This document shows positions 1-64,000 of a stretch of 64,000 nucleotides of DNA, in pieces (position 1 is the stretch's first letter; each line of letters starts with the position of its first letter). Source of the DNA: Fimbriimonadaceae bacterium (GTDB lineage Bacteria > Armatimonadota > Fimbriimonadia > Fimbriimonadales > Fimbriimonadaceae); the NCBI GenBank assembly GCA_019454125.1, contig CP075365.1:1110218-1174217 (forward strand), written 5' to 3'. The position numbers and the translations under genes are program-made. Below the pieces are notes generated by a model. It saw only the letters and a program-made list of their open reading frames with translations, did not search any database and had not been told where the DNA came from.

Positions 1-562
1 GAACGGCCACGCTCTGCACACGGCCCGCGCTCAGGCCCTTCGCGACCTTGCGCCAAAGCAAGGGGCTCAGCGTATAGCCGTAGAGCCGGTCCAGGATGCG
101 CCGCGTTTCCTGGGCCCGGACCAGCGCCTCGTCGATGGACCGCGGGGAATCGAGGGCGGCGCGGATGGCCTCAGGCGTGATCTCGTGGAAGACGATCCGC
201 TCGACCTTCACCTTCTTCGCCGGCTTGAGGATCTGGAGGACGTGCCAGGAGATGCTCTCGCCCTCCCGGTCTTCGTCTGTCGCGAGCAGCAGCCGTTCGA
301 TGCCCTTTGCCGAGCGTTTCAGCTCGTCGACCCGCCTCCGCTTGTCGCCGGGCACCACGTAGAGCGGCTCATACTCGCCCTCGACGTTCACGCCGAGCTT
401 GGCCCACTTCTTCTTCTTGAACTCCTCCGGAATGTCGTCGGCGCTTTCTGGCAGGTCGCGGACGTGCCCATAGCTGGCCACCACGTCATATCCGGGACCA
501 AGGAAGTTCGCGATCGTCTTGGCCTTCGCGGGAGATTCGACTATTACAAGGCTCTTGGTCAT
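1..562 (-). CDS. topA: DNA topoisomerase I, N-terminal part (runs off the window)
   Basis: Type IA topoisomerase that relaxes negatively supercoiled DNA in the cytoplasm. Translating the minus strand from the ATG at 562 gives 187 codons open to the window edge. The TOPRIM domain is clear: [11 protein letters not shown] near residues 7-17 with the general-base Glu9, and the acidic DEDREGE motif at residues 96-102 that binds Mg. The sequence then continues into the start of the topoisomerase central domain ([22 protein letters not shown]). There is no good Shine-Dalgarno sequence at the start. The catalytic Tyr and zinc-finger C-terminus lie outside the window. Identification is very secure; only the 3' end is missing. 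Confidence 0.96.
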
Positions 563-730
563 GGGCGGCGTCGGGTTTGTACCAACCTCAGTCAAGGGCA
601 CCCCCGTCCATCGGGCCCAAGGCGAACCTTTCGGCTAAGCCTTTTCCCGCTTCCACCGTACCTAGGAGCGACGGTTCGCCTTCTGGCCCAATTGGGTGGA
701 TCGCCTCCGCTTCGGAATCCGTCACACTGC

Positions 731-736
731 TAGATA
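731..736 (+). promoter_or_regulatory. candidate -10 element of a leaderless transcript
   Basis: TAGATA lies 6 bases before the ATG at 743, and there is no Shine-Dalgarno sequence. Transcription would begin at or next to the start codon. No convincing -35 is seen. Confidence 0.4.
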
Positions 737-742
737 AACGCC

Positions 743-2128
743 ATGAGCCGAATCTGGTCCGCAATTGTGCTCGTCGCCTTCGCCGCCCTTTCTTGGGCGG
801 GCGAGGAGTGGCTCGGCGTTTACCTCAACAACAAGAAGATTGGCTACGCAAGCCACATCTCGCGGCCCGAGGGGAGCGGCAAAGTCACCGAGAGCACGGA
901 GGTGATCGACGGCCGGCTCCTGGGGGCGCAACTTGCCATGACGGTCGTGACGAAAACATGGCAGGACGGCTCGGGGCGCATCACTCGGATGCAGTCCAAG
1001 ACCGAGAGCGGCGGACGGGTCCAGCATGTGGACGCGGAGTTCGGCGAAAAGGAGATCGTCGCGACCACGTCCAACGGCGAGACGACCTCCAAGAAGACGA
1101 TCCCCATTCCTTCCGGCGCGCGGCTGGTCGAAGACCCCATGGCGCCGCTCCTCCAAAACGGCTTCGTAGGTTCCACGACCGTCCACGTCTTCGACCCGAA
1201 CACCCTGACCCTTTTGGAAACGAAGGTGCGGGTCGCTGGACACGAGGCGCTTCAGACTGAAGCCGGGGAAGTCCAGGCGACCGTGGTGCGGGTGGAAGAC
1301 CCGCGCGCGCCCTTGACCGTCTACCTCTCGCCGAAAGGGGACTTCATCAAAGCGGTCGGCCCCTTCGGCATGGAATTGCGGCCCGAAACTCGGGAGCATG
1401 CCCTGGCTGGGTTGGGCAACGACGTCGATATCGCGACGGCGAGCTCGATCGTGCCGGACCGGAGCATCGACGGCTACCTCTCCGCGACCCGCGTGAAGGT
1501 GAGGGTCACGGGTGTCGACCTTGCAAACTTGCCGAGCGACGCCCACCAGACCGTGACGAAGGACGGCGACGGCTGGATCGTCGAGGTCCACCCGGTCAAG
1601 CCGGGCGAAGGGCCGAAATCGGAGGAGAGCCCCGCAAAGTGGCTCTCCGAAGACACCTATGTCCCGGTCGGGAACGCGACCTTCCGGTCGCTGGCCCACG
1701 AGACCGCGCGGGCAGACGGCTCCAAGTGGGTCGTGGCGGAGAGCCTGCGAAAGATGGTCCATAACCGCGTGGAGGCCAACGCGGGCATCAGCGTCCTGCG
1801 GGACGCGACCGAGATTTGGAGCAGCGGGGAAGGCGTGTGCCGCGACCACGCCATAGTCCTGGCCACGATCCTCCGCTCGAACGGAATCCCAGCGAGGCTT
1901 GTGAGTGGGCTGGTCTACGGGGCCGGGGCCTTCTACTACCACGCCTGGGTCGAGGCGCTGATCGAGAACCGATGGATCGGGCTGGACTCCACGCGGAGCC
2001 GCTCCTTGATCGATGCCACGCATATAAAGGTGCGGGAGGGCACCGTCGGGGAGGCGTTTACGTCCTTTCTTTTGGACGGCGCCAAGATTCAGGTCTTGGA
2101 GGTTCAAGCTCAGGGTGACGAGAAATGA
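743..2128 (+). CDS. exported transglutaminase-like protein
   Basis: 461-residue protein of the transglutaminase-like (TGc) superfamily, predicted to act outside the cytoplasm on proteins or peptides. A short hydrophobic N-terminus (residues 4-19) looks like a signal peptide. The C-terminal third carries the papain-like triad: Cys366 in GVCRDH, His400 in YYHAW and Asp415 in GLDST. The middle has the beta-rich pattern often found ahead of bacterial TGc domains. It is the first gene of an operon; its stop overlaps the next start by 4 bases (ATGA), which suggests translational coupling to the membrane PIN-TRAM protein. The catalytic fold is secure, but whether it crosslinks or hydrolyses cannot be read from sequence. 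Confidence 0.85.
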   Translation: MSRIWSAIVLVAFAALSWAGEEWLGVYLNNKKIGYASHISRPEGSGKVTESTEVIDGRLLGAQLAMTVVTKTWQDGSGRITRMQSKTESGGRVQHVDAEFGEKEIVATTSNGETTSKKTIPIPSGARLVEDPMAPLLQNGFVGSTTVHVFDPNTLTLLETKVRVAGHEALQTEAGEVQATVVRVEDPRAPLTVYLSPKGDFIKAVGPFGMELRPETREHALAGLGNDVDIATASSIVPDRSIDGYLSATRVKVRVTGVDLANLPSDAHQTVTKDGDGWIVEVHPVKPGEGPKSEESPAKWLSEDTYVPVGNATFRSLAHETARADGSKWVVAESLRKMVHNRVEANAGISVLRDATEIWSSGEGVCRDHAIVLATILRSNGIPARLVSGLVYGAGAFYYHAWVEALIENRWIGLDSTRSRSLIDATHIKVREGTVGEAFTSFLLDGAKIQVLEVQAQGDEK

Positions 2129-3615
2129 AGGATATGCGGCTTTTCGTCATCGCTGCGTTCGCCCTCTTGGGGGCGTTCCTCTCGGTGACGGGCATGCCGG
2201 CCGTGCTGGACATGATCTTCGAATCTGTCCGGTCCTCCACAACGACTTCGCAGGTTAAAGAGCAAACTTCCGCGGCTGTCGACATCGAGACGTTCCACTT
2301 CCGTCGCATCGTCTTCGGCGACCCCACAAAGTCTGCCGAAGAGCGGCTGAAGATGGCGCGCAGCGCGGAAGACGCCGTCCGCTCGAAGGAACTCACTTTC
2401 GGCCAGGCGATCGACCGTTACCAAAGCGAGAAGTACCCGACGACCGTCGGCTTCTCGGAGAAAAAGATCCGCGAGCGACCGGATTTGGCGCCGTTGCTCA
2501 AGCTGCAGCCGGGCCAAATCAGCGACGTCTTCATCGATTCGGAATTGCAGCTGCCCGTGATCTTCGAGCTGCAGAGCATCGACCAGGCAGGGGGCAACTC
2601 GGCGGCGGTGGAAGACCAGACCGGTTACCGTGGCTCACAGAACCCCTCGGTCCTTGTTGCGCTTGCTCTCTTCGGCGCCGTCCTTGGCGCCGTGACGGGC
2701 ACCCTGGTCTGGCGCGGCCTTGGGGCCCTGGCGACACGTTGGGAGGGCATGGACACGGGATCCAAGGTGACCCTCTTCGTGGGCATTTTCTTTGGGGTCG
2801 TCGCCTCGCTGCCGTTCCTGTTCGCCTTTGGAAGCCTCGGCAACGTCATTGCGCCGCTCCTCACGTTCGGCCTGACGATCGGCCTGAGCGCCCTCACCGT
2901 CTATGCCCTGCGATCGATGGAGGACGTCTTGCCCTGGCAGACCGGGAACCGGAAAGTCCGGCGGACGGGGGTCAAGGTCCTCGACACGAACGTTTTGATC
3001 GACGGCCGCATCTACGACCTCGCAAGGACGGGCTTCTTGGAGGGCGAGCTTTACGTACCCCGGTTCGTATTGCTGGAGCTCCAGCACATCGCAGACTCGT
3101 CGGACACTTTGCGGCGGCAGCGGGGAAGGCGCGGCCTGGACGTCCTCCGCCATCTCCAGTCCGACTTTCCGGTCGAGGTGGGGACTCACGACAAGCTCGC
3201 CGGCGACGACCGCGAACCGGTCGACAGCCGCCTGGTGCGGCTTGCGAAGGCCCTCGGCGCAGACTTGGTGAGCAACGATTACAACTTGAACCGGGTGGCA
3301 AGCATCCAGGAGGTCCGGGTGCTGAACATCAACGACCTCGCCTTGGCCCTGCGCCCGACCGTCCTGCCCGGCGAAAAGCTGGAGCTCAGCATGATCCGGG
3401 AGGGGAACCAGGCGGGGCAAGGCGTGGGCTACCTCGACGACGGCACCATGGTCGTCGTCGAGCAGGGCAAGCGCTTCATCGGGGAGTTGGTCACGGTCTC
3501 CGTGACGCAGGTCATCCAAACTGAGCGCGGCAAGATGATGTTCGCCGAGATGGACGAGGAGACCCCGACGAACGAACCTGTCCGACGCAAACCGGGCGCC
3601 CGGCATGAGCGCTGA
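2125..3615 (+). CDS. membrane PIN-TRAM protein with inserted parvulin-like domain
   Basis: 496 residues, related to the YacL family of integral membrane proteins with a cytoplasmic PIN nuclease-like domain and a TRAM RNA-binding domain. It has one N-terminal membrane segment (about 5-28), a soluble region (about 40-165), three more membrane segments (about 178-200, 217-240, 244-268), a PIN domain starting at KVLDTNVLIDGR (Asp287 in the metal site) and a TRAM domain near 415-475. The soluble loop reads like a PPIC/parvulin domain: a long helix, LTFGQAIDRYQSEK, GFSEKKI, then LQPGQISDVF and VIFELQSI. This insertion is not part of the usual YacL layout. It is coupled by overlap to both neighbours. 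PIN-TRAM is secure; the parvulin assignment is an inference from pattern. Confidence 0.85.
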   Translation: MKDMRLFVIAAFALLGAFLSVTGMPAVLDMIFESVRSSTTTSQVKEQTSAAVDIETFHFRRIVFGDPTKSAEERLKMARSAEDAVRSKELTFGQAIDRYQSEKYPTTVGFSEKKIRERPDLAPLLKLQPGQISDVFIDSELQLPVIFELQSIDQAGGNSAAVEDQTGYRGSQNPSVLVALALFGAVLGAVTGTLVWRGLGALATRWEGMDTGSKVTLFVGIFFGVVASLPFLFAFGSLGNVIAPLLTFGLTIGLSALTVYALRSMEDVLPWQTGNRKVRRTGVKVLDTNVLIDGRIYDLARTGFLEGELYVPRFVLLELQHIADSSDTLRRQRGRRGLDVLRHLQSDFPVEVGTHDKLAGDDREPVDSRLVRLAKALGADLVSNDYNLNRVASIQEVRVLNINDLALALRPTVLPGEKLELSMIREGNQAGQGVGYLDDGTMVVVEQGKRFIGELVTVSVTQVIQTERGKMMFAEMDEETPTNEPVRRKPGARHER

Positions 3616-4747
3616 GCCCCCGGTCTGCGCCATCGTGCTGGCCGGGGGCCGGTCCGAACGCTTTGGCGCGGACAAGCTTTGGCAAGAGCTGGACGGCGCG
3701 CCGCTCTGGACCGCCAGCCTCCGCCGCTTTCTCCAGATGCCGCAGGTCTCGGCCGTGGGCGTCGTCTGCGGCCCGGGGCGAGAACCGGAATACCGCCCCT
3801 GGGCGCGAGACGCGGCCTTTCTAGTGCCCGGGGGGGATTCCCGGCAAGAGAGCGCCTTGCGGGGCCTCCTGGCCGTCCCAGAGGCCTTTGAATACGTCCT
3901 GGTGCACGACGCGGCCCGGCCCAACGTCTCAGAGGCGCTGGTCGAGCGGGTGGTGCAGGCGCTGGCCGATGCGGACTGTGCCTTTCCCGGCGTGCCCGTC
4001 ACGGACACCCTGCGGCTGGTCGAGACGGACGGCTTCTCCGCTGTGGACCGTAGCCGGGTGCTGGCCGTGCAGACCCCGCAGGGTGTGCGGCGGTCCAAGG
4101 CCCTCGCGGCCTATGCGGCCACAGACTTTGCGACCATGACCGACGACGCCGCCGTCTTCCAGGCCGCGGGCGGTAAGGTCGTCGCCGTGGAGGGCGATCC
4201 CGCGAACCTGAAGGTCACCTTGTCTGGGGACCTGGACCGTCTTGCCGGCCCCTTTGAGACGCGGACGGGCATGGGCTATGACGTCCACGCTTTCTCGCAG
4301 GACCCCGACCGGCCCCTCTGGCTCGGCGGGGTGGAGTTCGACTCTCGTCCAGGGTTGGAGGGCCACTCGGACGCGGACGCGCTGCTGCACGCCGTCGTGG
4401 ACGCCCTCCTCGGGGCGGCAGCCCTTGGCGACATCGGCCAGCACTTCCCGAACACGGACATGCGCTGGCACAACGCTCCCTCTCGAACCTTCCTGGCCCA
4501 CGCCGCGAAGCTCCTCCAAGAGCAGGGTTGGCGGATCAACCATGTCGACGCGACCGTGGTCGCGGAGCGCCCAAAGGTGATGGCCCGCGCCCAAGAGATC
4601 CGGTTGGCGATCGCAGACGGCCTGGGGACGACCGTCGACCGAGTCAGCGTCAAGGCCACCACGAACGAAGGATTGGGCTCGATCGGCCGCGGCGAAGGGA
4701 TCGCATGTTTCGCCACAGCCACGATCGCCCGTCGTGTGAGAAACTAG
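3605..4747 (+). CDS. ispDF: bifunctional IspD/IspF enzyme of the MEP pathway
   Basis: Fusion of 2-C-methyl-D-erythritol 4-phosphate cytidylyltransferase (residues 1 to about 215) and 2-C-methyl-D-erythritol 2,4-cyclodiphosphate synthase (about 222-380), two non-consecutive steps of isoprenoid precursor synthesis. The IspD part shows IVLAGGRSERFGADK and VHDAARPNV; the IspF part starts at MGYDVHAF with metal ligands Asp226 and His228, followed by GHSDADALLHAVVDALLGA and GDIGQHFPNTD. At 380 residues the fusion has the expected length. It overlaps the PIN-TRAM gene by 11 bases and is followed 4 bases later by hpf, so it sits inside one operon. The product feeds undecaprenyl carriers used by the wecA/uppP genes elsewhere in the window. 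Confidence 0.97.
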   Translation: MSAEPPVCAIVLAGGRSERFGADKLWQELDGAPLWTASLRRFLQMPQVSAVGVVCGPGREPEYRPWARDAAFLVPGGDSRQESALRGLLAVPEAFEYVLVHDAARPNVSEALVERVVQALADADCAFPGVPVTDTLRLVETDGFSAVDRSRVLAVQTPQGVRRSKALAAYAATDFATMTDDAAVFQAAGGKVVAVEGDPANLKVTLSGDLDRLAGPFETRTGMGYDVHAFSQDPDRPLWLGGVEFDSRPGLEGHSDADALLHAVVDALLGAAALGDIGQHFPNTDMRWHNAPSRTFLAHAAKLLQEQGWRINHVDATVVAERPKVMARAQEIRLAIADGLGTTVDRVSVKATTNEGLGSIGRGEGIACFATATIARRVRN

Positions 4748-4751
4748 GGAC

Positions 4752-5291
4752 ATGGAGTTACTCGTCCGGAACGCCGAAGGCAACTTGACCGAGAAGGACA
4801 AGGAGTACGCCGCCAAGAAGCTGGGGCGACTCGACCGCTACTTTTCCGCCGCCGACAAGGTCGAGATGGTGCACCGCGAGGAGAAACGGGGGCACCGCAT
4901 CGAAGTGACCGTCTTCGCAGACGGGCTTTACCTTCACGCGAGCGAGACGGAGACCACCACCCACGCCGCGATAGACAGGATCGCGGACAAGATGGAGAAC
5001 CGGCTCCGCCGCCTGAAGACGCGGCTCGTGGACGCCCACAAGAAGCGGGGCCGCGCGGTGGCCACCGCCCTAGAGGAAGTCGAGTCCGTCCCCCTGGAAG
5101 ACGAGGAGGTCGGCGACGTCCGCGAGGAGCGTCGCTTCTCGATGAAGCCGATGTCGGTGGAGGAAGCGATCCTGCAGATCGAACTTGGCGACCATCCGTT
5201 CTTTCTCTTCCGAAACCAAGATTCCCAGCAGACCGAGCTCCTCTATAAGCTTGACGGGGGCGGGTACGGCCTGCTCATCCCCCACGGTTAG
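4752..5291 (+). CDS. hpf: ribosome hibernation promoting factor, long form
   Basis: 179-residue HPF/RaiA protein that binds the decoding centre of the 30S subunit and, in the long form, dimerises 70S ribosomes into inactive 100S particles. The N-terminal domain (about 1-105) begins MELLVRNAEGNLTEKDKEY and has the basic helix with RLRRLKTRLVDAHKKR. The C-terminal dimerisation domain (about 122-179) contains MSVEEAILQIELGDHPFFLF and ends GGYGLLIP, as in long HPFs. It is the last gene of the operon, 4 bases after ispDF, and its end overlaps the convergent comF gene by 4 bases. Stress or stationary-phase control would be expected, but no separate promoter is visible. Confidence 0.95.
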   Translation: MELLVRNAEGNLTEKDKEYAAKKLGRLDRYFSAADKVEMVHREEKRGHRIEVTVFADGLYLHASETETTTHAAIDRIADKMENRLRRLKTRLVDAHKKRGRAVATALEEVESVPLEDEEVGDVREERRFSMKPMSVEEAILQIELGDHPFFLFRNQDSQQTELLYKLDGGGYGLLIPHG

Positions 5292-5947
5292 TTTCCGACG
5301 CAATAGGTGAGCACGCCGACGCTTGCCGCCCCCGCAATTTTGAGGGCACTGGCGCAAGCCACGGCCGTTCCGCCCGTGGTCAAGACGTCGTCGACGAGAA
5401 GGACGTGCCGGTTCAGCGCTTGGGGGTCGGCCCGAAAGGCGTCCCGCAGGCTGCTGAGGCGCTCGGCCGCGCTGAGCTCCACCTGGGGGCGGGTCTTGCG
5501 GATGCGGACCAAGCAGTCCCAGGAGACCAATTTGTCCGGCATGCCCTCCGTCAGAAGCTCGGCCTGGTTGAAGCCCCGTTCCCGGTGGCGGCTCTGGTGG
5601 ATCGGTACGGGCACGACCATGTCGTGGTACGGCAGGGCCGCCCGAGCTGCGGCAAGCTCTGCCGCCAAGGGCCGCGCGAGCGCGGTCTCCCTTTGGTACT
5701 TCAGCCTCCGAACGGCTTGGGAGGCCCGACCCCAATACGGATAGAGGCCGTACGACCAGTCGAGGGGACCGTGCGGCGCGCCCAACCGGTCTTGCCAGAC
5801 CGGGAACTCTAGGCGGCACCTTTCGCAGATCGGCTCGACGCCAAGGGACTCGCAGAGGCAGCAGCGGCGGGGATAGACCCAATCCAAAGCGGCCTCGAGC
5901 CACTCCGGCGGGGAGAGCGGCCGATCACGGAGGGCGCCCTGGAACAC
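5288..5947 (-). CDS. comF: ComF family phosphoribosyltransferase-like protein
   Basis: 219-residue ComF homologue. In naturally competent bacteria ComF acts with the DNA-uptake apparatus and recombination proteins; many genomes carry it without known competence. A four-Cys zinc motif (CCLCESLG then ICERC) occupies residues 28-50, and the type I PRTase fold ends with the PRPP-loop motif VLLVDDVLTTGGT at about 185-197. HQSRHRERGFNQAE is also typical of ComF. It is transcribed toward hpf and overlaps it by 4 bases. A TfoX N-domain protein at 49922 and a type IV-like prepilin at 39162 are elsewhere in the window, but they do not prove competence. Confidence 0.92.
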   Translation of the reverse strand: MFQGALRDRPLSPPEWLEAALDWVYPRRCCLCESLGVEPICERCRLEFPVWQDRLGAPHGPLDWSYGLYPYWGRASQAVRRLKYQRETALARPLAAELAAARAALPYHDMVVPVPIHQSRHRERGFNQAELLTEGMPDKLVSWDCLVRIRKTRPQVELSAAERLSSLRDAFRADPQALNRHVLLVDDVLTTGGTAVACASALKIAGAASVGVLTYCVGN

Positions 5948-5988
5948 GGGCCGATTTTGGCACCGTGGCCTGACAAGAGGGTGCCAGT

Positions 5989-6028
5989 AAAAAGAACGGG
6001 GCTCGACCTACTGCGGTCGAGCCCCGTT
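5989..6028 (-). terminator. intrinsic terminator of the LuxR-type gene
   Basis: Perfect 14-bp stem (5995-6008 with 6015-6028), 6-base loop, followed on the minus strand by five T after one C. It lies 31 bases past the stop of the regulator at 6060. Confidence 0.9.
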
Positions 6029-6059
6029 CCGTCGTGGAACCGTAGCGCCTGTCAGGACC

Positions 6060-6386
6060 CTACGATTCGCCCTGCGTGTGGCCGAAAAACGGCTCAAACG
6101 GGATCAAGCCAAGTCGCGTCGCCGCGCGCAAAGCCTGGACTCGGTTGTTCACCTGCAACTTCTGATAGATGTTTGCAAGGTGGAAGTCCACCGTTCTCTT
6201 GGAAACGACCATTCGATCGGCCGCTTCTTGACTGCTATGACCTTGAGCGATTAGGCTCAAGACTTTAACCTCCGTCGGCGTGAGTCGCACGCCCCGGGGG
6301 CTATCACTGGATCTGCTCGTACCTGGCATTGCCATTAACCCATCCCTCGCTTCGAGTTGATTTGCCGCCTGCCGGTCTCTTTCCAT
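6060..6386 (-). CDS. stand-alone LuxR/GerE-type DNA-binding regulator
   Basis: 108-residue protein whose C-terminal two thirds are a GerE/LuxR helix-turn-helix: LTPTEVKVLSLIAQGHSSQE, then the recognition part VVSKRTVDFHLANIYQKLQVNNR. It has no receiver, autoinducer or PAS domain, only a short basic N-terminal tail, so it cannot be a complete response regulator. Several in-frame Met codons follow the chosen ATG (18th and 20th codons), so the true start may be later. It is monocistronic, with its own intrinsic terminator and a 795-base upstream region shared with the divergent peptidase gene. Targets are unknown; an inverted repeat at 6796-6814 is a candidate operator. Confidence 0.85.
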   Translation of the reverse strand: MERDRQAANQLEARDGLMAMPGTSRSSDSPRGVRLTPTEVKVLSLIAQGHSSQEAADRMVVSKRTVDFHLANIYQKLQVNNRVQALRAATRLGLIPFEPFFGHTQGES

Positions 6387-7098
6387 GTCACCCCAGAAAT
6401 CTGAGATGATCTGCCCCGATTTTTTAAGACGCTTTGCCGGTTTAGCGGTGGTTTAGGAGCGAAGCCCCGGTTATGGCGCCGTACAAACGATCCGTGCCCC
6501 CCTGTCCCGGATCTAGTGCCCAGGCTCGGGTGGCGGCACGGCCAGGTCCGACTCGCCGCCAGCAGACGCCCAGTCCCGCAGAAGGCGGTACGAACGATAA
6601 GCGGGCGGAAGGCCCGGCGTCCCACGCGGGTAGCGCTCGGGTGCGACCTATTAACCATGCCGTCTATTACGATGCGAACGGGCTGTGAAATGTTCCGTTG
6701 GGTCCTGGGATTCATGCCGGTCGCAAAATTGCGAGGGGCATTTGGAACCCGCCTCGCCGGAGGGGCGCAGGACCGGAACCTTTCGAAGTCGCTTGCATTG
6801 GACAACGTCCAATGGGCCCAGACGGGGCCGGTATGAGAACAGTTCACTGCCTGGTCGGCAGGGGTCCGCGATTTGTAGACGTTCGGGCACTTTGGGGTAC
6901 TTCGAATCGAGTGATCAAATGCCGGTCCTTCGGCTCTGTGGCAGTCCCTTGACCTGCGGTTGTGTCCCACCACCTTAACATTCTGTCACTTTGCCGTTTT
7001 CCCGGTATGGATAACAGGGCGTTACGACCGGGTACTGGGAATATCTTGGTTGGAGCGCGGCGGCCCACATTTGTCGCCCGGGCTGTCCGCGCCTCCTA
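6387..7098. other. long intergenic region with inverted repeats, no convincing gene
   Basis: About 710 bases without a supported protein gene. Open frames on both strands are Arg/Pro/Ser-rich shadows without domain features. It contains a perfect 8-bp inverted repeat with a 3-base spacer (6796-6814) and a compact hairpin near 6848-6862. The part from about 6990 leads into a foldable stretch ending in a plus-strand terminator at 7099. Confidence 0.5.
6796..6814. promoter_or_regulatory. perfect inverted repeat, possible operator
   Basis: CATTGGAC, 3-base spacer AAC, GTCCAATG. The 19-base dyad is of a size bound by dimeric regulators and lies between the divergent LuxR-type gene and the peptidase. 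No promoter element anchors it. Confidence 0.35.
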
Positions 7099-7139
7099 CT
7101 CCCTGGCCCCCTCGACGGGGTTCCAGGGAGTTTTCTTTT
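6990..7139 (+). ncRNA. candidate structured RNA or leader ending in a terminator
   Basis: On the plus strand three stems can form in order: 6999-7007 with 7033-7041 (9 bp, one G-U), a two-part stem 7055-7066 with 7080-7092, and the terminator at 7099-7139. It ends 42 bases before the M20 peptidase ATG. It could be a short RNA ended by its own terminator, or an attenuator that controls the peptidase. It matches no RNA family I could recognise; 6S, SRP, tmRNA, RNase P and T-box signatures were looked for and not found. The 5' end is a guess. Confidence 0.4.
7099..7139 (+). terminator. intrinsic terminator ahead of the M20 peptidase
   Basis: Stem CTCCCTGG/CCAGGGAG (7099-7106 with 7123-7130), inner CCCC/GGGG pairing, then TTTTCTTTT at 7131-7139. 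The T-rich tail is on the plus strand only, and no plus-strand protein gene lies upstream for more than 1 kb. Confidence 0.8.
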
Positions 7140-7181
7140 GGAGCGCCAGGGTCTCCTTTTGGGCAAAGGTAAAAAGGTCTC

Positions 7182-8582
7182 ATGGCTGACGAGACCGTCG
7201 GGCGCCTTCATGCGTGGCTGGCTGACCACGAGAACGAGCTGCTGCAAAACTTCCGCTCTCTGCTCAACATTCCTTCGCTCAAGGCGGATCCCGAGCCGAA
7301 CGCGCCCTACGGCGCCGCGAACCGGAAGGCGCTGGACTTTATGCTCGCCCTGGCCAACGAGAGCGGGATGGTGACGGTCGACATGGAAGGGCACTGCGGG
7401 TGGGCCGAGTTCGGTTCCGGCGAGGCCCAGGTGGCTTCGTTCGGCCACTTGGACGTTGTTCCCGTGGGGGACGGCTGGGCTCACGACCCCTTCGGCGCGG
7501 TGATCGAGGACGGTTATGTCTACGCCCGTGGTGCGGTCGACGACAAGGGCCCGACGATCGCGAGCTTCTATGCCTGCCGCGCGATCCAAGCGGTGGTGGG
7601 CGATCCCGGCGCACGTCTCCGCCAGTGGTTCGGCTGCGACGAAGAATCCGGTTTCGGCTGTTTACACCACTATACGAAGACTGAGGCCGCGCCGACCTTC
7701 GGGGTCGCGCCGGATTCCGGCTGGCCCCTCTACCATGCGGAAAAGGGCATTGCGAACCTTCACGTCGAAGTCGTCCCGCCGAGCGGAGAGCTCACCTTGC
7801 TGGAGGTCTCGGGCGGCCAACGCGGCAACATCGTCATGGATTCCTGCACCGCCCGGTTCCGCGCCAATCGGAAGGTGGTCGGGCCCCTGCTGGCCGAACT
7901 CTGGGACAAGAACGTCGTCTTTCGGTGGGAGGGCGAAGACCTGGTCCTGAAGGCGAGCGGCAAGGCCGCCCACGGATCGACGCCGCACTTGGGCGACAAC
8001 GCCGCCGCCCGCGTCTTTCGGGCTTCCCGCGAGATCGCCCCGCCCTTGGAGCGTTATGCGTTCGAGGACCTGCTCTCCATGATCCACCCTGGTGGGGAGG
8101 GGCTCGGCATCACCGGAGCGGACGCGGAGAGCGGCGCGCTGACCAACAACCTTGGCGTCATCGGGATGAACGCGGGCAAGGTCCGCATGATGTTCAACGT
8201 GCGCTACCCGGTGACTTGGTCCGCCCAGGAAGTCCCCGGTCGGTGCGAAGCGGGCTTGAAGAAGCTGCAGCACTTGGAGGCGAAGCTGGTCGAGTCATCG
8301 GACAGCCGCCCGCTCTATTTCCCGCTTGACCATCCGCTCGTCGCGACGATTGTGGACGTGGTCGAGGCCGAGACCGGGCAGCGCAAGGAGCCCGGGGCGA
8401 TGGGGGGCGGCACCTATGCCCGCGCCATCGGCAACACGGTGAGCATCGGCACGGGCTGGGCGGGGGACGGCGCCGCCCACGAGACGGACGAGCGGCTGGC
8501 CATCGAGAGCCTCCACAAAATGAGCCGCATCTACGCGCACATTCTGTGGAAGCTGCTGCAAGCCGCGAGGGCTTCAGCGTAA
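7182..8582 (+). CDS. M20 family dipeptidase (PepV/Sapep-like)
   Basis: 466-residue zinc peptidase of the M20 family, expected to hydrolyse dipeptides or N-acyl amino acids in the cytoplasm. Visible landmarks are SFGHLDVVP (His89, Asp91), ARGAVDDKGP (bridging Asp near 120) and CDEESGF (Glu154 base, Glu155 ligand). The length and the large lid region between about 180 and 380 agree with PepV-type enzymes. There is no signal peptide. The ATG follows AAAGG about 10 bases upstream. The gene is preceded by a terminator-bearing leader, so it may be attenuated, and it is followed after 10 bases by the PepSY gene. Exact substrate unknown. Confidence 0.9.
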   Translation: MADETVGRLHAWLADHENELLQNFRSLLNIPSLKADPEPNAPYGAANRKALDFMLALANESGMVTVDMEGHCGWAEFGSGEAQVASFGHLDVVPVGDGWAHDPFGAVIEDGYVYARGAVDDKGPTIASFYACRAIQAVVGDPGARLRQWFGCDEESGFGCLHHYTKTEAAPTFGVAPDSGWPLYHAEKGIANLHVEVVPPSGELTLLEVSGGQRGNIVMDSCTARFRANRKVVGPLLAELWDKNVVFRWEGEDLVLKASGKAAHGSTPHLGDNAAARVFRASREIAPPLERYAFEDLLSMIHPGGEGLGITGADAESGALTNNLGVIGMNAGKVRMMFNVRYPVTWSAQEVPGRCEAGLKKLQHLEAKLVESSDSRPLYFPLDHPLVATIVDVVEAETGQRKEPGAMGGGTYARAIGNTVSIGTGWAGDGAAHETDERLAIESLHKMSRIYAHILWKLLQAARASA

Positions 8583-8592
8583 GGTTAGACAG

Positions 8593-9135
8593 ATGTTCCG
8601 ACGGCTGAGGACCCTGCATAAATGGGTCGGTCTGGTGTGCTCCCTCTTCCTCGCCCTCATCTCCGCGACGGGCTTCCTCCTCGCGATCAAGGCCAAGCTG
8701 GATTGGGTGCGGCCCCCGACCATGAGCGGCGGCGAGGTCCAATCGCTCTCTGAGGTCGTCTCGGTCCAGAAGGCGGTCGACGCGGTGGTCGCCCTTGGGC
8801 ACCCCGAAATCCAGTCGATCGACGACCTCGACCGGTTCGAGTACCACGCGGACAAGAACGTTTACAAGCTGATCTCCAAGGACAACTATTTGGAGGCGCA
8901 GGTCTGCGGTCTGACGGCGGACGTCCTCTCCACGGGCCGCCGGAACGACCAGTTGCTGGAGGACATCCACGACATGTCGTTTTTCAGCGAGGGCGCGAAC
9001 GAGTGGCTGCTGCCCGTGGTGGCGGCGGGCCTCTTCGTGCTTTCAGTGTCCGGCATCGTCATCTTCGCGGTGCCGATCTTCCGCCGCATAAAGTTCGAGC
9101 GCCAGCGGCCGGGGCGTGCGGCCCCGGGCGCTTAG
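8593..9135 (+). CDS. PepSY-type membrane protein
   Basis: 180 residues with two membrane helices (about 11-33 and 138-160) and a soluble region between them holding a PepSY-like segment (about 60-120). The first helix starts RRLRTLHKWVGLVCSLFLAL, the pattern of PepSY-associated TM proteins, which are often linked to iron-siderophore reduction or to protease inhibition. It lies 10 bases after the M20 peptidase and probably shares its transcript. No heme ligands or redox domain can be assigned, so a general function is not claimed. A GC-rich palindrome spans its stop codon at about 9121-9141. Confidence 0.75.
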   Translation: MFRRLRTLHKWVGLVCSLFLALISATGFLLAIKAKLDWVRPPTMSGGEVQSLSEVVSVQKAVDAVVALGHPEIQSIDDLDRFEYHADKNVYKLISKDNYLEAQVCGLTADVLSTGRRNDQLLEDIHDMSFFSEGANEWLLPVVAAGLFVLSVSGIVIFAVPIFRRIKFERQRPGRAAPGA

Positions 9136-9181
9136 CCCGGGCAACTTGGGGATCGGCAAGGTTTAGGGAAGCGTGGGACGG

Positions 9182-9187
9182 TACGCT
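9182..9187 (+). promoter_or_regulatory. candidate -10 element of a leaderless transcript
   Basis: TACGCT (TAnnnT type) ends 9 bases before the ATG at 9197. If used, transcription starts almost at that ATG, which argues against the GTG at 9173. Confidence 0.35.
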
Positions 9188-9196
9188 AAGGGCCGC

Positions 9197-9703
9197 ATGT
9201 CGCTCCTGACCGTACCGATTGGCCATCGGGCTCCAGACGAGGTCAACGTCATCATCGAGATCCCTCGTCTGAGCCAGAACAAATACGAGATGGATCCAGA
9301 GCTCGGTGTGATGAGGCTGGACCGAGTGCTCTTTTCCCCGCTCCACTATCCCGCCGACTATGGGTTCGTGCCGCAGACCCTCTATGAAGACGGCGACCCG
9401 GTCGACGCGCTCGTGCTGGTCTCCCGTCCGACATATCCCGGCGTGGTCGTGGACGCCCGTCCCGTGGCCGTGCTGGAGATGCGGGACGGTGGCCTGCCAG
9501 ACGAGAAGCTGCTCTGCGTCGCCACGCGCGACCCGCGCTTCAACCCGCGCCGGACCCTGGCGGACATGAACCCTCACACCCTGGCCGAGATCGTCCATTT
9601 CTTCGAGGTCTACAAGCAACTCGAGAACAAGCAGGTGGAGATCCTGGGCTGGAAGGACCGCGATTACGCCGTAGCGATCATCGAGAAGTATCGTCTGCCT
9701 TAG
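9197..9703 (+). CDS. ppa: inorganic pyrophosphatase, family I
   Basis: 168-residue soluble PPase that hydrolyses PPi to phosphate and pulls biosynthetic reactions forward. The family I signature DGDPVDALVLV (about residues 66-76) carries the metal-binding Asp residues; the Lys/Glu/Tyr positions in NKYEMD and the HYPADYGFVP segment are also present. The start at 9197 gives the usual N-terminus; an in-frame GTG at 9173 would add eight atypical residues. A stand-alone gene with its own upstream -10-like element, followed 20 bases later by a hydrolase-fold gene. Confidence 0.95.
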   Translation: MSLLTVPIGHRAPDEVNVIIEIPRLSQNKYEMDPELGVMRLDRVLFSPLHYPADYGFVPQTLYEDGDPVDALVLVSRPTYPGVVVDARPVAVLEMRDGGLPDEKLLCVATRDPRFNPRRTLADMNPHTLAEIVHFFEVYKQLENKQVEILGWKDRDYAVAIIEKYRLP

Positions 9704-9723
9704 AGGAGGTACTTTCCGACCAA

Positions 9724-10455
9724 ATGATCGCGCCGCTTGCCCTTGCGCTCACCCTTGCCGGGCCAGACGAGACGCTCACCCTGCGCATGCCGAACGGCGC
9801 CCTGTTCACGGCTTACGTGACCAAGCCGCCCCATCTAGACAAGGCCCCGGCCGTGCTTTTCGCACCGGACGCGGCCTACCCCATGAGCGAGCCCTTGATC
9901 GCCAGGGCGAAGGACGAGCTGGTTCGCAAGGGCTACCTGGTCATGACGATGGACTGGCACTTCTATATCCAGGGGGCGAGGCCCTCGGGCCAGCTCGAAA
10001 GCGAAGAGGCGCAGTGCCAGGCGGCCGTGAACCACCTCAACATCCACCCCGGCGTCGACAAGGCCCGCGTGGTGGTGGTCGGCAAAGGGCTCGGCAGCGT
10101 CGTGGGTTGGCGGGTCTTCCAGAAGACGCCTTGGCTGGCGGGTTTCGTCATCACCGCTCCGTCGTGGCCGACCGCTCGCGAGGCCCGGCGCAACTATCCG
10201 GGGATTGGCGAGGCGACGAGGCCCCTCGCCTTTATCATCCCTACAGACGACGCAGTTGGGGCGCCGGCTGACGTGCGAGCGGCCTTTCTGGCAGGGGTGC
10301 CGAGCGGCGCGATCGTGACCGAACTGCCGGGCGACCACTCCTTCGAGGTAGCCGACCCCGGGTCTCACCAGGGGCCGAACCTGAACGAGGCCAGTGTCCG
10401 GGCGGCGATCGACGCAACCGTGGCAGCGGTGGAATCGATGACGAAGGGGCGCTGA
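9724..10455 (+). CDS. alpha/beta-hydrolase fold protein without catalytic nucleophile
   Basis: 243 residues resembling the dienelactone hydrolase group. A short hydrophobic N-terminus (2-12) may be a weak signal. The strand-helix order is normal, but the nucleophile elbow reads G-K-G-L-G (120-124): Gly122 stands where Ser or Cys should be. Candidate acid (Asp in PTDDAVG) and His (PGDHSFEV) are retained. A strong AGGAGG is 13 bases before the ATG. It follows ppa after 20 bases and may be co-transcribed. It is probably a non-enzymatic or substrate-binding derivative; a frameshift is unlikely because the frame is intact on both sides. Confidence 0.7.
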   Translation: MIAPLALALTLAGPDETLTLRMPNGALFTAYVTKPPHLDKAPAVLFAPDAAYPMSEPLIARAKDELVRKGYLVMTMDWHFYIQGARPSGQLESEEAQCQAAVNHLNIHPGVDKARVVVVGKGLGSVVGWRVFQKTPWLAGFVITAPSWPTAREARRNYPGIGEATRPLAFIIPTDDAVGAPADVRAAFLAGVPSGAIVTELPGDHSFEVADPGSHQGPNLNEASVRAAIDATVAAVESMTKGR

Positions 10456-10913
10456 GAGCGTCCCCGCAAAAAAATGTCGACCGGGGGAGAGGTAACGAAC
10501 CCCGATCGGCAACCTGCTTTCTCCACGCGGCGTTTTGCCGAATCTGTCGCTCAGCCGTCGCAGTCGAATCGTTGCGGCCTCGCCAGAGGACCAGCCGCTT
10601 CCGCCAAATCTTCGGTTCGGCACCGGATTCTCGGTACCGTGCAAAAAGCGGGTTTCTTGCTGCGTGCCGCGCGGCCACAGCAATAGTCCCAGCCTCAGAA
10701 CTATCCTCTCACTTGCCCTCGTCCAAAAAGTGCTGGCCGGCAGAGAGGTACAAGCGCCGACCAGCGAACCTTGGGCTTTTGTGCGTAGGAATCGCGCCCT
10801 CGCACTTGCCATTTCGGTGTCCCCCGCTATCTGAGGACTACCACGCTCTTTGATTGTCAAATAGCGCGCCTTTTGTGACGTCAGTTTTCCACATGACAGA
10901 CAAAAGTGCAGGC
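10456..10913. other. intergenic region, nothing convincing
   Basis: About 460 bases between the hydrolase-like gene and the terminator of the sigma factor. The short open frames look like noise. One isolated DnaA-box-like TTTTCCACA occurs at 10885-10893. Confidence 0.5.
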
Positions 10914-10942
10914 AAAAAAAAGAGCCAGCCCCGAAGGCTGGC
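10914..10942 (-). terminator. intrinsic terminator of the ECF sigma gene
   Basis: Stem GCCAGCC/GGCTGGC (10924-10930 with 10936-10942), 5-base loop, and an eight-base A run at 10914-10921 that is a U tail on the minus strand. It lies 24 bases past the sigma stop. Confidence 0.9.
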
Positions 10943-10966
10943 AACTTGAACGAATCTCGATTGGAC

Positions 10967-11533
10967 TTAGACTGCGAAACCGAATTCCTGGCGCAACCCC
11001 TGGTTCTGACGAAGCGCCTCGACAGCCCTGGAGACGCGCTTGCGCGCGTTCACAGGAGTCAAGCCCGACATGTGCGCGATCTCGTCGAAGGAATAGCCGA
11101 AGCCGAACCGCATTTGCAGGAGCTCGACGTCTATCGGGCTCAGCGAGCTGAGCGCCGTCTCCAGCGCCCCGCTGCCCGCGAGGTCGACTCCATCGGGCGA
11201 GGCCATTTCGGGGACGACGTCAAACGCGGTCTCGCTCTCGCGACGGGCATAGACGCCTCGCCACCAAGAGCGCGCCACGTTGCGCGCGAAACCGGAAAGC
11301 CAGGCGTCCAGGGACCCCTTGCTCTGGTCGAAGTCGCCCAAGGCGTCAAAGATAAGGGTGACGCAATCCTGTACGAGGTCTTCAACATCGTTCGAGTTGA
11401 GACCAAGCGCAGAAAACCGACGACGAAGAACGGCGCGAAAGTGTTCGGCGAGCCGCTCACCAGAGTGACGGTCGCCGAGAGCGTATTGCTCCAACCAACG
11501 GGCAGGTATGCCCTGTTCCTGAACTCCTAGCAT
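10967..11533 (-). CDS. ECF-type RNA polymerase sigma factor
   Basis: 188 residues with the two sigma domains of group 4 factors. Region 2 includes NDVEDLVQDCVTLIFDAL and SLDAWLSGFARNVARSWWR (about 48-92); region 4 includes LSPIDVELLQMRFGFGYSFDEIA and the helix-turn-helix LTPVNARKRVSRAVEAL (about 130-178). There is no region 3 and no C-terminal extension. It is divergent from a small zinc-binding anti-sigma candidate at 11891, with a 357-base intergenic region between them rather than the usual co-directional operon. Its own terminator follows. The regulon is not visible. Confidence 0.9.
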   Translation of the reverse strand: MLGVQEQGIPARWLEQYALGDRHSGERLAEHFRAVLRRRFSALGLNSNDVEDLVQDCVTLIFDALGDFDQSKGSLDAWLSGFARNVARSWWRGVYARRESETAFDVVPEMASPDGVDLAGSGALETALSSLSPIDVELLQMRFGFGYSFDEIAHMSGLTPVNARKRVSRAVEALRQNQGLRQEFGFAV

Positions 11534-11890
11534 ATGAACCCCACAAGCAAGAACCCCTTAAACAGCGGTGCGTCCGACTTGCGCCGGTTCCCCACGCAGA
11601 CCACTGTGGCTCGTGAGAGTATTGACTCTTGGGGGGCCGAAAGTGACGCTTCGCGACCGCGATTTTTCAACACTCGCAAAAATCTCGGAGGGGGCCCCAG
11701 GGCGTGGACCCCAGCATACGTCCCTGGTTATTGGACAAGTAACATAATAGCAGTCACATTTCGCCCAGGCAGATACAAAGAGTCCTGTAAGCGAAGTCGC
11801 AGTCTTTAAAATCGACGGACTCTCGCGGAATGTTGGCTGTACGTCACGTATCTAGATTAGGAAGTCGGACTCCTTCACTCAAAATTGACC
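11534..11890. other. divergent regulatory region between sigma and anti-sigma genes
   Basis: About 357 bases, clearly more AT-rich than its surroundings, with no supported gene. It must hold both promoters. The TAACATAAT stretch near 11740 and TCTAGATTAG near 11851 are the best -10-like sequences, but neither has a convincing -35. Confidence 0.5.
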
Positions 11891-12127
11891 ATGAATCAGC
11901 GCCGTACCACCGATCCTGAGCCCAAAATCCTCTGCCAGGACGTCCTCGACCTTCTCTACCTCTACGCGTGCGACGAGTTGGATCCGGAAGAGAAGGACGA
12001 GGTGGAGAAGCACGTCGCAGTCTGCGAGTCTTGTCGAAAGGCGGCCGCTGAGCACCGCGTCATGCAGCGCTCGCTGCCTTCCGGTTTCGCCTCGCGAAAG
12101 CTGTTCTATTACAGCTCCAATAATTGA
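11891..12127 (+). CDS. small zinc-binding anti-sigma factor candidate
   Basis: 78-residue soluble protein with an anti-sigma zinc-finger signature: Cys15 near the N-terminus followed by HVAVCESC (the H-x3-C-x2-C of ZAS domains) in an acidic helical protein. There is no membrane segment, so any signal would be sensed in the cytoplasm, as with RsrA- or ChrR-type ZAS proteins. The start at the ATG 11891 is preferred; an in-frame TTG lies six bases upstream. Position opposite the ECF sigma gene makes that protein the likely partner, but this is inferred from context and fold only. Confidence 0.75.
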   Translation: MNQRRTTDPEPKILCQDVLDLLYLYACDELDPEEKDEVEKHVAVCESCRKAAAEHRVMQRSLPSGFASRKLFYYSSNN

Positions 12128-12150
12128 TCCGCGAGACGGGTAGAGCCTGT

Positions 12151-14541
12151 CTAGAAATTCGGAGCCTTCCAGTCAGGCGTGAAAAACCCGGCGTCCGCGA
12201 CCTTTCCGGTGCCCTCGCCGACCGCCTCAAAACCCGTCACGACCCAGTCCGGGAAGTGCGTTGCAGCCGCCAAATAGGTTAAGCGCGTGGTCGCGCGCAA
12301 GGCAGACACGTCGCCCGCTCCCACCGCGCCGACCAACCGACCTTGCCGTCCAACCTTCGGCAAGGCCACTAGACAGGCCAGTTTTCCTACTTGGGCCTTC
12401 GTGCCTATCATGATCCGCCCAGTCTGAACATTGATCGGTGACTTATCCAAATAGGTGTTCCAAAGGCGGTTCGTCGTCGGGCCGCCATAGAGGACAAGGT
12501 TCCGGTCGGCGAACTTCTGAGGGTCCACGTCTATGTCGCGGACGATCTCTGCGTCACCGTTCGCCCTGGGCCACCAGACCTCGGCGTCGTAGCGCGCCCG
12601 GTTATAGATCTCCTCGGACTCGCCCTGGGTGCCGCCAGTCCCCACCACTAGCGCGAAGCGGTGGCGGAAGACGTCCTTGAACCCGCCGTAAGCCGCCGGG
12701 CTCTTCTCGCCGACCGGTTCCTCGGCGACTCTCCAGGCGCCGTTCGAGTCTCGCCGGAGCCAAGTCTTGGGGCCCACGCGAGGAAGGGTCAGATCCTGTC
12801 CGTCGAGCTCCGCCAAAGCGGTCTCGCCCATGAAGAGCCGCTCCGTATCGAGGCAGAGCGTGCGGACGTTCGAGGTCGTCCCGCGCAGGCGGACAGAACC
12901 CAAGCCCAGCGTCAAATCGATCTTGCTGACCTCGAGGGGCCGCTCCTGGTTATAGACCTCCGCCCAATGGCACTTCGAGTTAACGGCGGGGGAAACGGTC
13001 GAGAACACCACGCGGTCGGTATCCAGCGCGCGGCGGTGCCGACGGAAGAATTCGAACAGTGGAGGATAGTCGATGCAGTCCGCACCGGGGTCGTCGCTGT
13101 GGTCGTACCAGTGGCTGCCGCCTGGCTCCTCGTGCCAGTCGACGTCGCGGTGGAACTCGGCCAGCTTTTCACGCATGGTCCGCGCTTCCGATACGGGCAC
13201 GGTCTCGTCCTCGGCCCCGTGCAACACGTAGACCCCGAAGGCCGACGCGTTCCGAAGGTTGAGCAGGATGTCGCTCACGTTCGCCGCCCGCCGCAGTTGC
13301 GCCTCCACGGGCGTCGGGTCCGGATAGTCGATCGCGTTCGCGTAGGTCCACATCGAGATCCACCCCGCGCAGGGTGCGATCGCGCCCCACCGGTCCGGGT
13401 CGGTCAGTCCCAAGTACCAGGTGCCGTGACCTCCCATCGAGTGGCCGGTCAGATAGATTTGGCTGGGGTCGGGCTGCAACCGGCTCTCCGCGTCGGCCAG
13501 CGCCTCGTAGGCGTCCAGGCGCCCCCAATCCTCCCAGTTAAATCCGTACGGCCTCCGGTTCGTGGCGCAAACGATGTCCGCCCAGTCCTTGCGACCGTAG
13601 GCTCCGGCCTGGCTGGTCGCCTCGACCCCCGCGCCGTGGATGCTCAGAACGAGCGCGCGCCCAGGCCGCCGTTCGCCGAATGCGGGCACGACAGAATAGT
13701 ATTGGACGCTGCCGTCGATGTCGCTCTGGTAGGTGACCTTGTAGCGCTCTCCGGGCGCCCGCGCCGCGAGCGTGAACTCCGGCTTCGATTCGGGCATGCC
13801 CGGCGAAGTGAGGGTCAGTGTGGTCGGCACCGGGCCGGCCGCCGAAGGGGTGAACGCAGGCAGTTCGAGTGCCAACTTGCGGTTGGTCAAAGGGCCGAGG
13901 ACGGCCGTCCGCTTTGGGCCCTCTTGATCGCCGACGCGCGCTTGCAGGGTCACCGTACGCCACTGGTCGGTCGCGTTCTGGACCACGGCGGCCGCCCACT
14001 TGCGTTCCGAGCGGTCTACTTGGTAGTCGGGGAACGTGGGATCGTCGGCAAGCACCGAGACGGGCGCCGCCGCCGGCACGAGGCGGGCACGGAACCGCCC
14101 ACGGCCCACGGGTGCCAGGAACCAGTTCTTGCCCTTCCGGAGGTTGACTGGTAATTTTACGGTGCCGTCCGCATAGACGTCGCCGCCTCGGGCGACGCCG
14201 TTCACATAGACCATGGCGTGTCCGGCAGCGTCCAGCACCATCGTCTGCTCGCGGGCAGAGTCGAGCTCGAAGAACACATATCCGCCCACGAGCGCCTCGT
14301 CCTCGAACCAGTCGTCCGCCTTCGCCGAGAGCTTCTTCCATTGAGCCCGGCCAGTCGGGCCCTCCACCGTCTCGCCCTCGCGCGGGGCTTTGAACTGTTC
14401 GCGGGCGACGGCCTCGGCGAGGGCGTCCGCAGGGAAGGGGGTGCGCGTCCGCGAAGACGTCTGGGCGACCGCGAGGACGTGGTCGATCACGATCTGCTGG
14501 CTCAAGAATCCGACCGTAACGAAGGCGGTTAGCATTCGCAC
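12151..14541 (-). CDS. secreted prolyl-oligopeptidase-like esterase/hydrolase
   Basis: 796 residues. The N-terminus is weakly hydrophobic and probably a signal peptide; the GTG at 14541 and an ATG at 14535 are both possible starts. Residues 60-270 form beta-rich accessory domains. The alpha/beta-hydrolase domain shows GHSMGG with nucleophile Ser368, Asp445 in HGAEDETVP and His477 in PGGSHWYDH, a complete triad in the S9/acetyl-esterase arrangement. The C-terminal 250 residues are another beta-rich region. It is convergent with the anti-sigma gene and divergent from the epimerase-fold gene at 14582. Likely a secreted esterase or peptidase acting on polymers; the substrate is unknown. Confidence 0.8.
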   Translation of the reverse strand: MRMLTAFVTVGFLSQQIVIDHVLAVAQTSSRTRTPFPADALAEAVAREQFKAPREGETVEGPTGRAQWKKLSAKADDWFEDEALVGGYVFFELDSAREQTMVLDAAGHAMVYVNGVARGGDVYADGTVKLPVNLRKGKNWFLAPVGRGRFRARLVPAAAPVSVLADDPTFPDYQVDRSERKWAAAVVQNATDQWRTVTLQARVGDQEGPKRTAVLGPLTNRKLALELPAFTPSAAGPVPTTLTLTSPGMPESKPEFTLAARAPGERYKVTYQSDIDGSVQYYSVVPAFGERRPGRALVLSIHGAGVEATSQAGAYGRKDWADIVCATNRRPYGFNWEDWGRLDAYEALADAESRLQPDPSQIYLTGHSMGGHGTWYLGLTDPDRWGAIAPCAGWISMWTYANAIDYPDPTPVEAQLRRAANVSDILLNLRNASAFGVYVLHGAEDETVPVSEARTMREKLAEFHRDVDWHEEPGGSHWYDHSDDPGADCIDYPPLFEFFRRHRRALDTDRVVFSTVSPAVNSKCHWAEVYNQERPLEVSKIDLTLGLGSVRLRGTTSNVRTLCLDTERLFMGETALAELDGQDLTLPRVGPKTWLRRDSNGAWRVAEEPVGEKSPAAYGGFKDVFRHRFALVVGTGGTQGESEEIYNRARYDAEVWWPRANGDAEIVRDIDVDPQKFADRNLVLYGGPTTNRLWNTYLDKSPINVQTGRIMIGTKAQVGKLACLVALPKVGRQGRLVGAVGAGDVSALRATTRLTYLAAATHFPDWVVTGFEAVGEGTGKVADAGFFTPDWKAPNF

Positions 14542-14581
14542 GCTTTCATACCCCGGTTCGAACGGCTACACTCGCGAGCGG

Positions 14582-15691
14582 GTGTCGAAAGAGCCACAAG
14601 CGCACCGAGGGCAACCGAGCTGGCCGATCAACAGCAAGACGGCGAGCGGCTGGGTCACCGAGAAGGGGGCCATGCTCGGCCCGGTCGAGTTCGAGGTCGA
14701 AGGACAGAAGGTGTCCCCGTTCCTCGTCGCGCCGTGGGCTGAGGAGGACGCAACGGGGATTCCCGAGGTGGTCCAAGCCCTCCGCGGCGATTTCTTCGCG
14801 ATGCCCTTCGGGGGCATCGGCGACCCATACTTGGGCGAGGACCACCCGCGCCACGGGGAGACTGGGAACAAGGCCTGGACGCTCGACGCCGCGTCCGACG
14901 ACCGGCTAGAGCTCGTCCTCGATGGAAAGATCCGGCCTTGGCGGGCGCACCGCTCCATCCGCCTCGTGGGGAACACGGTCTACCAGCGAACGGCGGTCTT
15001 CGGCCTTTCCGGCCCGATCAGCTATGGCAGCCACGCGCTCTTGAGTTGCGCGACCGTGGGCAACCTCTCGACCTCGCCTTTCCGCCTGGGGCAGGTCTGC
15101 CCCGCAGGCGAGGATCCGGCCAGAGGCGGTTACTCGTTCTTGGAGCCCGGCTCGACGTTCGCCCAATTGGAGCGGGTGGAAGGCATCACAGGGGAGATGC
15201 TGGACCTCACGACCGTCCCTGGCCGCGAAGGCTACGACGACAGGATCCAGTTGGGCTCGCCGGCCGAGGACGGGATCGGGTGGACAGCTTGCGCCTTCCC
15301 GGAGCAGGGATTCCTTTACTTTCAGATTAAGGACTTGTCGGTTTTACCGAGCACGGTTGTCGGCTTTACCAACGGAGGGCGGCACTACCCCCCGTTTTCG
15401 GGCCGGTTCAAAAGGGTTTTGGCCCTGTGCGAAACGATGGCTTACTTTGATTTCGGGCTTCGGGGGAGCGTCGTGCCGAACCTTTTCCAACAGCGGGGCG
15501 TCCCCACGTTTGCCGACATCGATCCATCGAAGCCGCTTGTGGTGAGTCTGGTATCGGGGGTAGCGGGGATCCCCAGGGGTTTTGACAGGGTGGAGCGGAT
15601 CGTTCTGACGGGCGACCGCGCGGTCTTTGTCGCGGCGAACGGCCTGCGTTCGGACACTAACCTTGACGGGCTTTTCCTGCGAGGCGGATAA
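14582..15691 (+). CDS. galactose-mutarotase-fold protein
   Basis: 369 residues from the preferred GTG at 14582. The sequence is beta-rich throughout, with the look of aldose 1-epimerase-like proteins: a carbohydrate-binding supersandwich with YGSHALLSC, GWTACAFPEQGFLYFQIKD and GGRHYPPFSGR. The classical catalytic His/Glu pair cannot be assigned with certainty. There is no signal peptide. The frame is open further upstream, but those codons overlap the start of the divergent hydrolase and look like shadow sequence, so the GTG was chosen. Probably a sugar epimerase or sugar-binding protein; the family call is moderate. Confidence 0.6.
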   Translation: MSKEPQAHRGQPSWPINSKTASGWVTEKGAMLGPVEFEVEGQKVSPFLVAPWAEEDATGIPEVVQALRGDFFAMPFGGIGDPYLGEDHPRHGETGNKAWTLDAASDDRLELVLDGKIRPWRAHRSIRLVGNTVYQRTAVFGLSGPISYGSHALLSCATVGNLSTSPFRLGQVCPAGEDPARGGYSFLEPGSTFAQLERVEGITGEMLDLTTVPGREGYDDRIQLGSPAEDGIGWTACAFPEQGFLYFQIKDLSVLPSTVVGFTNGGRHYPPFSGRFKRVLALCETMAYFDFGLRGSVVPNLFQQRGVPTFADIDPSKPLVVSLVSGVAGIPRGFDRVERIVLTGDRAVFVAANGLRSDTNLDGLFLRGG

Positions 15692-15797
15692 AGATCGTTT
15701 GTTTTTTAAGGGAATCATCCGCAGAACCGGGCGCGTCCAGGAACCTGTAGGTCATGATTCGCGTTGAACATTGAGGACTAAAGGCCCAAGCTTGGCA

Positions 15798-17108
15798 ATG
15801 ACCACTTTCTCCGAATCGACCCGCCTCCTCGAGGCGGTCCACCTAGCTGCCCAAAAGTTGGCGAGTTCCGCCGACCTTGAGTCCGTCCTGCGCGACGTCC
15901 TCGAGATCTGCGTGCAGGCGGTGGGTGCCGAGGGCGGGACGATCTACATCCACGACCCGGTCAACCATAAGCTCAAGTTCGCGTTCGTGTCTCCGGACGA
16001 GGTGGCCCAGCGCCTGGAGCGCCTGGACATCCCGGAGGACTACGGCGTGGCCGGAGAAGTCTTCCGCTCTGGCAAGACCGTGATCAGCAGCTTCCCGCGA
16101 GAAGGAGACCCCCACCGGCTCAGGATCCGAGAGAAGACCGGGCTCACCGTGAGGACGATGATCACCGTGCCGCTCGCGATCGCGGGGCGGGACGCCATCG
16201 GCGTCGTCCAGCTGGTGAACAAGCGGAACGGCAACTTCAACGAGAACGACTCCGCCGTCTTGGACACGGTGTCCGACGTCTCGACCCTGGCGATCATCAA
16301 TTCCCGGCTTCTCGCGCAGCAGACGCGGGTCGCCTCGCTCGAAGGGATGGGGCGTGCCGCCCACGACCTCGCTAACAAGGCGGGCGTGCTCACTACGTTC
16401 CTCGCCGACTTCCGCAGGAACCTGGATGGCCTCAAGGAGGCCATGGCCGAGGTGCCGACCCCGCCGAAGGCGTGCTTCTACCTCGACATGCTCGAGACGA
16501 CGTTCGAAGACGTCTTCGCGCCGTACTCCGAGCGTGTCTTCCGCTATGCGAGGCTCATCAACGACCTTGCCGCCGGCAAGAAGCTGGAGCCCAAGTTCCG
16601 CAAGGTCTCGCTCGGCCACATCGCCCGGGAGAGCGCCCAATACTTGGAGTCGCAAGCCCGCGGCGTCAGGGTCCTCATAGAGTACGAGGTGGACGACACC
16701 CTCCCTGAGATCGACTGCGACGACCTCTTCGTGATCCGCATCGTCGAGAACCTGGTCGGCAACGCGATCAAGGCGGTGAGCGAGACCTTGACGGACGAGT
16801 GGCTCGCGCGGCACCGGTCGGACGAAGAGCCGGTGGGCCGAGTCGTCCTCCGCGTGACGAAGTCGGCGGACGGCCAGGTGCTGGAAGTCGAGGACACTGG
16901 CCCGGGCATGTCCCCTGGGGCGATCCGCGCCGTGCTCGGCGGGGCTGCGGCGAGCGGTTGGACCCGGTCGGAAGGCAGCGGGCTTGGCACGAAAGTCGTA
17001 TTGGACCTTGTCCAGGCCCTCGGAGCGAAGCTCTCTATCGACAGCCGGTTGGGAGAAGGCTCGAAGTTCCGGATCGTCTTCCCGACTCCTGGCCCCCGCC
17101 TCGCCTAG
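15798..17108 (+). CDS. soluble GAF-domain sensor histidine kinase
   Basis: 436 residues. An N-terminal GAF domain (about 15-165; AEGGTIYIHD, LIPEDYGVAGEV-like segment, TMITVPL, GVVQLVNKR) is followed by a dimerisation/phosphoacceptor region with MGRAAHDLANKAG (His189) and an HATPase domain with the N box ENLVGNAIKAV, G1 DTGPGMS and G2 GSGLGTKVV. There are no membrane segments, so it senses a cytoplasmic signal. The ATG at 15798 was chosen over a TTG at 15771. No response regulator gene is adjacent; its end overlaps the convergent PP2C phosphatase gene by 4 bases. The partner is unknown. Confidence 0.88.
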   Translation: MTTFSESTRLLEAVHLAAQKLASSADLESVLRDVLEICVQAVGAEGGTIYIHDPVNHKLKFAFVSPDEVAQRLERLDIPEDYGVAGEVFRSGKTVISSFPREGDPHRLRIREKTGLTVRTMITVPLAIAGRDAIGVVQLVNKRNGNFNENDSAVLDTVSDVSTLAIINSRLLAQQTRVASLEGMGRAAHDLANKAGVLTTFLADFRRNLDGLKEAMAEVPTPPKACFYLDMLETTFEDVFAPYSERVFRYARLINDLAAGKKLEPKFRKVSLGHIARESAQYLESQARGVRVLIEYEVDDTLPEIDCDDLFVIRIVENLVGNAIKAVSETLTDEWLARHRSDEEPVGRVVLRVTKSADGQVLEVEDTGPGMSPGAIRAVLGGAAASGWTRSEGSGLGTKVVLDLVQALGAKLSIDSRLGEGSKFRIVFPTPGPRLA

Positions 17109-17980
17109 GCCGGTTCGAGTGCGTCGACCCGCACAACGATGAGCGTCGTGTTGTCGCTGCCGCCATCGATCAACGCCGAGGAAACGAGACGCCACGAGGC
17201 CTCGCTCGGCCCGCATTCGGAGAGGACCTGGAAGATTTCCGCGTCTTTCACGTGGTTCGTCAGGCCGTCGCTACAGAGAAGGTAGACGTCACCTTCCTGC
17301 AAAGCAAAGGTCAGCACGTCGGGCTCGCCGCTCTCCTCGGCTCCGATCGCCCGCGTGAGGGCATGGCGGTTTGGGTGGCGCTCGGCCTCCTCGCGACTGA
17401 TCGCGCCCAGGCGGACCATGTCCTCGACCCACGTGTGGTCGTGGGTGAGCTGTTGAAGCTCGCCATCGCGGAGGCGATAGACCCGGGAGTCGCCGACTTG
17501 GGCGATATAGCCTTGGTCCTGGACAAGCATCAGGGCGGAAAGGGTCGTGCCCATGCCGCGACGGGAAGGGACCGCACGCGCCACGTCCACCACGAAGCGG
17601 TTCGCGGCCGAGACAGCGGCACGGATCGCGGCCTCGGGCTCTTGCGACGGGTGGCTGTAGTAAACGTCGAGGAAGGTCTTGCAGGCGAGTTCGCTCGCGA
17701 TCTGCCCAGCCTCGTGCCCGCCCATCCCATCGCACACCACGAAGGCAAGGCCGCGCGCTGCCAGGCGTGCCACATCCTCGGGGATGTAGAACTCGAACTT
17801 GTCCTCGTTGTTCTCGCGGACGCGGCCGAGGTCCGACTTGGCTCCGACCGTGGTGCGGGAGCGGACTCGGAGTTCGACGTCCGGGGCGATCTGGGCGACT
17901 TGATACTCGGCGGTGATCTCGTCCATCGGCGGCTTGTCGCTAGTATCCCCTTTCCCTGGTTCTGGCAAGCCCGCGGTCAC
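17105..17980 (-). CDS. PP2C-type Ser/Thr protein phosphatase
   Basis: 291 residues of the bacterial PP2C (PrpC/Stp) family, which removes phosphate from Ser and Thr in signalling proteins. The metal-binding motifs are present in order: SDLGRVRENNED, VVCDGMGGHEAG, IAQVGDSRVYRL, LLCSDGLTNHV and GGSDNTTLIVV. There is no membrane segment. The GTG start overlaps the stop of the upstream FHA gene by 4 bases, so the pair is translationally coupled. FHA proteins read phosphothreonine, so the pair forms a writer-less reader/eraser module; no Ser/Thr kinase is in the window. Confidence 0.93.
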   Translation of the reverse strand: MTAGLPEPGKGDTSDKPPMDEITAEYQVAQIAPDVELRVRSRTTVGAKSDLGRVRENNEDKFEFYIPEDVARLAARGLAFVVCDGMGGHEAGQIASELACKTFLDVYYSHPSQEPEAAIRAAVSAANRFVVDVARAVPSRRGMGTTLSALMLVQDQGYIAQVGDSRVYRLRDGELQQLTHDHTWVEDMVRLGAISREEAERHPNRHALTRAIGAEESGEPDVLTFALQEGDVYLLCSDGLTNHVKDAEIFQVLSECGPSEASWRLVSSALIDGGSDNTTLIVVRVDALEPA

Positions 17981-18879
17981 TTCTTGAACCGGATCCGGAT
18001 CTCCTTCGCGCCCAAGCGTACGACGTCTTCCTGGCCGAACCTCGTCCGCATGTTCGGGGTCAGCTTGGCCTCGTTCAGCAAGGTGCCGTTCGTCGAGCCG
18101 GTGTCGGTGAGGAACACGCCCTCCTCGGTCACATCGATCTGCCCGTGCCGGCCGCTGACGTAGGGGTCCGAGACGACGATGTCGTTCTCGCTCTTGCGGC
18201 CGAAGGTGTAGGTTCCCAGTTCGAGCGGGGTCTCCAGCCCGTCGACGTCCAAGAAAGCGACTGCGGCGGAGGTGGTCGGCGCGGCCGAGATGGAGACCGT
18301 CTTGCCGCTTAGCGCCTGGATCGTCTTCGAACTCTCGCCGGGGGTGCTGACGGTGAACTCGAAGCCGCCGAGGGAGACCTTGTCGCCGCTGGCGACCGGC
18401 TTCCTCTCGCCTTCGCCCAGGCGGGCGCCGTTGACCGCGGTGCCGTTGGTCGAGCCCAGGTCCGCGATGGTGAGCCCTTCAGGCGACACGGTGACCTCAG
18501 CATGGCGGCGGCTGACTCGGGTGTCCTCAACGGCGACGTCCCCGGCCCGGCCAAGCACGTTCGCCCCGGGCCGGAGCTGGTGCTCGCGGCCGGAAGAGTC
18601 GACCAAGACGGGCAAGCGGACTGACGGCGCGCCGAAAGCGTCGCCGTCCAGAGCCATCTCGAAGATGAGGCCACAGTCGTTGCAGTACATGACCCCGGGC
18701 GGGTTGAAGGCCTTGCAGACCGGGCATTGGACGGGCTTGATCGTCACCGTCGTGTTGAGCGACGGGGCTTGGCCCATGATCGTCCGGTTCGGGTCCGCCG
18801 TCGTGACGTTGCCCATCACGGTCTTGTTCGGGTCCGATTGCGGCGGGGTGCCCAACATGGTCTTGTTCGGATCGCTCAT
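17977..18879 (-). CDS. double-FHA protein with zinc ribbon and DPN[KR]T repeats
   Basis: 300 residues. The first 36 hold three copies of the motif D-P-N-[KR]-T (Thr7, Thr20, Thr33), each followed by hydrophobic-hydrophobic-Gly. A zinc ribbon follows (Cys52, Cys55, Cys66, Cys69), then two FHA domains (about 104-177 and 222-297) with the conserved GR, SRRHAE or SGRHG, and LGSTNGT/TGSTNGT motifs. FHA domains bind phosphothreonine, and the N-terminal Thr residues are in a context suited to phosphorylation and intramolecular binding, as in GarA/OdhI. The ATG at 18879 was chosen; a GTG at 18912 is possible. Coupled to the PP2C gene downstream. Confidence 0.9.
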   Translation of the reverse strand: MSDPNKTMLGTPPQSDPNKTVMGNVTTADPNRTIMGQAPSLNTTVTIKPVQCPVCKAFNPPGVMYCNDCGLIFEMALDGDAFGAPSVRLPVLVDSSGREHQLRPGANVLGRAGDVAVEDTRVSRRHAEVTVSPEGLTIADLGSTNGTAVNGARLGEGERKPVASGDKVSLGGFEFTVSTPGESSKTIQALSGKTVSISAAPTTSAAVAFLDVDGLETPLELGTYTFGRKSENDIVVSDPYVSGRHGQIDVTEEGVFLTDTGSTNGTLLNEAKLTPNMRTRFGQEDVVRLGAKEIRIRFKK

Positions 18880-18952
18880 GGCTCTCAGTAATTCTGGCCC
18901 TTCAGGGCTCACTCTTCAAAGTTCGGGACGGAGGGTCGGGTATGACGAGTTC

Positions 18953-19310
18953 GTGGAACCGGGTGTTTCCCTTGACACCGTCTTCGTCCGCGTTCGCGAC
19001 ATTGCCGCTTCGACCGCTTTCTATCGAGACGTCCTTGGCCTGGAGATCTCGTCCCAAAGCGACTATTGGACAAGCTCTCGATAACGGGCAGCTTGCCCTG
19101 CACGGACCGTCCGATCCAGGGCTCGCCCCGCCGTGCGGTGGGTGGGTGGTGTGCCTGACGGCACACGACCTAAGCGACCTGCGCCGACGGCTCCGAGGGG
19201 CTGGGGTTTGGGTCGCGAACCGGGACCATAGTACTCCCCGGGGGGACGTGCTTGAGTTCCACGACCTGGATGGTAACTCGCTCCAAGCGATAAATCTAAT
19301 CCAGGACTGA
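18953..19310 (+). pseudogene. VOC/glyoxalase-fold gene with one frameshift
   Basis: Two overlapping frames together encode a complete VOC domain of about 119 residues. The first, from a GTG at 18953, reads LDTVFVRVRDIAASTAFYRD and continues to about SDYWTSS; the second takes up at LDNGQLALHG near 19071 and ends HDLDGNSLQAINLI at 19310. Moving one base (a +1 shift near 19065-19080) restores a typical vicinal-oxygen-chelate protein with the first-strand, FYRDVLGL and C-terminal Gly-Asn landmarks. Either a genuine recent pseudogene or a single-base error in the assembly. Metal ligands cannot be assigned securely. Confidence 0.75.
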
Positions 19311-19331
19311 AGTGGAAGGCTGGAAAAGTCG

Positions 19332-19337
19332 TATAAT
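19332..19337 (+). promoter_or_regulatory. perfect TATAAT upstream of the RRM protein
   Basis: Consensus -10 hexamer 126 bases before the ATG at 19464; no clear -35. If used, it gives a 5' untranslated leader of about 120 bases. Confidence 0.45.
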
Positions 19338-19463
19338 CATTTTGTATCGCCTCGCGTCCAAGTGATTTGCTGAGTGAGCCGCCCGGCTCTGTTCTCCTGC
19401 ATCCCTCCCGACACGATTCGAAACGGCGCCGCGGAGGCCTTAGTCCGTGACCAGGAAAATAGA

Positions 19464-19877
19464 ATGGCAACGAAGTCCCTGTATGTGGGAAATCTTCCTT
19501 ACACGACGACCGAGTCGGCTCTGACCGACCTTTTCGCCGAATACGGCGGTTCAAACGCCCGAATCGTTGAGGGGCGAGGCTTCGGCTTCGTCGATGTGAC
19601 CGAGGAGCAGATGGAGGCAGCAATCGAAGCGACCCATGGCAAACCGTTTGGTGGCCGAACGCTGACCGTGAACGAGGCTCGTCCCCGTGAGCCCCGCCAG
19701 AGCTATGGCGGCGGCGGCGGTGGCGGCTACGGCGGTGGTGGCGGCGGTGGCCGGAGCGGCGGCGGTGGTGGCGGCGGCTATGGCGGCGGCGGTGGCGGTG
19801 GCTACGGTGGTGGTCGAGGCGGCGGCGGTGGCCGCGACCGAGACCGGGACCGCGGTGGCCGCGGCGGCCGCTGGTAA
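19464..19877 (+). CDS. glycine-rich RNA-binding protein with one RRM
   Basis: 137 residues. Residues 3-78 are an RNA recognition motif with RNP2 LYVGNL and RNP1 RGFGFVDV; residues 84-137 are a low-complexity tail of Gly, Tyr, Arg and Asp (GGGYGGG, RDRDRDRGGRGG). This layout is that of cyanobacterial Rbp and plant GRP proteins, many of them cold-induced RNA chaperones. The start is set by AGGA 7 bases before the ATG. A long leader from TATAAT at 19332 would fit post-transcriptional cold control, but that is inference. Followed directly by an intrinsic terminator. Confidence 0.92.
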   Translation: MATKSLYVGNLPYTTTESALTDLFAEYGGSNARIVEGRGFGFVDVTEEQMEAAIEATHGKPFGGRTLTVNEARPREPRQSYGGGGGGGYGGGGGGGRSGGGGGGGYGGGGGGGYGGGRGGGGGRDRDRDRGGRGGRW

Positions 19878-19900
19878 GGCCTGGCCGACCCAACGACCCT

Positions 19901-19940
19901 CAGCCCCTTCCCGCAGAAAAGCGGGAGGGGGCTGTCCTTT
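19901..19940 (+). terminator. intrinsic terminator of the RRM gene
   Basis: Long GC stem 19901-19914 with 19921-19934 (one mismatch), loop AGAAAA, then TCCTTTCT. It separates the RRM gene from dps. Confidence 0.8.
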
Positions 19941-19962
19941 CTAAAAGGGGTAAAAGTCGGGC

Positions 19963-20550
19963 ATGAACGCCAAGAAGATCTCGGACGCTCTGAACGGCGT
20001 CTTGGCCGATACCTACGTCCTCTTCACGAAGACCCAGAACTACCACTGGAACGTGGTCGGGCCGAACTTCCACTCGCTGCACGAAATGTTCGAAGAGCAG
20101 TACACCGAGCTCTTCGCCGCCATTGACGAGATCGCCGAACAGATCCGGCAACTGGGGGTGGCCAGCCCCGGCACGATGGCCGACTTCCTTCGATTGGCCA
20201 GCATCTCTGAGGGCGATTCCTCACTGAGCGCAGGAGAAATGGTCGCCGACCTGGTCGAGAGCCACGACCGCGTGATCGCCCGCGTCCATGCCTGCGCCCA
20301 CGTCGCGGACAAAGAGGACGACGAGAGCACCGAAGACCTCATGACCCGACGCCTCAACGCCCACCGCAAAACGGTCTGGATGTTGAGCGCGACCCTGGGG
20401 CACCCTTCGCCCGCGCAGCCGGCCGAGCCCGCCGCCCTGCCCGCTCCCGAGGAGCCGACCGCCGTGCCGCCCCGGGCTAAACCCGCGAAGAGCGACCGCA
20501 GTACCACCGCCAGCAAGAGCAAGAAGAAGGCGCCTAAGGCGATGGGTTGA
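19963..20550 (+). CDS. dps: Dps-like ferritin with basic Pro/Lys tail
   Basis: 195 residues. The first 150 are a Dps/miniferritin four-helix domain with the ferroxidase pattern NYHWNVVGPNFHSLHEMFEEQY and AAIDEIAEQIRQLG (the His, Asp and Glu ligands across subunits). Dps oxidises ferrous iron with peroxide and protects DNA in stress and starvation. The last 45 residues are an Ala/Pro linker ending in a Lys/Ser-rich tail (SKSKKKAPKAMG), which could bind DNA in the way the Lys-rich tails of E. coli or mycobacterial Dps do. AAGGGG lies upstream of the ATG. It has its own transcription unit after a terminator. Confidence 0.92.
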   Translation: MNAKKISDALNGVLADTYVLFTKTQNYHWNVVGPNFHSLHEMFEEQYTELFAAIDEIAEQIRQLGVASPGTMADFLRLASISEGDSSLSAGEMVADLVESHDRVIARVHACAHVADKEDDESTEDLMTRRLNAHRKTVWMLSATLGHPSPAQPAEPAALPAPEEPTAVPPRAKPAKSDRSTTASKSKKKAPKAMG

Positions 20551-20565
20551 AGGAAGGTCGGGGCA

Positions 20566-20571
20566 TACTTT
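20566..20571 (+). promoter_or_regulatory. candidate -10 element of a leaderless transcript
   Basis: TACTTT lies 5 bases before the ATG at 20577, with no Shine-Dalgarno sequence in between. Confidence 0.35.
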
Positions 20572-20576
20572 AGCGC

Positions 20577-22289
20577 ATGCCAGACGTCCGGTTCGACCGC
20601 TATTACCGCTATGCAGAGCTGACGGCGATCCTCCGCGCCTATGCCGAGGAGAACCCCGGCCTTGTGCGGCTGGAATCGATCGGAAAGAGCCACGAGGGCC
20701 GAGACATCTGGCTCGTGACGGTCACGGACCCTGCGACCGGGCCGGCGGAAGAAAAGCCTGCGTTCTGGTGCGACGGCAACATCCACGCGAGCGAGGTGAG
20801 CGCCTCGACCGCCGTGCTCATGATCCTCAAGAAGCTGGTCGAAGACTCGGCGCACGGTGAGGTGTTGCGCGATCGGGCGTTCTACCTCGTGCCGCGCTTC
20901 AACCCGGACGGGGCGGAGTGGGCGCTCGAGGACACGCCACGCATCATTCGCTCCTCGACCCGGCCCTACCCCTACGACGAGGACGACCACTACGGGCTGG
21001 AGCGTCGGGACGTGGACGGGGACGGCCGCATCCTAAGCATGAGGGTGCGCGACGATAACGGCCCCTGGAAGATCGCGGACGAGGAGCCGAGGCTGCTGAA
21101 GCGGCGCGAGCCGGGCGAAAGCGGCGGCACTTATTTCCGGGTGTTGCCCGAAGGGCTCTTCCACAACTACGACGGGGTGACCATGCGGGGCCGGCGCGTG
21201 AAGGAGGGGCTCGATATGAACCGAAACTTCCCAAGCGCCTGGCGGCTGGAGAACGAGCAGTACGGCGCAGGGCCCTATCCGACGAGCGAGCCGGAGGTCC
21301 GCGCGATCGTGGACGCCATCGCGAAGCGGCCGAACATCTGCGGCGCGATCACGTTCCACACGTTCAGCGGCGTCCTCTTGCGCCCGCCGAGCCGCATGCC
21401 CGACGACGACATCCCGCCGGAAGACATCTGGACGTACAAAGCCCTCGGCGAGCAGGGCCAAAAGATGACGGGTTACCCGGCCATCAGCAACTTCCACGAG
21501 TTCAAGTACCACCCGAAGGAGGTCATCACGGGCGTCTTTGACGACTGGATGTACGAGCACCGTGGGGTGCACGCCTGGACGGTTGAGATCTGGTCTCCGC
21601 AACGTCAGGCGGGCATCACTGAATACAAGTACATCGACTGGTTCCGCGACCACCCGTTCGAAGACGACGTGAAGCTCCTAAAGTGGAGCGACGAGAAGCT
21701 TGGTGGGAAGGGGCATGAAGAGTGGCGCGAGTTCGAACATCCGCAACTCGGCAAGGTGGAGATTGGCGGCTGGGACCCGCACTACGCCTTCCGCAACCCG
21801 CCGCCGGACTTCCTTGAGGCGGAGGTCGCGCCTCTCGCGGATTGGGCGATTTGGCACGCGGCCACGGGCCCGCGCCTCGTGTTGCGCGAGCTCCAGACGG
21901 AGCCGGTCGACGACGCGGGGGCGCCCGGCGTCGTGCGGGTGCGCATGGTCGTCGCGAATTCAGGGTGGCTGCCCACGAACGTGACGAAGATGGCGACCAG
22001 CAAGAAGCTTACGCGCGGCGTTGTGGGCGAAATCGTCCGCGCCGGCGAGGAGCGCGACCCGGCGGGCGATCTCGTGCCGCAGTGGCTCGTGAGCGGAGAG
22101 ATCCGCCAGGAGAAGGGTCAGTTGCGCGGCTGGAGCGAGGTGCCCGTGAGCGGCTTCGGTTGGCACATGGACGAGACGGACGACCTCGCCGTCTTTGAAT
22201 GGGTGGTACGGGGCCCCGGGGATTTCGAACTCACCGCACGCCACGAACGGGCGGGCGTGGTGAGGATCCAGGTCGGGATAGGGAAGTGA
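20577..22289 (+). CDS. M14 family zinc carboxypeptidase
   Basis: 570 residues. The M14 domain (about 5-420) has the zinc ligands His70 and Glu73 in GNIHASE and His261 in ITFHTFSG, the substrate-binding DMNRNFP (Asn215, Arg216) and the catalytic Glu337 in WTVEIWSP. A large C-terminal beta-sandwich domain (about 440-570) follows. There is no signal peptide at the chosen start, so it is cytoplasmic or uses another route, which is unusual because many family members are secreted. It converges on the cyclophilin gene across a hairpin. Substrate specificity pocket not assignable. Confidence 0.92.
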   Translation: MPDVRFDRYYRYAELTAILRAYAEENPGLVRLESIGKSHEGRDIWLVTVTDPATGPAEEKPAFWCDGNIHASEVSASTAVLMILKKLVEDSAHGEVLRDRAFYLVPRFNPDGAEWALEDTPRIIRSSTRPYPYDEDDHYGLERRDVDGDGRILSMRVRDDNGPWKIADEEPRLLKRREPGESGGTYFRVLPEGLFHNYDGVTMRGRRVKEGLDMNRNFPSAWRLENEQYGAGPYPTSEPEVRAIVDAIAKRPNICGAITFHTFSGVLLRPPSRMPDDDIPPEDIWTYKALGEQGQKMTGYPAISNFHEFKYHPKEVITGVFDDWMYEHRGVHAWTVEIWSPQRQAGITEYKYIDWFRDHPFEDDVKLLKWSDEKLGGKGHEEWREFEHPQLGKVEIGGWDPHYAFRNPPPDFLEAEVAPLADWAIWHAATGPRLVLRELQTEPVDDAGAPGVVRVRMVVANSGWLPTNVTKMATSKKLTRGVVGEIVRAGEERDPAGDLVPQWLVSGEIRQEKGQLRGWSEVPVSGFGWHMDETDDLAVFEWVVRGPGDFELTARHERAGVVRIQVGIGK

Positions 22290-22290
22290 G

Positions 22291-22323
22291 GAACGGGCCC
22301 GGGAGCGTTCCCGGTCCCCGTTC
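22291..22323. terminator. hairpin between convergent genes
   Basis: Stem GAACGGG/CCCGTTC (22291-22297 with 22317-22323) with a second 5-6 bp stem inside (22299-22304 with 22309-22314). There is no T run on either side, so termination here is only probable. Confidence 0.5.
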
Positions 22324-22330
22324 TGCCGAC

Positions 22331-22972
22331 TTACTTATCGAGGGGCCAGGCCTTGATCTCGACCTTCTTCAGCACGATCGCCTTCTCCGGGCTGACCATG
22401 CCGTTGTTCGTGCGGCCCCCGGTGGCCACGATCTTGTCCACCACGTCCATGCCCTCGACCACGATTCCGAAGCCGGAGTAGTTGTGGTCCAACGACTCGG
22501 CCGTATCGACCATGATGAAGAACTGGCTGCCGGCGCTGTCCGGGTCTTGCGAGCGGGCCATGCTGAGGACGCCGCGCGTGTGCTTCAGATCGTTGAACTC
22601 CTTCTTCACGCGCTTGTCAGGGCCGCCCGTGCCCCACTGCGCGACCTTGTCCATGTCCTTTGAATAGGGGTCTCCGCCCTGGACCATGAAGCCGGGGATG
22701 CAGCGGTGGAAGCGCGTGCCGTCGTAGAACCCTTCCTTCGCGAGCTCCTTGAAGTTCTCGACGTGGCGCGGCGCGTGCTCGGGATAGAACTTGATCACGA
22801 TCCGGCCCGCGTCAGTCTGCAAGACGGCGACTTCTTCGCCTTCCTTGGGCATCGGGGCGTTCGGGGCGGCGGTCAACGGAGCGGTCTGGGTGGTCGTCGT
22901 GTCTTGCATGGCGTCTTGAGAGGCAACGCCCAAGGCAGCGAGCAAGAGCACGGTGGTTATGGCCGTCGTCAT
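22331..22972 (-). CDS. exported cyclophilin-type peptidyl-prolyl isomerase
   Basis: 213 residues. A signal-like N-terminus (hydrophobic 5-18) and a Thr/Pro linker precede a cyclophilin domain (about 47-210) with the catalytic Arg and aromatic motifs: GTRFHRCIPGFMVQGGDP, GVLSMARS, SAGSQFFIM, and the late Gly-rich stretch. It catalyses cis-trans isomerisation of Xaa-Pro bonds in exported proteins. Its closest relative here is the next gene upstream, at 23020, so they are tandem paralogues transcribed in the same direction. The ATG is preceded by CATAAT 8 bases away, so the transcript may be leaderless. Confidence 0.93.
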   Translation of the reverse strand: MTTAITTVLLLAALGVASQDAMQDTTTTQTAPLTAAPNAPMPKEGEEVAVLQTDAGRIVIKFYPEHAPRHVENFKELAKEGFYDGTRFHRCIPGFMVQGGDPYSKDMDKVAQWGTGGPDKRVKKEFNDLKHTRGVLSMARSQDPDSAGSQFFIMVDTAESLDHNYSGFGIVVEGMDVVDKIVATGGRTNNGMVSPEKAIVLKKVEIKAWPLDK

Positions 22973-22980
22973 TATCGGCC

Positions 22981-22986
22981 ATTATG
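22981..22986 (-). promoter_or_regulatory. candidate -10 element of a leaderless transcript
   Basis: CATAAT on the minus strand, 8 bases before the ATG at 22972. If active, the two cyclophilin genes have separate promoters. Confidence 0.4.
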
Positions 22987-23019
22987 ACGTCCCACCCGGA
23001 CGGTCGCTTCGCGAGAAGC

Positions 23020-23739
23020 CTACTTAATGGGCCACTTCTCGATCTTGATCGACTTGACCACGATGGCCTTAGCGGGCTCGACCATGCCGTTGTTCACCTG
23101 GGTGCCGGTCTGGTCGACGATCTTGGTCACGACATCCATGCCCTGGACCACCTGGCCGAAGGCGGTGTGGACGCCGTCGAGGTTTTCGGAGGTGCCGACC
23201 ATGATGAAGAACTGGCTGCTGCCGGTGTCCGGAGCGGCGGTCTTGGCCATGCTGAGCACGCCTGGCACGTGCTTGATGTCGTTCGTCTCGTCCTTGATCA
23301 TGTCCGTGCCGCCCGTGCCCCACTTGTCGGCCTGGCTCAAGTCCTTTGAAAGCGGGTCGCCGCCCTGGATCATGAAATCAGGGATGACACGGTGGAAACG
23401 GGTCCCGTTATAAACACCCTTGCGGGCCAACTCTTTAAAGTTTGTGACGGTGTTCGGCGCACGGTCCGGATGGAACATCACGACGATGCGGCCCGCCTGG
23501 GTCTCGATGACGCCGACTTCATCGCCGTCCTTAGGCGCGGTGGCGAGGGGCTTGGCTCCTTCCTTCTCCGGTTCGGTCTTTTCGGGGTCGGCCTTTTCGG
23601 TCTCGCCCGCGTGCTCGGAGGTGGTGCCGGTGGTGGTCGTGCTCCCGCTGGAATCGGCGGCCGGCTCACTGGTGCAACCGACTGCGACCAGGGCCGCGAA
23701 GACGAAGGCAAGGACGGCTAGAAGAAGGGTGCGCGTCAT
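23020..23739 (-). CDS. cyclophilin-type peptidyl-prolyl isomerase lipoprotein
   Basis: 239 residues from the ATG at 23739. The N-terminus is a lipoprotein signal ending in the lipobox LVAVGC (Cys22). An acidic, Thr/Glu/Lys-rich linker (about 23-72) tethers a cyclophilin domain (about 75-237) with GTRFHRVIPDFMIQGGDP, GVLSMAKT and GSSQFFIMVG. It would fold proteins at the membrane surface. The ATG was preferred over an upstream in-frame start because it opens directly on the signal; CATAAT ends 10 bases before it. It is a tandem paralogue of the cyclophilin at 22331, which lacks the lipobox Cys. Confidence 0.93.
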   Translation of the reverse strand: MTRTLLLAVLAFVFAALVAVGCTSEPAADSSGSTTTTGTTSEHAGETEKADPEKTEPEKEGAKPLATAPKDGDEVGVIETQAGRIVVMFHPDRAPNTVTNFKELARKGVYNGTRFHRVIPDFMIQGGDPLSKDLSQADKWGTGGTDMIKDETNDIKHVPGVLSMAKTAAPDTGSSQFFIMVGTSENLDGVHTAFGQVVQGMDVVTKIVDQTGTQVNNGMVEPAKAIVVKSIKIEKWPIK

Positions 23740-23749
23740 TTCTGCCGGG

Positions 23750-23755
23750 ATTATG
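23750..23755 (-). promoter_or_regulatory. candidate -10 element
   Basis: CATAAT on the minus strand, 10 bases before the ATG of the lipoprotein cyclophilin; there is no Shine-Dalgarno sequence between them. Confidence 0.35.
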
Positions 23756-23800
23756 CCACTGCGGGTGGCAGGCACAAGGCCGAACCGCACAGGCGAAACG

Positions 23801-23827
23801 AAAACGGGCCCGCACCAGGCGGGCCCG
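23801..23827 (-). terminator. intrinsic terminator of the subtilisin gene
   Basis: Stem CGGGCCCGC/GCGGGCCCG (23805-23813 with 23819-23827), 5-base loop, followed on the minus strand by TTTTCGTTTCG. Confidence 0.85.
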
Positions 23828-23847
23828 AATTCATCGCGGGTCTTCCG

Positions 23848-26469
23848 TTAGCCGTTGATGAAGAGCCGAACGTGGTCGACCCGAGCCTTCCAGACGGTCG
23901 GCGCAGGATTGGCCGTGTTGCGCTCGACCGTGACCCCGGCGCGGACGCGACCGTTGCCGTCAATGAACCGCTGCAGATCGCCAGTCGGGCTCGCCGAGAA
24001 CCGGCCCTTCGAAAGGGGAGTGCTGCCCATCTCGAAGTTCTCCCAGGCGTTAGCCTGGAAGTTGAACAGGCGGAGGCGGAGCGGAAGGTTCGCGATGTTG
24101 GTCTCAACTTCGGCCACCAGCGTGAGCGAACTCGGGTTCGGGTCGCTGACCGTGTGGGTCGTGATCGTGCCCGTGTTGAGGACCGCATTGCCTCCGACGC
24201 GCAACGGAGTGCGCAGGATGACCTTGCTGTTGTCGCTCTTATAGACCTCGCTCAGCCCGCCGGATTCGATCGAACCCGGAGTGAAGTCCGTGATCGATTC
24301 GGCCGGGGCCTGAGCCTCCGCGCCCGAGACGACCAGGCCGTAGGACTGGTCGATGACGCCCGGGGTCTCCGGAACGCCGTCCTGTGGCAGGTTGTCGGCC
24401 GTCACAACGATCGTCCAGACGCCCGATTGCGGGTTGTTCACAAAGACGTTCTGGATGGTGTTGCGAGTGTCGGCAGAGCCGCCCGGCGTCGTCACGTTCG
24501 GCAGGTCGTTCGCGCCGGCATTGGCGCTGCCGCCCATGCCGTTGTTGCCCCAATAGACCGTGCTGTCCGGCGCCACGACCTTCAGGCTGACCTCGTTGAC
24601 CCTGGTGGGGTTCGCGAAGGCGACGGCCCAGTAGTCGGTGTAGGCCATGGTCGCCTTGAAGGACGGCGACCCAGGGGCGACGTAGACCTGGTAGGTCTTG
24701 GACTGGAGCTGCTCGAGGTTCGTGTTCTCGTCCACGACGAGCATCTTGGATGCGTTGTCGAAAACGTTCTTCACGTTCGGCAAGCCCCAACCCTGCACCC
24801 TTCGCTCGATGTCCAACTGTTGGTTCGAGTAGGCCGCCGCAGTGTTGATCATGAGAGCCCGCGCGGTGGCGTTCTTCATGCGGTTGTCGAACACCGTCGA
24901 ACCGAGGTTCGTGTTGCCGAAGATGCCGTCGCCCCACATTTGGAAAGCCAGGCCGAAGGTGCCCGCGCTCATCGGAGTGGCCGCGCTGGTACCGCTGAAG
25001 ATGCCATACCCGCTCGGAGAGGTCGTGTATGTCGTCGTGATCTGGTCGTAGTAGAAGCAGAGGTCTGGCTTGATGCGGCCGTCGGCGGCGGGGCCGATGC
25101 TCGCGCCGTTTTGCCAGCGGTCGTCCGCGAGGTTCGCGTTGTTGAAGTGGTAAACGCCGCCGATCGCGACGATGTTCTTGCCCCAGGCTTGCGGTCGCAC
25201 CACAGTGTTGCCTGCGGCGTTCGACATCGAGTTGAGGATCACGAGGTCGGTCTTGAAGACGATCTCGTCCATATAGCTCGAAATGCCGGTGTACGACCCG
25301 GTGAGCGAGTCGCCCCAAGAGTTCGTCTCGACGACGCAGTTGAAAACGTTGACGGTGTCCTGCGTGAGAGCGAGGCGGGCCGGGCCGGACCAGTTGACTG
25401 TGTACGGAGTGGCGATGCCGTTCGCGAGGGGCATCATGCCGCGCGCGGCCGGGTTGCCCGTGCCGTCACCGACCACGGTGCCGAGCGTCGCCGTACCGTG
25501 AGAGTCGATGCCCGGGTTGTTGCGGAACGTGACACGGCTCGCGTAGTCGATGTGGTTTCGGACGAAACCGGCGTCGATGTCGTGGATGTTCACGCCCTGG
25601 CCCCGATAGTTGCCGACCGTCTCGACGTAGTTCGCACCGCTCACGATGCGAACGTTGTCCATGTCGGAGCTCGGCTCGCCCGTCGGCGCGACGAAGGTGA
25701 CGCCGTCAATCGCGGCGACCTTGCCGACCTGGGCATTCGTCAGCTCGGCCTCGATGACCTGGCCTTCTCGCGGGGAGTCGATGATCTTGCCCCCGAGCAG
25801 CTTGATCGCCATGGTGGCCTCAGCCTTCAGCTGGGCGTCGTCGCCGCTGACCACGATATCGTAATGCTTGGTCTCGAGCTTGCCCGCGAGGAAGTCTTTC
25901 TTGACCTCAGGTAGGAGGCGAAGGCCCGGGTCAAGTTTGCCGACGTAGCGGACGAAGTCCATCGAGCGGACCTGCTCGACGGCGCCCTCGGGCAGGATGA
26001 CCGCATAAGCGTTGTCCGGCACGTAGTTCAGAACCTTGCCGCCGGCCCGCACGATCGCGTCGCGGAACTGGGCCAAGGTCTGGCCGTGGAACTGGACGAG
26101 GTACGTGTTGACGCTTGCACCGGCTCGCAGCGCGGAGTCCATCGGAAGGGCGCCCTTGGTCGGGTCGAAATCGCCGTGGACGGTCCTGATCAGGCCGCTG
26201 TCCTCGCCGACCCGCTTGATGGTGGTGCCGTCGAGGGAGACGGCGAACATCTGGCGCTGCTCGTTACCGGCTGATTCTTGCCAGGTGGCCAGGCGACCCG
26301 CGGTTCCAGGAAGGTTGTGGACGGTCAGTTTGCTGACCGAGTTGTGAGTCTTGTGGAAGGCGGCTCCGCCGCCGATATTGAGCGAAGTCCAAGCTCCGAC
26401 TCGCTCCACGCGGACATCCCAAGAGCCGCTCGGGCCAAGGACAAGCATCGCTGCGAAAAGGGGGTTCAT
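23848..26469 (-). CDS. S8 family serine peptidase (subtilisin) with prodomain
   Basis: 873 residues from the ATG at 26469, which has TAGGAG at ideal distance; an upstream in-frame start would add 36 unrelated residues. Residues about 120-260 look like an inhibitor/prodomain (VNTYLVQFHGQTLAQF, YAVILPEGAVEQVRS). The catalytic domain has Asp299 (IHDIDAGF), His324 (DSHGTATLG) and Ser495 (FSGTSAATP), with the oxyanion Asn near 420. Residues about 640-760 resemble a P-type or convertase beta domain (SGVWTIVVTADNLPQDG). The N-terminal hydrophobic run is short, so export is likely but the signal is not classical. Expected to degrade extracellular protein. Confidence 0.92.
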   Translation of the reverse strand: MNPLFAAMLVLGPSGSWDVRVERVGAWTSLNIGGGAAFHKTHNSVSKLTVHNLPGTAGRLATWQESAGNEQRQMFAVSLDGTTIKRVGEDSGLIRTVHGDFDPTKGALPMDSALRAGASVNTYLVQFHGQTLAQFRDAIVRAGGKVLNYVPDNAYAVILPEGAVEQVRSMDFVRYVGKLDPGLRLLPEVKKDFLAGKLETKHYDIVVSGDDAQLKAEATMAIKLLGGKIIDSPREGQVIEAELTNAQVGKVAAIDGVTFVAPTGEPSSDMDNVRIVSGANYVETVGNYRGQGVNIHDIDAGFVRNHIDYASRVTFRNNPGIDSHGTATLGTVVGDGTGNPAARGMMPLANGIATPYTVNWSGPARLALTQDTVNVFNCVVETNSWGDSLTGSYTGISSYMDEIVFKTDLVILNSMSNAAGNTVVRPQAWGKNIVAIGGVYHFNNANLADDRWQNGASIGPAADGRIKPDLCFYYDQITTTYTTSPSGYGIFSGTSAATPMSAGTFGLAFQMWGDGIFGNTNLGSTVFDNRMKNATARALMINTAAAYSNQQLDIERRVQGWGLPNVKNVFDNASKMLVVDENTNLEQLQSKTYQVYVAPGSPSFKATMAYTDYWAVAFANPTRVNEVSLKVVAPDSTVYWGNNGMGGSANAGANDLPNVTTPGGSADTRNTIQNVFVNNPQSGVWTIVVTADNLPQDGVPETPGVIDQSYGLVVSGAEAQAPAESITDFTPGSIESGGLSEVYKSDNSKVILRTPLRVGGNAVLNTGTITTHTVSDPNPSSLTLVAEVETNIANLPLRLRLFNFQANAWENFEMGSTPLSKGRFSASPTGDLQRFIDGNGRVRAGVTVERNTANPAPTVWKARVDHVRLFING

Positions 26470-26628
26470 TTGCACTCCTAAAAGCCGTCCGACAAACTGC
26501 CCATCGTGACGGTTGGTCGAGTATGGCTTTCCCGCACCCCGTTCTGCAATGAAACGTCGATATTTCTTTTCGATCACCGGCAGATTTACTGAGCGCTCTG
26601 TTCCTAGGCTCGTTTAGAGCGGAGCCCG

Positions 26629-26634
26629 CATAAT
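26629..26634 (+). promoter_or_regulatory. candidate -10 element of a leaderless operon transcript
   Basis: CATAAT ends 7 bases before the GTG at 26642 (4 before GTG 26639). This would place the transcript start at the first codon of the five-gene operon. Confidence 0.4.
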
Positions 26635-26641
26635 CAACGTG

Positions 26642-27124
26642 GTGCTAGAGCGGCCGAGCTGGGACACATACTTTATCCAGATCGCGCACCTGGTGAAGTC
26701 AAGGGCAACCTGCCCGCGACGCCAGGTGGGGGCCGTCATCGTCCGCGACCGCCGGATCCTGGCGACAGGCTATAACGGCGCTCCCCGCGGACTGCCCCAC
26801 TGCCCTCCCGGCGGGCCGGACCACGATTGGCCCGAAGGGTGCATGCGGGCGGGCCACTGCATCCGCTCGCTCCATGCCGAGCAGAACGCCCTGCTCCAGG
26901 CCGCGATGATCGGCGTCGCCTGCCAGGGCGCCACCATCTACGTCACCTGCCAACCGTGCAACACCTGCGCCAAGATGCTGATCAATGCAGGGCTTGACCG
27001 GGTCGTCTTCGAGGGCGATTACCCCGACGACTTCGCCCTCGAACTCTTCAGGTTGGCGGGAACCGAAGTCTATCGGTACGTCGACGAGCGTCTTGAAGAG
27101 TTGGAGTTAGCCCCGCGTGCCTAA
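26642..27124 (+). CDS. dCMP deaminase (ComEB-like)
   Basis: 160-residue zinc deaminase of the cytidine/deoxycytidylate group, making dUMP for thymidylate synthesis. The active site is SLHAEQNAL (His ligand and proton-shuttle Glu) with CQPCNTCAKML (the two Cys ligands), and an additional CxxxxxH-type zinc cluster typical of dCMP deaminases appears around HCPPGGPDHDWPEGCMRAGHC. There is no ATG; tandem GTG codons at 26639 and 26642 are equally possible by frame, and the second fits the upstream -10-like element. It is the first gene of a tightly overlapping operon with envelope-glycan genes, an odd combination. Confidence 0.93.
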   Translation: MLERPSWDTYFIQIAHLVKSRATCPRRQVGAVIVRDRRILATGYNGAPRGLPHCPPGGPDHDWPEGCMRAGHCIRSLHAEQNALLQAAMIGVACQGATIYVTCQPCNTCAKMLINAGLDRVVFEGDYPDDFALELFRLAGTEVYRYVDERLEELELAPRA

Positions 27125-28163
27125 TTGGACCGGACTTTTCGCCGCGGTCTCGGCCCAGGAGCCTTGGGACGGGTTCTTCTTTCCGCTGGTCGCGATGATC
27201 GTCGCGCTCCTGGCGACGATCGTCCTGACCCCGGTCGCCCAGAAACTGGCCCTGAAGCACGGCGCCGTGGACGACCCGAACCGCGACGACCGCCGGGTCC
27301 ACAAGGAGCCCACCCCGCGGTGGGGCGGCATGGCCATCTTCGCGGGCATCGTGCTGTCGCTGGTCACGGTCCTGCCGTTCGCTTACCCCGTGCGCCCGTT
27401 CCCGCCCTATCTGATCGGCATGCTCGTTTGCGGCCTGCTCTTGGTGGCGGTCGGCGCGTGGGACGACGTCAAGCCGCTCTCGGCTAAGTGGCAGGCGCTG
27501 TGGATCCTGGGGCTCGGCTTCGCCGTACAGCTTTTCTCGACTCCGGGCGACAAGACCGGCATCATCCGCATCCAGGGAATGGAGTGGCCGCTGGTCGGCC
27601 CCTACCACTGGGTGGCGCTCGGCCCCTGGGCGGCCGTGCTCACGGCGGCTTACATCTTCGTGGTCACAAAGACTATGGACACGATCGACGGGATCGACGG
27701 CCTCACCGCCGGCATCTCCGGCATCGCGGCAGGCACGCTTTCGATCATCGCGACCTATGAGGGCCAGCCTCGCGTGGCGTTGATCGCGGCCGCCATCGCG
27801 GGCGCCTCCGTCGGATTCCTCCGCTATAACTACAACCCCGCAAGGATCTTCATGGGCACGGGCGGAGCGCAGACGCTCGGTTTTTTACTCGCCTGCCTCT
27901 CGATCGTCGGGGCCCTGAAGACGGCGGCCGCGCTCGCCCTGTTCATTCCCGTGCTGGTCTTTGGCGTTCCGCTCATTGACGCGGCTGTCGTGGTGCTGCG
28001 TCGCGTCGCCAGCGGTCAACCGATAACCCAGGCCGATAAGCGCCATATCCACCACACCCTGCTCAGCCGGGGCCTCAACCAGCGCCAAGCGGTCTGGGTG
28101 CTCTATGTCGCCGCCATGGCCATGTGCGGCGTGTTGCTCACGATGCTGAAGATCTATGGCTAG
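27117..28163 (+). CDS. polyprenyl-phosphate sugar-1-phosphate transferase (WecA/TagO-like)
   Basis: 348 residues with about ten membrane helices. It transfers a HexNAc-1-phosphate from UDP-sugar to undecaprenyl phosphate, the first membrane step of surface glycan or linkage-unit synthesis. Family motifs are DDPNRDDRRVHKEPTPRWGG (cytoplasmic loop 1), TMDTIDGIDGLTAG (catalytic Asp residues) and the HIHHTLL segment near 300. MraY is excluded because the MraY C-terminal pattern is absent and the His-rich loop is of the WecA type. It overlaps the dCMP deaminase gene by 8 bases and the epimerase gene by 8 bases, so it is deeply embedded in the operon. Confidence 0.93.
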   Translation: MPNWTGLFAAVSAQEPWDGFFFPLVAMIVALLATIVLTPVAQKLALKHGAVDDPNRDDRRVHKEPTPRWGGMAIFAGIVLSLVTVLPFAYPVRPFPPYLIGMLVCGLLLVAVGAWDDVKPLSAKWQALWILGLGFAVQLFSTPGDKTGIIRIQGMEWPLVGPYHWVALGPWAAVLTAAYIFVVTKTMDTIDGIDGLTAGISGIAAGTLSIIATYEGQPRVALIAAAIAGASVGFLRYNYNPARIFMGTGGAQTLGFLLACLSIVGALKTAAALALFIPVLVFGVPLIDAAVVVLRRVASGQPITQADKRHIHHTLLSRGLNQRQAVWVLYVAAMAMCGVLLTMLKIYG

Positions 28164-29289
28164 GCCCGTCGTTGCTTTTGTCGTCGGGACGCGGCCCGAC
28201 GCCATCAAAACGGCGCCCGTCGTCTTGGAAGCCTGTAAGTTCAGCGACCTGTGGGAGCCGGTCTTGATCAGCACGGGCCAGCACCGCGAGATGCTGCGGC
28301 AGGCGCTGGGCGCCTTTGGGTTGGAACCGGACGAGGACTTGCAGGTCATGACCCATGGCCAGACGCTCGCCCAGGTGACCTCTCGGTCGCTGGACGGTCT
28401 CGACGGGCTCTTCCGGCGGCTAGAGCCGCAGATCGTCTTCGCCCAAGGCGACACGACGACGACGTTCGTCGCGGGGCTGGCCGCCTTCTACCACCGGCGG
28501 CCATTCGCCCACATCGAGGCGGGTTTGCGCACGCCCACGGTTTGGGACCCGTACCCTGAAGAGTTCAACCGGCGCGCGGTCGGTCTGTTCGCCTCGTTGC
28601 ACTTTGCTCCGACCGAATGGTCGCGCGATAACCTCCTGCGCGAAGGCGCCGCGCCACAGAGCGTCTTCGTCACCGGGAACACGGGCATCGATGCCGTAAA
28701 GCTCGCCACCCAGGCGGCGGGGAAGGACTGGTTCCCCGAGCACACCGGCCCGGTCGTCCTGCTCACGACCCACCGCCGCGAGAACTGGGGCGATCCGCAG
28801 CGCAGGATCGCGGAAGCAGCGCTTGAGGTGGTCCGCGGGGTGCCGGACGCGTTGCTGGTCGTGCCGATGCACTTGAACCCCGCCGTGCGCGAGACGCTGA
28901 CGAACGTGCTGGGCGGAGATCCGCGCATCCACCTGATTGAGCCGCCGGACTATGTCGACTTTGCACGCCTGATGGCGCGGAGCCGCCTGATCCTCACCGA
29001 TTCAGGCGGGGTCCAGGAGGAGGCGCCGACCCTCGGCGTCCCGGTCTTGGTCTTGCGCGAGACGACGGAGCGGCCAGAAGGCGTGGAGGCCGGGACGGCC
29101 AAACTGGTCGGGACGGAAAAAGATAAGATTGTCCAGGAAGCTATGCGCTTGTTGGGGGACTCGGCGGAGCACGAACGAATGGCCCGGGCCAGTTCTCCTT
29201 ATGGCGACGGAAAGGCCGCGCAGCGTATCCGTTACGCCAGCATGAAGTTTTTGGGATTAGGGAGTCCGGAGGAGCCGGCTTGGAAGTAA
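28156..29289 (+). CDS. wecB: UDP-N-acetylglucosamine 2-epimerase (non-hydrolysing)
   Basis: 377-residue cytoplasmic GT-B-fold enzyme that interconverts UDP-GlcNAc and UDP-ManNAc. Motifs: GTRPDAIK at the start, STGQHREM, QGDTTTTF, HIEAGLRT, TTHRRENWG and SDSGGVQEEAPTLGVPVLVLR, which together identify the non-hydrolysing WecB/MnaA family. Overlaps of 8 bases with the upstream transferase and 10 bases with uppP show one operon. The UDP-ManNAc or its derivative probably feeds the glycan begun by the neighbouring WecA-like enzyme. Confidence 0.95.
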   Translation: MARPVVAFVVGTRPDAIKTAPVVLEACKFSDLWEPVLISTGQHREMLRQALGAFGLEPDEDLQVMTHGQTLAQVTSRSLDGLDGLFRRLEPQIVFAQGDTTTTFVAGLAAFYHRRPFAHIEAGLRTPTVWDPYPEEFNRRAVGLFASLHFAPTEWSRDNLLREGAAPQSVFVTGNTGIDAVKLATQAAGKDWFPEHTGPVVLLTTHRRENWGDPQRRIAEAALEVVRGVPDALLVVPMHLNPAVRETLTNVLGGDPRIHLIEPPDYVDFARLMARSRLILTDSGGVQEEAPTLGVPVLVLRETTERPEGVEAGTAKLVGTEKDKIVQEAMRLLGDSAEHERMARASSPYGDGKAAQRIRYASMKFLGLGSPEEPAWK

Positions 29290-30149
29290 GCCTCCTCCAG
29301 GCTGTCGCTTATGGACTTGTGCAAGGCTTGACAGAATTCTTGCCCATAAGCAGCAGCGGCCACCTCTTCCTCTTACCCGAGCTTCTGCATTGGAGGGACC
29401 CCGGTGCAGGCTTTACCGCCGTGATCCAATTGGGCACTATCTTGGCCGTCTTGTTGTACTTTCGAGACGACCTCTTGGACGTTTCGACGGCGTGGGCAAG
29501 ATCGCTCTTTAAGCCGTCTGCGGCGCGCACGGATTCGGCCAGGATCGGTTGGGCGATCTTGGTGGGCACCGTCCCTATCTCGGTCGCCGGGCTGCTCCTG
29601 GAGTCCAAGATCGACAGAGATTTCCGATCTGCCTATGTCGTCGCTTCGACACTTATCTTTTTCGCCGTCTTCCTCGCTATAGCAGAGCGCGTCGCAACCC
29701 AGCGGCGAAGTTTCACGGACGCGACTTGGAAGGACGGCCTTGTCGTGGGGCTTTGGCAAACTTTGGCGCTTGTCCCTGGATCAAGCCGCAGTGGTTGCAC
29801 AATAACGGGCGGCCTGTTCTCTGGTTTCGACCGAGCGGCCGCGGCCCGCTTTTCCTTCCTGCTTTCCGTCCCCGCCATCGTCCTTTCTGGTTTGTACAAG
29901 CTATACAAGGAAAGAGACGTCTTATTAGCCAGTGGGATGGCACCGACGATCGTTGCTACGGTGGTCGCGTTCGTGAGTGGCTATGCGGCGATCGTTTTCC
30001 TCATGAAGTTCCTGCAGACCCGCACGACCATGGTGTTCGTCTGGTACCGGATCGCGCTCGGCCTTGTGATTTTCGCTCTCGCAAGCGGGGGCGTGATCGC
30101 GACCCATCCGCAGGCGGAAACTGGTGAAGTTCTTCAGCAAACGCACTGA
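29280..30149 (+). CDS. uppP: undecaprenyl-diphosphatase
   Basis: 289-residue polytopic membrane protein (BacA/UppP family) that converts undecaprenyl diphosphate to the monophosphate carrier used by WecA and MraY. The two signature motifs are present: GLTEFLPISSSGHLFLLPEL near the N-terminus and LVPGSSRSGCTITGGL near residues 160-175. It starts at a TTG that overlaps wecB by 10 bases, and its own end overlaps pth by 26 bases. Base composition is noticeably lower in G+C than in wecB or pth, which could mean different ancestry but proves nothing. Functionally coherent with its two upstream neighbours. Confidence 0.94.
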   Translation: MEVSLLQAVAYGLVQGLTEFLPISSSGHLFLLPELLHWRDPGAGFTAVIQLGTILAVLLYFRDDLLDVSTAWARSLFKPSAARTDSARIGWAILVGTVPISVAGLLLESKIDRDFRSAYVVASTLIFFAVFLAIAERVATQRRSFTDATWKDGLVVGLWQTLALVPGSSRSGCTITGGLFSGFDRAAAARFSFLLSVPAIVLSGLYKLYKERDVLLASGMAPTIVATVVAFVSGYAAIVFLMKFLQTRTTMVFVWYRIALGLVIFALASGGVIATHPQAETGEVLQQTH

Positions 30150-30723
30150 GCCGACCCTGCCGCCGGTGGCACTTATCGTCGGGCTCGGGAACCCGGGTGC
30201 GCAGTATGCGGGGACGCGCCACAACATTGGCTTCGAAGTCGTCGAAGAACTGGCACGCCGCAACGGGCTAAAGTGGGGCGCGGCGAAGCACCAATCCCTC
30301 CTCGCGGTGGGCACCGTGGCGGGCGTTCCTGTGGCGCTGGCGAAACCCACGACCTTTATGAACCTCAGCGGGAGGGCGGTGACGGCATTAGTCCGCCATT
30401 ACGGCCTTAAACCTGACCAGATCCTGGTTGTCGCCGACGACCTGGACTTGGAGACGGGCCGCGTCCGAATGAGGGCAAAGGGGAGTCCCGGGGGCCACAA
30501 CGGCCACAAATCGATCGTGCAGGCCCTCGGCACCCAGGAATACGCCCGCATCAAGATTGGAATCGGCCGGGGGGACGACGAGACGATCGACCACGTCCTG
30601 AGCAAGTTTCGGCCCGATGAGCGTGAAACGGTTCGGTCCGCTGTCGAAAAGGCGGCGGACGGATGCGAAGACTTCCTTCGCGAAGGCATCGAACGGGCGA
30701 TGAACCGGACGAACCCGGCCTAG
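30124..30723 (+). CDS. pth: peptidyl-tRNA hydrolase
   Basis: 199 residues. It releases tRNA from prematurely dropped peptidyl-tRNA. Signature GLGNPGAQYAGTRHNIGF carries the key Asn and catalytic His, and VADDLDLETGRVRMR supplies the catalytic Asp; GGHNGHKSI is also conserved. The GTG start lies inside uppP, giving a 26-base overlap, with GGAAA just upstream. A slightly long N-terminus (about 17 residues before the first strand) suggests the start may be later, but no other start codon fits well. It is the last gene of the operon and overlaps the convergent gene at 30720 by 4 bases. Confidence 0.95.
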   Translation: MKFFSKRTEPTLPPVALIVGLGNPGAQYAGTRHNIGFEVVEELARRNGLKWGAAKHQSLLAVGTVAGVPVALAKPTTFMNLSGRAVTALVRHYGLKPDQILVVADDLDLETGRVRMRAKGSPGGHNGHKSIVQALGTQEYARIKIGIGRGDDETIDHVLSKFRPDERETVRSAVEKAADGCEDFLREGIERAMNRTNPA

Positions 30724-31091
30724 ACGCTTAGGAGCTCGGCGCTCCGCTCGACAAACGTGTGCTGTGGAGTCAGCACATGGAGCGCCCCCGGGTGGTTCGC
30801 CCAAACCGGGAGCGGGCAAGACATCGACGCTTGGTAAACCCTTTGGCCGTCGTTGGTCGTGCTCCAACCTGTCCGACAAGGAACGGTCCTCAAAAGGATG
30901 TACTGTCCAGGAAGGATGTCGACATCTTCTCCAAAGAAGTGGGCGGCTGGAGAGGACGTGCCGCCCTGTATGGTCGCATCTGCGATCACCGCGTGCGCCC
31001 TAAGGTTGACACGCATAGAGCCTTGGTTCTGAAGAAGGACAAACTCCCCCTTGACCTCGCTGCTTCTCTGAACGCCGACGATCCGGATCAT
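30720..31091 (-). CDS. hypothetical protein, possible lamin-tail-like beta fold
   Basis: 123 residues from the ATG at 31091. Function not recognised. The sequence is beta-rich: EVKGEFVLLQNQGSMRVNLRA, ILPGQYILLRT, LPVWANHPGALHVL. The pattern of a strand with V-x-L-x-N followed by an alternation of hydrophobic strands recalls bacterial lamin-tail-like domains, but the match is weak. No signal peptide or membrane segment. It overlaps pth by 4 bases at its 3' end and is preceded by the strong inverted repeat at 31181-31222. A longer frame starting at 31139 adds 16 Arg-rich residues and was not used. Confidence 0.6.
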   Translation of the reverse strand: MIRIVGVQRSSEVKGEFVLLQNQGSMRVNLRAHAVIADATIQGGTSSPAAHFFGEDVDILPGQYILLRTVPCRTGWSTTNDGQRVYQASMSCPLPVWANHPGALHVLTPQHTFVERSAELLSV

Positions 31092-31180
31092 GAATGAAAC
31101 GACCCTGGGCCTAGCCCTTGCCCACCTATAGTGACGCAAGAAGCCTACGTTATGGCGCGCGTTTTACAGATTTTCCACAC

Positions 31181-31222
31181 AAGGTTTCCACGCCCCTAAC
31201 CGATCCGCGGCGTGGAAACCTT
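31181..31222. terminator. perfect 14-bp inverted repeat, probable terminator of the MarR operon
   Basis: AAGGTTTCCACGCC (31181-31194) pairs with 31209-31222 around a 14-base loop, 9 bases past the MarR stop. There is no U tail on the minus strand, so it could instead be a protein-binding dyad for the gene at 30720. Confidence 0.55.
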
Positions 31223-31231
31223 TCCTGGCGA

Positions 31232-31696
31232 TCACTTTCGGCGGGTGCCTTCAAGGTTCGCGATAACGCGTTCCAGGAGACCGACCATCATTCCGATCTC
31301 GCTATCGGACAGGCCCTCGACCATAACTTGCTCCGATTCGGTGACAAGCTTGCGGATCTGGCGAACCAGCTTTTGCGACTGGTCGGTAAGGCGAAGAAGT
31401 TTGACGCGTCGGTCGCGTTCCGAGACGACTTGTTCAAGAAGGCCTTTTCTAACATGGCCGAACACCGTCTCGCTGAGGGTCGCGGGGGTCACGCCGAGTC
31501 GGCGGGCGACCTCGACTTGCGAGGCGTCTGACCCGGCCGCATCGATAGTCGTTAGGAGCTGGAACGTGTTCCAACCCACACCAATTTCGGCGAGGCGGGG
31601 CTCGAGCCACGAACTTTGTAGCTCGTAGACAGCTGCGATGCGCGTTCCGATCTGTTCGGAAGGCATTCGGTCAACGTACCTGAGAGGGGCGCTCAT
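31232..31696 (-). CDS. MarR family transcriptional regulator
   Basis: 154 residues with a winged-helix MarR core: a helical N-terminus (RIAAVYELQSSWLEPRLAEIGVGWNTFQLL), the DNA-binding helices ASQVEVARRLGVTPATLSETV, the beta wing VSERDRRVKLLRLTDQSQKL and a C-terminal dimerisation helix. Its start overlaps the stop of the upstream small gene by 4 bases, so it is translationally coupled to it. MarR proteins usually repress their own operon and respond to small phenolic ligands; the two paralogous small genes are the obvious candidate targets. Confidence 0.92.
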   Translation of the reverse strand: MSAPLRYVDRMPSEQIGTRIAAVYELQSSWLEPRLAEIGVGWNTFQLLTTIDAAGSDASQVEVARRLGVTPATLSETVFGHVRKGLLEQVVSERDRRVKLLRLTDQSQKLVRQIRKLVTESEQVMVEGLSDSEIGMMVGLLERVIANLEGTRRK

Positions 31697-31914
31697 GTTC
31701 TAATGTCTAAGACGGTTCTTTCCCCGGCTTCCACCGTTTGAAGGACCTTATGGCTCGTACTATGAGCGGTCATCGCGACATTTAGACTCAGTTGGGCGAG
31801 CACGACTTCGTCCCGCTTTCCTTTGCCTAAAGCACCAAGGGCGATCTCCACACTCCGCTGTGCGTTTCGCATTCCGATGATGCTCAAGTACCTGATTGTG
31901 TCGTTTTGGATCAT
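31693..31914 (-). CDS. 73-residue protein, member of a paralogous pair (A)
   Basis: Function unknown. The ATG at 31914 has AGAAGG at ideal spacing. Aligned without gaps with the 73-residue product of 31990-32211, it shares Thr6, Ile7, Leu10, Ala40, Ala47, His51, Thr53, Ser54, Ala63, Leu69, Asp70 and Ile71, and both end in L-D-I-[RK]. The pattern is two amphipathic helices. The C-terminal LDI[RK] ending and Ala/Gln-rich helices resemble the end of flagellar rod/hook proteins (FlgC/FlgG class), which is a weak analogy only. The gene overlaps marR by 4 bases. Confidence 0.7.
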   Translation of the reverse strand: MIQNDTIRYLSIIGMRNAQRSVEIALGALGKGKRDEVVLAQLSLNVAMTAHSTSHKVLQTVEAGERTVLDIRT

Positions 31915-31989
31915 GGGTGCCTTCTGGCGCGCCATCGCGTACCCTGCACCACTGAACCCTTCTGTATGTCAAGAGGCTTGGCGTCTTCG

Positions 31990-32211
31990 TCAAGCCTTAA
32001 TGTCTAGGAGGGAAGCCCGGAGGGCACCCTCGATCCTCGCCGCCGCCCGGGACGTCTCGTGTTGAATCCGAGCCGCCTCGCGAGCCGCGTTCGCCGCATT
32101 GATGTCTTGCGCCGGATATCCCGCCTTCAACGTGGCCTGTCGGAGTTGCTCCTCGACCCGCTTAAGACCGGACAGCGACGCCAGCATGGTTATCGTTGTC
32201 GATCCCATCAT
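31990..32211 (-). CDS. 73-residue protein, member of a paralogous pair (B)
   Basis: Function unknown. First gene of the small operon, 75 bases upstream of its paralogue. Starts at tandem ATG codons (32211/32208) with GAAGG upstream. It is predicted to be almost entirely helical: TMLASLSGLKRVEEQLRQAT, then a long Ala/Arg/Glu helix ending SLLDIKA. Equal length and ungapped identity at about 12 positions with the next gene argue that it is a real protein and a duplicate. A SGL near the N-terminus and LLDI at the end recall flagellar basal-body rod proteins, but the protein is too short to be one. Confidence 0.68.
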   Translation of the reverse strand: MMGSTTITMLASLSGLKRVEEQLRQATLKAGYPAQDINAANAAREAARIQHETSRAAARIEGALRASLLDIKA

Positions 32212-32345
32212 TTGACGCCACCTTCATTCTACAGGACGACTGTTCCGTTTTCGACGTCTAGTCAGATTCTGCGAAAGGACCAGAGTCCGGAAAACCCGTA
32301 GATATTAATAGTCTGCTTTGGGCGTGAGACTGCCGATCGCAGCTT

Positions 32346-34775
32346 CTACCGGTGGCCGACCTCTGGCTTTGCCCCAAAGTTCTGGATCAAGAAGCGCAAA
32401 TAGAAGGCCAACGTGTCCCGGCGGTTGATGTCGCCGCCCAAGCCATGGTCTCCCGTCGGGTCGATGACCAGTTCGACCAAGGGGCCCCTTCCGTTCTGCA
32501 GCAAGGTCCGATAGACCGCGATCGTGTGCTGGAACAACACGTTCGAATCCTCCATCCCGTGAAGAAGCATCAGGCGGTCTTGGAGGTTCATCGCGACTTT
32601 TGTCAGCGAGAATTTGTCCAGAAACTCGACTTTTCCGGCCTCCTGGATCCCGATAACGTTCTCGACATAGCCCTGGTTGTAATTTTGCCATTCCGTGGGG
32701 CCAGCACCGGCAATACCCACCTGGTAGACGCCCGGTTGCGTGTACAAGACATGTTGGGTTTGCCAGCCGCCGAACGACCAACCGTTCAGGGCCATGCGAT
32801 TGGGGTCGGCGCCATATTCAGCCTGGAGGTGGCGGGCCGCGTCCACCAGGTCCTCGGTCTGGGGCACGCCGATCTGTCCGCTACTGGCCCGACCAAAGAG
32901 GGCGCCGTAGCCGGAAGATCCACGGGGGTCGACGGTGGCGGTGACGTAGCCCATGCTGTACGTCAAGTACATGTTGAAGAGGTAGGCGGTGGAGTTGAAG
33001 CTGCCGTCCACCACGCTCGAACCCGTTCCAAGCGGGCCGCCGTAGGTGTAGACCATGCACGGGCGCAGGTCCGTCTTCTTCCAATCCTTCGGCAGGAAGA
33101 CGAAGCCGCTGACCGTGTGACCATGGCGGTTTTTGAACGAGAACCGCTGCGGCTTTATGCGGTTCACGGCGGCGAATTCCTCCAGATGGTGGGACGTCGT
33201 GAGCTTCGTCTCTCGGCCGCCCTTTATCAGGTAGGTCTCCTTCGGAGTCGACCAATTGGCGAAAGCGGCCAGTGCAGCGCTGCAGTCGTTCGAGACCGTC
33301 GGGCTGTCATAGTTGCCCTCGCCCTTCGACCATTTGGTGAGGGAGCCGTCGGCAATGGACGCCGTGTAGATCTGAGCCCGGCCCACGTCACCGCCGTTCG
33401 AATAGCCCACGAGTTTTTTGCCGTCCCTGCTGATGCAGACGGGGTAGAAGTCGAATTCCCCTTGAACGATCGGCCGGCTTGTCTTCTGCACTGGGTCGAT
33501 GAGCCAAGGCAAGCGCCAGCCGGTCGTCTCCAAAAGGGCCACGACTCTTTCACCGTCTGGTGTAAAGAACGGAGCCGCCTGGTCGTTGCCCAGCATTTCG
33601 CCCGGTTCCGTGACTTTGGCCACCGACTCGACTTTCTTCGTGCCGAGGTCGGCCACGAAGACCTCCCGCTCTCGGCTGGAGCGGTTCAGGGTTGCGAACG
33701 TAAACCGCTTACTGTCCGGAGACCAGGGAGTCGTCCTCGTTAAGACATCGCGGACAAAGTCCTCGTCCGCGCTCTTCCACTTCCAGACTTCCCAGGGTTT
33801 ATTGTCGTCGAAGTCGGGTTTCGTTAAGTCGTAAAGGAAGAGGTATCGCTCTTCCTTAAGCTTCTCGTCGGGCGTGCCGTAATACTGGTTGCTCCGCCGA
33901 ATCTCTGGGAAGCGTTTGCGATAGCTTATCCATGTGATCTGGTTGTACTCCCCTGTCGATTTGCCGCTAAAGATCATCATCTTCGAGCCGTCCGGCGAAA
34001 GCGAGTACCCCCAAAGCGGTAACCCATCGGGCAGTTTAGGGTCAAGTTGCGTCACTCCAGGGCCGTCGAAGCGCATACGGAATAGACCCTGGCCGCGGCG
34101 AAAATAGAATCCGGCGTCGTCCGGCATCCACCGAACGTCGGATTCGCCCTCGCGAGTATTGGTCAGTCTAGTGACCTGTCCACCGGGACCTTCGACCTTT
34201 ATGGTCTCCGAACCCTTCCATCCGGGCCCCGATCGAACCGGATCCCACCGATCGGGCTGCACTTCCAGGAGGAAGAGGTCGCCGCGATAGACGAACAATA
34301 GCCGGTCTCCAGAATGCGACCATTCATAGTCGGAGACACCGGGGTACTCGGGCAGCGGCTCTTTGCGGTCCTCGTCCTCTTTCTTTTTCTTGTTCTGCCA
34401 CTCACGATAGCCTTTTTCATCGAGTTTCAGGCTTTCGTCGCGTTCGCGGTCTTCCCTGGCGAACCGGTCGCCGGCCTTCACCGCTTCGTAATCGAAGGCT
34501 TTCAGGAGGTCGAGACTGGTCGCCCGGATGGCCTTGCCTTTCTGGGTGTCGTAAATCCACAGGTCGCTGCCGCGGTCGTCGTAGGCGTTCCAGAGGTAGG
34601 CGACGAACCGGTCGTCGTGGCTCCACTGCGCGGCCCTCGCGGTCTTCCCGAAGAAAGAGCGGCGGGGGAACAGGTCGTCGAATTTCAGGTCGGATTCGAC
34701 AGTCGGGGTCCAGGGCTGGGCGGTGGCGACAAGGTTGAGGCTGATGAGAGCCAAGAGCGTAAGTCCGCTTCGCAT
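32346..34775 (-). CDS. secreted S9 family peptidase (dipeptidyl-peptidase IV-like)
   Basis: 809 residues. A signal peptide (about 1-19, ending ATAQ) is followed by an eight-bladed beta-propeller (about 40-520) with repeated W-S-x-D-x-x segments, including a charged Lys/Glu-rich insertion near 130-150. The C-terminal alpha/beta-hydrolase domain has nucleophile Ser667 in GWSFGG, Asp in HGMEDSNV and His in GDHGLGG. Such enzymes cleave dipeptides after Pro or Ala from peptides that enter the propeller. The transcript probably starts at CATAAT 13 bases upstream of the ATG. One of four S9-like hydrolases in the window, showing a protein-degrading lifestyle. Confidence 0.92.
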   Translation of the reverse strand: MRSGLTLLALISLNLVATAQPWTPTVESDLKFDDLFPRRSFFGKTARAAQWSHDDRFVAYLWNAYDDRGSDLWIYDTQKGKAIRATSLDLLKAFDYEAVKAGDRFAREDRERDESLKLDEKGYREWQNKKKKEDEDRKEPLPEYPGVSDYEWSHSGDRLLFVYRGDLFLLEVQPDRWDPVRSGPGWKGSETIKVEGPGGQVTRLTNTREGESDVRWMPDDAGFYFRRGQGLFRMRFDGPGVTQLDPKLPDGLPLWGYSLSPDGSKMMIFSGKSTGEYNQITWISYRKRFPEIRRSNQYYGTPDEKLKEERYLFLYDLTKPDFDDNKPWEVWKWKSADEDFVRDVLTRTTPWSPDSKRFTFATLNRSSREREVFVADLGTKKVESVAKVTEPGEMLGNDQAAPFFTPDGERVVALLETTGWRLPWLIDPVQKTSRPIVQGEFDFYPVCISRDGKKLVGYSNGGDVGRAQIYTASIADGSLTKWSKGEGNYDSPTVSNDCSAALAAFANWSTPKETYLIKGGRETKLTTSHHLEEFAAVNRIKPQRFSFKNRHGHTVSGFVFLPKDWKKTDLRPCMVYTYGGPLGTGSSVVDGSFNSTAYLFNMYLTYSMGYVTATVDPRGSSGYGALFGRASSGQIGVPQTEDLVDAARHLQAEYGADPNRMALNGWSFGGWQTQHVLYTQPGVYQVGIAGAGPTEWQNYNQGYVENVIGIQEAGKVEFLDKFSLTKVAMNLQDRLMLLHGMEDSNVLFQHTIAVYRTLLQNGRGPLVELVIDPTGDHGLGGDINRRDTLAFYLRFLIQNFGAKPEVGHR

Positions 34776-34788
34776 GGCGTGTAGCCCT

Positions 34789-34794
34789 ATTATG
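34789..34794 (-). promoter_or_regulatory. candidate -10 element
   Basis: CATAAT on the minus strand, 13 bases before the S9 peptidase ATG at 34775. It implies a leader of only a few bases. Confidence 0.35.
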
Positions 34795-34803
34795 GGGCCA
34801 AGC

Positions 34804-35346
34804 TCATTCGAACTTGACGTTTCGCAGGTCGAACTCGACCACCGCGACGATCCCGTTCGTGAGCCAAGAAGCGGCCGGGGCGATCTTATCGATCAGGGCG
34901 AATACGGCGACGTTGTCGGCGAGCATGTCCGCGCAGAAGCGCTTGATGCCACGCTCGCGGGCGGCGCGCACGAGGTGCAGGGCAAGGCGCGTCCCGACGC
35001 CCATCCGCTGGACCGGGTCTCCCACAAGCACGGCGAACTCGGCGACCTGGCCGTCGCTATCCCGCCGGATGAAGCTGCCGGCGGCCAGCGCCTCCCAGCG
35101 GTCCCCAGTGCGGCGGAAGGCCACGATGCAAAGGTGGTTCCAGCCGTCCACCGACGTGAGGTAGCGGAGTTCTGCTTCCGTGAACCGGTCGCGGTGACTC
35201 ATCAATCGGCGGTACATGGTGTCGCGGCTGAAATAGCGGAACCCGTCTTGGAACCAGGGCGCGTCTGTCGGCCGCACCAGGCGGAAGAGCGCCTCCGTCC
35301 CGTCCGGCAGCCTGAACCGTTCGCGCCAGTTCCGGCCGTAAACCAT
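34804..35346 (-). CDS. GNAT family N-acetyltransferase
   Basis: 180 residues from the ATG at 35346. The GNAT fold is visible: FRLVRPTDAPWFQDGFRYFS at the start, the central strand GQVAEFAVLVGDPVQRMGVG with the acetyl-CoA pyrophosphate loop (V-x-R-M-G-V-G-T), and LVRAARERGIKRFCADML. This N-terminal style (L-R-x-x-R-P-x-D) is that of the GNAT domain found alone or attached to acyl-CoA synthetases that acetylate protein Lys. The frame is open upstream, but those residues overlap the divergent adenosine deaminase and are not credible. Target unknown. Confidence 0.87.
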   Translation of the reverse strand: MVYGRNWRERFRLPDGTEALFRLVRPTDAPWFQDGFRYFSRDTMYRRLMSHRDRFTEAELRYLTSVDGWNHLCIVAFRRTGDRWEALAAGSFIRRDSDGQVAEFAVLVGDPVQRMGVGTRLALHLVRAARERGIKRFCADMLADNVAVFALIDKIAPAASWLTNGIVAVVEFDLRNVKFE

Positions 35347-35406
35347 GGCGTCATTGTGCGCCGCCGGCGGTCGAGGGCCCGGAGCCGCGCCGCCCTCCGT
35401 GGGATC

Positions 35407-36489
35407 ATGAGGAGGATCGTGGAGGAGCAGGCCGCCCCGCTTTCTACCGAGTTCGAGAGCTTTCTCCGCGCGATGCCGAAGGTGGAGCTCCACGTCCACC
35501 TGGAGGGCTCGATCCGTCCCGAGACCCTGCTTCAGCTGGCCGAGCGGAACAACATGCCCTTGCCCGCGACCACGGTCGAAGGGCTCCGCGAATGGTACCG
35601 GTTCACCGACTTCCCCCACTTCGCCAACATCTATTGGAGCTGTAGCCAATGCATGCAGCACCCCGAAGACCTGGAGTTCGTCGCGCGTGAGTTCCTGGCG
35701 GGCCAAGCGGAGCAGAACATCCTCCACACGGAGGCGACCTTCACCGCCCTCACCGTCTTCCGCCGGGGCGGCATTCCGTGGGAAAAGCAGGTCGAAGCCC
35801 TGAACCGGGCGCGCGCTTGGGGCGAGGCGGAGCTCGGCGTGACCTGCAACATCATCGTCGACCTCCCGCGTGAGGCGTGCTCAGACGAGGAGGCGATGAT
35901 GGTCGCCGACTGGGTGGTCGATGCGCATGGAGAAGGGGTCCACGCCTTCGGCCTGGGAGGGTACGAGGTCGGGTTTCCGCCGTCCCTCTTCCGCAAGGCG
36001 TTCGACCGGGTGCGCGCGGCGGGTGTCCCGAGCATCCCCCATGCAGGCGAGACCGAGGGGCCGGCCAGCATCCGAGGGGCGATCGATGAACTCGGCGCCT
36101 TGCGCATCGGCCACGGCGTGCGGTGCATGGAAGACCCTGCGCTGGTCGAAGAGCTGGTGCAGAGCCAGATGCCGCTCGAGGTGTGCCCGACCAGCAACGT
36201 CTGCCTCGGAGTGGTGCCGAGCCTGGCCGAGCACCCGCTCCCAAGAATGATCGCGGCCGGGTTGAACGTCAGCGTCAACTCCGACGACCCGCCCATGTTC
36301 GGCACGACCCTCACGGACGAATGGATCGGTGTCGTCCGCGAGTTCGGCTTTGACGCGGGTGCGGTCAGGCGCCTGACGCTCGCCGCCGTCGAGGCCGCCT
36401 TGCTGGACGACGCGCGGAAGCAACATTTGCGCGAGTCGGTCGCCGCGTTTTTCGATGCCGAGACGCCGTTACTTCACCGTGAGGGCTAG
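35407..36489 (+). CDS. add: adenosine deaminase family protein
   Basis: 360 residues. Zinc-dependent hydrolytic deamination of adenosine (or adenine, or another purine). Metal ligands and catalytic residues are all present: VELHVHLEGSI (His29, His31), SIPHAGE with the catalytic Glu, RIGHGVRC and VNSDDPPMF (Asp ligand). The length matches bacterial Add proteins. The ATG at 35407 has no Shine-Dalgarno sequence; AGGAGG just after it could serve a GTG at 35419, but its spacing is too short. It is divergent from the GNAT gene with only 60 bases between, and its 3' end overlaps the gene at 36469 by 21 bases. Confidence 0.9.
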   Translation: MRRIVEEQAAPLSTEFESFLRAMPKVELHVHLEGSIRPETLLQLAERNNMPLPATTVEGLREWYRFTDFPHFANIYWSCSQCMQHPEDLEFVAREFLAGQAEQNILHTEATFTALTVFRRGGIPWEKQVEALNRARAWGEAELGVTCNIIVDLPREACSDEEAMMVADWVVDAHGEGVHAFGLGGYEVGFPPSLFRKAFDRVRAAGVPSIPHAGETEGPASIRGAIDELGALRIGHGVRCMEDPALVEELVQSQMPLEVCPTSNVCLGVVPSLAEHPLPRMIAAGLNVSVNSDDPPMFGTTLTDEWIGVVREFGFDAGAVRRLTLAAVEAALLDDARKQHLRESVAAFFDAETPLLHREG

Positions 36490-37116
36490 GCTGAAGGTTT
36501 CTTCGGAAAGCTTGGCCGAGCCCGTTGCCCGCACGAGTGCCTTCGCCGCTGGGTCGTAGATCTGGGTGAAGTCGAAGCTCGCTGAGTCTCCGGCGCCGGG
36601 CGTCAGCACGGCGCGGACGCTCAAGCGCGGAAGTTTCTTGTCGCCCGCCTCCTCATAGCCCGAAAACTTCCCGGTGCCCTTGAAGGCCACACCGTCGATC
36701 GCCCAATCGATCTTGTACTCGTCCCCCTCCGCAAGCTCGGCGGCGGGCAGGTAGGACAGGAGGAGGGAGATGACGAAGAACATCTCTGGCCCGGACATGT
36801 TGACGGCGGTCGGCAGACCGTGGCTGTCGAGAATGAAACTTGGCTGTCCCGCTTCAGCGATCTGGCTCATCTCATTCCCGTTGATTTTCATCGACCAGAC
36901 CGTAGGATTCAGGTTGGCCTGCACGCCCTTGTCAGACTTTGCCCCGTAGCTCAGGTCGAAGACCGACTTGGTGCTGAACTCGTTCTCGCCTTTGGCCTGG
37001 ATGTCAAGGTCATAGACCAGCTTCTTCTTCGAAGATTGGTCATGGACGAAGTCCACCTTTTGGGCAAAGGCGGGCGCGACTGCGGCGAAAAGGGCGAAAG
37101 CGGCAAAGGTTCTCAT
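36469..37116 (-). CDS. secreted hypothetical protein
   Basis: 215 residues from the ATG at 37116. Function not recognised. A clear signal peptide (MRTFAAFALFAAVAPAFAQ) is followed by a beta-rich protein with an even alternation of hydrophobic and charged strands (KLVYDLDIQAKGENEF, FKGTGKFSGYEEAGDKKLPRLSVRA, FSLALTVK). It contains no Cys in the mature part. The pattern is like that of periplasmic proteins with a lipocalin- or LolA-like half-barrel, but I cannot assign a family. It overlaps add by 21 bases at the 3' ends. Confidence 0.75.
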   Translation of the reverse strand: MRTFAAFALFAAVAPAFAQKVDFVHDQSSKKKLVYDLDIQAKGENEFSTKSVFDLSYGAKSDKGVQANLNPTVWSMKINGNEMSQIAEAGQPSFILDSHGLPTAVNMSGPEMFFVISLLLSYLPAAELAEGDEYKIDWAIDGVAFKGTGKFSGYEEAGDKKLPRLSVRAVLTPGAGDSASFDFTQIYDPAAKALVRATGSAKLSEETFSLALTVK

Positions 37117-37239
37117 GCGGTCCACGTTCCTGGGCGAGGCGAATCGCCCGTTGGTTAGGCGACACTCTATCACAGGCCCGAACAACGGGCGCGTTTCATC
37201 GGGGCCTGGAGCGGCTTTGCCGCTAGGCCCATTGGGCGG

Positions 37240-38415
37240 CTACCCCGCCGGGGAGTTCTGCTTTTTCACCCGCCGCTTCTTCCGACGAGGGACCATGTCC
37301 TTCATCGCATCTAACCGGCCGAAGCAGAGCAGCCGGTCCCCTGCGATCAGCGCATGGTTCCGCGAGGGGTTGGGGATCGTCGTCCCTTCGTGCTCCAAGG
37401 TCAGGACGACCACGTCCTGTTCTCGCAGACCGCTCTCATGGATCGTCTTGCCCTCGTACGTGGAATCTTTCGAGACCACGAGCTCGGCGACGCCGTACCC
37501 GCTGGTCACGGTGAGGCGCTCGCGCACATCCAGCTCGGGGAAGAGGACCTGCTGTTCGACGTAGTCGACGATGCAGCCGGCGACGTCGACCCCGGTGGTC
37601 CGTTCGATCCCTTGCAGGCCGGGCGAGGAGTTGACTTCGATCACCTGCGGCCCTTCGGCCGACTCCAGCATGTCCACGCCGGCGACACGTAGCCCGAGGA
37701 TCTGGGCGGCACGGACGGCGGTCTCTCGAAAGGGTGCGTCGAGCTCTACCGGCTCGGCCATGCCCCCCCGGTGGATATTGGCGCGGAACTCCGTGCCTTG
37801 GGCGACGCGGCGCATCGCCGCGACCACTTGGTCGCCCACGACCAGGGCGCGCACGTCCTTGCCCTTGCTCTCCGCCACGAACTTCTGCACGATCACGTTC
37901 TGCTTGGCGCCCTGCATCGTCTCGATGATCGCCTCCGCCACTTTTTGAGTCTCGGCGAGGATGACGCCGACACCTTGGGTGCCCTCCAAGAGTTTGATGA
38001 TCACGGGGGCGCCCCCGACCCGCTGGATCGCGGGCAAGATATCGTCCCGGCCGCGGACGAAGGAGGTCGGCGCGATGCCGATGTCGTACCGAGAGAGGAT
38101 TTGAAGCGAGCGGAGCTTATCCCGGCTGTTCGTGACCGCGTTCGCCGTGTTCGCGACGAAGACGCCCATCTGCATGAACTGGCGGACGACGCTGACCCCG
38201 AACTGGGTGACGGACGCCCCGATGCGGGGAATGACGGCGTCCACCATGTGCATCCTCCGTCCCCGGTAGAAGAGGTCGGGCTCGCCCGTCTCCAGGAGGA
38301 GGGAGAACTTCAGTGTGTCCAAGACTTGGACTTGGTGCCCACGCCCCCGGGCAGCCTCGCGCAGACGGCGCGTGCTGTAAAGGCGCGGGGCGCGGGAGAG
38401 GATGACGACCTTCAC
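37240..38415 (-). CDS. RimK-type ATP-grasp ligase fused to an RCK_C/TrkA-C domain
   Basis: 391 residues. Residues 1-300 are an ATP-grasp ligase of the RimK/LysX family (MKVVILSRAPRLYSTRRL, NSRDKLRSLQIL, PVIIKLLEGTQGVGV, VIEVNSSPGLQGIE), which adds Glu or similar amino acids to a protein or small-molecule terminus, in E. coli ribosomal protein S6. Residues about 303-375 are an added regulatory domain with the TrkA-C pattern (GYGVAELVVSKDSTYEGKTIHESGLREQDVVVL, LIAGDRLLCFG), usually a c-di-AMP or ligand-binding part of potassium channels. It ends in a Lys/Arg-rich tail. It lies 21 bases downstream of its RimB-like partner. Confidence 0.88.
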   Translation of the reverse strand: MKVVILSRAPRLYSTRRLREAARGRGHQVQVLDTLKFSLLLETGEPDLFYRGRRMHMVDAVIPRIGASVTQFGVSVVRQFMQMGVFVANTANAVTNSRDKLRSLQILSRYDIGIAPTSFVRGRDDILPAIQRVGGAPVIIKLLEGTQGVGVILAETQKVAEAIIETMQGAKQNVIVQKFVAESKGKDVRALVVGDQVVAAMRRVAQGTEFRANIHRGGMAEPVELDAPFRETAVRAAQILGLRVAGVDMLESAEGPQVIEVNSSPGLQGIERTTGVDVAGCIVDYVEQQVLFPELDVRERLTVTSGYGVAELVVSKDSTYEGKTIHESGLREQDVVVLTLEHEGTTIPNPSRNHALIAGDRLLCFGRLDAMKDMVPRRKKRRVKKQNSPAG

Positions 38416-38436
38416 AAGAGTCCAGGCTGGGCGTCC

Positions 38437-38865
38437 CTACGACTTTGGCCGATGAACCAGGTGAACCGAGTGGGCGTCCACCAAAAATTCATCTCCGAGC
38501 GCGGTGCGGCCCACGAGCATCCTCACCTTCATATTATCTCTGCTCACGAGGGAAATTTCGACCCTTTTTTCGACGGGGCCTAGGCGGAAAAGGGTCTCCA
38601 CGAAGTACCGCTCGTGCTTTACGCCGTTGCTCGAGGTCACATGGCTCCTGCGCGAGATGGGCGCTTCGACCGTGACGCGTTTGTGCCGGTGGCGGAGGTC
38701 CAGCACGACCTGGAACCGGATGCGCCCCTCGCCGACTTCCTCGATCTGCTCGACGTGGACCGCGCTGCTCCTGGCACCGGTGTCGATCTTGGCGTGCAAT
38801 CCCTCGATCCCCCATTCCGGAAGGTCGACGAACTCCCTCCACCCGATCACCAGTCGCTCAGCCAT
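38437..38865 (-). CDS. RimB/RloA-like retropepsin-type protease
   Basis: 142-residue protein of the putative ATP-dependent zinc-protease family (PF05618), a retropepsin-fold group that includes RimB. The signature is the N-terminal LVIGWREFVDLPEWG followed by the catalytic AKIDTGARSSAVHV (D-T-G-A) and later SRDNMKVRMLVGRTAL. In Pseudomonas the Rim system trims or balances Glu tails added to S6 by RimK; the adjacency here, 21 bases ahead of the rimK-like gene on the same strand, supports the same pairing. AATAAT 5 bases before the ATG suggests a leaderless start. Confidence 0.92.
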   Translation of the reverse strand: MAERLVIGWREFVDLPEWGIEGLHAKIDTGARSSAVHVEQIEEVGEGRIRFQVVLDLRHRHKRVTVEAPISRRSHVTSSNGVKHERYFVETLFRLGPVEKRVEISLVSRDNMKVRMLVGRTALGDEFLVDAHSVHLVHRPKS

Positions 38866-38870
38866 GTCCC

Positions 38871-38876
38871 ATTATT
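38871..38876 (-). promoter_or_regulatory. candidate -10 element of the rimB-rimK transcript
   Basis: AATAAT on the minus strand, 5 bases before the ATG at 38865, with no Shine-Dalgarno sequence. Confidence 0.35.
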
Positions 38877-38889
38877 CACGGAGCGAAGG

Positions 38890-39067
38890 ATCTATTCGCC
38901 GTCACTTTTTCTGGGTTGGTGAACGATCCGGCGGCGAAAGCGTCCCTATCTATCTAAGGGGGACGAGAAAGGTCCGTTCGGGGGCCAAAGGAGATCTCCC
39001 TGTACTTAAGGCCACAGGTCTTAGGGTGAAGAGACATCGGCGACCCTCCGGGTCGCCGCCTTTTTTT
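38890..39067 (+). ncRNA. candidate structured RNA ahead of the prepilin gene
   Basis: 178 bases without a protein gene fold into successive plus-strand stems: 38897-38901 with 38929-38933, 38941-38946 with 38960-38965, 38971-38975 with 38982-38986 (one G-U), a stem near 38999-39017, and the terminator at 39038-39067. No plus-strand gene lies upstream that this terminator could serve, and the prepilin start is 95 bases downstream. This suggests either a short RNA or a leader that controls the prepilin gene. No known riboswitch class matched; c-di-GMP-I was considered because it often precedes pilin genes, but its core motifs are absent. Confidence 0.45.
39038..39067 (+). terminator. intrinsic terminator upstream of the prepilin gene
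   Basis: Perfect 8-bp stem CGGCGACC/GGTCGCCG (39038-39045 with 39051-39058), 5-base loop, CC, then seven T. Confidence 0.88.
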
Positions 39068-39161
39068 ATAACCCGCCCGGCAGTGGCAGGTGCCCCAGGA
39101 TTTTTGCCGTCCAGTCCCGCTCTTAACTCGCCCTTAGCATTTGCGTAATAGGCTGGCCTCT

Positions 39162-40028
39162 ATGAAGAGAGCGTTCACCCTGATCGAACTTCTCGTCGTA
39201 ATTGCCATCATTGCCATCCTTGCAGCGATTCTCTTCCCGGTCTTCGCCCAGGCGAAGACGTCCGCAAAAAAGACGGCGACCACGAGCGGCCTTAAGCAGC
39301 AGATGCTGGGCCTCCTGATGTACGCCAACGACAACGAGGATCGAGTGCCGTGGCACTACGGCTATGTCCAGGGCTATCCCGCCCAGGTCTATTACAACGA
39401 CACGACCTGGATCAATAACACCGAGCCTTACCGCAAGAGCCGGCCCTTGACGTTCGACGCCCTCTTGCCCGAGCCCAAGGAGGACGCGACCACTCCGGAC
39501 GGCCGCCCGGCTTTCCGCGATAAGTTCTATCCGAGCTTCCGCTACCGCTGGGGCTGGGTCACGAACATGTCCATGAACGCGGACGGCTTCGGGAACAGCG
39601 GCCTCGGCACCTGCCAGGGCAGTTCGCGGACCAATTCGCTAAGCGCCAACTCGACCAGGACGCTGACCACGATCAACGATCCCGCCCGCCGCATGGCGCT
39701 GACGCCCACCCGCTATTCCGGCTTGAACTACAGCTGGATGTACTTCCAGAGCATCTGGGCGATGAGCCCCTATAAGAACTGGTACGCCAACGACGACTTC
39801 TATTGGGAGACCCTCGTCTGGGACGCCCGAAGAGAGTGGGGGAACCGGTTCGTGGCGGCTTACGCCGATGGCCACGTGGGCCACTATGGGCGGGAAAAGT
39901 TCCTCGGCACTTGCGTCAGCAAAGGCGCCCAGCCGTGCACTCCGGACTACACCGGCAACCAAGACTTCTGCAACAAGTACTTCGCCAGCGAAGACCTGAA
40001 AGAGTTTTGGGGAGTCTTCAACCAGTGA
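39162..40028 (+). CDS. type II/IV-like prepilin (pseudopilin) protein
   Basis: 288 residues. The class III leader is MKRA followed by FTLIELLVVIAIIAILAAIL, with cleavage before the Phe and the conserved Glu at mature position 5, then FPVFAQAK as in Armatimonadota/Planctomycetes DUF1559-like pseudopilins. The remainder is a globular domain with GLKQQMLGLLMYANDNED and a C-terminal AAYADGHVGH motif, also typical of that group. There are four Cys residues near the C-terminus. The ATG at 39162 was chosen because it places the leader correctly. Its stop overlaps the GTG of the lipoprotein gene (GTGA). The function is in a surface fibre or secretion pseudopilus; the substrate is unknown. Confidence 0.92.
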   Translation: MKRAFTLIELLVVIAIIAILAAILFPVFAQAKTSAKKTATTSGLKQQMLGLLMYANDNEDRVPWHYGYVQGYPAQVYYNDTTWINNTEPYRKSRPLTFDALLPEPKEDATTPDGRPAFRDKFYPSFRYRWGWVTNMSMNADGFGNSGLGTCQGSSRTNSLSANSTRTLTTINDPARRMALTPTRYSGLNYSWMYFQSIWAMSPYKNWYANDDFYWETLVWDARREWGNRFVAAYADGHVGHYGREKFLGTCVSKGAQPCTPDYTGNQDFCNKYFASEDLKEFWGVFNQ

Positions 40029-40228
40029 GGAGCCTGCTAGCCCTGCTCGCGCTCGCGACGGCCGTCGGGTGCGGGTCTGACGGTGGCGGCGAGACGAAGG
40101 ACATGTACCTGGACGCTCCGAGCGGAGGCAATGTCGGCAAGGAGGAGCGGGAGAACGCCCTCGGCGCAGACATCAGCAACATGAACAAGACCGGCGCTGA
40201 AGAAACCGGGTCGACCACGACCCGCTGA
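40025..40228 (+). CDS. small lipoprotein coupled to the prepilin
   Basis: 67 residues starting at a GTG inside the prepilin stop (GTGA). The signal MRSLLALLALATAVGC ends in a lipobox (Cys16). The mature part is short, polar and unstructured (GSDGGGETKDMYLDAP, then Lys/Glu/Asn-rich and ending GSTTTR). It is not recognised outside this context. Translational coupling to the prepilin suggests the two are produced in a fixed ratio and act together, for instance as a pilus-associated anchor, which is inference. Confidence 0.8.
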   Translation: MRSLLALLALATAVGCGSDGGGETKDMYLDAPSGGNVGKEERENALGADISNMNKTGAEETGSTTTR

Positions 40229-40238
40229 CCTTCGCTTC

Positions 40239-40263
40239 CCCTTCCCGTCGCCGACGGGAAGGG
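40239..40263. terminator. hairpin after the prepilin-lipoprotein pair
   Basis: Eleven-base stem (40239-40249 with 40253-40263) with a 3-base GCC loop. There is no T run, so termination would be Rho-assisted or the hairpin protects the 3' end. Confidence 0.5.
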
Positions 40264-40415
40264 AGCGCGTCCCCCCAACGCTCGGCCCTTGTAGCGGGGT
40301 GTCCGGCGCTTTAGGCTTCGTTTCGAACATTTGGGCGCGGGTTCTGGCGCTCCTGGAACAGTACAAATGCTGTCTCTTCCCGAACGCTGCGTGGCCATCT
40401 GCCTCTCAGAGGATG

Positions 40416-40421
40416 TAAGCT
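40416..40421 (+). promoter_or_regulatory. candidate -10 element of a leaderless transcript
   Basis: TAAGCT (TAnnnT type) 6 bases before the GTG of gatB at 40428, with no Shine-Dalgarno sequence. Confidence 0.3.
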
Positions 40422-40427
40422 GAAGCC

Positions 40428-41909
40428 GTGACGCGCTATGTGACCAGCGTCGGGATGGAGGTGCACGCGGAGCTGCTCACGGAGAGCAAGATGTTCTGCC
40501 GGTGCGCGGTGGCTTTCGGCGGGGAGCCGAACACCCGGGTCTGCCCGGTGTGCCTGGGCATGCCCGGCACCCTGCCTGTGCCGAACCGAACGGCGATCGA
40601 GATGGTGCTGCGAACGGCGCTCGCCTTCAACTGCAAGGTCGCCTACGACAGCGTCTTCCACCGGAAAAACTACTTCTATCCGGACTTGCCGAAGGGTTAC
40701 CAGGTGAGCCAGTACGGCGAGACGAACCCGCTCGGCTACTGGGGCTACCTCGAGATCCCGGCCGCCGACGGCGGCGAGAAGAGGGTCAAGATCCGGCGCA
40801 TCCACCTTGAGGAGGATACGGGCAAGCTGCTCCACCTGCCCGGCGGCGGCAGCGGGGTCGACTACAACCGCGCGGGGGTGCCGCTCATGGAGATCGTCAC
40901 GGACTTCCCGCCGGACATCACCAGCCCGGACGAGGCGCGCGACTATCTCGTCCAGCTCCGCCTCACCCTGCTCTACCTTGGGGTCACCGACGGCCGCATG
41001 GAACAGGGGAGCCTGCGCTGTGAGCCGAACATCTCGATCCGACCCGAGGGGAGCGAAGATTACGGCACGAAGACCGAGCTGAAGAACCTCAACTCCTTCC
41101 GGAGCGTGCAGCTCGGCGTCGAATACGAGACCAAGCGCCAGGCACAGGTCTACGAGGATGGCGGCCGAGTGCTGCAGGAGACACGCGGCTGGAACGAGGG
41201 CACGCTCAGTAGCTACGCGATGCGCACGAAGGAGACGGAGGCGGACTACCGCTATTTCCCATGCCCCGACTTAATCCCGATGCACTTCGACGAGGAGTAC
41301 ATCGAAGGCTTGCGCGCAAGCCTGCCCGAGCTGCCGCTGGCTAAGCAACGGCGATACCAGCGGGAATACGCCCTGAGCGACTACGACGCCGGCGTGCTGG
41401 TGGCCGACCAGGCCTGGGCGAAGTTCTTTGAGGAAGCCGTGCGCCAGGGCGGCGAACCTAAAGCGGTCACGAACTGGATGAACGGTGACTTTATGCGGCT
41501 GCTCAAAGAGACGGGCCAGTCGGCCCGGTTCGACGGCTCGCTGGACCCGGAAGGGCGCGAGGTGAGCGTCATGACCCCGGCCCACATCGTCGACCTCGCC
41601 GACCTCACCGCCCGCGGTGTGGTGAACTCGAAGGTGGCAAAGACGCTGCTGGAGGACTCGTTCCAGAGCGGCGCGATGCCAAGCAAGCTCGTCGAGGAGC
41701 GGGGCTTGACCCAGATCAGCGACGACTCTTTCATCCGCGACGCGGTGGCGAAAGTGATCGCGGAGAATCCCGGGCCGGTCGAGAACTTCCGCGGCGGCAA
41801 GGAGGGCGTGATCGGCTTCCTTGTCGGCGCCGTGATGAAGGCCACGCAGGGCCGGGCCAACCCGGCCATGGTCCAGCAGGAACTCCGCGACCAGTTGGGG
41901 CGGTCGTGA
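40428..41909 (+). CDS. gatB: Asp-tRNA(Asn)/Glu-tRNA(Gln) amidotransferase subunit B
   Basis: 493 residues. GatB is the kinase/amidase partner in the GatCAB complex, converting mischarged Glu-tRNA(Gln) and Asp-tRNA(Asn) to the amides. Landmarks: [22 protein letters not shown] with zinc-binding Cys, [63 protein letters not shown] and the C-terminal YqeY-like domain with [13 protein letters not shown]. Full length. The GTG start is the only possible one near the family N-terminus. Its stop overlaps the GTG of the TPR gene by 4 bases. The presence of a tRNA-Asn gene in the window fits, but gatA and gatC are elsewhere. Confidence 0.97.
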
Positions 41910-42511
41910 GGCCGCACCTCAGCCCGCACGGGCTTTGGAAGCGGGCAGGCGCCTTGATGGTGCTGCCTTTCGTCGTAGCCTCCTTGGAGGCGGGGGCGCA
42001 AGAGCCGCCGCAGCCTGAGGACCGGTCCGAGGCGATCTACCAGCGCGCGGCGGGCCGGATGGAGGAGCTTAACGACGCCTGGTTCCGGGACGGCGAGTTC
42101 CCGCGGATCAACCAGTCGCTGCGGTTCTTGGTCGAAGCAGACCCGAGGGACGAGGAGCGTGCGAGCGACCTCATCTGGATGCTCGGCAACGTCGAAGAAC
42201 GGACGGAAGCGTTCGCCTACGCAATCCGCTTCAAGAACGCGAACCCCGACTACGCCGACGCGGCCTACTATGAGGCGCAGCTTTGGTTCAATGCGAAGGC
42301 CTACACCCGAGTCGTGCCCCTTCTGGAGCCTGCGCTCAGGATGACCCCGCCGCCCCACGTGAACGCGCTGCGCTTCCTGGCCCATTCCTATAACCGGCTC
42401 GGCTATTACGAGGACGCGGTGCGCGTCTGGGACATGGTGGTCCATCGCAACCCGAACGACGGCGCGGCCAAGAAGAACCGGGCCGACATCCTCAAGAAGT
42501 GGCGCGGCTGA
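41906..42511 (+). CDS. exported TPR-repeat protein
   Basis: 201 residues with an N-terminal signal-like segment (residues 14-32, ending EAGAQ) and three to four tetratricopeptide-like helical pairs over 50-195 ([65 protein letters not shown]). TPRs are scaffolds for protein-protein contacts. The start is a GTG that overlaps the gatB stop. The coupling to gatB looks like a compact operon rather than a functional link. Partner unknown. Confidence 0.85.
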
Positions 42512-42580
42512 GCGACCGTTCGGGCCGCTGCGGCGTCTAACGGTTTAGGGGTCGCATGGACGCTGCCCCGAGGAAACACG

Positions 42581-43072
42581 ATGGCGAAGGAACGCTTTAC
42601 ACCCCTCGACCTTGAGCGGGTGCAGATCCCCACGACTCTGCGTGGCTACCACCGCGAGACGGTCGACCGCTTGGTCGCCGGAGTCGCCGAGCAACTCGAG
42701 TCCTTGCTGGTCGAAGTGAAGGAACTGCGGCGGCTGAACGAACTCGCGAGCAAGGAACTCGAGCGGTTCCGCGCCCAAGAGGCCACATTGCGCGAGGCGC
42801 TGGTGCTGGCCCAAAAAGCGGCGGACGACACCCGCACGGCCGCAAGGCGCGAGGCCGATTCTGCGGTAGAAGCGGCGCGCCTGGAGGCTTCGGAAATCCG
42901 GCAGAAGGCGCTTGAGGCGACGGCCGCGGCCCACTGGGAGCTGCAGAAGCTGGACGACGAGAAGCGCGCGTTCGAGGCGCGGTTCCGGGCCCTGCTCCAC
43001 GAGCACCTGGAACGGCTCGGCCCCGCAAAGCCTGTCCTTGAGGTCGCCGCCGCCGACGCCTTTGCGAGCTGA
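42581..43072 (+). CDS. DivIVA-domain coiled-coil protein
   Basis: 163 residues. The N-terminal 20-30 residues read FTPLDLERVQIPTTLRGYHRETVDRLV, the DivIVA pattern of a short crossed-loop segment that inserts in curved membranes, with GYHRETVD replacing the usual GYD-x-x-E-V-D. The remainder is a long Ala/Glu/Leu/Arg coiled coil. DivIVA proteins mark cell poles and septa in Gram-positives; in diderms such short homologues are less well studied. AGGAAA 5 bases before the ATG supports the start. Its end overlaps the next gene by 11 bases. Confidence 0.82.
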   Translation: MAKERFTPLDLERVQIPTTLRGYHRETVDRLVAGVAEQLESLLVEVKELRRLNELASKELERFRAQEATLREALVLAQKAADDTRTAARREADSAVEAARLEASEIRQKALEATAAAHWELQKLDDEKRAFEARFRALLHEHLERLGPAKPVLEVAAADAFAS

Positions 43073-43331
43073 GCTCCGAGTCCGGGTGACCCCAAAGGCG
43101 AGCCGCACCAGGGTCGAGTGGGACGATCCTGTCCGGGTTTATGTCACCTCGCCGCCATCCGACGGCGAGGCCAACGAGGCGGTAGTTGCGGCCCTCGCGA
43201 AGGCCCTCCACGTCCCGAAAACCTCGTTGCAGATCATCCGCGGGCAAACGGGGCGGGATAAGACGCTCGCGGTGGAAGGGATATCGGCGGAGGATCTAGC
43301 CGAGCGGGTTCGCGGCCTGCGCGGGGGCTGA
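43062..43331 (+). CDS. DUF167 (YggU family) protein
   Basis: 89 residues from a TTG at 43062. The sequence LRVRVTPKASRTRVEWDDP, then VYVTSPPSDGEANEAVVAALAKAL and IIRGQTGRDKTLAVEG is the complete DUF167 pattern (V-x-V-x-P-x-A-[KS], D-G-x-A-N, G-x-x-x-R-x-K). The family is small and widely conserved, of unknown function. A second TTG at 43038 is also possible. The gene overlaps the DivIVA gene by 11 bases, as yggU-like genes often do behind divIVA/ylm clusters, and its 3' end overlaps the convergent DUF1289 gene by 36 bases. Confidence 0.88.
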   Translation: MRAELRVRVTPKASRTRVEWDDPVRVYVTSPPSDGEANEAVVAALAKALHVPKTSLQIIRGQTGRDKTLAVEGISAEDLAERVRGLRGG

Positions 43332-43508
43332 GCTTGCCATCCCTGCGAGCCTGCCCCGGGCGAGCTCCACCGCCGCCTTGCGTTCTTCTGGTGTCATCGT
43401 TGTCCACGCGCAGATCTCCGCGATCGTCCGTCCACAGCCCTGGCACACTTGCTCGGGATCCAAACGGCAAACCCCCGTACACGGCGAGGGGATGAAGACT
43501 TCGCCCAT
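43296..43508 (-). CDS. DUF1289 small Cys-rich protein
   Basis: 70 residues. It begins MGEVFIPSPCTGVCRLDPEQ and continues with VCQGCGRTIAEICAWTTMTPEERKAV: four Cys in the C-x3-C-x(n)-C-x2-C arrangement and the W-x-x-[ML]-[ST]-x-x-E-[RK] motif of DUF1289, probably a small metal- or Fe-S-binding protein of unknown role. It is monocistronic and convergent with the DUF167 gene (36-base overlap), leaving no space for a terminator between them. Confidence 0.88.
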   Translation of the reverse strand: MGEVFIPSPCTGVCRLDPEQVCQGCGRTIAEICAWTTMTPEERKAAVELARGRLAGMASSAPAQAANPLG

Positions 43509-43558
43509 CCTCTTCGCTATGTACGGGGCGGGAGCCCGAAATGCGTCAGCACCTGCGA

Positions 43559-44227
43559 CTACGGCGAGATCGCGGTGGCGAGGGTAAAGAAGATGCGCTT
43601 GCTGCGCACGCCGATCTGCGCCCGGACCGTGTCGTTCGGCAAGTAGCGCAGGGCAAAGTTTCCATCGGTCCCATCGTATTCGCCGATCACGCTCAGCCGT
43701 GGGGTCAAGAGGAGTTCCGCGCCGCCGATCAGTTTCTCTCTAAAGAGCCCCGAGCCATAGCCGGCGTGGACGCGCACCCCTTGGAACTGGTCTTCAACCG
43801 AGGGCGGGGTGATGATCTGGGCAGAGGCGACGGCATAGAAGGTGGCGTCAAGACGGTCGGCCACGTCGATCACGCCGACCCCGATCTCCACGTTTCGGAA
43901 GTTCGCAGGGACGATGTTGACCTTGCCGTTGGCAAGGACCTCGCCCTCAGTCTTTCCGGTGAGTTCGTAATAGGCGCCACCGACCTCGATGCCCGGGATC
44001 AGGCCATAGTTGGCCACTGCCGAGCGGTCTTGGCCGAGAGTGACGCCGACCATCAGCCTTCCTTGAGGCGTGACATATGCGCTCGGCACGTTGATCAGGC
44101 CGCTCGGGCCGTAAACGGTAGTGAACCGGCTCCGCAAGGCGGCCTCGCCTGTCGGAGGCACCGGTTGGGCAAGTCCCGCCGACACCAAGCAGGCGGTGAA
44201 AACCTGAGCGAGCAGTTTCATCTTCAT
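43559..44227 (-). CDS. exported YjbH-like beta-barrel protein
   Basis: 222 residues from the ATG at 44227 (a second ATG two codons later). The signal peptide (LLAQVFTACLVSAGLAQ) is followed by a beta-rich mature protein starting with TTVYGPSGLINVPSAYVTPQGRLMVGVTLG, the opening of YjbH/exopolysaccharide outer-membrane-type proteins, and ending in repeated amphipathic strands (LSVIGEYDGTDGNFALRYLPN, VRAQIGVRSKRIFFTLATAI). It is probably an outer-membrane barrel linked to polysaccharide secretion, half the size of E. coli YjbH. This supports a diderm envelope. Divergent from the gene at 44386. Confidence 0.7.
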   Translation of the reverse strand: MKMKLLAQVFTACLVSAGLAQPVPPTGEAALRSRFTTVYGPSGLINVPSAYVTPQGRLMVGVTLGQDRSAVANYGLIPGIEVGGAYYELTGKTEGEVLANGKVNIVPANFRNVEIGVGVIDVADRLDATFYAVASAQIITPPSVEDQFQGVRVHAGYGSGLFREKLIGGAELLLTPRLSVIGEYDGTDGNFALRYLPNDTVRAQIGVRSKRIFFTLATAISP

Positions 44228-44291
44228 CGAAGTAGGAAACGACAAAAGCGGCGAAGTCCGAACAGTTAGACTGGGCCCTGGGATTTACAAC

Positions 44292-44320
44292 TTGCGCACT
44301 TGTAGGTCTTCCTATACAAT
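44292..44320 (+). promoter_or_regulatory. candidate sigma-70 promoter of the secreted protein at 44386
   Basis: TTGCGC, 17-base spacer, TACAAT. The spacing is ideal and the -10 matches 5 of 6; the leader would be about 60 bases. A closer TATATC at 44371 is an alternative leaderless -10. Confidence 0.5.
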
Positions 44321-44385
44321 TTTTATGCGTTTTGACTAACCATTAGCTCGGGAACTCACGCGGAGACCCGTATATCGGCATCGAC

Positions 44386-44907
44386 ATGAAACGTTTCGCT
44401 TTGCTATCCGTGGCGGCGATGAGCTTGTCCGGTTTCTCGCTAGCGCAACAATCGGAAGGAGCAGGCGCTTATACGCCAAAACTCCGAGGGATGCCCGTGC
44501 TCGTCATAAGACGGGTCGAGCAGATGGACAACCTAGACCAAGGTGATGCGCTGGGCGCAAACCGCGCTGACTTCTTCGCCGAAGTGACCGTTAACGGCGT
44601 GAAGACCAAGACTGAAGTTTTGGCCAAGGACGATGGGTGGCCCAATTGGGAAATCCCCCTTGATTACAAGACCCGCTATTCGCGGATCACGATACGTCTC
44701 TTAGACGATGACGGCGGTCTGGAACGTCAAGACGACCACGCCGACATTAACCCTAAGCGGGATAAAAAGGACCTGACCTTTACCTATGACCGGTACACAG
44801 GTCGGATCAGCGGCGAAGCCTCTGGGCGACTCAACCAGCCCATCGTCGTCAAAGGTGAAGGCGACGATGACAAAGCCCGCATCACCTTCATGGTCATGAA
44901 GGCTTGA
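44386..44907 (+). CDS. secreted hypothetical protein with C2-like pattern
   Basis: 173 residues. A signal peptide (MKRFALLSVAAMSLSGFSLAQ) precedes a beta-rich domain: PVLVIRRVEQMDNLDQGD, ADFFAEVTVNGVKTKTE, WPNWEIPLDY, ITIRLLDDDGGLERQDD and DINPK. The alternation of strands with acidic loops and the phrase DFFAEVTVNG recall C2-like calcium or phospholipid domains, but no family is certain. It has a good -10 and an intrinsic terminator, so it is a single-gene unit. A/T content is higher than in neighbours. Confidence 0.72.
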   Translation: MKRFALLSVAAMSLSGFSLAQQSEGAGAYTPKLRGMPVLVIRRVEQMDNLDQGDALGANRADFFAEVTVNGVKTKTEVLAKDDGWPNWEIPLDYKTRYSRITIRLLDDDGGLERQDDHADINPKRDKKDLTFTYDRYTGRISGEASGRLNQPIVVKGEGDDDKARITFMVMKA

Positions 44908-44934
44908 CGCCGACTTTTCCCCTGCAAGAACGAG

Positions 44935-44970
44935 CGGCGGCGCCAAACCTCGGTGCCGCCGTTCTTCGTT
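44935..44970 (+). terminator. intrinsic terminator of the secreted protein gene
   Basis: Stem CGGCGGCGCC (44935-44944) with 44952-44961 (one G-U), 7-base loop, then TTCTTCGTT. Confidence 0.8.
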
Positions 44971-44973
44971 CAA

Positions 44974-44986
44974 ACCCCTGAGGGGT
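44974..44986 (+). promoter_or_regulatory. candidate CsoR-type operator (distal)
   Basis: ACCCC-TGA-GGGGT, followed by AT: resembles the G/C-rich pseudo-palindrome bound by CsoR copper repressors. It lies 118 bases ahead of copZ and next to a terminator, so it may be only a hairpin. Confidence 0.3.
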
Positions 44987-45085
44987 ATCGTTGCGCCCAA
45001 GTTCCCTCAGCTTGATTCCGAAGCCGGGATATGATCAGACGGGTAGTGGCGGGAGCGAGGGGAACACGGCCTCAACATCCTGCCT

Positions 45086-45104
45086 TATACCTTCCAAGGG
45101 TATA
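45086..45104 (+). promoter_or_regulatory. candidate copper-repressor operator overlapping the copZ start
   Basis: TATACC, 7 bases, GGTATA: a near-perfect dyad running into the A of the copZ ATG. The sequence TACCTT inside it could be a -10. A repressor here would block a very short or leaderless transcript, as CsoR does at copZA operons. Confidence 0.45.
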
Positions 45105-45322
45105 TGCAACGGTTCATTTTGCAGATCAAAGGCATGACCTGCGCGCATTGTGCGAAGGCGGTCGAGAGCGCGCTCATTCGGGCGCGAGGTGTTGACAGTG
45201 CCAAAGTCGACTGGGAGTCGCACTTCGCGGAGATTACGGGCGAGGACATCGACCTGACGAGTCTCGCGGGCCTGATCGAGCAAGAGGGCTATACGCTCGC
45301 CGGCATCGATTCCTGTGTCTAG
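45104..45322 (+). CDS. copZ: copper chaperone, HMA domain
   Basis: 72 residues: a single heavy-metal-associated domain with the metal-binding GMTCAHC (Cys13, Cys16), followed by the beta-alpha-beta pattern [20 protein letters not shown]. It binds Cu(I) in the cytoplasm and hands it to CopA. It is very close to the size of Bacillus CopZ. The gene overlaps copA by 8 bases, so the chaperone and pump are co-translated. A candidate operator sits on its start codon. It has a slightly extended C-terminus with one extra Cys near the end (SCV). Confidence 0.92.
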
Positions 45323-47507
45323 CTCCCCCACCCACACGCAAGAGAGAGCCGTCCACTCGACCGAACTGGAGATCGAGGGCATGAGCTGTGCCTCGTGCGT
45401 CGCCCGGGTCGAGCGTGCCTTGGCCCGCGTCGAAGGGGTCACCGAGGCGAACGTGAACTTCGCCAGCCACACCGGCACGGTCCACCATTCCCAGCGGGTG
45501 GCGCTGGAGAGCTTGGTCGAGGCGGTCGAGGGCGCGGGCTACTCCGCGCGGCCGAGGCGTCCGGAAGGAGACCACGACCATTTGGCCGATGACGGTTCCC
45601 GGCGTGCCCTGGCAGATTTGGCTTTTGGGGCTGCCCTGGCCGTCCCCATCGTGCTGGTCTCGATGCTCTGGCACCCGCGTCCCGTTTCGGTGAACTGGAT
45701 CCTGTTCGCGCTCACGACCCCCGTGGTCTTCTATGCCGGACGGCAGTTCTTCGCGAACGCGGCGAGTGCGCTCCGCCACTTTTCGACCACTATGGACACG
45801 CTCATCGCGATCGGCGCGACGGCGGCGTGGCTCTACAGCCTCTTCGGTTTGCTCGCCTATCCCCAGGACGCCCACGCGCAGAGCGAGCACGTGTACTTGG
45901 AGGTGGGGGCCGGGATCGTGACCCTCGTGCTCTTGGGTCGGTACCTGGAGGCGCGGTCCAAATCGCGAATGTCAGGAGCGATCCGGAAGCTGATGGAGCT
46001 TGCCCCCCGGTCGGCCGTCCGCATTGGGGCTGCCGGCGAAGAAACGTCGGTGCCGATCCGCGAGGTTGCGGTGGGCGACCTTCTCCGGCTCCGCCCGGGC
46101 GAGAAAGTCGCCGTGGACGGGACGGTCGAGTCGGGCGAGACCAGCGTCGACGAATCCATGTTGACGGGGGAGCCGATCCCAGTCGCCAAGCATCCGGGCG
46201 AGCCGCTCAGCGCGGGCACCGTCAACCAGAATGGCACCGTCACCTACCGTGCAAAGCGCGTCGGTTCAGAGACCACGCTCGCCCAGATCATCCGCATGGT
46301 CGAGCGCGCCCAGGGGTCGAAGGCGCCGCTACAGCGCTTGGTCGACCGCGTCTCCGCGGTCTTCGTCCCGATCGTGATCGTCATCGCGCTCGCCGTCTCT
46401 GCCGCGACCTTCGCGCTCGGCGGCAGCCCCGACCAGGCGATCCTGCGCGGCGTGGCCGTCCTCGTGATCGCGTGCCCCTGCGCGCTGGGCTTAGCCACGC
46501 CGACGGCCCTGATCGTGGGAACAGGTCGCGGGGCCGAGCTCGGGATCCTCGTGAAGGACGCGGAGGCGCTGGAACGCGCCGGGACGTTGCGCACCGTGCT
46601 CTTCGACAAGACAGGCACCGTCACCCGTGGGCGGCCCGACCTGACCGACATCCTCACCCTGCATGAATTGAGCGAGGACGAGGCCCTTCGGATCGCCGCG
46701 TCGCTCGAGGCGGGATCGGAACACCCGATCGCCGGCGCCGTGATTCGCGCAGCCCGGGCGCGGGGGGTCGCGCCGAGACCGGTCGTCGGCTTCGAGGCCC
46801 TTCGGGGCCGGGGCATCCGCGGCAAGGTCGATGGCGAGGAGTGGGCGCTCGTGAGCCCCCAGCAAGCCAGGGACGGCCTTGGGGTCGAGGCCGAAGAAGC
46901 CCTGCGCCGCTTGCAGGAGGAAGGGAAGACGGTCTTCGTGCTGCAGGACGCGGCTCGCGTTCGCGCGCTGATCGCGGTGGCGGACGTCATCGACGAGCAC
47001 AGCCGCGAGGCCATTGCCCAACTTTCGCGGTTGGGTCTGGCGACCAAGATGGTCACCGGGGACAGTGAGGCCACCGCCCGCGCGGTCGCCCGCCAGGCGG
47101 GGATCGCCGAAGTCGTCGCCCAGGTCCGGCCAGAAGGAAAGGTGGCGGTGGTGGAAGGTTCGGCGCGCCCAGTCGCCATGGTCGGGGACGGGATCAACGA
47201 CGCGCCCGCTTTGGCTGCCGCCGACCTCGGCATCGCCATGGGCCACGGCACCGACGTCGCCATGGAGACGGCCGGGATGGTGATCTTGCGGACGGACCTG
47301 CGGGCCGTGCCGACCGCGATCCGCCTGTCCCAGGCCACGCTCCGCACGATCCGGTGGAACCTCTTCTGGGCCTTCTCTTACAACGTCGTGATGATCCCGT
47401 TGGCCGCGATGGGCTACCTCAGCCCCATGTTCGCCGCGGCCGCGATGGCGGTCTCCAGCGTCTCGGTCGTGCTCAACTCGCTCCGCCTCCGCCGCTTCTC
47501 CGGATGA
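45315..47507 (+). CDS. copA: copper-translocating P1B-type ATPase
   Basis: 730 residues. One N-terminal HMA domain (GMSCASC, Cys25 and Cys28) precedes eight expected membrane helices; the channel motif [14 protein letters not shown] (Cys387, Cys389) identifies a Cu(I)/Ag(I) exporter. The catalytic motifs are TGEP, DKTGT (phosphorylated Asp431), HP in SEHPIA and [10 protein letters not shown]. It exports monovalent copper to the periplasm. It begins at a GTG that overlaps copZ by 8 bases. No CsoR gene was found nearby, so the repressor is encoded elsewhere. Most family members have one or two HMA domains, so length is normal. Confidence 0.96.
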
Positions 47508-47554
47508 TTGGGCGTGCACAGGCACCAAAGGCGGCCCCGAGGGGCTAGGGGGAG

Positions 47555-47629
47555 TGGCTGCCGCTGTAGGATTCGAACCTACGACCCGCTGATTAACAGT
47601 CAGCTGCTCTACCACTGAGCTAAGCGGCA
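47555..47629 (-). tRNA. tRNA-Asn (anticodon GTT)
   Basis: Read on the minus strand from 47629: acceptor TGCCGCT/AGCGGCA, D-arm GCTC/GAGC with AGTGGTA, anticodon stem GCTGA/TCAGC with loop CTGTTAA (anticodon GTT), variable GGGTC, T-arm GTAGG/CCTAC with TTCGAAT, discriminator G, and an encoded CCA. All stems are fully paired. The 3' end faces the copA stop 48 bases away, transcribed convergently. It stands alone, not in a cluster. Confidence 0.97.
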
Positions 47630-47759
47630 GTGGAATCGGGATAGTACCAGAGCCGGGCCGTGGGCCGGGCCTGTGGACATAGGAAGGGGCAAGAATCGTG
47701 CCGATCCCACTATCAGATGGGTCCGGAGCTCAAACCGGCCTTGCGATAGACTTCCCAGA

Positions 47760-49877
47760 ATGAACCCGGTCGTGCTCTTCGGCCTTCTCTTTTTCGCCAT
47801 GCCAGACCAGATCGAATACCCTCAGACCAAGAAGGGGGACGTTGTCGACACCTACCACGGCGTGAAGGTGCCGGATCCCTACCGATGGCTCGAGCAACCG
47901 AACACAGAGCCGGACGTCGCGGCTTGGATCGCGGCCCAGAACGCGGTCTCCTTCGGCTTCCTGGACAAGATCGAGGGGCGGGACAGGCTTTACAACGAGC
48001 TGCGTCGCAGGCTCAACTTTGAACGCTTCAGCGTGCCGACCCTGATGGGTGGCAAGGTCTTCTACACCCGGAACGACGGGCTGCAGAACCAAGACGTGCT
48101 CTACGTGGCGGACTCGGTCGACGCCCCGGGACGTGTGCTGCTCGACCCCAACACCTTTAGCGAGGACGGCACCGTCGCCCTCAGCGGCCTTGGCCTGAGC
48201 GAGGACGGAAAGACCCTCGTTTATGGCAAGTCGTCGGCAGGTTCGGACTGGACGACTTTTTACACGATGGACGTCGCCACCGGCGACGAGAAGAGCGCGC
48301 CCGTGCCCTGGACGAAGTTTTCCGAACCGCAGGTCGATAGGGAGGGCAAGGGGTTCTACTACCTGCGTTGGCCGAAGCCGACCGAGAGCGACCAGTTCGT
48401 CAGCGCGAACAAGTCGCCGGAGATCCGCTACCACGCCTTCGGCGTGGACCCGGACGAGGACAGGCTGGTCTATTCGCTGCCGGACAAGCCGGACTGGTTC
48501 ATCGGCCCGTACATGGACGGGACTAGGACGACACTTTGGATCATCATCCACGAGCCGGGGTCGATCAACAACACGGTCAGCTACATCGACTTGACGCAGC
48601 CGGACGCCAAGGCCCAGCCGCTCTTCTCGGTGGCAGACGCCGACTACACGCCGATTTACCGCGAAGGCGATTCGGTCTGGGTCATGACGACCAAGGACGC
48701 GCCGACCGGCAAGATCGTCAAGGTCTCGCTGAAGGAGCCTTCGGCCGAAGACTGGAAGACGGTCGTTCCGGCAGGAAAGGACACGATCCAAGCGGCGAGC
48801 GTGGTGCACCACCGGCTCCTCGTGACGAGGATGCACGACGTCAAGACCGCGGCCGACGTCTTCACGGTGGAGGGCGAGCGCCTGACTGAGATCGAGATGC
48901 CTGGCCCGGGCACGGCCAGCGGTTTCAGCGGCCAGCCTGACGACAAAGTCACGTTCTTTAGCTATACCGACTTGAAGACCCCGGCGACGATCTACAAGTA
49001 CGACGTGGCCGAAGGCAAGGCCGAGGTCTACCGAAAGCCGGACGTGCCGATCGACACGGACCGCTATGAGACCAAGCAGGTCTTCGTGACGGGCAAGGAC
49101 GGCGCGCGCGTGCCGATGTTCTTGGTCCATCGCAAAGGGATCAAGCTCGACGGGACCAACCCGACCCTGCTCTATGGCTATGGCGGCTTCAACGTTTCGC
49201 TACAGCCCTGGTTCAGCAGCGCGCGCACGGTGTGGATGGACATGGGCGGAGTCTGGGCGATGGCGAACATCCGCGGCGGTGGAGAGTACGGCAAGGAGTG
49301 GCACGAGGCCGCGATCAAGACCAATCGGCAGCGCGCCTATGACGACTTCATCGCGTGTGCGGAGTGGCTCATCAGCGAGAAGTACACGAAGCCGGCGCGG
49401 CTCGCCGTGCAAGGCGGCTCCAACGGGGGCCTCCTCGTCGGCGCGGTCATGACCCAGCGGCCGGAGCTCTTCGGGGTGGCGGTCCCCGAAGTCGGAGTGA
49501 TGGACATGCTCCGCTTCAACCAGTTCACGATCGGGAAGGCGTGGGAGTCGGACTACGGCTCGCCGGAGAACGAGGAGGAGTTCAAGGCGCTTCTTCGCAT
49601 CTCGCCCTACCACAACTTGAAGCCGGGCGTGAGATACCCGGCGACGCTGGTGACGACGGCCGATACGGACGACCGCGTCGTCCCGGCCCACTCGTTCAAG
49701 TTCGCGGCGCGCCTGCAAGAAGTCCAGGCGAAGGACGGGCCGCCGGTCCTGATCAGGATCGAGACGAGCGCAGGGCACGGCGGAGGCAAGCCCACCACCA
49801 AGGTTCTGGAGGAAGTGCGCGACGTCTTCGCCTTTATCCTGCACGAGATGGGGATCAAGATCCCGGCGTCCTTCTAA
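47760..49877 (+). CDS. prolyl oligopeptidase family serine peptidase
   Basis: 705 residues from the ATG at 47760. The N-terminal seven-bladed beta-propeller (about 85-420) is inserted in an alpha/beta-hydrolase domain; the first 70 residues match the S9A start (YPQTKKGDVVDTYHGVKVPDPYRWLE). Nucleophile Ser554 lies in GGSNGGLLVG, the acid in TADTDDRVVP and the His in SAGHGGGKPT. It cleaves small peptides after Pro. The N-terminus (VVLFGLLFFAM) may be a weak signal peptide, so the protein is perhaps periplasmic; if the Met at residue 14 is the start, it is cytoplasmic. It is one of several S9-type proteins here. Confidence 0.94.
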   Translation: MNPVVLFGLLFFAMPDQIEYPQTKKGDVVDTYHGVKVPDPYRWLEQPNTEPDVAAWIAAQNAVSFGFLDKIEGRDRLYNELRRRLNFERFSVPTLMGGKVFYTRNDGLQNQDVLYVADSVDAPGRVLLDPNTFSEDGTVALSGLGLSEDGKTLVYGKSSAGSDWTTFYTMDVATGDEKSAPVPWTKFSEPQVDREGKGFYYLRWPKPTESDQFVSANKSPEIRYHAFGVDPDEDRLVYSLPDKPDWFIGPYMDGTRTTLWIIIHEPGSINNTVSYIDLTQPDAKAQPLFSVADADYTPIYREGDSVWVMTTKDAPTGKIVKVSLKEPSAEDWKTVVPAGKDTIQAASVVHHRLLVTRMHDVKTAADVFTVEGERLTEIEMPGPGTASGFSGQPDDKVTFFSYTDLKTPATIYKYDVAEGKAEVYRKPDVPIDTDRYETKQVFVTGKDGARVPMFLVHRKGIKLDGTNPTLLYGYGGFNVSLQPWFSSARTVWMDMGGVWAMANIRGGGEYGKEWHEAAIKTNRQRAYDDFIACAEWLISEKYTKPARLAVQGGSNGGLLVGAVMTQRPELFGVAVPEVGVMDMLRFNQFTIGKAWESDYGSPENEEEFKALLRISPYHNLKPGVRYPATLVTTADTDDRVVPAHSFKFAARLQEVQAKDGPPVLIRIETSAGHGGGKPTTKVLEEVRDVFAFILHEMGIKIPASF

Positions 49878-49885
49878 GGCGACAA

Positions 49886-49923
49886 GACACCGTGCCTTGG
49901 TGCCCTCCGCCAGGCACGGTGTC
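49886..49923. terminator. bidirectional hairpin between convergent genes
   Basis: Twelve-base stem (49886-49897 with 49912-49923) and a 14-base loop. It lies 8 bases past the peptidase stop and overlaps the stop codon of the TfoX gene (49922-49924). The plus strand continues CAAGCCTTCTTCTTC. Confidence 0.7.
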
Positions 49924-50266
49924 AAGCCTTCTTCTTCGGCTTCTTCTTGCTTTTGGCGAGGGCGACGGCCGCGTCGATGTATTGGCCCAGCTTCTCCGGG
50001 TCGGCCAAGACTTCTGCCGGGACTTCGCGGTAGGGCATAGGCGCGGGCTTCTCTCCCACGATCACCCATTGCGGGGAGTCGTACGCGTCATATAGCGGGG
50101 CCGTGTCATCGTTGGACTTGAAATAGAGGTGGTCGTCATCGACCACGGCGAAGAACGTGCCTTGGCAATAGACCCCGACCCCGCCGAACATCTTTCGCGA
50201 GGTGATCTCGCGGATCGCCTCCAAGGGTTCGAGCAGGCGGCGGACTTCTTTCTCAGTTACGGCCAT
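49922..50266 (-). CDS. TfoX N-terminal domain protein
   Basis: 114 residues: the TfoX/Sxy N-domain, with VRRLLEPLEAIREITSRKMFGGVGVYCQGTFFAVVDDDHLYFKSND as the recognisable core (R-K-M-F-G-G-x-G-[VI]-[FY]). The C-terminal domain of full-length TfoX is absent, as in many single-domain homologues. The tail is Lys-rich (KSKKKPKKKA). TfoX is a competence regulator in gamma-proteobacteria; the N-domain alone has no proven role. The start at the ATG 50266 lies 14 bases inside the upstream DUF2752 gene; 30 further residues upstream would be Arg/Ser-rich shadow. Confidence 0.9.
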   Translation of the reverse strand: MAVTEKEVRRLLEPLEAIREITSRKMFGGVGVYCQGTFFAVVDDDHLYFKSNDDTAPLYDAYDSPQWVIVGEKPAPMPYREVPAEVLADPEKLGQYIDAAVALAKSKKKPKKKA

Positions 50267-50753
50267 GGGGAGAGTTTTCCTGGGCGGCAAGGGGGCTCTT
50301 GCCAAATACCTCGTAAATGCTGACCGGCTTCGCGAGGGCGAAGCGGACCGCGCCAAAAAGCACCGTCGCCAGCGTCAGCCCGATGAGCAAGCCATTCGGG
50401 AGGGGGGCCTCCTGTCGAAAGCGCCGGCCCGTGAGATAGCCGTTTAGGCTGGCGAAGGCGGAGGCGGTGAACCCCAAATACAGCAAGGGGCCGACGAGGT
50501 GCGCCCGAAAGGCGCCCACGACGTCGCCGTGCAAGAGAGCGGTGAAGCTCGTGGTCAGCCCGCACCCGAAGCAAGGGCGGTGGAAGAAGATCATCGAGGG
50601 GCAGGGGAGCAAGCCCAGCTGCATGTGCGTGCCGTACCCGTCGGGGTCTGCGTGCAGGACGACCGCCCCGAGAAGGGTCACGACGGTCCACGAAAGAAAC
50701 CAGGCCAGTTGGCCCGTCAGCTTCTTCTTCGGCCAGCCGGTCTCAAAGAACAC
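50253..50753 (-). CDS. DUF2752 membrane protein
   Basis: 166 residues with three hydrophobic segments (about 14-34, 83-105, 117-140). The DUF2752 signature is the pair CPSMIFFHRPCFGCGLTTSF: a Cys-Pro, then C-F-G-C-G-[LM]-T-[TR], with Cys that could form a metal or redox site in the membrane. Function is unknown; family members often adjoin unrelated housekeeping genes. It overlaps truB by 11 bases upstream and the TfoX gene by 14 bases downstream, so the four genes nrnA-truB-DUF2752-tfoX form one overlapping minus-strand operon. Confidence 0.88.
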   Translation of the reverse strand: MFFETGWPKKKLTGQLAWFLSWTVVTLLGAVVLHADPDGYGTHMQLGLLPCPSMIFFHRPCFGCGLTTSFTALLHGDVVGAFRAHLVGPLLYLGFTASAFASLNGYLTGRRFRQEAPLPNGLLIGLTLATVLFGAVRFALAKPVSIYEVFGKSPLAAQENSPHGRN

Positions 50754-51615
50754 CGTTCAACGCCTCTGCAGGAAGGACGCACTCGGGGTGGAGAAGGTTG
50801 CCCTCCACCCGGGCGACGCTCACGACGCGGCCCATGGGGTCTGTGAGTGCGGCGAGATCCTCTGGGGGTGCATGGGCGAGCCTGACGAACTGGCCCGTGC
50901 GGACTCGCTCGAGCTGGCCCCGGTTGAGTTCGACCAGCGGCATCGGGGGCAGGGCATCGGCGAGCGCGACGAGTCGGTCCGGCGCGATATCTTCAAGCGT
51001 CGCCGCCTGCTCGATGCTGAACTTGCCCACCTGCGCGCGCTCGAGCTCCACGACGTGCGCCCCGCAACCCACGGCTTGGCCTAGGTCGAAGGCAAGGGAG
51101 CGCACGTAAGTGCCTCCCGAACACACGATGCGGAACTGCACGTCGGCCCCCTTGCTCTCCAGGATCTCGAAGATCTCGACGAAAACGTTGCGCGGCTCTC
51201 GTTCGACCTCCTCGCCCTTGCGCGCATAGGCGTAGAGCGGACGCCCCTCCTTCTTCACCGCGCTATAGATCGGCGGCAGTTGCTCGATCGGCCCTCGAAA
51301 GCCGGGCAGGTTTTCTTCGATCCGGGCGAGCAAGTCGGCGGGCACGGGCACTTCGCGGGTCACCTCGCCCTCGCTGTCGTAGGTGTTGGTCTCCTGGCCG
51401 AAGCGGAACGTGCCTTCGTAGACCTTCGGTTCTAGCGGGAGGTATTGGAGGAACCGCGTCGCCGGGCCGACGGCGAGCACGAGCAGGCCGGTCGCGATCG
51501 GGTCGAGGGTTCCGGCATGGCCCACCCGGCGCGTCCCCAGACGACGTCGTACGGTCTGGACGACGTCGTGCGAGGTTATGCCTTCGGGCTTGTCGACGAG
51601 GAGGACGCCAAGCAT
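50743..51615 (-). CDS. truB: tRNA pseudouridine(55) synthase
   Basis: 290 residues. TruB isomerises U55 in the T-loop of tRNAs. The catalytic motif GHAGTLDPIATG (Asp38) and the motifs KPEGITSHDVV, PPIYSAVKKEGRPLYAYARKG and CSGGTYVRSLAFDLG are all conserved. C-terminal PUA-like region is present (about 235-290). The start lies 40 bases inside the end of the upstream nrnA gene, an unusually long overlap. In many bacteria truB follows rbfA; the neighbouring nrnA is also a frequent partner in the rbfA-nrnA-truB order, and here rbfA must be elsewhere. Confidence 0.97.
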   Translation of the reverse strand: MLGVLLVDKPEGITSHDVVQTVRRRLGTRRVGHAGTLDPIATGLLVLAVGPATRFLQYLPLEPKVYEGTFRFGQETNTYDSEGEVTREVPVPADLLARIEENLPGFRGPIEQLPPIYSAVKKEGRPLYAYARKGEEVEREPRNVFVEIFEILESKGADVQFRIVCSGGTYVRSLAFDLGQAVGCGAHVVELERAQVGKFSIEQAATLEDIAPDRLVALADALPPMPLVELNRGQLERVRTGQFVRLAHAPPEDLAALTDPMGRVVSVARVEGNLLHPECVLPAEALNGVL

Positions 51616-52580
51616 TGCTTCAGCGCGTCAATGATGTCCCGTTCGGCGTCTTCAAGACTGCCGTCATAGGTCAAACCGGCGGCGTTTTTGTGCCCACCCC
51701 CGCCGATCTGCCTGGCAACGGCGGCCACGTCGAGGGACCCTTTGCTGCGCAGGCTCCCCTTGACCCGGCCGTGCTTGCCGGGGCGGAGCACCGCTGCGAC
51801 CTGCACCGTGCGCACGCTCAGCAGCTCGTTCACGATGCCTTCTGTGTGCTCGTCCCTGGCGCCCAGGCTCTGGTAGAGCTCGGCGGGCAGGGCCGCCCAG
51901 GCCAGTCGCCCGCCGCAGTCCATCTTCATGCGTTGGATCGCGGCACCCATCAGCCGGACGGCCTGTTCGTCGCGTTGCAGGAAGCATTCGGCCATGACCT
52001 GGGGAAGGTCGCCGCCCCGTTCGATCAACCAAGCGGCCTGGGCCAGGGAGTGGGCGCTGGTGTTCGGGAAGCGAAAGCCGCCCGTGTCCGTCACGAGCCC
52101 GGTGAGGAGGCACTGGGCGATGCGCCGGTCCACAATCTCAGGCTCGGCGCTGAAGAGGTCTGCGAGGATCGCGGCGGTCGCGGGAGCGGTCGTGTCGACG
52201 ATGCGGACGTTCCCGGGCGCCTCGTGCGGAATGTGGTGGTCGACCAGGATGAGGCGGGGCAGCGCCTCGAAGGTCGCCCGTAGAGACCCGAGCCGCTCCA
52301 GGCTGTCCAGGTCCAGGGCGATTCCCAGGTCGAACCCCGCGTCGGAACTTTCCCGGCCGACCCGCTCGATCCCGGGCAGGAAGCCCAGATAGTTCGGTGG
52401 GGCGTCGTGGGTGACGACATCGTTCGCGATTCCCAGACCGTCCAGGACGTGGGAGGTTGCGAGAGCCGAACCGATCGCGTCACCGTCCGGGTTGAGGTGC
52501 GTCCCGATCAGCACCCGCTTCGCCGCGAGCACCTCGTACTTGAACTCGGCCCAGCGGGAGGCGGCGTTCTCGGATACCAC
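51576..52580 (-). CDS. nrnA: NrnA-like DHH-DHHA1 phosphoesterase
   Basis: 334 residues. Bifunctional oligoribonuclease and pAp phosphatase of the DHH family: HLNPDGDAIGSA (metal Asp and His), ALDLDSLERLG, LVDHHIPHE (the DHH) and VTDTGGFRF in the N-domain, and the DHHA1 domain ending IGGGGHKNAAGL. It degrades short RNA and converts pAp to AMP. It is the first gene in the operon with truB. The 40-base overlap with truB means that the last 13 codons of nrnA are read in two frames. Confidence 0.95.
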   Translation of the reverse strand: MVSENAASRWAEFKYEVLAAKRVLIGTHLNPDGDAIGSALATSHVLDGLGIANDVVTHDAPPNYLGFLPGIERVGRESSDAGFDLGIALDLDSLERLGSLRATFEALPRLILVDHHIPHEAPGNVRIVDTTAPATAAILADLFSAEPEIVDRRIAQCLLTGLVTDTGGFRFPNTSAHSLAQAAWLIERGGDLPQVMAECFLQRDEQAVRLMGAAIQRMKMDCGGRLAWAALPAELYQSLGARDEHTEGIVNELLSVRTVQVAAVLRPGKHGRVKGSLRSKGSLDVAAVARQIGGGGHKNAAGLTYDGSLEDAERDIIDALKQCLASSSSTSPKA

Positions 52581-52607
52581 GGCCCTTAGGGTACCGCTTG
52601 CGGCGGG

Positions 52608-53459
52608 TCAGGCCGCTTCGCCCTTCGACCTGCAGCCGGCGAGTTGAGCCCATTCGGCCAGGCTGCCTTCATAGTTCAAGGCAGTACGGACCCGGAGAAG
52701 CCGGTGGAGGACAAACCAGCTGAGGCTCGCCCGTTCGCCATATGTGCAATAGGTGATCACGCAGCTGTGCCGGTCTATGCCCTCGCCGGCATAGATCCCA
52801 TAGAGTTCTGGCCAGCTCTTAAACGTCCGGTCCTCATTTAGGTTCACGTGCCAGGGGATGTTGACCGCGCCCGGGAGGTGGCCCTGTGCCGAACAGACGG
52901 GTAGGGTGCCGAAGGCCGAACCGTCTTCCCCCTGGAACTCCCCGGGGGACCGCGCGTCGAGCAGCACGACCCTTTCGCGGAACCTCAACGCATGGAGCAC
53001 GTCGCCGACCTGACCGCGATAGAACTGGTCGAAGTCTTGGTCCGGATAGGCCTCCGGCTTTGGAACCGCGGGTTCTGAGGTGGTAGGGCGCCCCTCGGCG
53101 ATCCACTTCTGCGTTCCCCCGTCCAGCAGGTGGACGTTTTGGTGCCCGACGGAGTAAAGCATCCAGTAGGCCCAGGAGGCGAACCAGAGGTTATGGGCGT
53201 CCGAGAGGACGATACGGGTCTCGGGCCCAATGCCGGACTTTGACAGCAGCGCCAAGAAGCGGTGCGAATCCACGATCAGGCCCGACTCCTCCCGCAGGTC
53301 GTCGCGCCATTGCCACAGGACCGAGCCCGGGATCAGGGAGGCGTCTCCGAAACCCGGTTCGATTCCGACGTGCACAAACCACACGTCCCCGCCGTCAACC
53401 AGCCCTGCCGCAGCTTCGGTGGTCACGAGTGATTCTGGAAAGTGGGGGTGCAAGTCCAT
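52608..53459 (-). CDS. two-domain rhodanese (thiosulfate/mercaptopyruvate sulfurtransferase)
   Basis: 283 residues with two rhodanese domains. The N-terminal domain (about 10-125) lacks Cys in its active-site loop and is structural. The C-terminal domain (about 160-280) has the nucleophile Cys238 in ITYCTYGERAS. The loop C-T-Y-G-E-R is thiosulfate-sulfurtransferase-like, but not the CG[ST]GVT of mercaptopyruvate enzymes. It is probably cytoplasmic and involved in sulfur transfer or cyanide detoxification. A -10-like AATAAT lies 14 bases before the ATG. It stands alone between nrnA and ugd. Confidence 0.9.
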   Translation of the reverse strand: MDLHPHFPESLVTTEAAAGLVDGGDVWFVHVGIEPGFGDASLIPGSVLWQWRDDLREESGLIVDSHRFLALLSKSGIGPETRIVLSDAHNLWFASWAYWMLYSVGHQNVHLLDGGTQKWIAEGRPTTSEPAVPKPEAYPDQDFDQFYRGQVGDVLHALRFRERVVLLDARSPGEFQGEDGSAFGTLPVCSAQGHLPGAVNIPWHVNLNEDRTFKSWPELYGIYAGEGIDRHSCVITYCTYGERASLSWFVLHRLLRVRTALNYEGSLAEWAQLAGCRSKGEAA

Positions 53460-53473
53460 AGGGCGCCACTCCC

Positions 53474-53479
53474 ATTATT
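53474..53479 (-). promoter_or_regulatory. candidate -10 element of the rhodanese gene
   Basis: AATAAT on the minus strand, 14 bases before the ATG at 53459; there is no strong Shine-Dalgarno sequence. Confidence 0.3.
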
Positions 53480-53537
53480 GGAACCCTAGCAACGGAAGGC
53501 TAATACCGATTCCAGGGTAACTGAAGGGTGAAGGCGG

Positions 53538-54827
53538 CTACTGGCCGACCACGTAGTACTCGAACCCCGCTTTCTCAGCGATTTGGAACGAATAGACCCG
53601 GCGGCCGTCGAAGAGGATCCGGCTCTTCATCGCCTGGCCGAGCCGTTCCAGGTCGACCTGGCGGAACTCGTTCCATTCGGTGACGAGCACGAGGGCGTCG
53701 GCGTCCTTGGCCACGTCGTAGACGTGGTCGACGTACTCCACCTGGGGCCAGAGTGCCCGCACGTTATCGGTGGCGACGGGGTCAAAGGCCTTCACCCTGG
53801 CCCCTTTCGCCAGGAACATCTCGATCATCTCCAGCGACTTAGCGTCCCGGATGTCGTCCGTGTTCGGCTTGAAGGCCAGGCCCAGCAGGGCGATTTGCTT
53901 GCCCTCGAAGCCGCCGAGCCGCTTCTCCAGGCGGCGCAGGAAGTGCTGCGTCTGGTCGCGGTTGATCTCCTCGGCCGCCTTCAAGAGCGTGAAATCGTAG
54001 CCCAGGTCGGCGCTGATCTTGATGAGGCCGGCGACGTCCTTGGGGAAGCACGAGCCGCCCCAACCGAGCCCCGCTCCCAGGAACTGCGCCCCGATCCGCT
54101 GGTCGGCGCCCATGCCTTTGGCGACGTCCGAAACGTTCGCGCCGCACGCCTCGCAGAGCCGGCTGATCGCATTGATGAAGCTGATCTTCGTCGCCAGGAA
54201 GCTGTTGCTGGCATACTTGATGAGCTCGGCGCTATTGAGGTCCGTGATGATCGTCGGCTTCTCCAGGGGGGCATAGAGCTCTAACAGACGGGTGGCCGCT
54301 TCGCGCTTCTTCGCCCCGATGACGACGCGGTCGGGGTTGCGGGTGTCCCAGACGGCGTTGCCCTCACGCAGGAACTCGGGGTTGCTGACAACGTCGAACA
54401 ACGCGGGGTCGGCGCCCTGCTCCTTGATGATGTTTTCCACCATGTCGCCGCTGCCGACCGGCACGGTGGACTTGTTCACGACGACCGTGTACTTTTCGAT
54501 CGCCTTGCCGATCTCCTTTGCCACGGCCTTGACGGCGGTGGTGTCCGGTGTGCCGTCCGGCCCGGGCGGGGTGCCGACCGCGATGAAGACCACGTCGCCG
54601 TGCCGCGTGCCCTCCGCGACGCTGTCGGTCATTCGGAAGAAACCGTCCGCCATCGTCCGCTTTAGGATCTCTTCGACCCCAGGCTCATAGATCGGCGGGA
54701 TGCCTTGGTTCAGCATCTCCAGCTTCCGCGGGTCGTTGTCCACGCAGAGCACGTCGTTGCCCATGTCCGCGAGCACCACGCCCGTCACCAACCCCACGTA
54801 CCCCGTCCCGACCACCGCGACCTTCAT
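53538..54827 (-). CDS. ugd: UDP-glucose 6-dehydrogenase
   Basis: 429 residues. Oxidises UDP-glucose to UDP-glucuronate in two NAD-dependent steps, feeding surface polysaccharide or nucleotide-sugar pools. Motifs: N-terminal Rossmann MKVAVVGTGYVGLVTGVVLAD, VNKSTVPVGSGD, SNPEFLREGNAV, and the catalytic Cys260 in GWGGSCFPKD; the C-terminal UDP-binding domain has GLAFKPNTDDIRDAKSL. Full length. TAGAAT 9 bases before the ATG suggests a leaderless transcript. It could also use UDP-N-acetylhexosamine, given the nearby WecB chemistry, but sequence cannot decide that. Confidence 0.96.
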   Translation of the reverse strand: MKVAVVGTGYVGLVTGVVLADMGNDVLCVDNDPRKLEMLNQGIPPIYEPGVEEILKRTMADGFFRMTDSVAEGTRHGDVVFIAVGTPPGPDGTPDTTAVKAVAKEIGKAIEKYTVVVNKSTVPVGSGDMVENIIKEQGADPALFDVVSNPEFLREGNAVWDTRNPDRVVIGAKKREAATRLLELYAPLEKPTIITDLNSAELIKYASNSFLATKISFINAISRLCEACGANVSDVAKGMGADQRIGAQFLGAGLGWGGSCFPKDVAGLIKISADLGYDFTLLKAAEEINRDQTQHFLRRLEKRLGGFEGKQIALLGLAFKPNTDDIRDAKSLEMIEMFLAKGARVKAFDPVATDNVRALWPQVEYVDHVYDVAKDADALVLVTEWNEFRQVDLERLGQAMKSRILFDGRRVYSFQIAEKAGFEYYVVGQ

Positions 54828-54836
54828 GCCGAGGGG

Positions 54837-54842
54837 ATTCTA
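54837..54842 (-). promoter_or_regulatory. candidate -10 element of a leaderless ugd transcript
   Basis: TAGAAT on the minus strand, 9 bases before the ATG at 54827. Confidence 0.35.
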
Positions 54843-55169
54843 GCCGACGCGCTTCACCGGAAACGCCACAAAAAGGGCCTCGGCTCAAGCAGTCCCACGG
54901 CTCTTCGAAAAAAACACTCGGGAAGCCGCTCGTGCACACAGGTGGGCTGTTGTCATCTTCTGAATGAAATTCCAGGAGGAAGATCATTCTTGAAAGCATC
55001 GGTCTTTACTCGGTGCCGCTTGCCCTGTTCGCCTTGCGTCGATTGCAGGAATCCTTAGCATGTTCGTTCGTGGGGAGACTGAGCGATTGAAAAGATGGTA
55101 ATAGCGTGAAACCATTGAACTTATCGCGAAATCTTTCGAGATGATCGCGACGACTTGATACCTTGAGGC
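54843..55169. other. AT-richer intergenic region
   Basis: About 330 bases of lower G+C than the rest, between ugd and the membrane-anchored hypothetical. No gene is supported. A short Cys-rich frame starting at a TTG (54990) was examined and rejected. Confidence 0.45.
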
Positions 55170-55272
55170 GTGATTTCCCCCTAGGAAGCCACATTTAGCC
55201 CTTAGCCGGAGAAACCTCATCGCGGGGACTGCGCTCGTAACGATTTGGGCCTCGGTAGGAGCCTGGTGGTGG

Positions 55273-55836
55273 ATGCACCGTGAAGAACCCCTTGATAAGG
55301 CGGCGGAGAAGATTCTGGGGGCGATTCTTTCCGGAGAGGCTGAAACAGTCCAACAGTATCTCATCGAAGAAGAGCGGTCGACACTTAGTGTTCAAAACGT
55401 AGACCGGATCCTCAAAGAAGTCATCCTTCCAAGAGTGCTCGAAGCTGGAGACCGAGAGCCTGTGCAAGTCCGGCAGAACGCGGGCCAAGGGGTCGCCGAG
55501 GTCATATTTAGGAGCCCCGCCAGGATCCGCACCCGCCTTTCGGTCGAAACGTTCCGAATTGACGGCAAGCCGCGCTTCTCTTTGACCCAGAGGGTGCGAC
55601 AAGTCTGGTGGAATGACTACGTCAGAAGAACGGGCGAGCCTTACAGCCAGTACTCGATGGCGACGGGGTATTTGGAGGGCCTTCGCCGGGACGCGTCCAC
55701 GCTGAGCGCGGTCGGGCTCACGACCTTTTACCGCTTCGAACCCAGGGAGGGCGAGATAGCCGTGGATCCCGTATCAAGCTTGAAGGATCGCGCGACGCAG
55801 ATTGTGGCCCGTGGCAAGCCGACTTTGACGCGGTAA
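55273..55836 (+). CDS. membrane-anchored hypothetical, 5' end probably frameshifted
   Basis: 187 residues from the first in-frame ATG, but codons upstream (55204-55272) in the same frame read SRRNLIAGTALVTIWASVGA followed by three Trp: a membrane anchor with a basic start. No usable start codon lies in that frame before a stop at 55171. A GTG at 55170 with GAGG just before it would reach the anchor if one C of the run at 55177-55181 were deleted. The soluble part is helical then beta-rich (LDKAAEKILGAILSGEAETV, RFSLTQRVRQVWWNDYV) and belongs to no family I recognise. Either an indel in the assembly or a disrupted gene. Confidence 0.6.
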   Translation: MHREEPLDKAAEKILGAILSGEAETVQQYLIEEERSTLSVQNVDRILKEVILPRVLEAGDREPVQVRQNAGQGVAEVIFRSPARIRTRLSVETFRIDGKPRFSLTQRVRQVWWNDYVRRTGEPYSQYSMATGYLEGLRRDASTLSAVGLTTFYRFEPREGEIAVDPVSSLKDRATQIVARGKPTLTR

Positions 55837-55931
55837 GCCCGGCAGACCCGCGCGGTTTGGTGGAATCACGTAGAATTGCCTGTCACCAAAGCAGTCTAAC
55901 AGAAGCCTGATCTGTTACCATATTAGACGTC

Positions 55932-56531
55932 ATGCGAAATTCGCTTGTTATTCTTGCCCTTGCAGGTTTGGGGGGCACCGTTTTTGCGCAGCAAATCAAC
56001 GACCCGAACCAGATTACGCTTCGCCACGACTTCGAATCCCGCCCGCCGAGCGCGCCGCCGACCGGCCCGTTTGTGCTCGACGAAGTGACCTACTCTGAAG
56101 CAAGCACCGGTAGCGGTGGCCCGGGTTGGCGCCTCATCAGCGTGTTTCCCGCCCAGTTCGGTCGCCAGCTGACCGACAATGCCGGGATCTCGAACATCAC
56201 GCTGAGCTTCAGCACGGCGATGGCCAAGGTCGGCCTGAACGTCGGCATCGGCCCTGATTCCGGCACCTCGACGTATGAGGTCCGCTTCTTCAACGGCAAT
56301 ACGCAAGTCGGCATGGTCAGCGGCAGCGTGAACGGCGTTGGCGGCAACTTCTTCGCGGGCTGGGAGAACGGCGCCGGCATCACTCGCGTGAACATTCTCG
56401 AGTCCTCTGGCGAGAACGGCCGCGTCGGTGGTATCGACAACGTCCGCTACGACGTCGTCCCCGAGCCGGCCACGATGGTCGCTCTTGGCGCGGGCCTCGC
56501 TGCCCTCGCCGCTCGCCGTCGCAAGGCCTGA
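55932..56531 (+). CDS. PEP-CTERM sorting-domain protein
   Basis: 199 residues. A signal peptide (LVILALAGLGGTVFAQQ) and a beta-sandwich domain with TYEVRFFNGNTQVGM and GIDNVRYDV precede the C-terminal sorting signal VPEPATMVALGAGLAALAARRRKA: Pro-Glu-Pro, a hydrophobic helix and an Arg-rich tail. PEP-CTERM proteins are processed by exosortase and typically reach the outer surface or an exopolysaccharide matrix. No exosortase is in the window. This kind of protein supports a diderm envelope and polysaccharide matrix. It has an own terminator, so it is a single-gene unit. Confidence 0.93.
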   Translation: MRNSLVILALAGLGGTVFAQQINDPNQITLRHDFESRPPSAPPTGPFVLDEVTYSEASTGSGGPGWRLISVFPAQFGRQLTDNAGISNITLSFSTAMAKVGLNVGIGPDSGTSTYEVRFFNGNTQVGMVSGSVNGVGGNFFAGWENGAGITRVNILESSGENGRVGGIDNVRYDVVPEPATMVALGAGLAALAARRRKA

Positions 56532-56554
56532 TCTCCGATCGGGCACTGAGCAGG

Positions 56555-56592
56555 AGGCGCCTGTCCCTTCGCGGGACGGGCGCCTTCTTTTT
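56555..56592 (+). terminator. intrinsic terminator of the PEP-CTERM gene
   Basis: Stem of about 13 pairs (56555-56567 with 56573-56585, one G-U), loop TTCGC, T-rich tail TTCTTTTT. Confidence 0.9.
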
Positions 56593-56607
56593 GCGGGGCG
56601 CTCGGAT

Positions 56608-56754
56608 CGACTAGCTAACCACCAGTTCGTCGTCCAGGCGCGTGCTTCTCGGAGAGCAACGGCCCCGGATCTCCACCTCCAACCCCCTCCTCATTTCCAC
56701 GGCACGAACCATCCGCAGAAACGAGGAGGGGGCTCCGGAGCGCGGCAGCTTGGG
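56608..56754. repeat. tandem repeat unit 1 (about 147 bases)
   Basis: First of three near-identical units starting CGACTA. It is the most diverged copy: it lacks several bases near 56613 and has a few substitutions. It contains an inverted repeat (56683-56697 with 56718-56732, 14 of 15 pairs). Confidence 0.93.
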
Positions 56755-56907
56755 CGACTACGCCTAGCGAACCACCAGGTCGTCGTCCAGGCGCGTGCTT
56801 CTCGGAGAGCAACGCCCCCGGATCTCCACCCCCAACCCCCTCCTCATTTCCGCGGCACGAACCATCCGCAGAAACGAGGAGGGGGCTCCGGAGCGCGGTA
56901 GCTTGGG
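56755..56907. repeat. tandem repeat unit 2 (about 153 bases)
   Basis: Second unit, almost identical to unit 3. The first 55 bases mirror the 3' end of the GH35 gene at 57068-57122 with about 15 changes, including the CGACTACGCC and CAGG[TG][TC]GTCGT landmarks. Confidence 0.95.
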
Positions 56908-57067
56908 CGACTACGCCTAGCGAACCACCAGGTCGTCGTCCAGGCGCGTGCTTCTCGGAGAGCAACGGCCCCGGATCTCCACCCCCAACCCCCTCCTCAT
57001 TTCCACGGCACAAACCATCCGCAGAAACGAGGAGGGGGCTCCGGAGCGCGGCAGCTTGCGGGCCAGG
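56908..57067. repeat. tandem repeat unit 3 (about 160 bases)
   Basis: Third unit, directly followed at 57068 by the genuine 3' end of the GH35 gene with the same CGACTACGCC start. All units hold the CCCCCTCCTC...GAGGAGGGGG hairpin with a 20-base loop. Confidence 0.95.
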
Positions 57068-57070
57068 CGA

Positions 57071-59482
57071 CTACGCCCAGCGCACGACCAGGTTGTCGTT
57101 CAGGCAAGCGGGCTTCTTCGACACCACCCGCACGGATGAGCCCGGCCCCGGCTCCACTGAATAGTCCGTCGACTCCGCGATTCCCGGTGCGGCAGCGAAG
57201 ACGATGACGTCTTCGGGCTGCGTCAGCCGGAACCGGAGCCCGTCGGGCAGCATCTCCATGACCTCGCAGGTGGCCCAGGCGATCTCTGCCTGTCCGGCCT
57301 TCACCATGAGCGGCACCATCACCGCTTCTTTCCCGCGGAGGTGCAGCTGGCGCCCCTCAAAGAGCGGCTGGCCGTCTTCGAAGAACCGCACGGGTTTGTC
57401 GACGTTGTCCAGGTTCATGATGTGGAGAAAGCGCTCATTGGTGCCTGGCAAGCGGCTGGTCGTTGCGAAGATGCCGTAGTCCCAGTAGTCGTTGGTGAGG
57501 CCGGCGCTGAGGCCGAGGCGGTCGAACACCTTCTGCCAGAATGCCACCTCGGTCCGGTACGAACCGGCGAAGAGCACGACCTTGCCTGCACCAAGCGGAA
57601 TCTCGGCCGCGCACGGGCGTTCGCCGTCCACGATGGTCATCAGCACCTCGCCTCGTTCTAGGACGAGCGGCTGGGCGAAGTGGGGCGGATACTCGGGGTG
57701 GCCCGACAGCGGCCCCACCGGTTGTACGGCGAGGTAGTAGTGCGGCCTCCAGCCCTTCATCACCTTTCCTGGTTTCACTCCGAGGGCGTCCGCGAGAGTG
57801 GTGCAGGGACGGGCCTCCAAGTCGAACTCTGGCACCTCGCCAAAGAGGAGGAGACGCCCGCCATCGCGTGCGAAGTCGACCAGCTTCTGTTGGAGCGCAC
57901 CGTCCATATAGGCGGCCGTGCCGACAACCAGCGCCTTTTTCGGGTCCGGCGCGTGCTTCTGCAAGTCGCGAGCGGTGAAGCGGAAGCCGTTGAAAAGCAG
58001 GGCCTTCACCACCGTGTCCCAGTGGGTGGCACTTCGATATTCCTCCAAGTTCTTCACTACCGCCTTCATCTTTTCGCTCTTCGGGTAGTGGTTTTCGGTC
58101 ATGAAGTAATCGGGGATGAATCCGTATTCGACGTCGTCGTGCTCCTCCTCGGTGGCCCCGAGCTTGTCCGCGAACGCCATCATCGCGCCGATGCCTCTTG
58201 ACATGCGGTCGAAGCCGATCCAAGGGCGCCCCTCCGGGTCGATCGGGGCAGCCGTGCCGTGGCGCTCCCCGGTGATGCCGATGCGGTCGTTGCCGTCGTT
58301 CTCCGGGCTGTTTAGCTTCCAATTCCAGCTTCCACAGAAGAGGTAGAAGTTGACGAGCCTCGTGTTCTGGGCAACCGACATCCGCAAGTGGAAGTCCACC
58401 GACGAGGGGTCGATCCGCACGTGGTAGGAACCGCCGAAGTCGCCCGAGCCCGCAGAGAACTCAAGGGCGGTGAGCGGCTGGTCCGGGCCGTTCACACAGT
58501 CGGTAAGCATATTGATGAGGTAGAGGTCCTGGACGTTTCCGACTCCAAGCTCGCTCAAGTAGTGGTCGGATCCGGCGAAGAAGCGGTCCCATCCCGGATA
58601 GCTCTCATAGAGCTGGCTGATGCCGATGGGGTAGGGGAGGGCGCGGCCCGCAGAGGTTCCATGGATGTTGACCGCGAAGAGGGTGTCGCCCATGCCGAAC
58701 TCCTCGGCGTACGCTTGGAGGTGGCGAAAATACCGGCCGGAGCGGTCGCGCATGAAGCGTCCAAGGTCGACCCGGAATTCTGCGGCAAAAGCTTCGCTTG
58801 GCGAGCGCAAGGCAGCCCGCGCGGTGGCAGTGCCGAGGTCGAGCGGATAGCGGGTCCTCAACGCCGCTTCGGAATAGCGCAGGCGGAGCCATTTGACGAA
58901 GTCTTCTAACACAAAGTCGGTCAGTTCCGGATGGTTGCCGACCCAGGCGAGCATTCCCACCTCGTTATCGAGCTGCACGCCGATCACGGGGCCGCCCTGG
59001 CTCTGGCGCCGTTTCGCCAGGACGGGGATGATCGCGGAATACCAATGGCGCGATTCCGACAGGAAAGCGGGCGCGAGGTAGTCGATCTGGCCACCGAGCG
59101 CGGGGTTGCCGTCCCAACCGAGGGGGACGATCTCGGGATGCACCCTCGCCACCCAGTGCGGGATCCCCTCGTTTTTCATCTCCGCCATCACGAAGGGGCC
59201 CGGCCTCGCAAGAAAGTACATGTCGTTCTTCGCGACGAGATCGATAAATCCTTCGACGTCGTACTCCGGACGCGCCTGGCCGCTCAGGTCGAAGTGTCCC
59301 TGCTGCTGTTCATGCACCAGCCACGGGATGTACGAAGCAACCATGTTTGCGCCGGTCGACTTGAGCTTATCGATGCGGTCTTGCCAGTCGGAACGGTGGA
59401 GGCGGTAGTAATGGATCTCGCCTCCGATGAGGAGCTTTGGCTTGCCGTCGATGAGGATCTGCCGGCGCTTGATTTCGACCAT
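57071..59482 (-). CDS. GH35 family beta-galactosidase-like glycoside hydrolase
   Basis: 803 residues. The N-terminal (beta/alpha)8 domain has the GH35 opening LLIGGEIHYYRLHRSDWQDR and YIPWLVHEQQQGHFDLSG, the acid/base Glu174 in QLDNEVG and the nucleophile Glu341 in TALEFSAG. The second half (about 470-800) holds a glutamine-amidotransferase-like segment and beta domains. There is no signal peptide. It hydrolyses terminal beta-galactosides, perhaps plant or exopolysaccharide side chains. TAACAT 8 bases before the ATG suggests a leaderless transcript. Its 3' end has served as template for the three tandem repeats just downstream. Confidence 0.9.
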   Translation of the reverse strand: MVEIKRRQILIDGKPKLLIGGEIHYYRLHRSDWQDRIDKLKSTGANMVASYIPWLVHEQQQGHFDLSGQARPEYDVEGFIDLVAKNDMYFLARPGPFVMAEMKNEGIPHWVARVHPEIVPLGWDGNPALGGQIDYLAPAFLSESRHWYSAIIPVLAKRRQSQGGPVIGVQLDNEVGMLAWVGNHPELTDFVLEDFVKWLRLRYSEAALRTRYPLDLGTATARAALRSPSEAFAAEFRVDLGRFMRDRSGRYFRHLQAYAEEFGMGDTLFAVNIHGTSAGRALPYPIGISQLYESYPGWDRFFAGSDHYLSELGVGNVQDLYLINMLTDCVNGPDQPLTALEFSAGSGDFGGSYHVRIDPSSVDFHLRMSVAQNTRLVNFYLFCGSWNWKLNSPENDGNDRIGITGERHGTAAPIDPEGRPWIGFDRMSRGIGAMMAFADKLGATEEEHDDVEYGFIPDYFMTENHYPKSEKMKAVVKNLEEYRSATHWDTVVKALLFNGFRFTARDLQKHAPDPKKALVVGTAAYMDGALQQKLVDFARDGGRLLLFGEVPEFDLEARPCTTLADALGVKPGKVMKGWRPHYYLAVQPVGPLSGHPEYPPHFAQPLVLERGEVLMTIVDGERPCAAEIPLGAGKVVLFAGSYRTEVAFWQKVFDRLGLSAGLTNDYWDYGIFATTSRLPGTNERFLHIMNLDNVDKPVRFFEDGQPLFEGRQLHLRGKEAVMVPLMVKAGQAEIAWATCEVMEMLPDGLRFRLTQPEDVIVFAAAPGIAESTDYSVEPGPGSSVRVVSKKPACLNDNLVVRWA

Positions 59483-59490
59483 GCCGTCCT

Positions 59491-59496
59491 ATGTTA
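59491..59496 (-). promoter_or_regulatory. candidate -10 element of a leaderless GH35 transcript
   Basis: TAACAT on the minus strand, 8 bases before the ATG at 59482. Confidence 0.35.
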
Positions 59497-59555
59497 CATC
59501 GGGGTGCCCGAACCAATGTGTCTGGCAGCCACGCCCCGAACCGCGCCCGTAAGGC

Positions 59556-59561
59556 TATAAT
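59556..59561 (+). promoter_or_regulatory. perfect TATAAT upstream of the small ORF and rsgA
   Basis: Consensus -10 hexamer with no clear -35. A transcript from here would include the small ORF at 59608 and reach rsgA with a leader of about 140 bases. Confidence 0.45.
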
Positions 59562-59607
59562 GTCAGGCAACGCCGGGGTGACCTGGCGACCACCAGGAGG
59601 TATGCAA

Positions 59608-59658
59608 ATGAAGCGATCTGTCACCACCAACGCATATGGCTCCTCTACCTGCGCCTGA
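59608..59658 (+). CDS. 16-codon small ORF (possible leader peptide) before rsgA
   Basis: MKRSVTTNAYGSSTCA. The ATG has a perfect AGGAGG exactly 7 bases upstream, far stronger than any ribosome site at rsgA, and follows a consensus TATAAT by 47 bases. A short stem (CCTGG/CCAGG around 59583-59598) touches the Shine-Dalgarno sequence. It could be a translated leader affecting rsgA, or a small protein; the peptide has no recognised features. Confidence 0.45.
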   Translation: MKRSVTTNAYGSSTCA

Positions 59659-59707
59659 AGCAATTTAGGTCGCCAGTTCTGGAGCCGATCAAGTCCTCGG
59701 CACGCTC

Positions 59708-60805
59708 GTGCCTCGACCCCGGAACTACCAGAACTTGAGAAAGGACATATCCCAGCAGTTGGCGGCAAGGCTCGCCCATCTTGAATCCGACCAAATCGAC
59801 CTTCTCGTCGCCCGTGCTCGTCAGCTTCGAGCTCGGTCCAAGGGCAAGGGGCCTGATACGCCCGTGTCCATCGACACCTGGGTCGAGCGCGTCCTGCGCA
59901 AAGACCAACGCGAGTTTGCCGCCTCGGAGGCCCTTCTCAGTGGCACCGTCGTGGCCGTGACCACCAATACGTGCGCCGTCGAGACCGAGCCTGGCACCAC
60001 GGCCTTCACCGCCCGGCTCTTGAGTCAATCCGCTGTGGTCGGCGACCGCGTCACGGTAGGCCAGGGCCCGACCGGCGATTGGGGCGTCGTCGAGGTCGCC
60101 CCTCGCCGCACCAAGCTGTCCCGCCCCGATGTGCAAGAAGCCGGGCGCGAGCGGGCCATCGTGGCCAACGTCGATATCATCGTCATCGTGGTCTCGGTCG
60201 TCTCGCCACCTTTACACCCGCGACTGATCGACCGGTACTTGATCGCCATCCAACAAGGCGGGGCCGAGCCGCTTGTTTGCGTCAACAAGATCGACCTGCT
60301 CGAAGACCCCGACGAGTTGCTTGCACTGGAACCCTATATCCGGCTCGGGATTCGGGTAGTGCAATGCTCTGCCCGTGAGGGAGTTGGGTCGAGCGATCTT
60401 CGCACGGCTCTTCGAGGCAAGGCGTGCGCGTTCGTCGGCCATAGCGGCGTTGGCAAGTCCTCGCTCGTGAACGCGCTCAAGCCCGAAGCGGCGCTGGCGA
60501 CCGGCGCGGTGAGCGAGGGCTACGGACGAGGCACGCATACTACGACCGCCTCGTCGCTCCACCACCTGGCCGACGGTACGGTGCTGATCGACACCCCCGG
60601 CGTGCGCAGCTTCGGCCTGAGCGATCTTAGCAAGGCCGAGGTGGCGGGCTACTTCCCCGAGTTCGCTGGGCTGAAGTGCCGATTTCGCAACTGCCGTCAC
60701 CTGAGCGAGCCCGACTGCGCCGTCCTGGCCGCAGTGGAGTCCGGCCAATTCGACCCCGCCCGCTTCGCCTCCTACCGCCGGCTTATGGAGGAGGCGTCCG
60801 ACTGA
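59708..60805 (+). CDS. rsgA: ribosome small subunit-dependent GTPase A
   Basis: 365 residues. A late 30S assembly factor with a circularly permuted GTPase: an OB domain (about 78-135), then G4 NKID (193-196), the P-loop GHSGVGKS (244-251) and G3 DTPG (295-298), and a C-terminal zinc finger (Cys324, Cys329, His331, Cys337). About 70 residues precede the OB domain, a longer N-terminus than usual, rich in Arg/Lys/Leu. The GTG start has no ribosome binding site; no other start codon lies upstream in frame before a stop, so translation may depend on the small ORF ahead of it. Confidence 0.95.
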   Translation: MPRPRNYQNLRKDISQQLAARLAHLESDQIDLLVARARQLRARSKGKGPDTPVSIDTWVERVLRKDQREFAASEALLSGTVVAVTTNTCAVETEPGTTAFTARLLSQSAVVGDRVTVGQGPTGDWGVVEVAPRRTKLSRPDVQEAGRERAIVANVDIIVIVVSVVSPPLHPRLIDRYLIAIQQGGAEPLVCVNKIDLLEDPDELLALEPYIRLGIRVVQCSAREGVGSSDLRTALRGKACAFVGHSGVGKSSLVNALKPEAALATGAVSEGYGRGTHTTTASSLHHLADGTVLIDTPGVRSFGLSDLSKAEVAGYFPEFAGLKCRFRNCRHLSEPDCAVLAAVESGQFDPARFASYRRLMEEASD

Positions 60806-60987
60806 GCCCTGCCCGCCGGCTTAGGTTCCCAGGTGTACCGGGAGGTACCTCTTCTCCAAGCCGGTGGGGCGAGATCACGACCGTCCTTCGGTCTTCCTCT
60901 CTGATTCAGACTTGGTGACTACCTTTTGTTCTAACCCGTCCTTCTTGAGGCGAGCAATCACATCCCGGTAGGTCAAGGCCTACCAAC
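60806..60987. other. intergenic region with hairpins
   Basis: About 180 bases between the convergent rsgA and dihydrolipoyl dehydrogenase genes. A long stem 60816-60822 with 60858-60864 encloses a smaller hairpin near 60830-60849, then a weak GACCG/CGGTC hairpin (60879-60893) with a pyrimidine tail, and GGTAGG/CCTACC next to the lpd stop. No gene is seen. Confidence 0.5.
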
Positions 60988-62406
60988 CTACATCTTATGG
61001 ATCGCGACCCCGTGCGTGTCTTCGTAGGCTTCCAGGAACGCTTCGGTCATGGTGGGGTGGGCGTGGATGGTGTCGACCATCGCGTCCACGGTCGCTTCGA
61101 GCTTGATCGCGGTGACCGCTTGGGCGATGAGGTCGGTCGCGTGGGCGCCGATCACGTGCACGCCGAGCACTTCGCCGTACTTGTGCTCGGCGACGACTTT
61201 GACGAACCCTTCTTGCTCGCCGGCGGCCATCGCCTTGCCGAGGGGGCGGAAAGCGAACTTGCCGACCATCACGTCGTAGCCCTGCTCCTTCGCCTCGCCT
61301 TCGGTGAGCCCGACGCTCGCCACCTCGGGATTGGTGTAGATGCAGTTCGGGATGGCGCGGCGGTCGGCCCTCCGGCTGGGCCCGCGCACACAGTTCTCGG
61401 CTGCCACCTGGCCCTCGTAGCTCGCCGTATGGGCGAGCTGGACCCGTCCGGTGACGTCACCGATCGCGTAGATGTTCGGCACGCTGGTCTGCATGAAGTC
61501 GTTCACCTCGATGCCGCCGCGGTGTAGCTTGACGCCGGCCTGTTCGAGTCCCATCTCGTCTGTGAAGGCGCGGCGGCCGACCGCGACCAGCACGACGTCG
61601 ACCTCGACCTGTTGCTGTTCGCCGGCGGACGTTTTGACGTGGACCTTCCAGCCTTCGCCGGCACGCTCGAGTCTCTCGACGGCGGTGCTCGTCATGAGCT
61701 TGATGCCCTGGCGACTAAGCTGCTTGCCGAGCTCGGTGCCGAGATCCTCGTCCATCATCGGCAGCACGCGCGGCATCATTTCGACCACGGTCACCTCGCT
61801 TCCCAGGCCATTGAACACAAAACCGAACTCGACGCCGATGACGCCGCCGCCGATGATCAGGATGCGTTTGGGCAAGAACGGCGCGGTGACGGCGTCGTCG
61901 CTGGTCCAGATGTTCTGGTCGCGGCCGCCTTCAAGGCCGGGGATGGGCGGGACGATGATCTTGGAGCCCATCGCCAGAATGATGTTCTTCGCCTTGATCG
62001 ATTGGCTCTTGCCGTCCTTTTCGACCGTCACCGTGTTCGGGCCGGTGAGGCGGGCATAGCCTTCCATCGATTCGACGCCCTTCTTTTTGAACAGCATGCC
62101 CACGCCGCCGCGCAGGGTCTTGACGATCTTATCGCGACGGTCCGACATCTTTTTGAAGTCAAAGCCGATGTCGCCCTTGATCTCGACGCCGAAATCGGCA
62201 GCGTGCTTGACCGCGTGCAACCTCTCGACGCTCGCGATCATTGCCTTGCTCGGAATACAGCCCCAGTTGAGGCAGGTGCCGCCGTGGAACTCCTTCTCCA
62301 CGCAGACCACCTTCGCTCCGAGGAGGGCGGCACGGATGGCGGCCACGTAGCCGCCCGGGCCAGCTCCGATCACAACGAGGTCGGTATCAAACTGCTCTTG
62401 GGCCAT
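60988..62406 (-). CDS. lpdA: dihydrolipoyl dehydrogenase
   Basis: 472 residues from the ATG at 62406. The E3 flavoprotein of 2-oxoacid dehydrogenase and glycine cleavage complexes, reoxidising dihydrolipoamide with NAD. Landmarks: FAD-binding LVVIGAGPGGYVAAIRAA, the redox disulfide GGTCLNWGCIPSK (Cys45, Cys50), NAD-binding ILIIGGGVIGVEFG, YAIGDVTG and the C-terminal HAHPTMTEAF with the active-site His and Glu. An ATG at 62514 would add 36 residues (MTEAIAGSPTVLPKS onward), similar in size to a short tether; the choice is open. No E1/E2 gene is adjacent. Confidence 0.95.
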   Translation of the reverse strand: MAQEQFDTDLVVIGAGPGGYVAAIRAALLGAKVVCVEKEFHGGTCLNWGCIPSKAMIASVERLHAVKHAADFGVEIKGDIGFDFKKMSDRRDKIVKTLRGGVGMLFKKKGVESMEGYARLTGPNTVTVEKDGKSQSIKAKNIILAMGSKIIVPPIPGLEGGRDQNIWTSDDAVTAPFLPKRILIIGGGVIGVEFGFVFNGLGSEVTVVEMMPRVLPMMDEDLGTELGKQLSRQGIKLMTSTAVERLERAGEGWKVHVKTSAGEQQQVEVDVVLVAVGRRAFTDEMGLEQAGVKLHRGGIEVNDFMQTSVPNIYAIGDVTGRVQLAHTASYEGQVAAENCVRGPSRRADRRAIPNCIYTNPEVASVGLTEGEAKEQGYDVMVGKFAFRPLGKAMAAGEQEGFVKVVAEHKYGEVLGVHVIGAHATDLIAQAVTAIKLEATVDAMVDTIHAHPTMTEAFLEAYEDTHGVAIHKM

Positions 62407-62635
62407 GGGTTCCGTCTGTTCCTTCGTGCCGGGGATGTCGGCGATCTGCCGGATGAGGCTCTCGACGCCGGACTTTGGCAACACGGTGGGGCTTCCGGCA
62501 ATCGCCTCGGTCATGTTCCCCCGCGCCCCGGCCGTCCCTGCGTCTTGCGGCACTTCGAAAGTGTACCGAGCGCGTTGGGCTGGGAGTAGTTCGGGACGGG
62601 AACAAAGCCTGGGGCTCCGGGTCTTGACCCATCGC

Positions 62636-64000
62636 TTAACCGATAATGATCTCGATGTTTCCGGGTACCTCGAGAGTCTCACCCTTGGAGAGCTCTTTGC
62701 CGTTGACAACTATCGAGGACCTTCGCTTCTTCGGGACGTACTTCACTTTGAACGTGCTCTTCTCGCTGCCGAGGGCTTGGAAACTTAGACGCCCTTTGCT
62801 AGATTCCCTGCGAGCAAGCGGATACTCCGAAAAGAGCCATCCAAGGTCGTCCAGAAGAGGATGATACGCGAGTTTACAGAATAGGAAGGGCATGCCCGCT
62901 CCATAGACTTCTTGTCCGACAGACCCCGCCGGGCGGCCATCGGCATAAAGGTCTTCCAATGGGATCGAAAGATACCGCATGATTTTTCCGTTACGGATCT
63001 CCGTCGCGAGCGCTTCCTTCTGAAGTTCATCGGGGAAGAACGAACGTCCGCGCGTCAGGCCATACTTGAAGAACTCGGCTGCTAGGTGGCGTGTGCTATC
63101 GCTCAAGGCTTCTGCCGATTCTTGGAGCATTTCTGCGAGCGCCTCGGTTGTTTCCGCGCACTCGTACGCGGCCATGTACGTGGCGTCTGAGAGGCAATGG
63201 ACTCCCAAGAATGTTTCGTAAGACTTTGCCGCTTTGAGATCGGAGCTCCAAATAACGGTGTTATGGAGGATGTTCGCGAAGAACCCATCCAAGACCTTAA
63301 GGAAATGCTGATCTTTGGTGTGGCGCCAGAGTTTCGCGCAAGCTACACAGCCTAAACTGGATAGGTTGGCCTGGTAGAGCAACTGGAATCGATACTGAAG
63401 AACCTTGTCTAAAGCCTTCCTGGCCTCCTCCAAATACCGGTCTTCACTGGTGAGTTCGTACGCTTGCACCATGACATAGGCATAGATGCCGCCTACGTCC
63501 GTCTGGCCAGGTTCGCCTTCCTTGCGGTTGTGATCGGTAACCTCGAGCGTCTTGAGGTTGTACTTCACGGGCCACTCGTACTTGAATTTGTGGGCCGCAG
63601 TTATCCCGAACTCGAGTCCTTGAAGGAACAAGGTTTTAGCCCATTCAACTCCGTCCAGCGCCATCCTTCCAAGGGACGAAAGGGGATGGTAAAGGTACCA
63701 AGCATCGACTTCGTCGCGGTCTTTGTCCTTGCCGACGTTCGGCAAGTATCGTCTAACCGTTCTCAGTTCATTATCGAAGAAGAGTCCGACGCCTTCTTGC
63801 AGAGCTTCATTGAGCTTGACAGGCTCGCCTCGCCAGCGACCGTAGTCATGAAGGGACCGGATTATGGCCAGCTGACTCATGCTGTCCGGATACTCGCTAT
63901 CTACGTACGGTCTTAGGAAGAGCTTGCCAAAATCGCGGCGCTTGACCTCTTCTGTATCTTCCAATGCCTTAAGAGTGTTCTGAGCCCTCTTCGGCCACTC
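62636..64000 (-). CDS. hypothetical protein, helical-toroid-like (5' end outside window)
   Basis: At least 454 residues, open through the window edge, so the true start is upstream of 64000. The sequence is mostly helical with many W, Y, H and L residues at regular spacing (SLHDYGRWRGEPVKLNEAL, DRYLEEARKALDKVLQYRF, YMAAYECAETTEALAEML), like an (alpha/alpha)6 or six-hairpin-glycosidase toroid, and the last 60 residues form a small beta domain ending VPGNIEIIIG. It is not recognised as a known family. No signal peptide is in the visible part. Base composition is lower in G+C than in lpdA. Role could be in glycan processing, but that is only fold analogy. Confidence 0.65.
   Translation of the reverse strand, partial: EWPKRAQNTLKALEDTEEVKRRDFGKLFLRPYVDSEYPDSMSQLAIIRSLHDYGRWRGEPVKLNEALQEGVGLFFDNELRTVRRYLPNVGKDKDRDEVDAWYLYHPLSSLGRMALDGVEWAKTLFLQGLEFGITAAHKFKYEWPVKYNLKTLEVTDHNRKEGEPGQTDVGGIYAYVMVQAYELTSEDRYLEEARKALDKVLQYRFQLLYQANLSSLGCVACAKLWRHTKDQHFLKVLDGFFANILHNTVIWSSDLKAAKSYETFLGVHCLSDATYMAAYECAETTEALAEMLQESAEALSDSTRHLAAEFFKYGLTRGRSFFPDELQKEALATEIRNGKIMRYLSIPLEDLYADGRPAGSVGQEVYGAGMPFLFCKLAYHPLLDDLGWLFSEYPLARRESSKGRLSFQALGSEKSTFKVKYVPKKRRSSIVVNGKELSKGETLEVPGNIEIIIG

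Follow-up and report, generated by a model that had tools for sequence, protein, structure and literature searches.

The window analysed here is a stretch of 64,000 nucleotides from a bacterium of the family Fimbriimonadaceae (phylum Armatimonadota), the genome of which (G000) is assembled as a single contig of 2.65 Mb. It contains an operon in which two small genes, smallA and smallB (products SmA and SmB), precede a marR gene. The features of this locus are the following:

32226-32254, minus strand: candidate sigma-70-like promoter (TCGAAA-17-TAGAAT) directly 5' of SmA, a consensus match only.
31990-32211, minus strand: smallA (SmA), first gene of the operon, 73 aa, predicted two-helix hairpin with the C-terminus LLDIKA.
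31693-31914, minus strand: smallB (SmB), 73 aa, predicted two-helix hairpin with the C-terminus VLDIRT and a C-terminal helix judged homologous to the D0 helix of axial proteins.
31232-31696, minus strand: marR, MarR-family transcriptional regulator of 154 aa, with a 4-base overlap with SmB.
31181-31222, between marR and the LTD gene: perfect 14-bp inverted repeat, putative terminator or operator.
30729-31100, minus strand: LTD gene, 123 aa (MIRIVGVQ...), named after its weak similarity to the Lamin Tail Domain (E 0.014).

A gap of 75 bases separates SmA from SmB, and the ATG of marR overlaps the SmB stop codon by 4 bases (ATGA), an arrangement of translational coupling; the 4-base overlap had already been described in a sequence-only reading of the region and was seen again here. 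That reading had also assigned good ribosome sites to both small genes, and the one of SmB (AGAAGG, 5-6 nt 5' of the ATG) was confirmed. The equal lengths that it had reported were reproduced by translation, both frames having exactly 73 aa. This equality is contingent on the chosen start, because an alternative start of SmB at 31935 would give a protein of 80 aa; homologues favour starts near 31914. The regulator belongs to the MarR winged-helix family (Pfam MarR_2 PF12802, E 3.5e-8, 33.9 bits with the cut-off at 27). An S9 prolyl oligopeptidase gene is located upstream of the operon and a peptidyl-tRNA hydrolase gene downstream, on the opposite strand. The inverted repeat, with arms AAGGTTTCCACGCC / GGCGTGGAAACCTT and a loop of 14 nt, gives a good RNA fold (z -3.2) with no T run and might act as a terminator or as an operator for MarR. 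When about 25 upstream regions were inspected, no conserved promoter or operator was seen 5' of the operon. An AT-rich near-palindrome, AGACTATTAATATCT, lies 5' of SmA at 32290-32315 of the window and was not seen in the same-genus genome G001.

Homologues were searched in 60 relatives with the single sequences, then with the regulator as a handle and then with family profiles built from 14 SmB and 13 SmA sequences. The single-sequence searches recovered the pair, with its gene order unchanged, from several genera. Among 113 genomes of the class, the family profiles gave strong matches to SmB in 22 and to SmA in 16 (16 at E<1e-20), and 27 of the 113 carry one or both genes. Most of these relatives are metagenome-assembled, and absence calls are soft where the genomes are incomplete. 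When 291 genomes from the phylum were searched, SmB was present in 22 and was not detected outside the order to which Fimbriimonadaceae belongs. Regarding a mobile or phage origin, tblastn gave no match of SmB in plasmids and none of SmA in phages.

Conservation together with marR, proposed as a check in the sequence-only reading, was found in related genomes, where SmA-SmB-marR-LTD is the usual order; the variants are SmB-marR-LTD (G018) and SmA-marR-LTD (G004, G033, G089), and other genomes have at the same site a short gene with a similar C-terminal motif. The description of MarR as a dedicated regulator was overstated, since several genera (g31, g21, g32) keep marR-LTD while lacking both small genes, and SmB or SmA lies away from marR in G094, G044, G014, G040 and G002. 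MarR is thus the usual neighbour of SmA and SmB and not their obligate partner. The LTD gene follows marR in nearly all relatives, including those in which the small genes have been lost. Of all its neighbours, this MarR is accompanied most constantly by the 123-aa MIRIVGVQ... family (window 30729-31100; L084, L095-L104), and less constantly by the small genes.

The gene upstream of the small genes varies: it encodes an S9 peptidase in G000 and G001, a CRP-like cyclic-nucleotide-binding protein in G008, G016, G082 and G083, and a matrixin-like metalloprotease in G002, G030, G034, G004 and others. The cyclic-nucleotide-binding protein is conserved, has 157 aa and ends in ARDPW(D/E)xAT; several genera have its gene in front of the small genes (L066, L064, L067). 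The metalloprotease (HELGHLLGL motif) is encoded directly 5' of SmA in many genera (L004, L006, L009, L068), and in G002 its gene stays with SmA though marR is located elsewhere.

In comparisons of two close genomes, 17 synonymous and 3 non-synonymous differences were counted for SmB (dN/dS 0.05, dS 0.38), and 5 synonymous and 0 non-synonymous differences for SmA (dN/dS 0, dS 0.10). Both genes are under purifying selection and are therefore real protein genes. The outcome named in the sequence-only reading as fatal to it, absence of both homologues and a dN/dS signal, is clearly contradicted by homologues in 27 genomes and dN/dS values of 0-0.05.

The ungapped alignment of SmA and SmB contains 13 identities in 73 positions (M1, T6, I7, L10, A40, A47, H51, T53, S54, A63, L69, D70, I71), in agreement with the 12 or more claimed before, against a mean of 6.5 in composition-preserving shuffles (P=0.0069), which alone is modest evidence. 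BLASTP of the two sequences by themselves was not significant (E 0.24), and the case for paralogy rests for this reason on the family profiles. Comparison of the profiles with hhalign gave an end-to-end alignment with an E-value of 2.9e-6 over 63 columns, through a shared C-terminal LDI-A motif (1.2e-5 with smaller, earlier profiles). A re-run with trimmed columns scored 23.3 (E 3e-4), whereas the best of 60 column-permuted decoys scored 14.1 and the reversed profile 12.3; the E-value varies with trimming and the excess over the decoys does not. These profile comparisons indicate that SmA and SmB are paralogous, and with the recurrent SmA-SmB-marR order they bear out the proposal of a small duplicated family in an operon with marR.

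Flagellar and injectisome axial proteins share a D0 core. When the SmB profile was run against the 113 genomes, the best matches after the true members were the C-termini of FlgG in most flagellated genomes. The matched FlgG-type proteins have 260-315 aa and were aligned at positions of about 30-69 of the SmB model; eight retrieved examples, including 262-aa proteins, were FlgG by sequence, and in G000 the SmB-profile match (23856-23957) lies inside a Flg_bbr_C match (23841-23972). Because these eight loci had been chosen by profile match, more weight is given to two other results. The FlgG and FlgE of the host genome, retrieved independently through Pfam Flg_bbr_C, rank top among about 4,000 ORFs with the SmB profile, being its best matches outside its own family. 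In a search of all PDB chain sequences, the top three matches were FlgE, FlgE and FlgC, and 13 of the 21 matches (to E 10) were axial proteins, at their C-terminal helix. The direct hhalign comparison of SmB with axial C-termini gave an E-value of 2.1e-7 over 40 columns; since such pairwise E-values cover single comparisons, decoy runs were carried out, in which SmB scored 36.8, the best decoy 14.0, the reversed profile 11.7 and windows taken from the MarR alignment likewise 11.7.

Single members of the SmB family match the YscI/PscI inner rod (7.6e-6), Flg_bbr_C (2e-4), the T3SS needle, FliE, YjfB and Flagellin_C, as well as the NCBIfam models of FliE, FlgE and FlgC, in all cases below the curated cut-offs; the SmB of the window alone has no Pfam match. 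The N-terminal helix of SmB compared with the N-termini of FlgG, FlgE and FlgC by hhalign remained at decoy level, with no Flg_bb_rod-type motif. No direct match of SmA to axial proteins was found. Matches of SmA to DivIVA and AKAP, far under the cut-off, were discarded. As SmA is also helical and draws no axial matches, the signal of SmB is considered specific, and SmA is tied to flagella only through SmB. These comparisons support true homology between the C-terminal helix of SmB and the D0 helix of FlgG, FlgE, FlgC and flagellin. The flagellar-rod-like C-termini noticed in the sequence-only reading are in this way substantiated for SmB and not for SmA; the comparison with FlgC and FlgG termini that it had recommended yielded the SmB alignment given above, with FlgC among the top three PDB matches.

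AlphaFold models show a two-helix hairpin for both SmA (helices 4-29 and 37-72, pLDDT 78) and SmB (helices 2-30 and 34-72, pLDDT 81). Such hairpins are what one would expect of a coiled coil of the D0 type, although this shape by itself is not diagnostic. Foldseek searches of both models against the PDB were uninformative, retrieving generic helical hairpins only.

Genes for FlhA or Flg_bbr_C proteins are present in all 27 carriers of SmA or SmB, and none of the 14 genomes lacking both FlhA and Flg_bbr_C, at least 9 of which are >90% complete, has a small gene (Fisher P 0.02, a statistic that ignores shared ancestry). The clearest example is genus g31 (G031, G090), which has no FlhA, no Flg_bbr_C protein and no small genes, with marR and LTD intact. 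In the MarR tree this genus is nested with the carriers G005 and G034 (support 96/92), and therefore the small genes were probably lost together with flagella in the g31 lineage. The class-wide search also found many flagellated relatives without either small gene; SmA and SmB are not essential, because most flagellated relatives lack both. None of the loci examined has SmA or SmB inside a flagellar gene cluster. The host genome encodes FlgB (138 aa), FlgC (129 aa), FliE (96 aa) and FliF clustered elsewhere, and FlgG, FlgF, FlgE, FlgK and FlgL at further loci, so that the small proteins would be additions to the flagellar set. In G033, a single-contig genome, FlhA appears as two abutting fragments (C1 2288493-2290471), possibly due to a frameshift or a sequencing error.

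Several known systems resemble the small proteins in part. As in FlgG, FlgE and FlgC (Flg_bbr_C PF06429), the C-terminal ~40 residues of SmB are colinear and carry a hydrophobic-D-hydrophobic motif near the C-terminus; unlike them, SmA and SmB have only 70-75 aa, without a Dc/D1 domain, and lie outside flagellar operons, and SmB has no recognisable NNLANVNT region at its N-terminus as found in FlgG. The D0 domain is the helical coiled coil of axial-protein termini, FliE is nearly D0-only, and its helices alpha2 and alpha3 form D0, seated on FliP/FliR (PMC11673145). SmA and SmB share with FliE and the inner-rod proteins (YscI/PscI, HrpB2) a small, helical and near-D0-only build, and several SmB members match these weakly. 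Unlike FliE, which the host genome encodes separately, they are predicted to have two helices only, and unlike the case of an injectisome inner rod, G000 lacks an additional export gate of the FlhA type. The idea that SmB serves a further type III system was rejected, given the single FlhA of G000 and at most one in nearly all relatives.

The 'putative motility protein' YjfB (PF14070), an uncharacterised member of a flagellar gene sub-module (PMC10802407), is also very short and helical and ends in (I/L)DIR(V/A). The SmB profile scored 24.6 against YjfB-like relatives (decoy maximum 16.8), and SmA did not match YjfB. In contrast to the small genes, YjfB-like genes are found at separate loci in the same genomes, beside a sigma-factor gene. 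Membership in YjfB was rejected for SmA and SmB: the best SmB member reached 20.2 bits against the 27-bit cut-off, in a partial, out-of-register match, and no SmA or SmB locus exceeded this cut-off in the class-wide search. ArmR, a small helical antirepressor of the MarR-family regulator MexR (PMC3290565), is likewise a small protein linked to such a regulator; unlike the case of ArmR, SmA and SmB occur without marR, marR occurs without them, and SmB has axial homology.

A flagellar function is supported by the constraint on both genes, their paralogy, the homology of the SmB C-terminus, the predicted hairpins and an occurrence only with flagellar genes. On balance, we think it somewhat probable that SmA and SmB belong to the flagellum as accessory, axial-like proteins of a D0-only type. 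They would be paralogous single-domain relatives of rod, hook and filament proteins, cut down to a D0-like two-helix hairpin without Dc/D1. Their export may proceed by way of the type III gate of the flagellum, and the C-terminal helix could pack on axial proteins, the export gate or the rod, where they would serve at the flagellum base as a plug, an adaptor or an accessory subunit, as for FliE or a YscI-type injectisome inner rod. MarR, made from the same mRNA, would probably set the level of SmA and SmB together with the LTD protein in response to some signal. An improbable further step is that they form a new lineage-restricted class of D0-only mini-proteins, acting as a paralogous pair, with production or export coupled to MarR, linking assembly state to transcription in a manner unlike sigma-28/FlgM.

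A convergent origin of short amphipathic helical hairpins that resemble D0, with a function unrelated to flagella, appears rather unlikely. The generic Foldseek hairpins, the lack of an axial match for SmA and the location outside flagellar clusters would agree with it, but the permuted, reversed and MarR-window decoys never came near the SmB score, axial proteins dominate the unbiased PDB sequence search, and the absence of axial matches for the equally helical SmA makes the signal specific. The recurrent adjacency to marR, the translational coupling between SmB and marR and the precedent of ArmR and MexR (PMC3290565) could also be accounted for by cytoplasmic partners of MarR that relieve repression as ArmR does, with a borrowed D0-like helix, or, as a variant, by an export-gated switch like FlgM, with assembly state signalled by the loss of SmB through the flagellar gate. 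This possibility is considered unlikely: the genomes with marR-LTD without small genes, and those with SmB or SmA without adjoining marR, argue against an obligate partnership, and a purely cytoplasmic role does not predict axial homology or co-loss with flagella. That SmB is the FliE or FlgB of the host, as the matches of individual members to FliE models might suggest, is hardly credible; it is refuted for this genome by the joint flgBC-fliE-fliF cluster elsewhere, and FlgG, FlgF, FlgE, FlgK and FlgL are present too. The best FliE match among SmB members, at 20.4 bits, stayed below the cut-off of 22.4.

A literature search retrieved little flagellar biology for Fimbriimonadia, a class for which accessory flagellar proteins such as SmA and SmB would provide testable genes. 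A family nearly reduced to the D0 core, encoded outside flagellar operons and linked to a regulator, would show the minimum needed for entry into export and assembly, and it may shed light on further very small flagellar proteins that await characterisation, YjfB among them. In two genera, YjfB-like proteins with 57-66 aa and the C-terminus LDIRA or IDIRA are encoded directly downstream of a gene that, judged by eye, resembles an ECF-type sigma factor, at L220:4168-4958 (G000 C1 57167-57957) and L212:814-1644.
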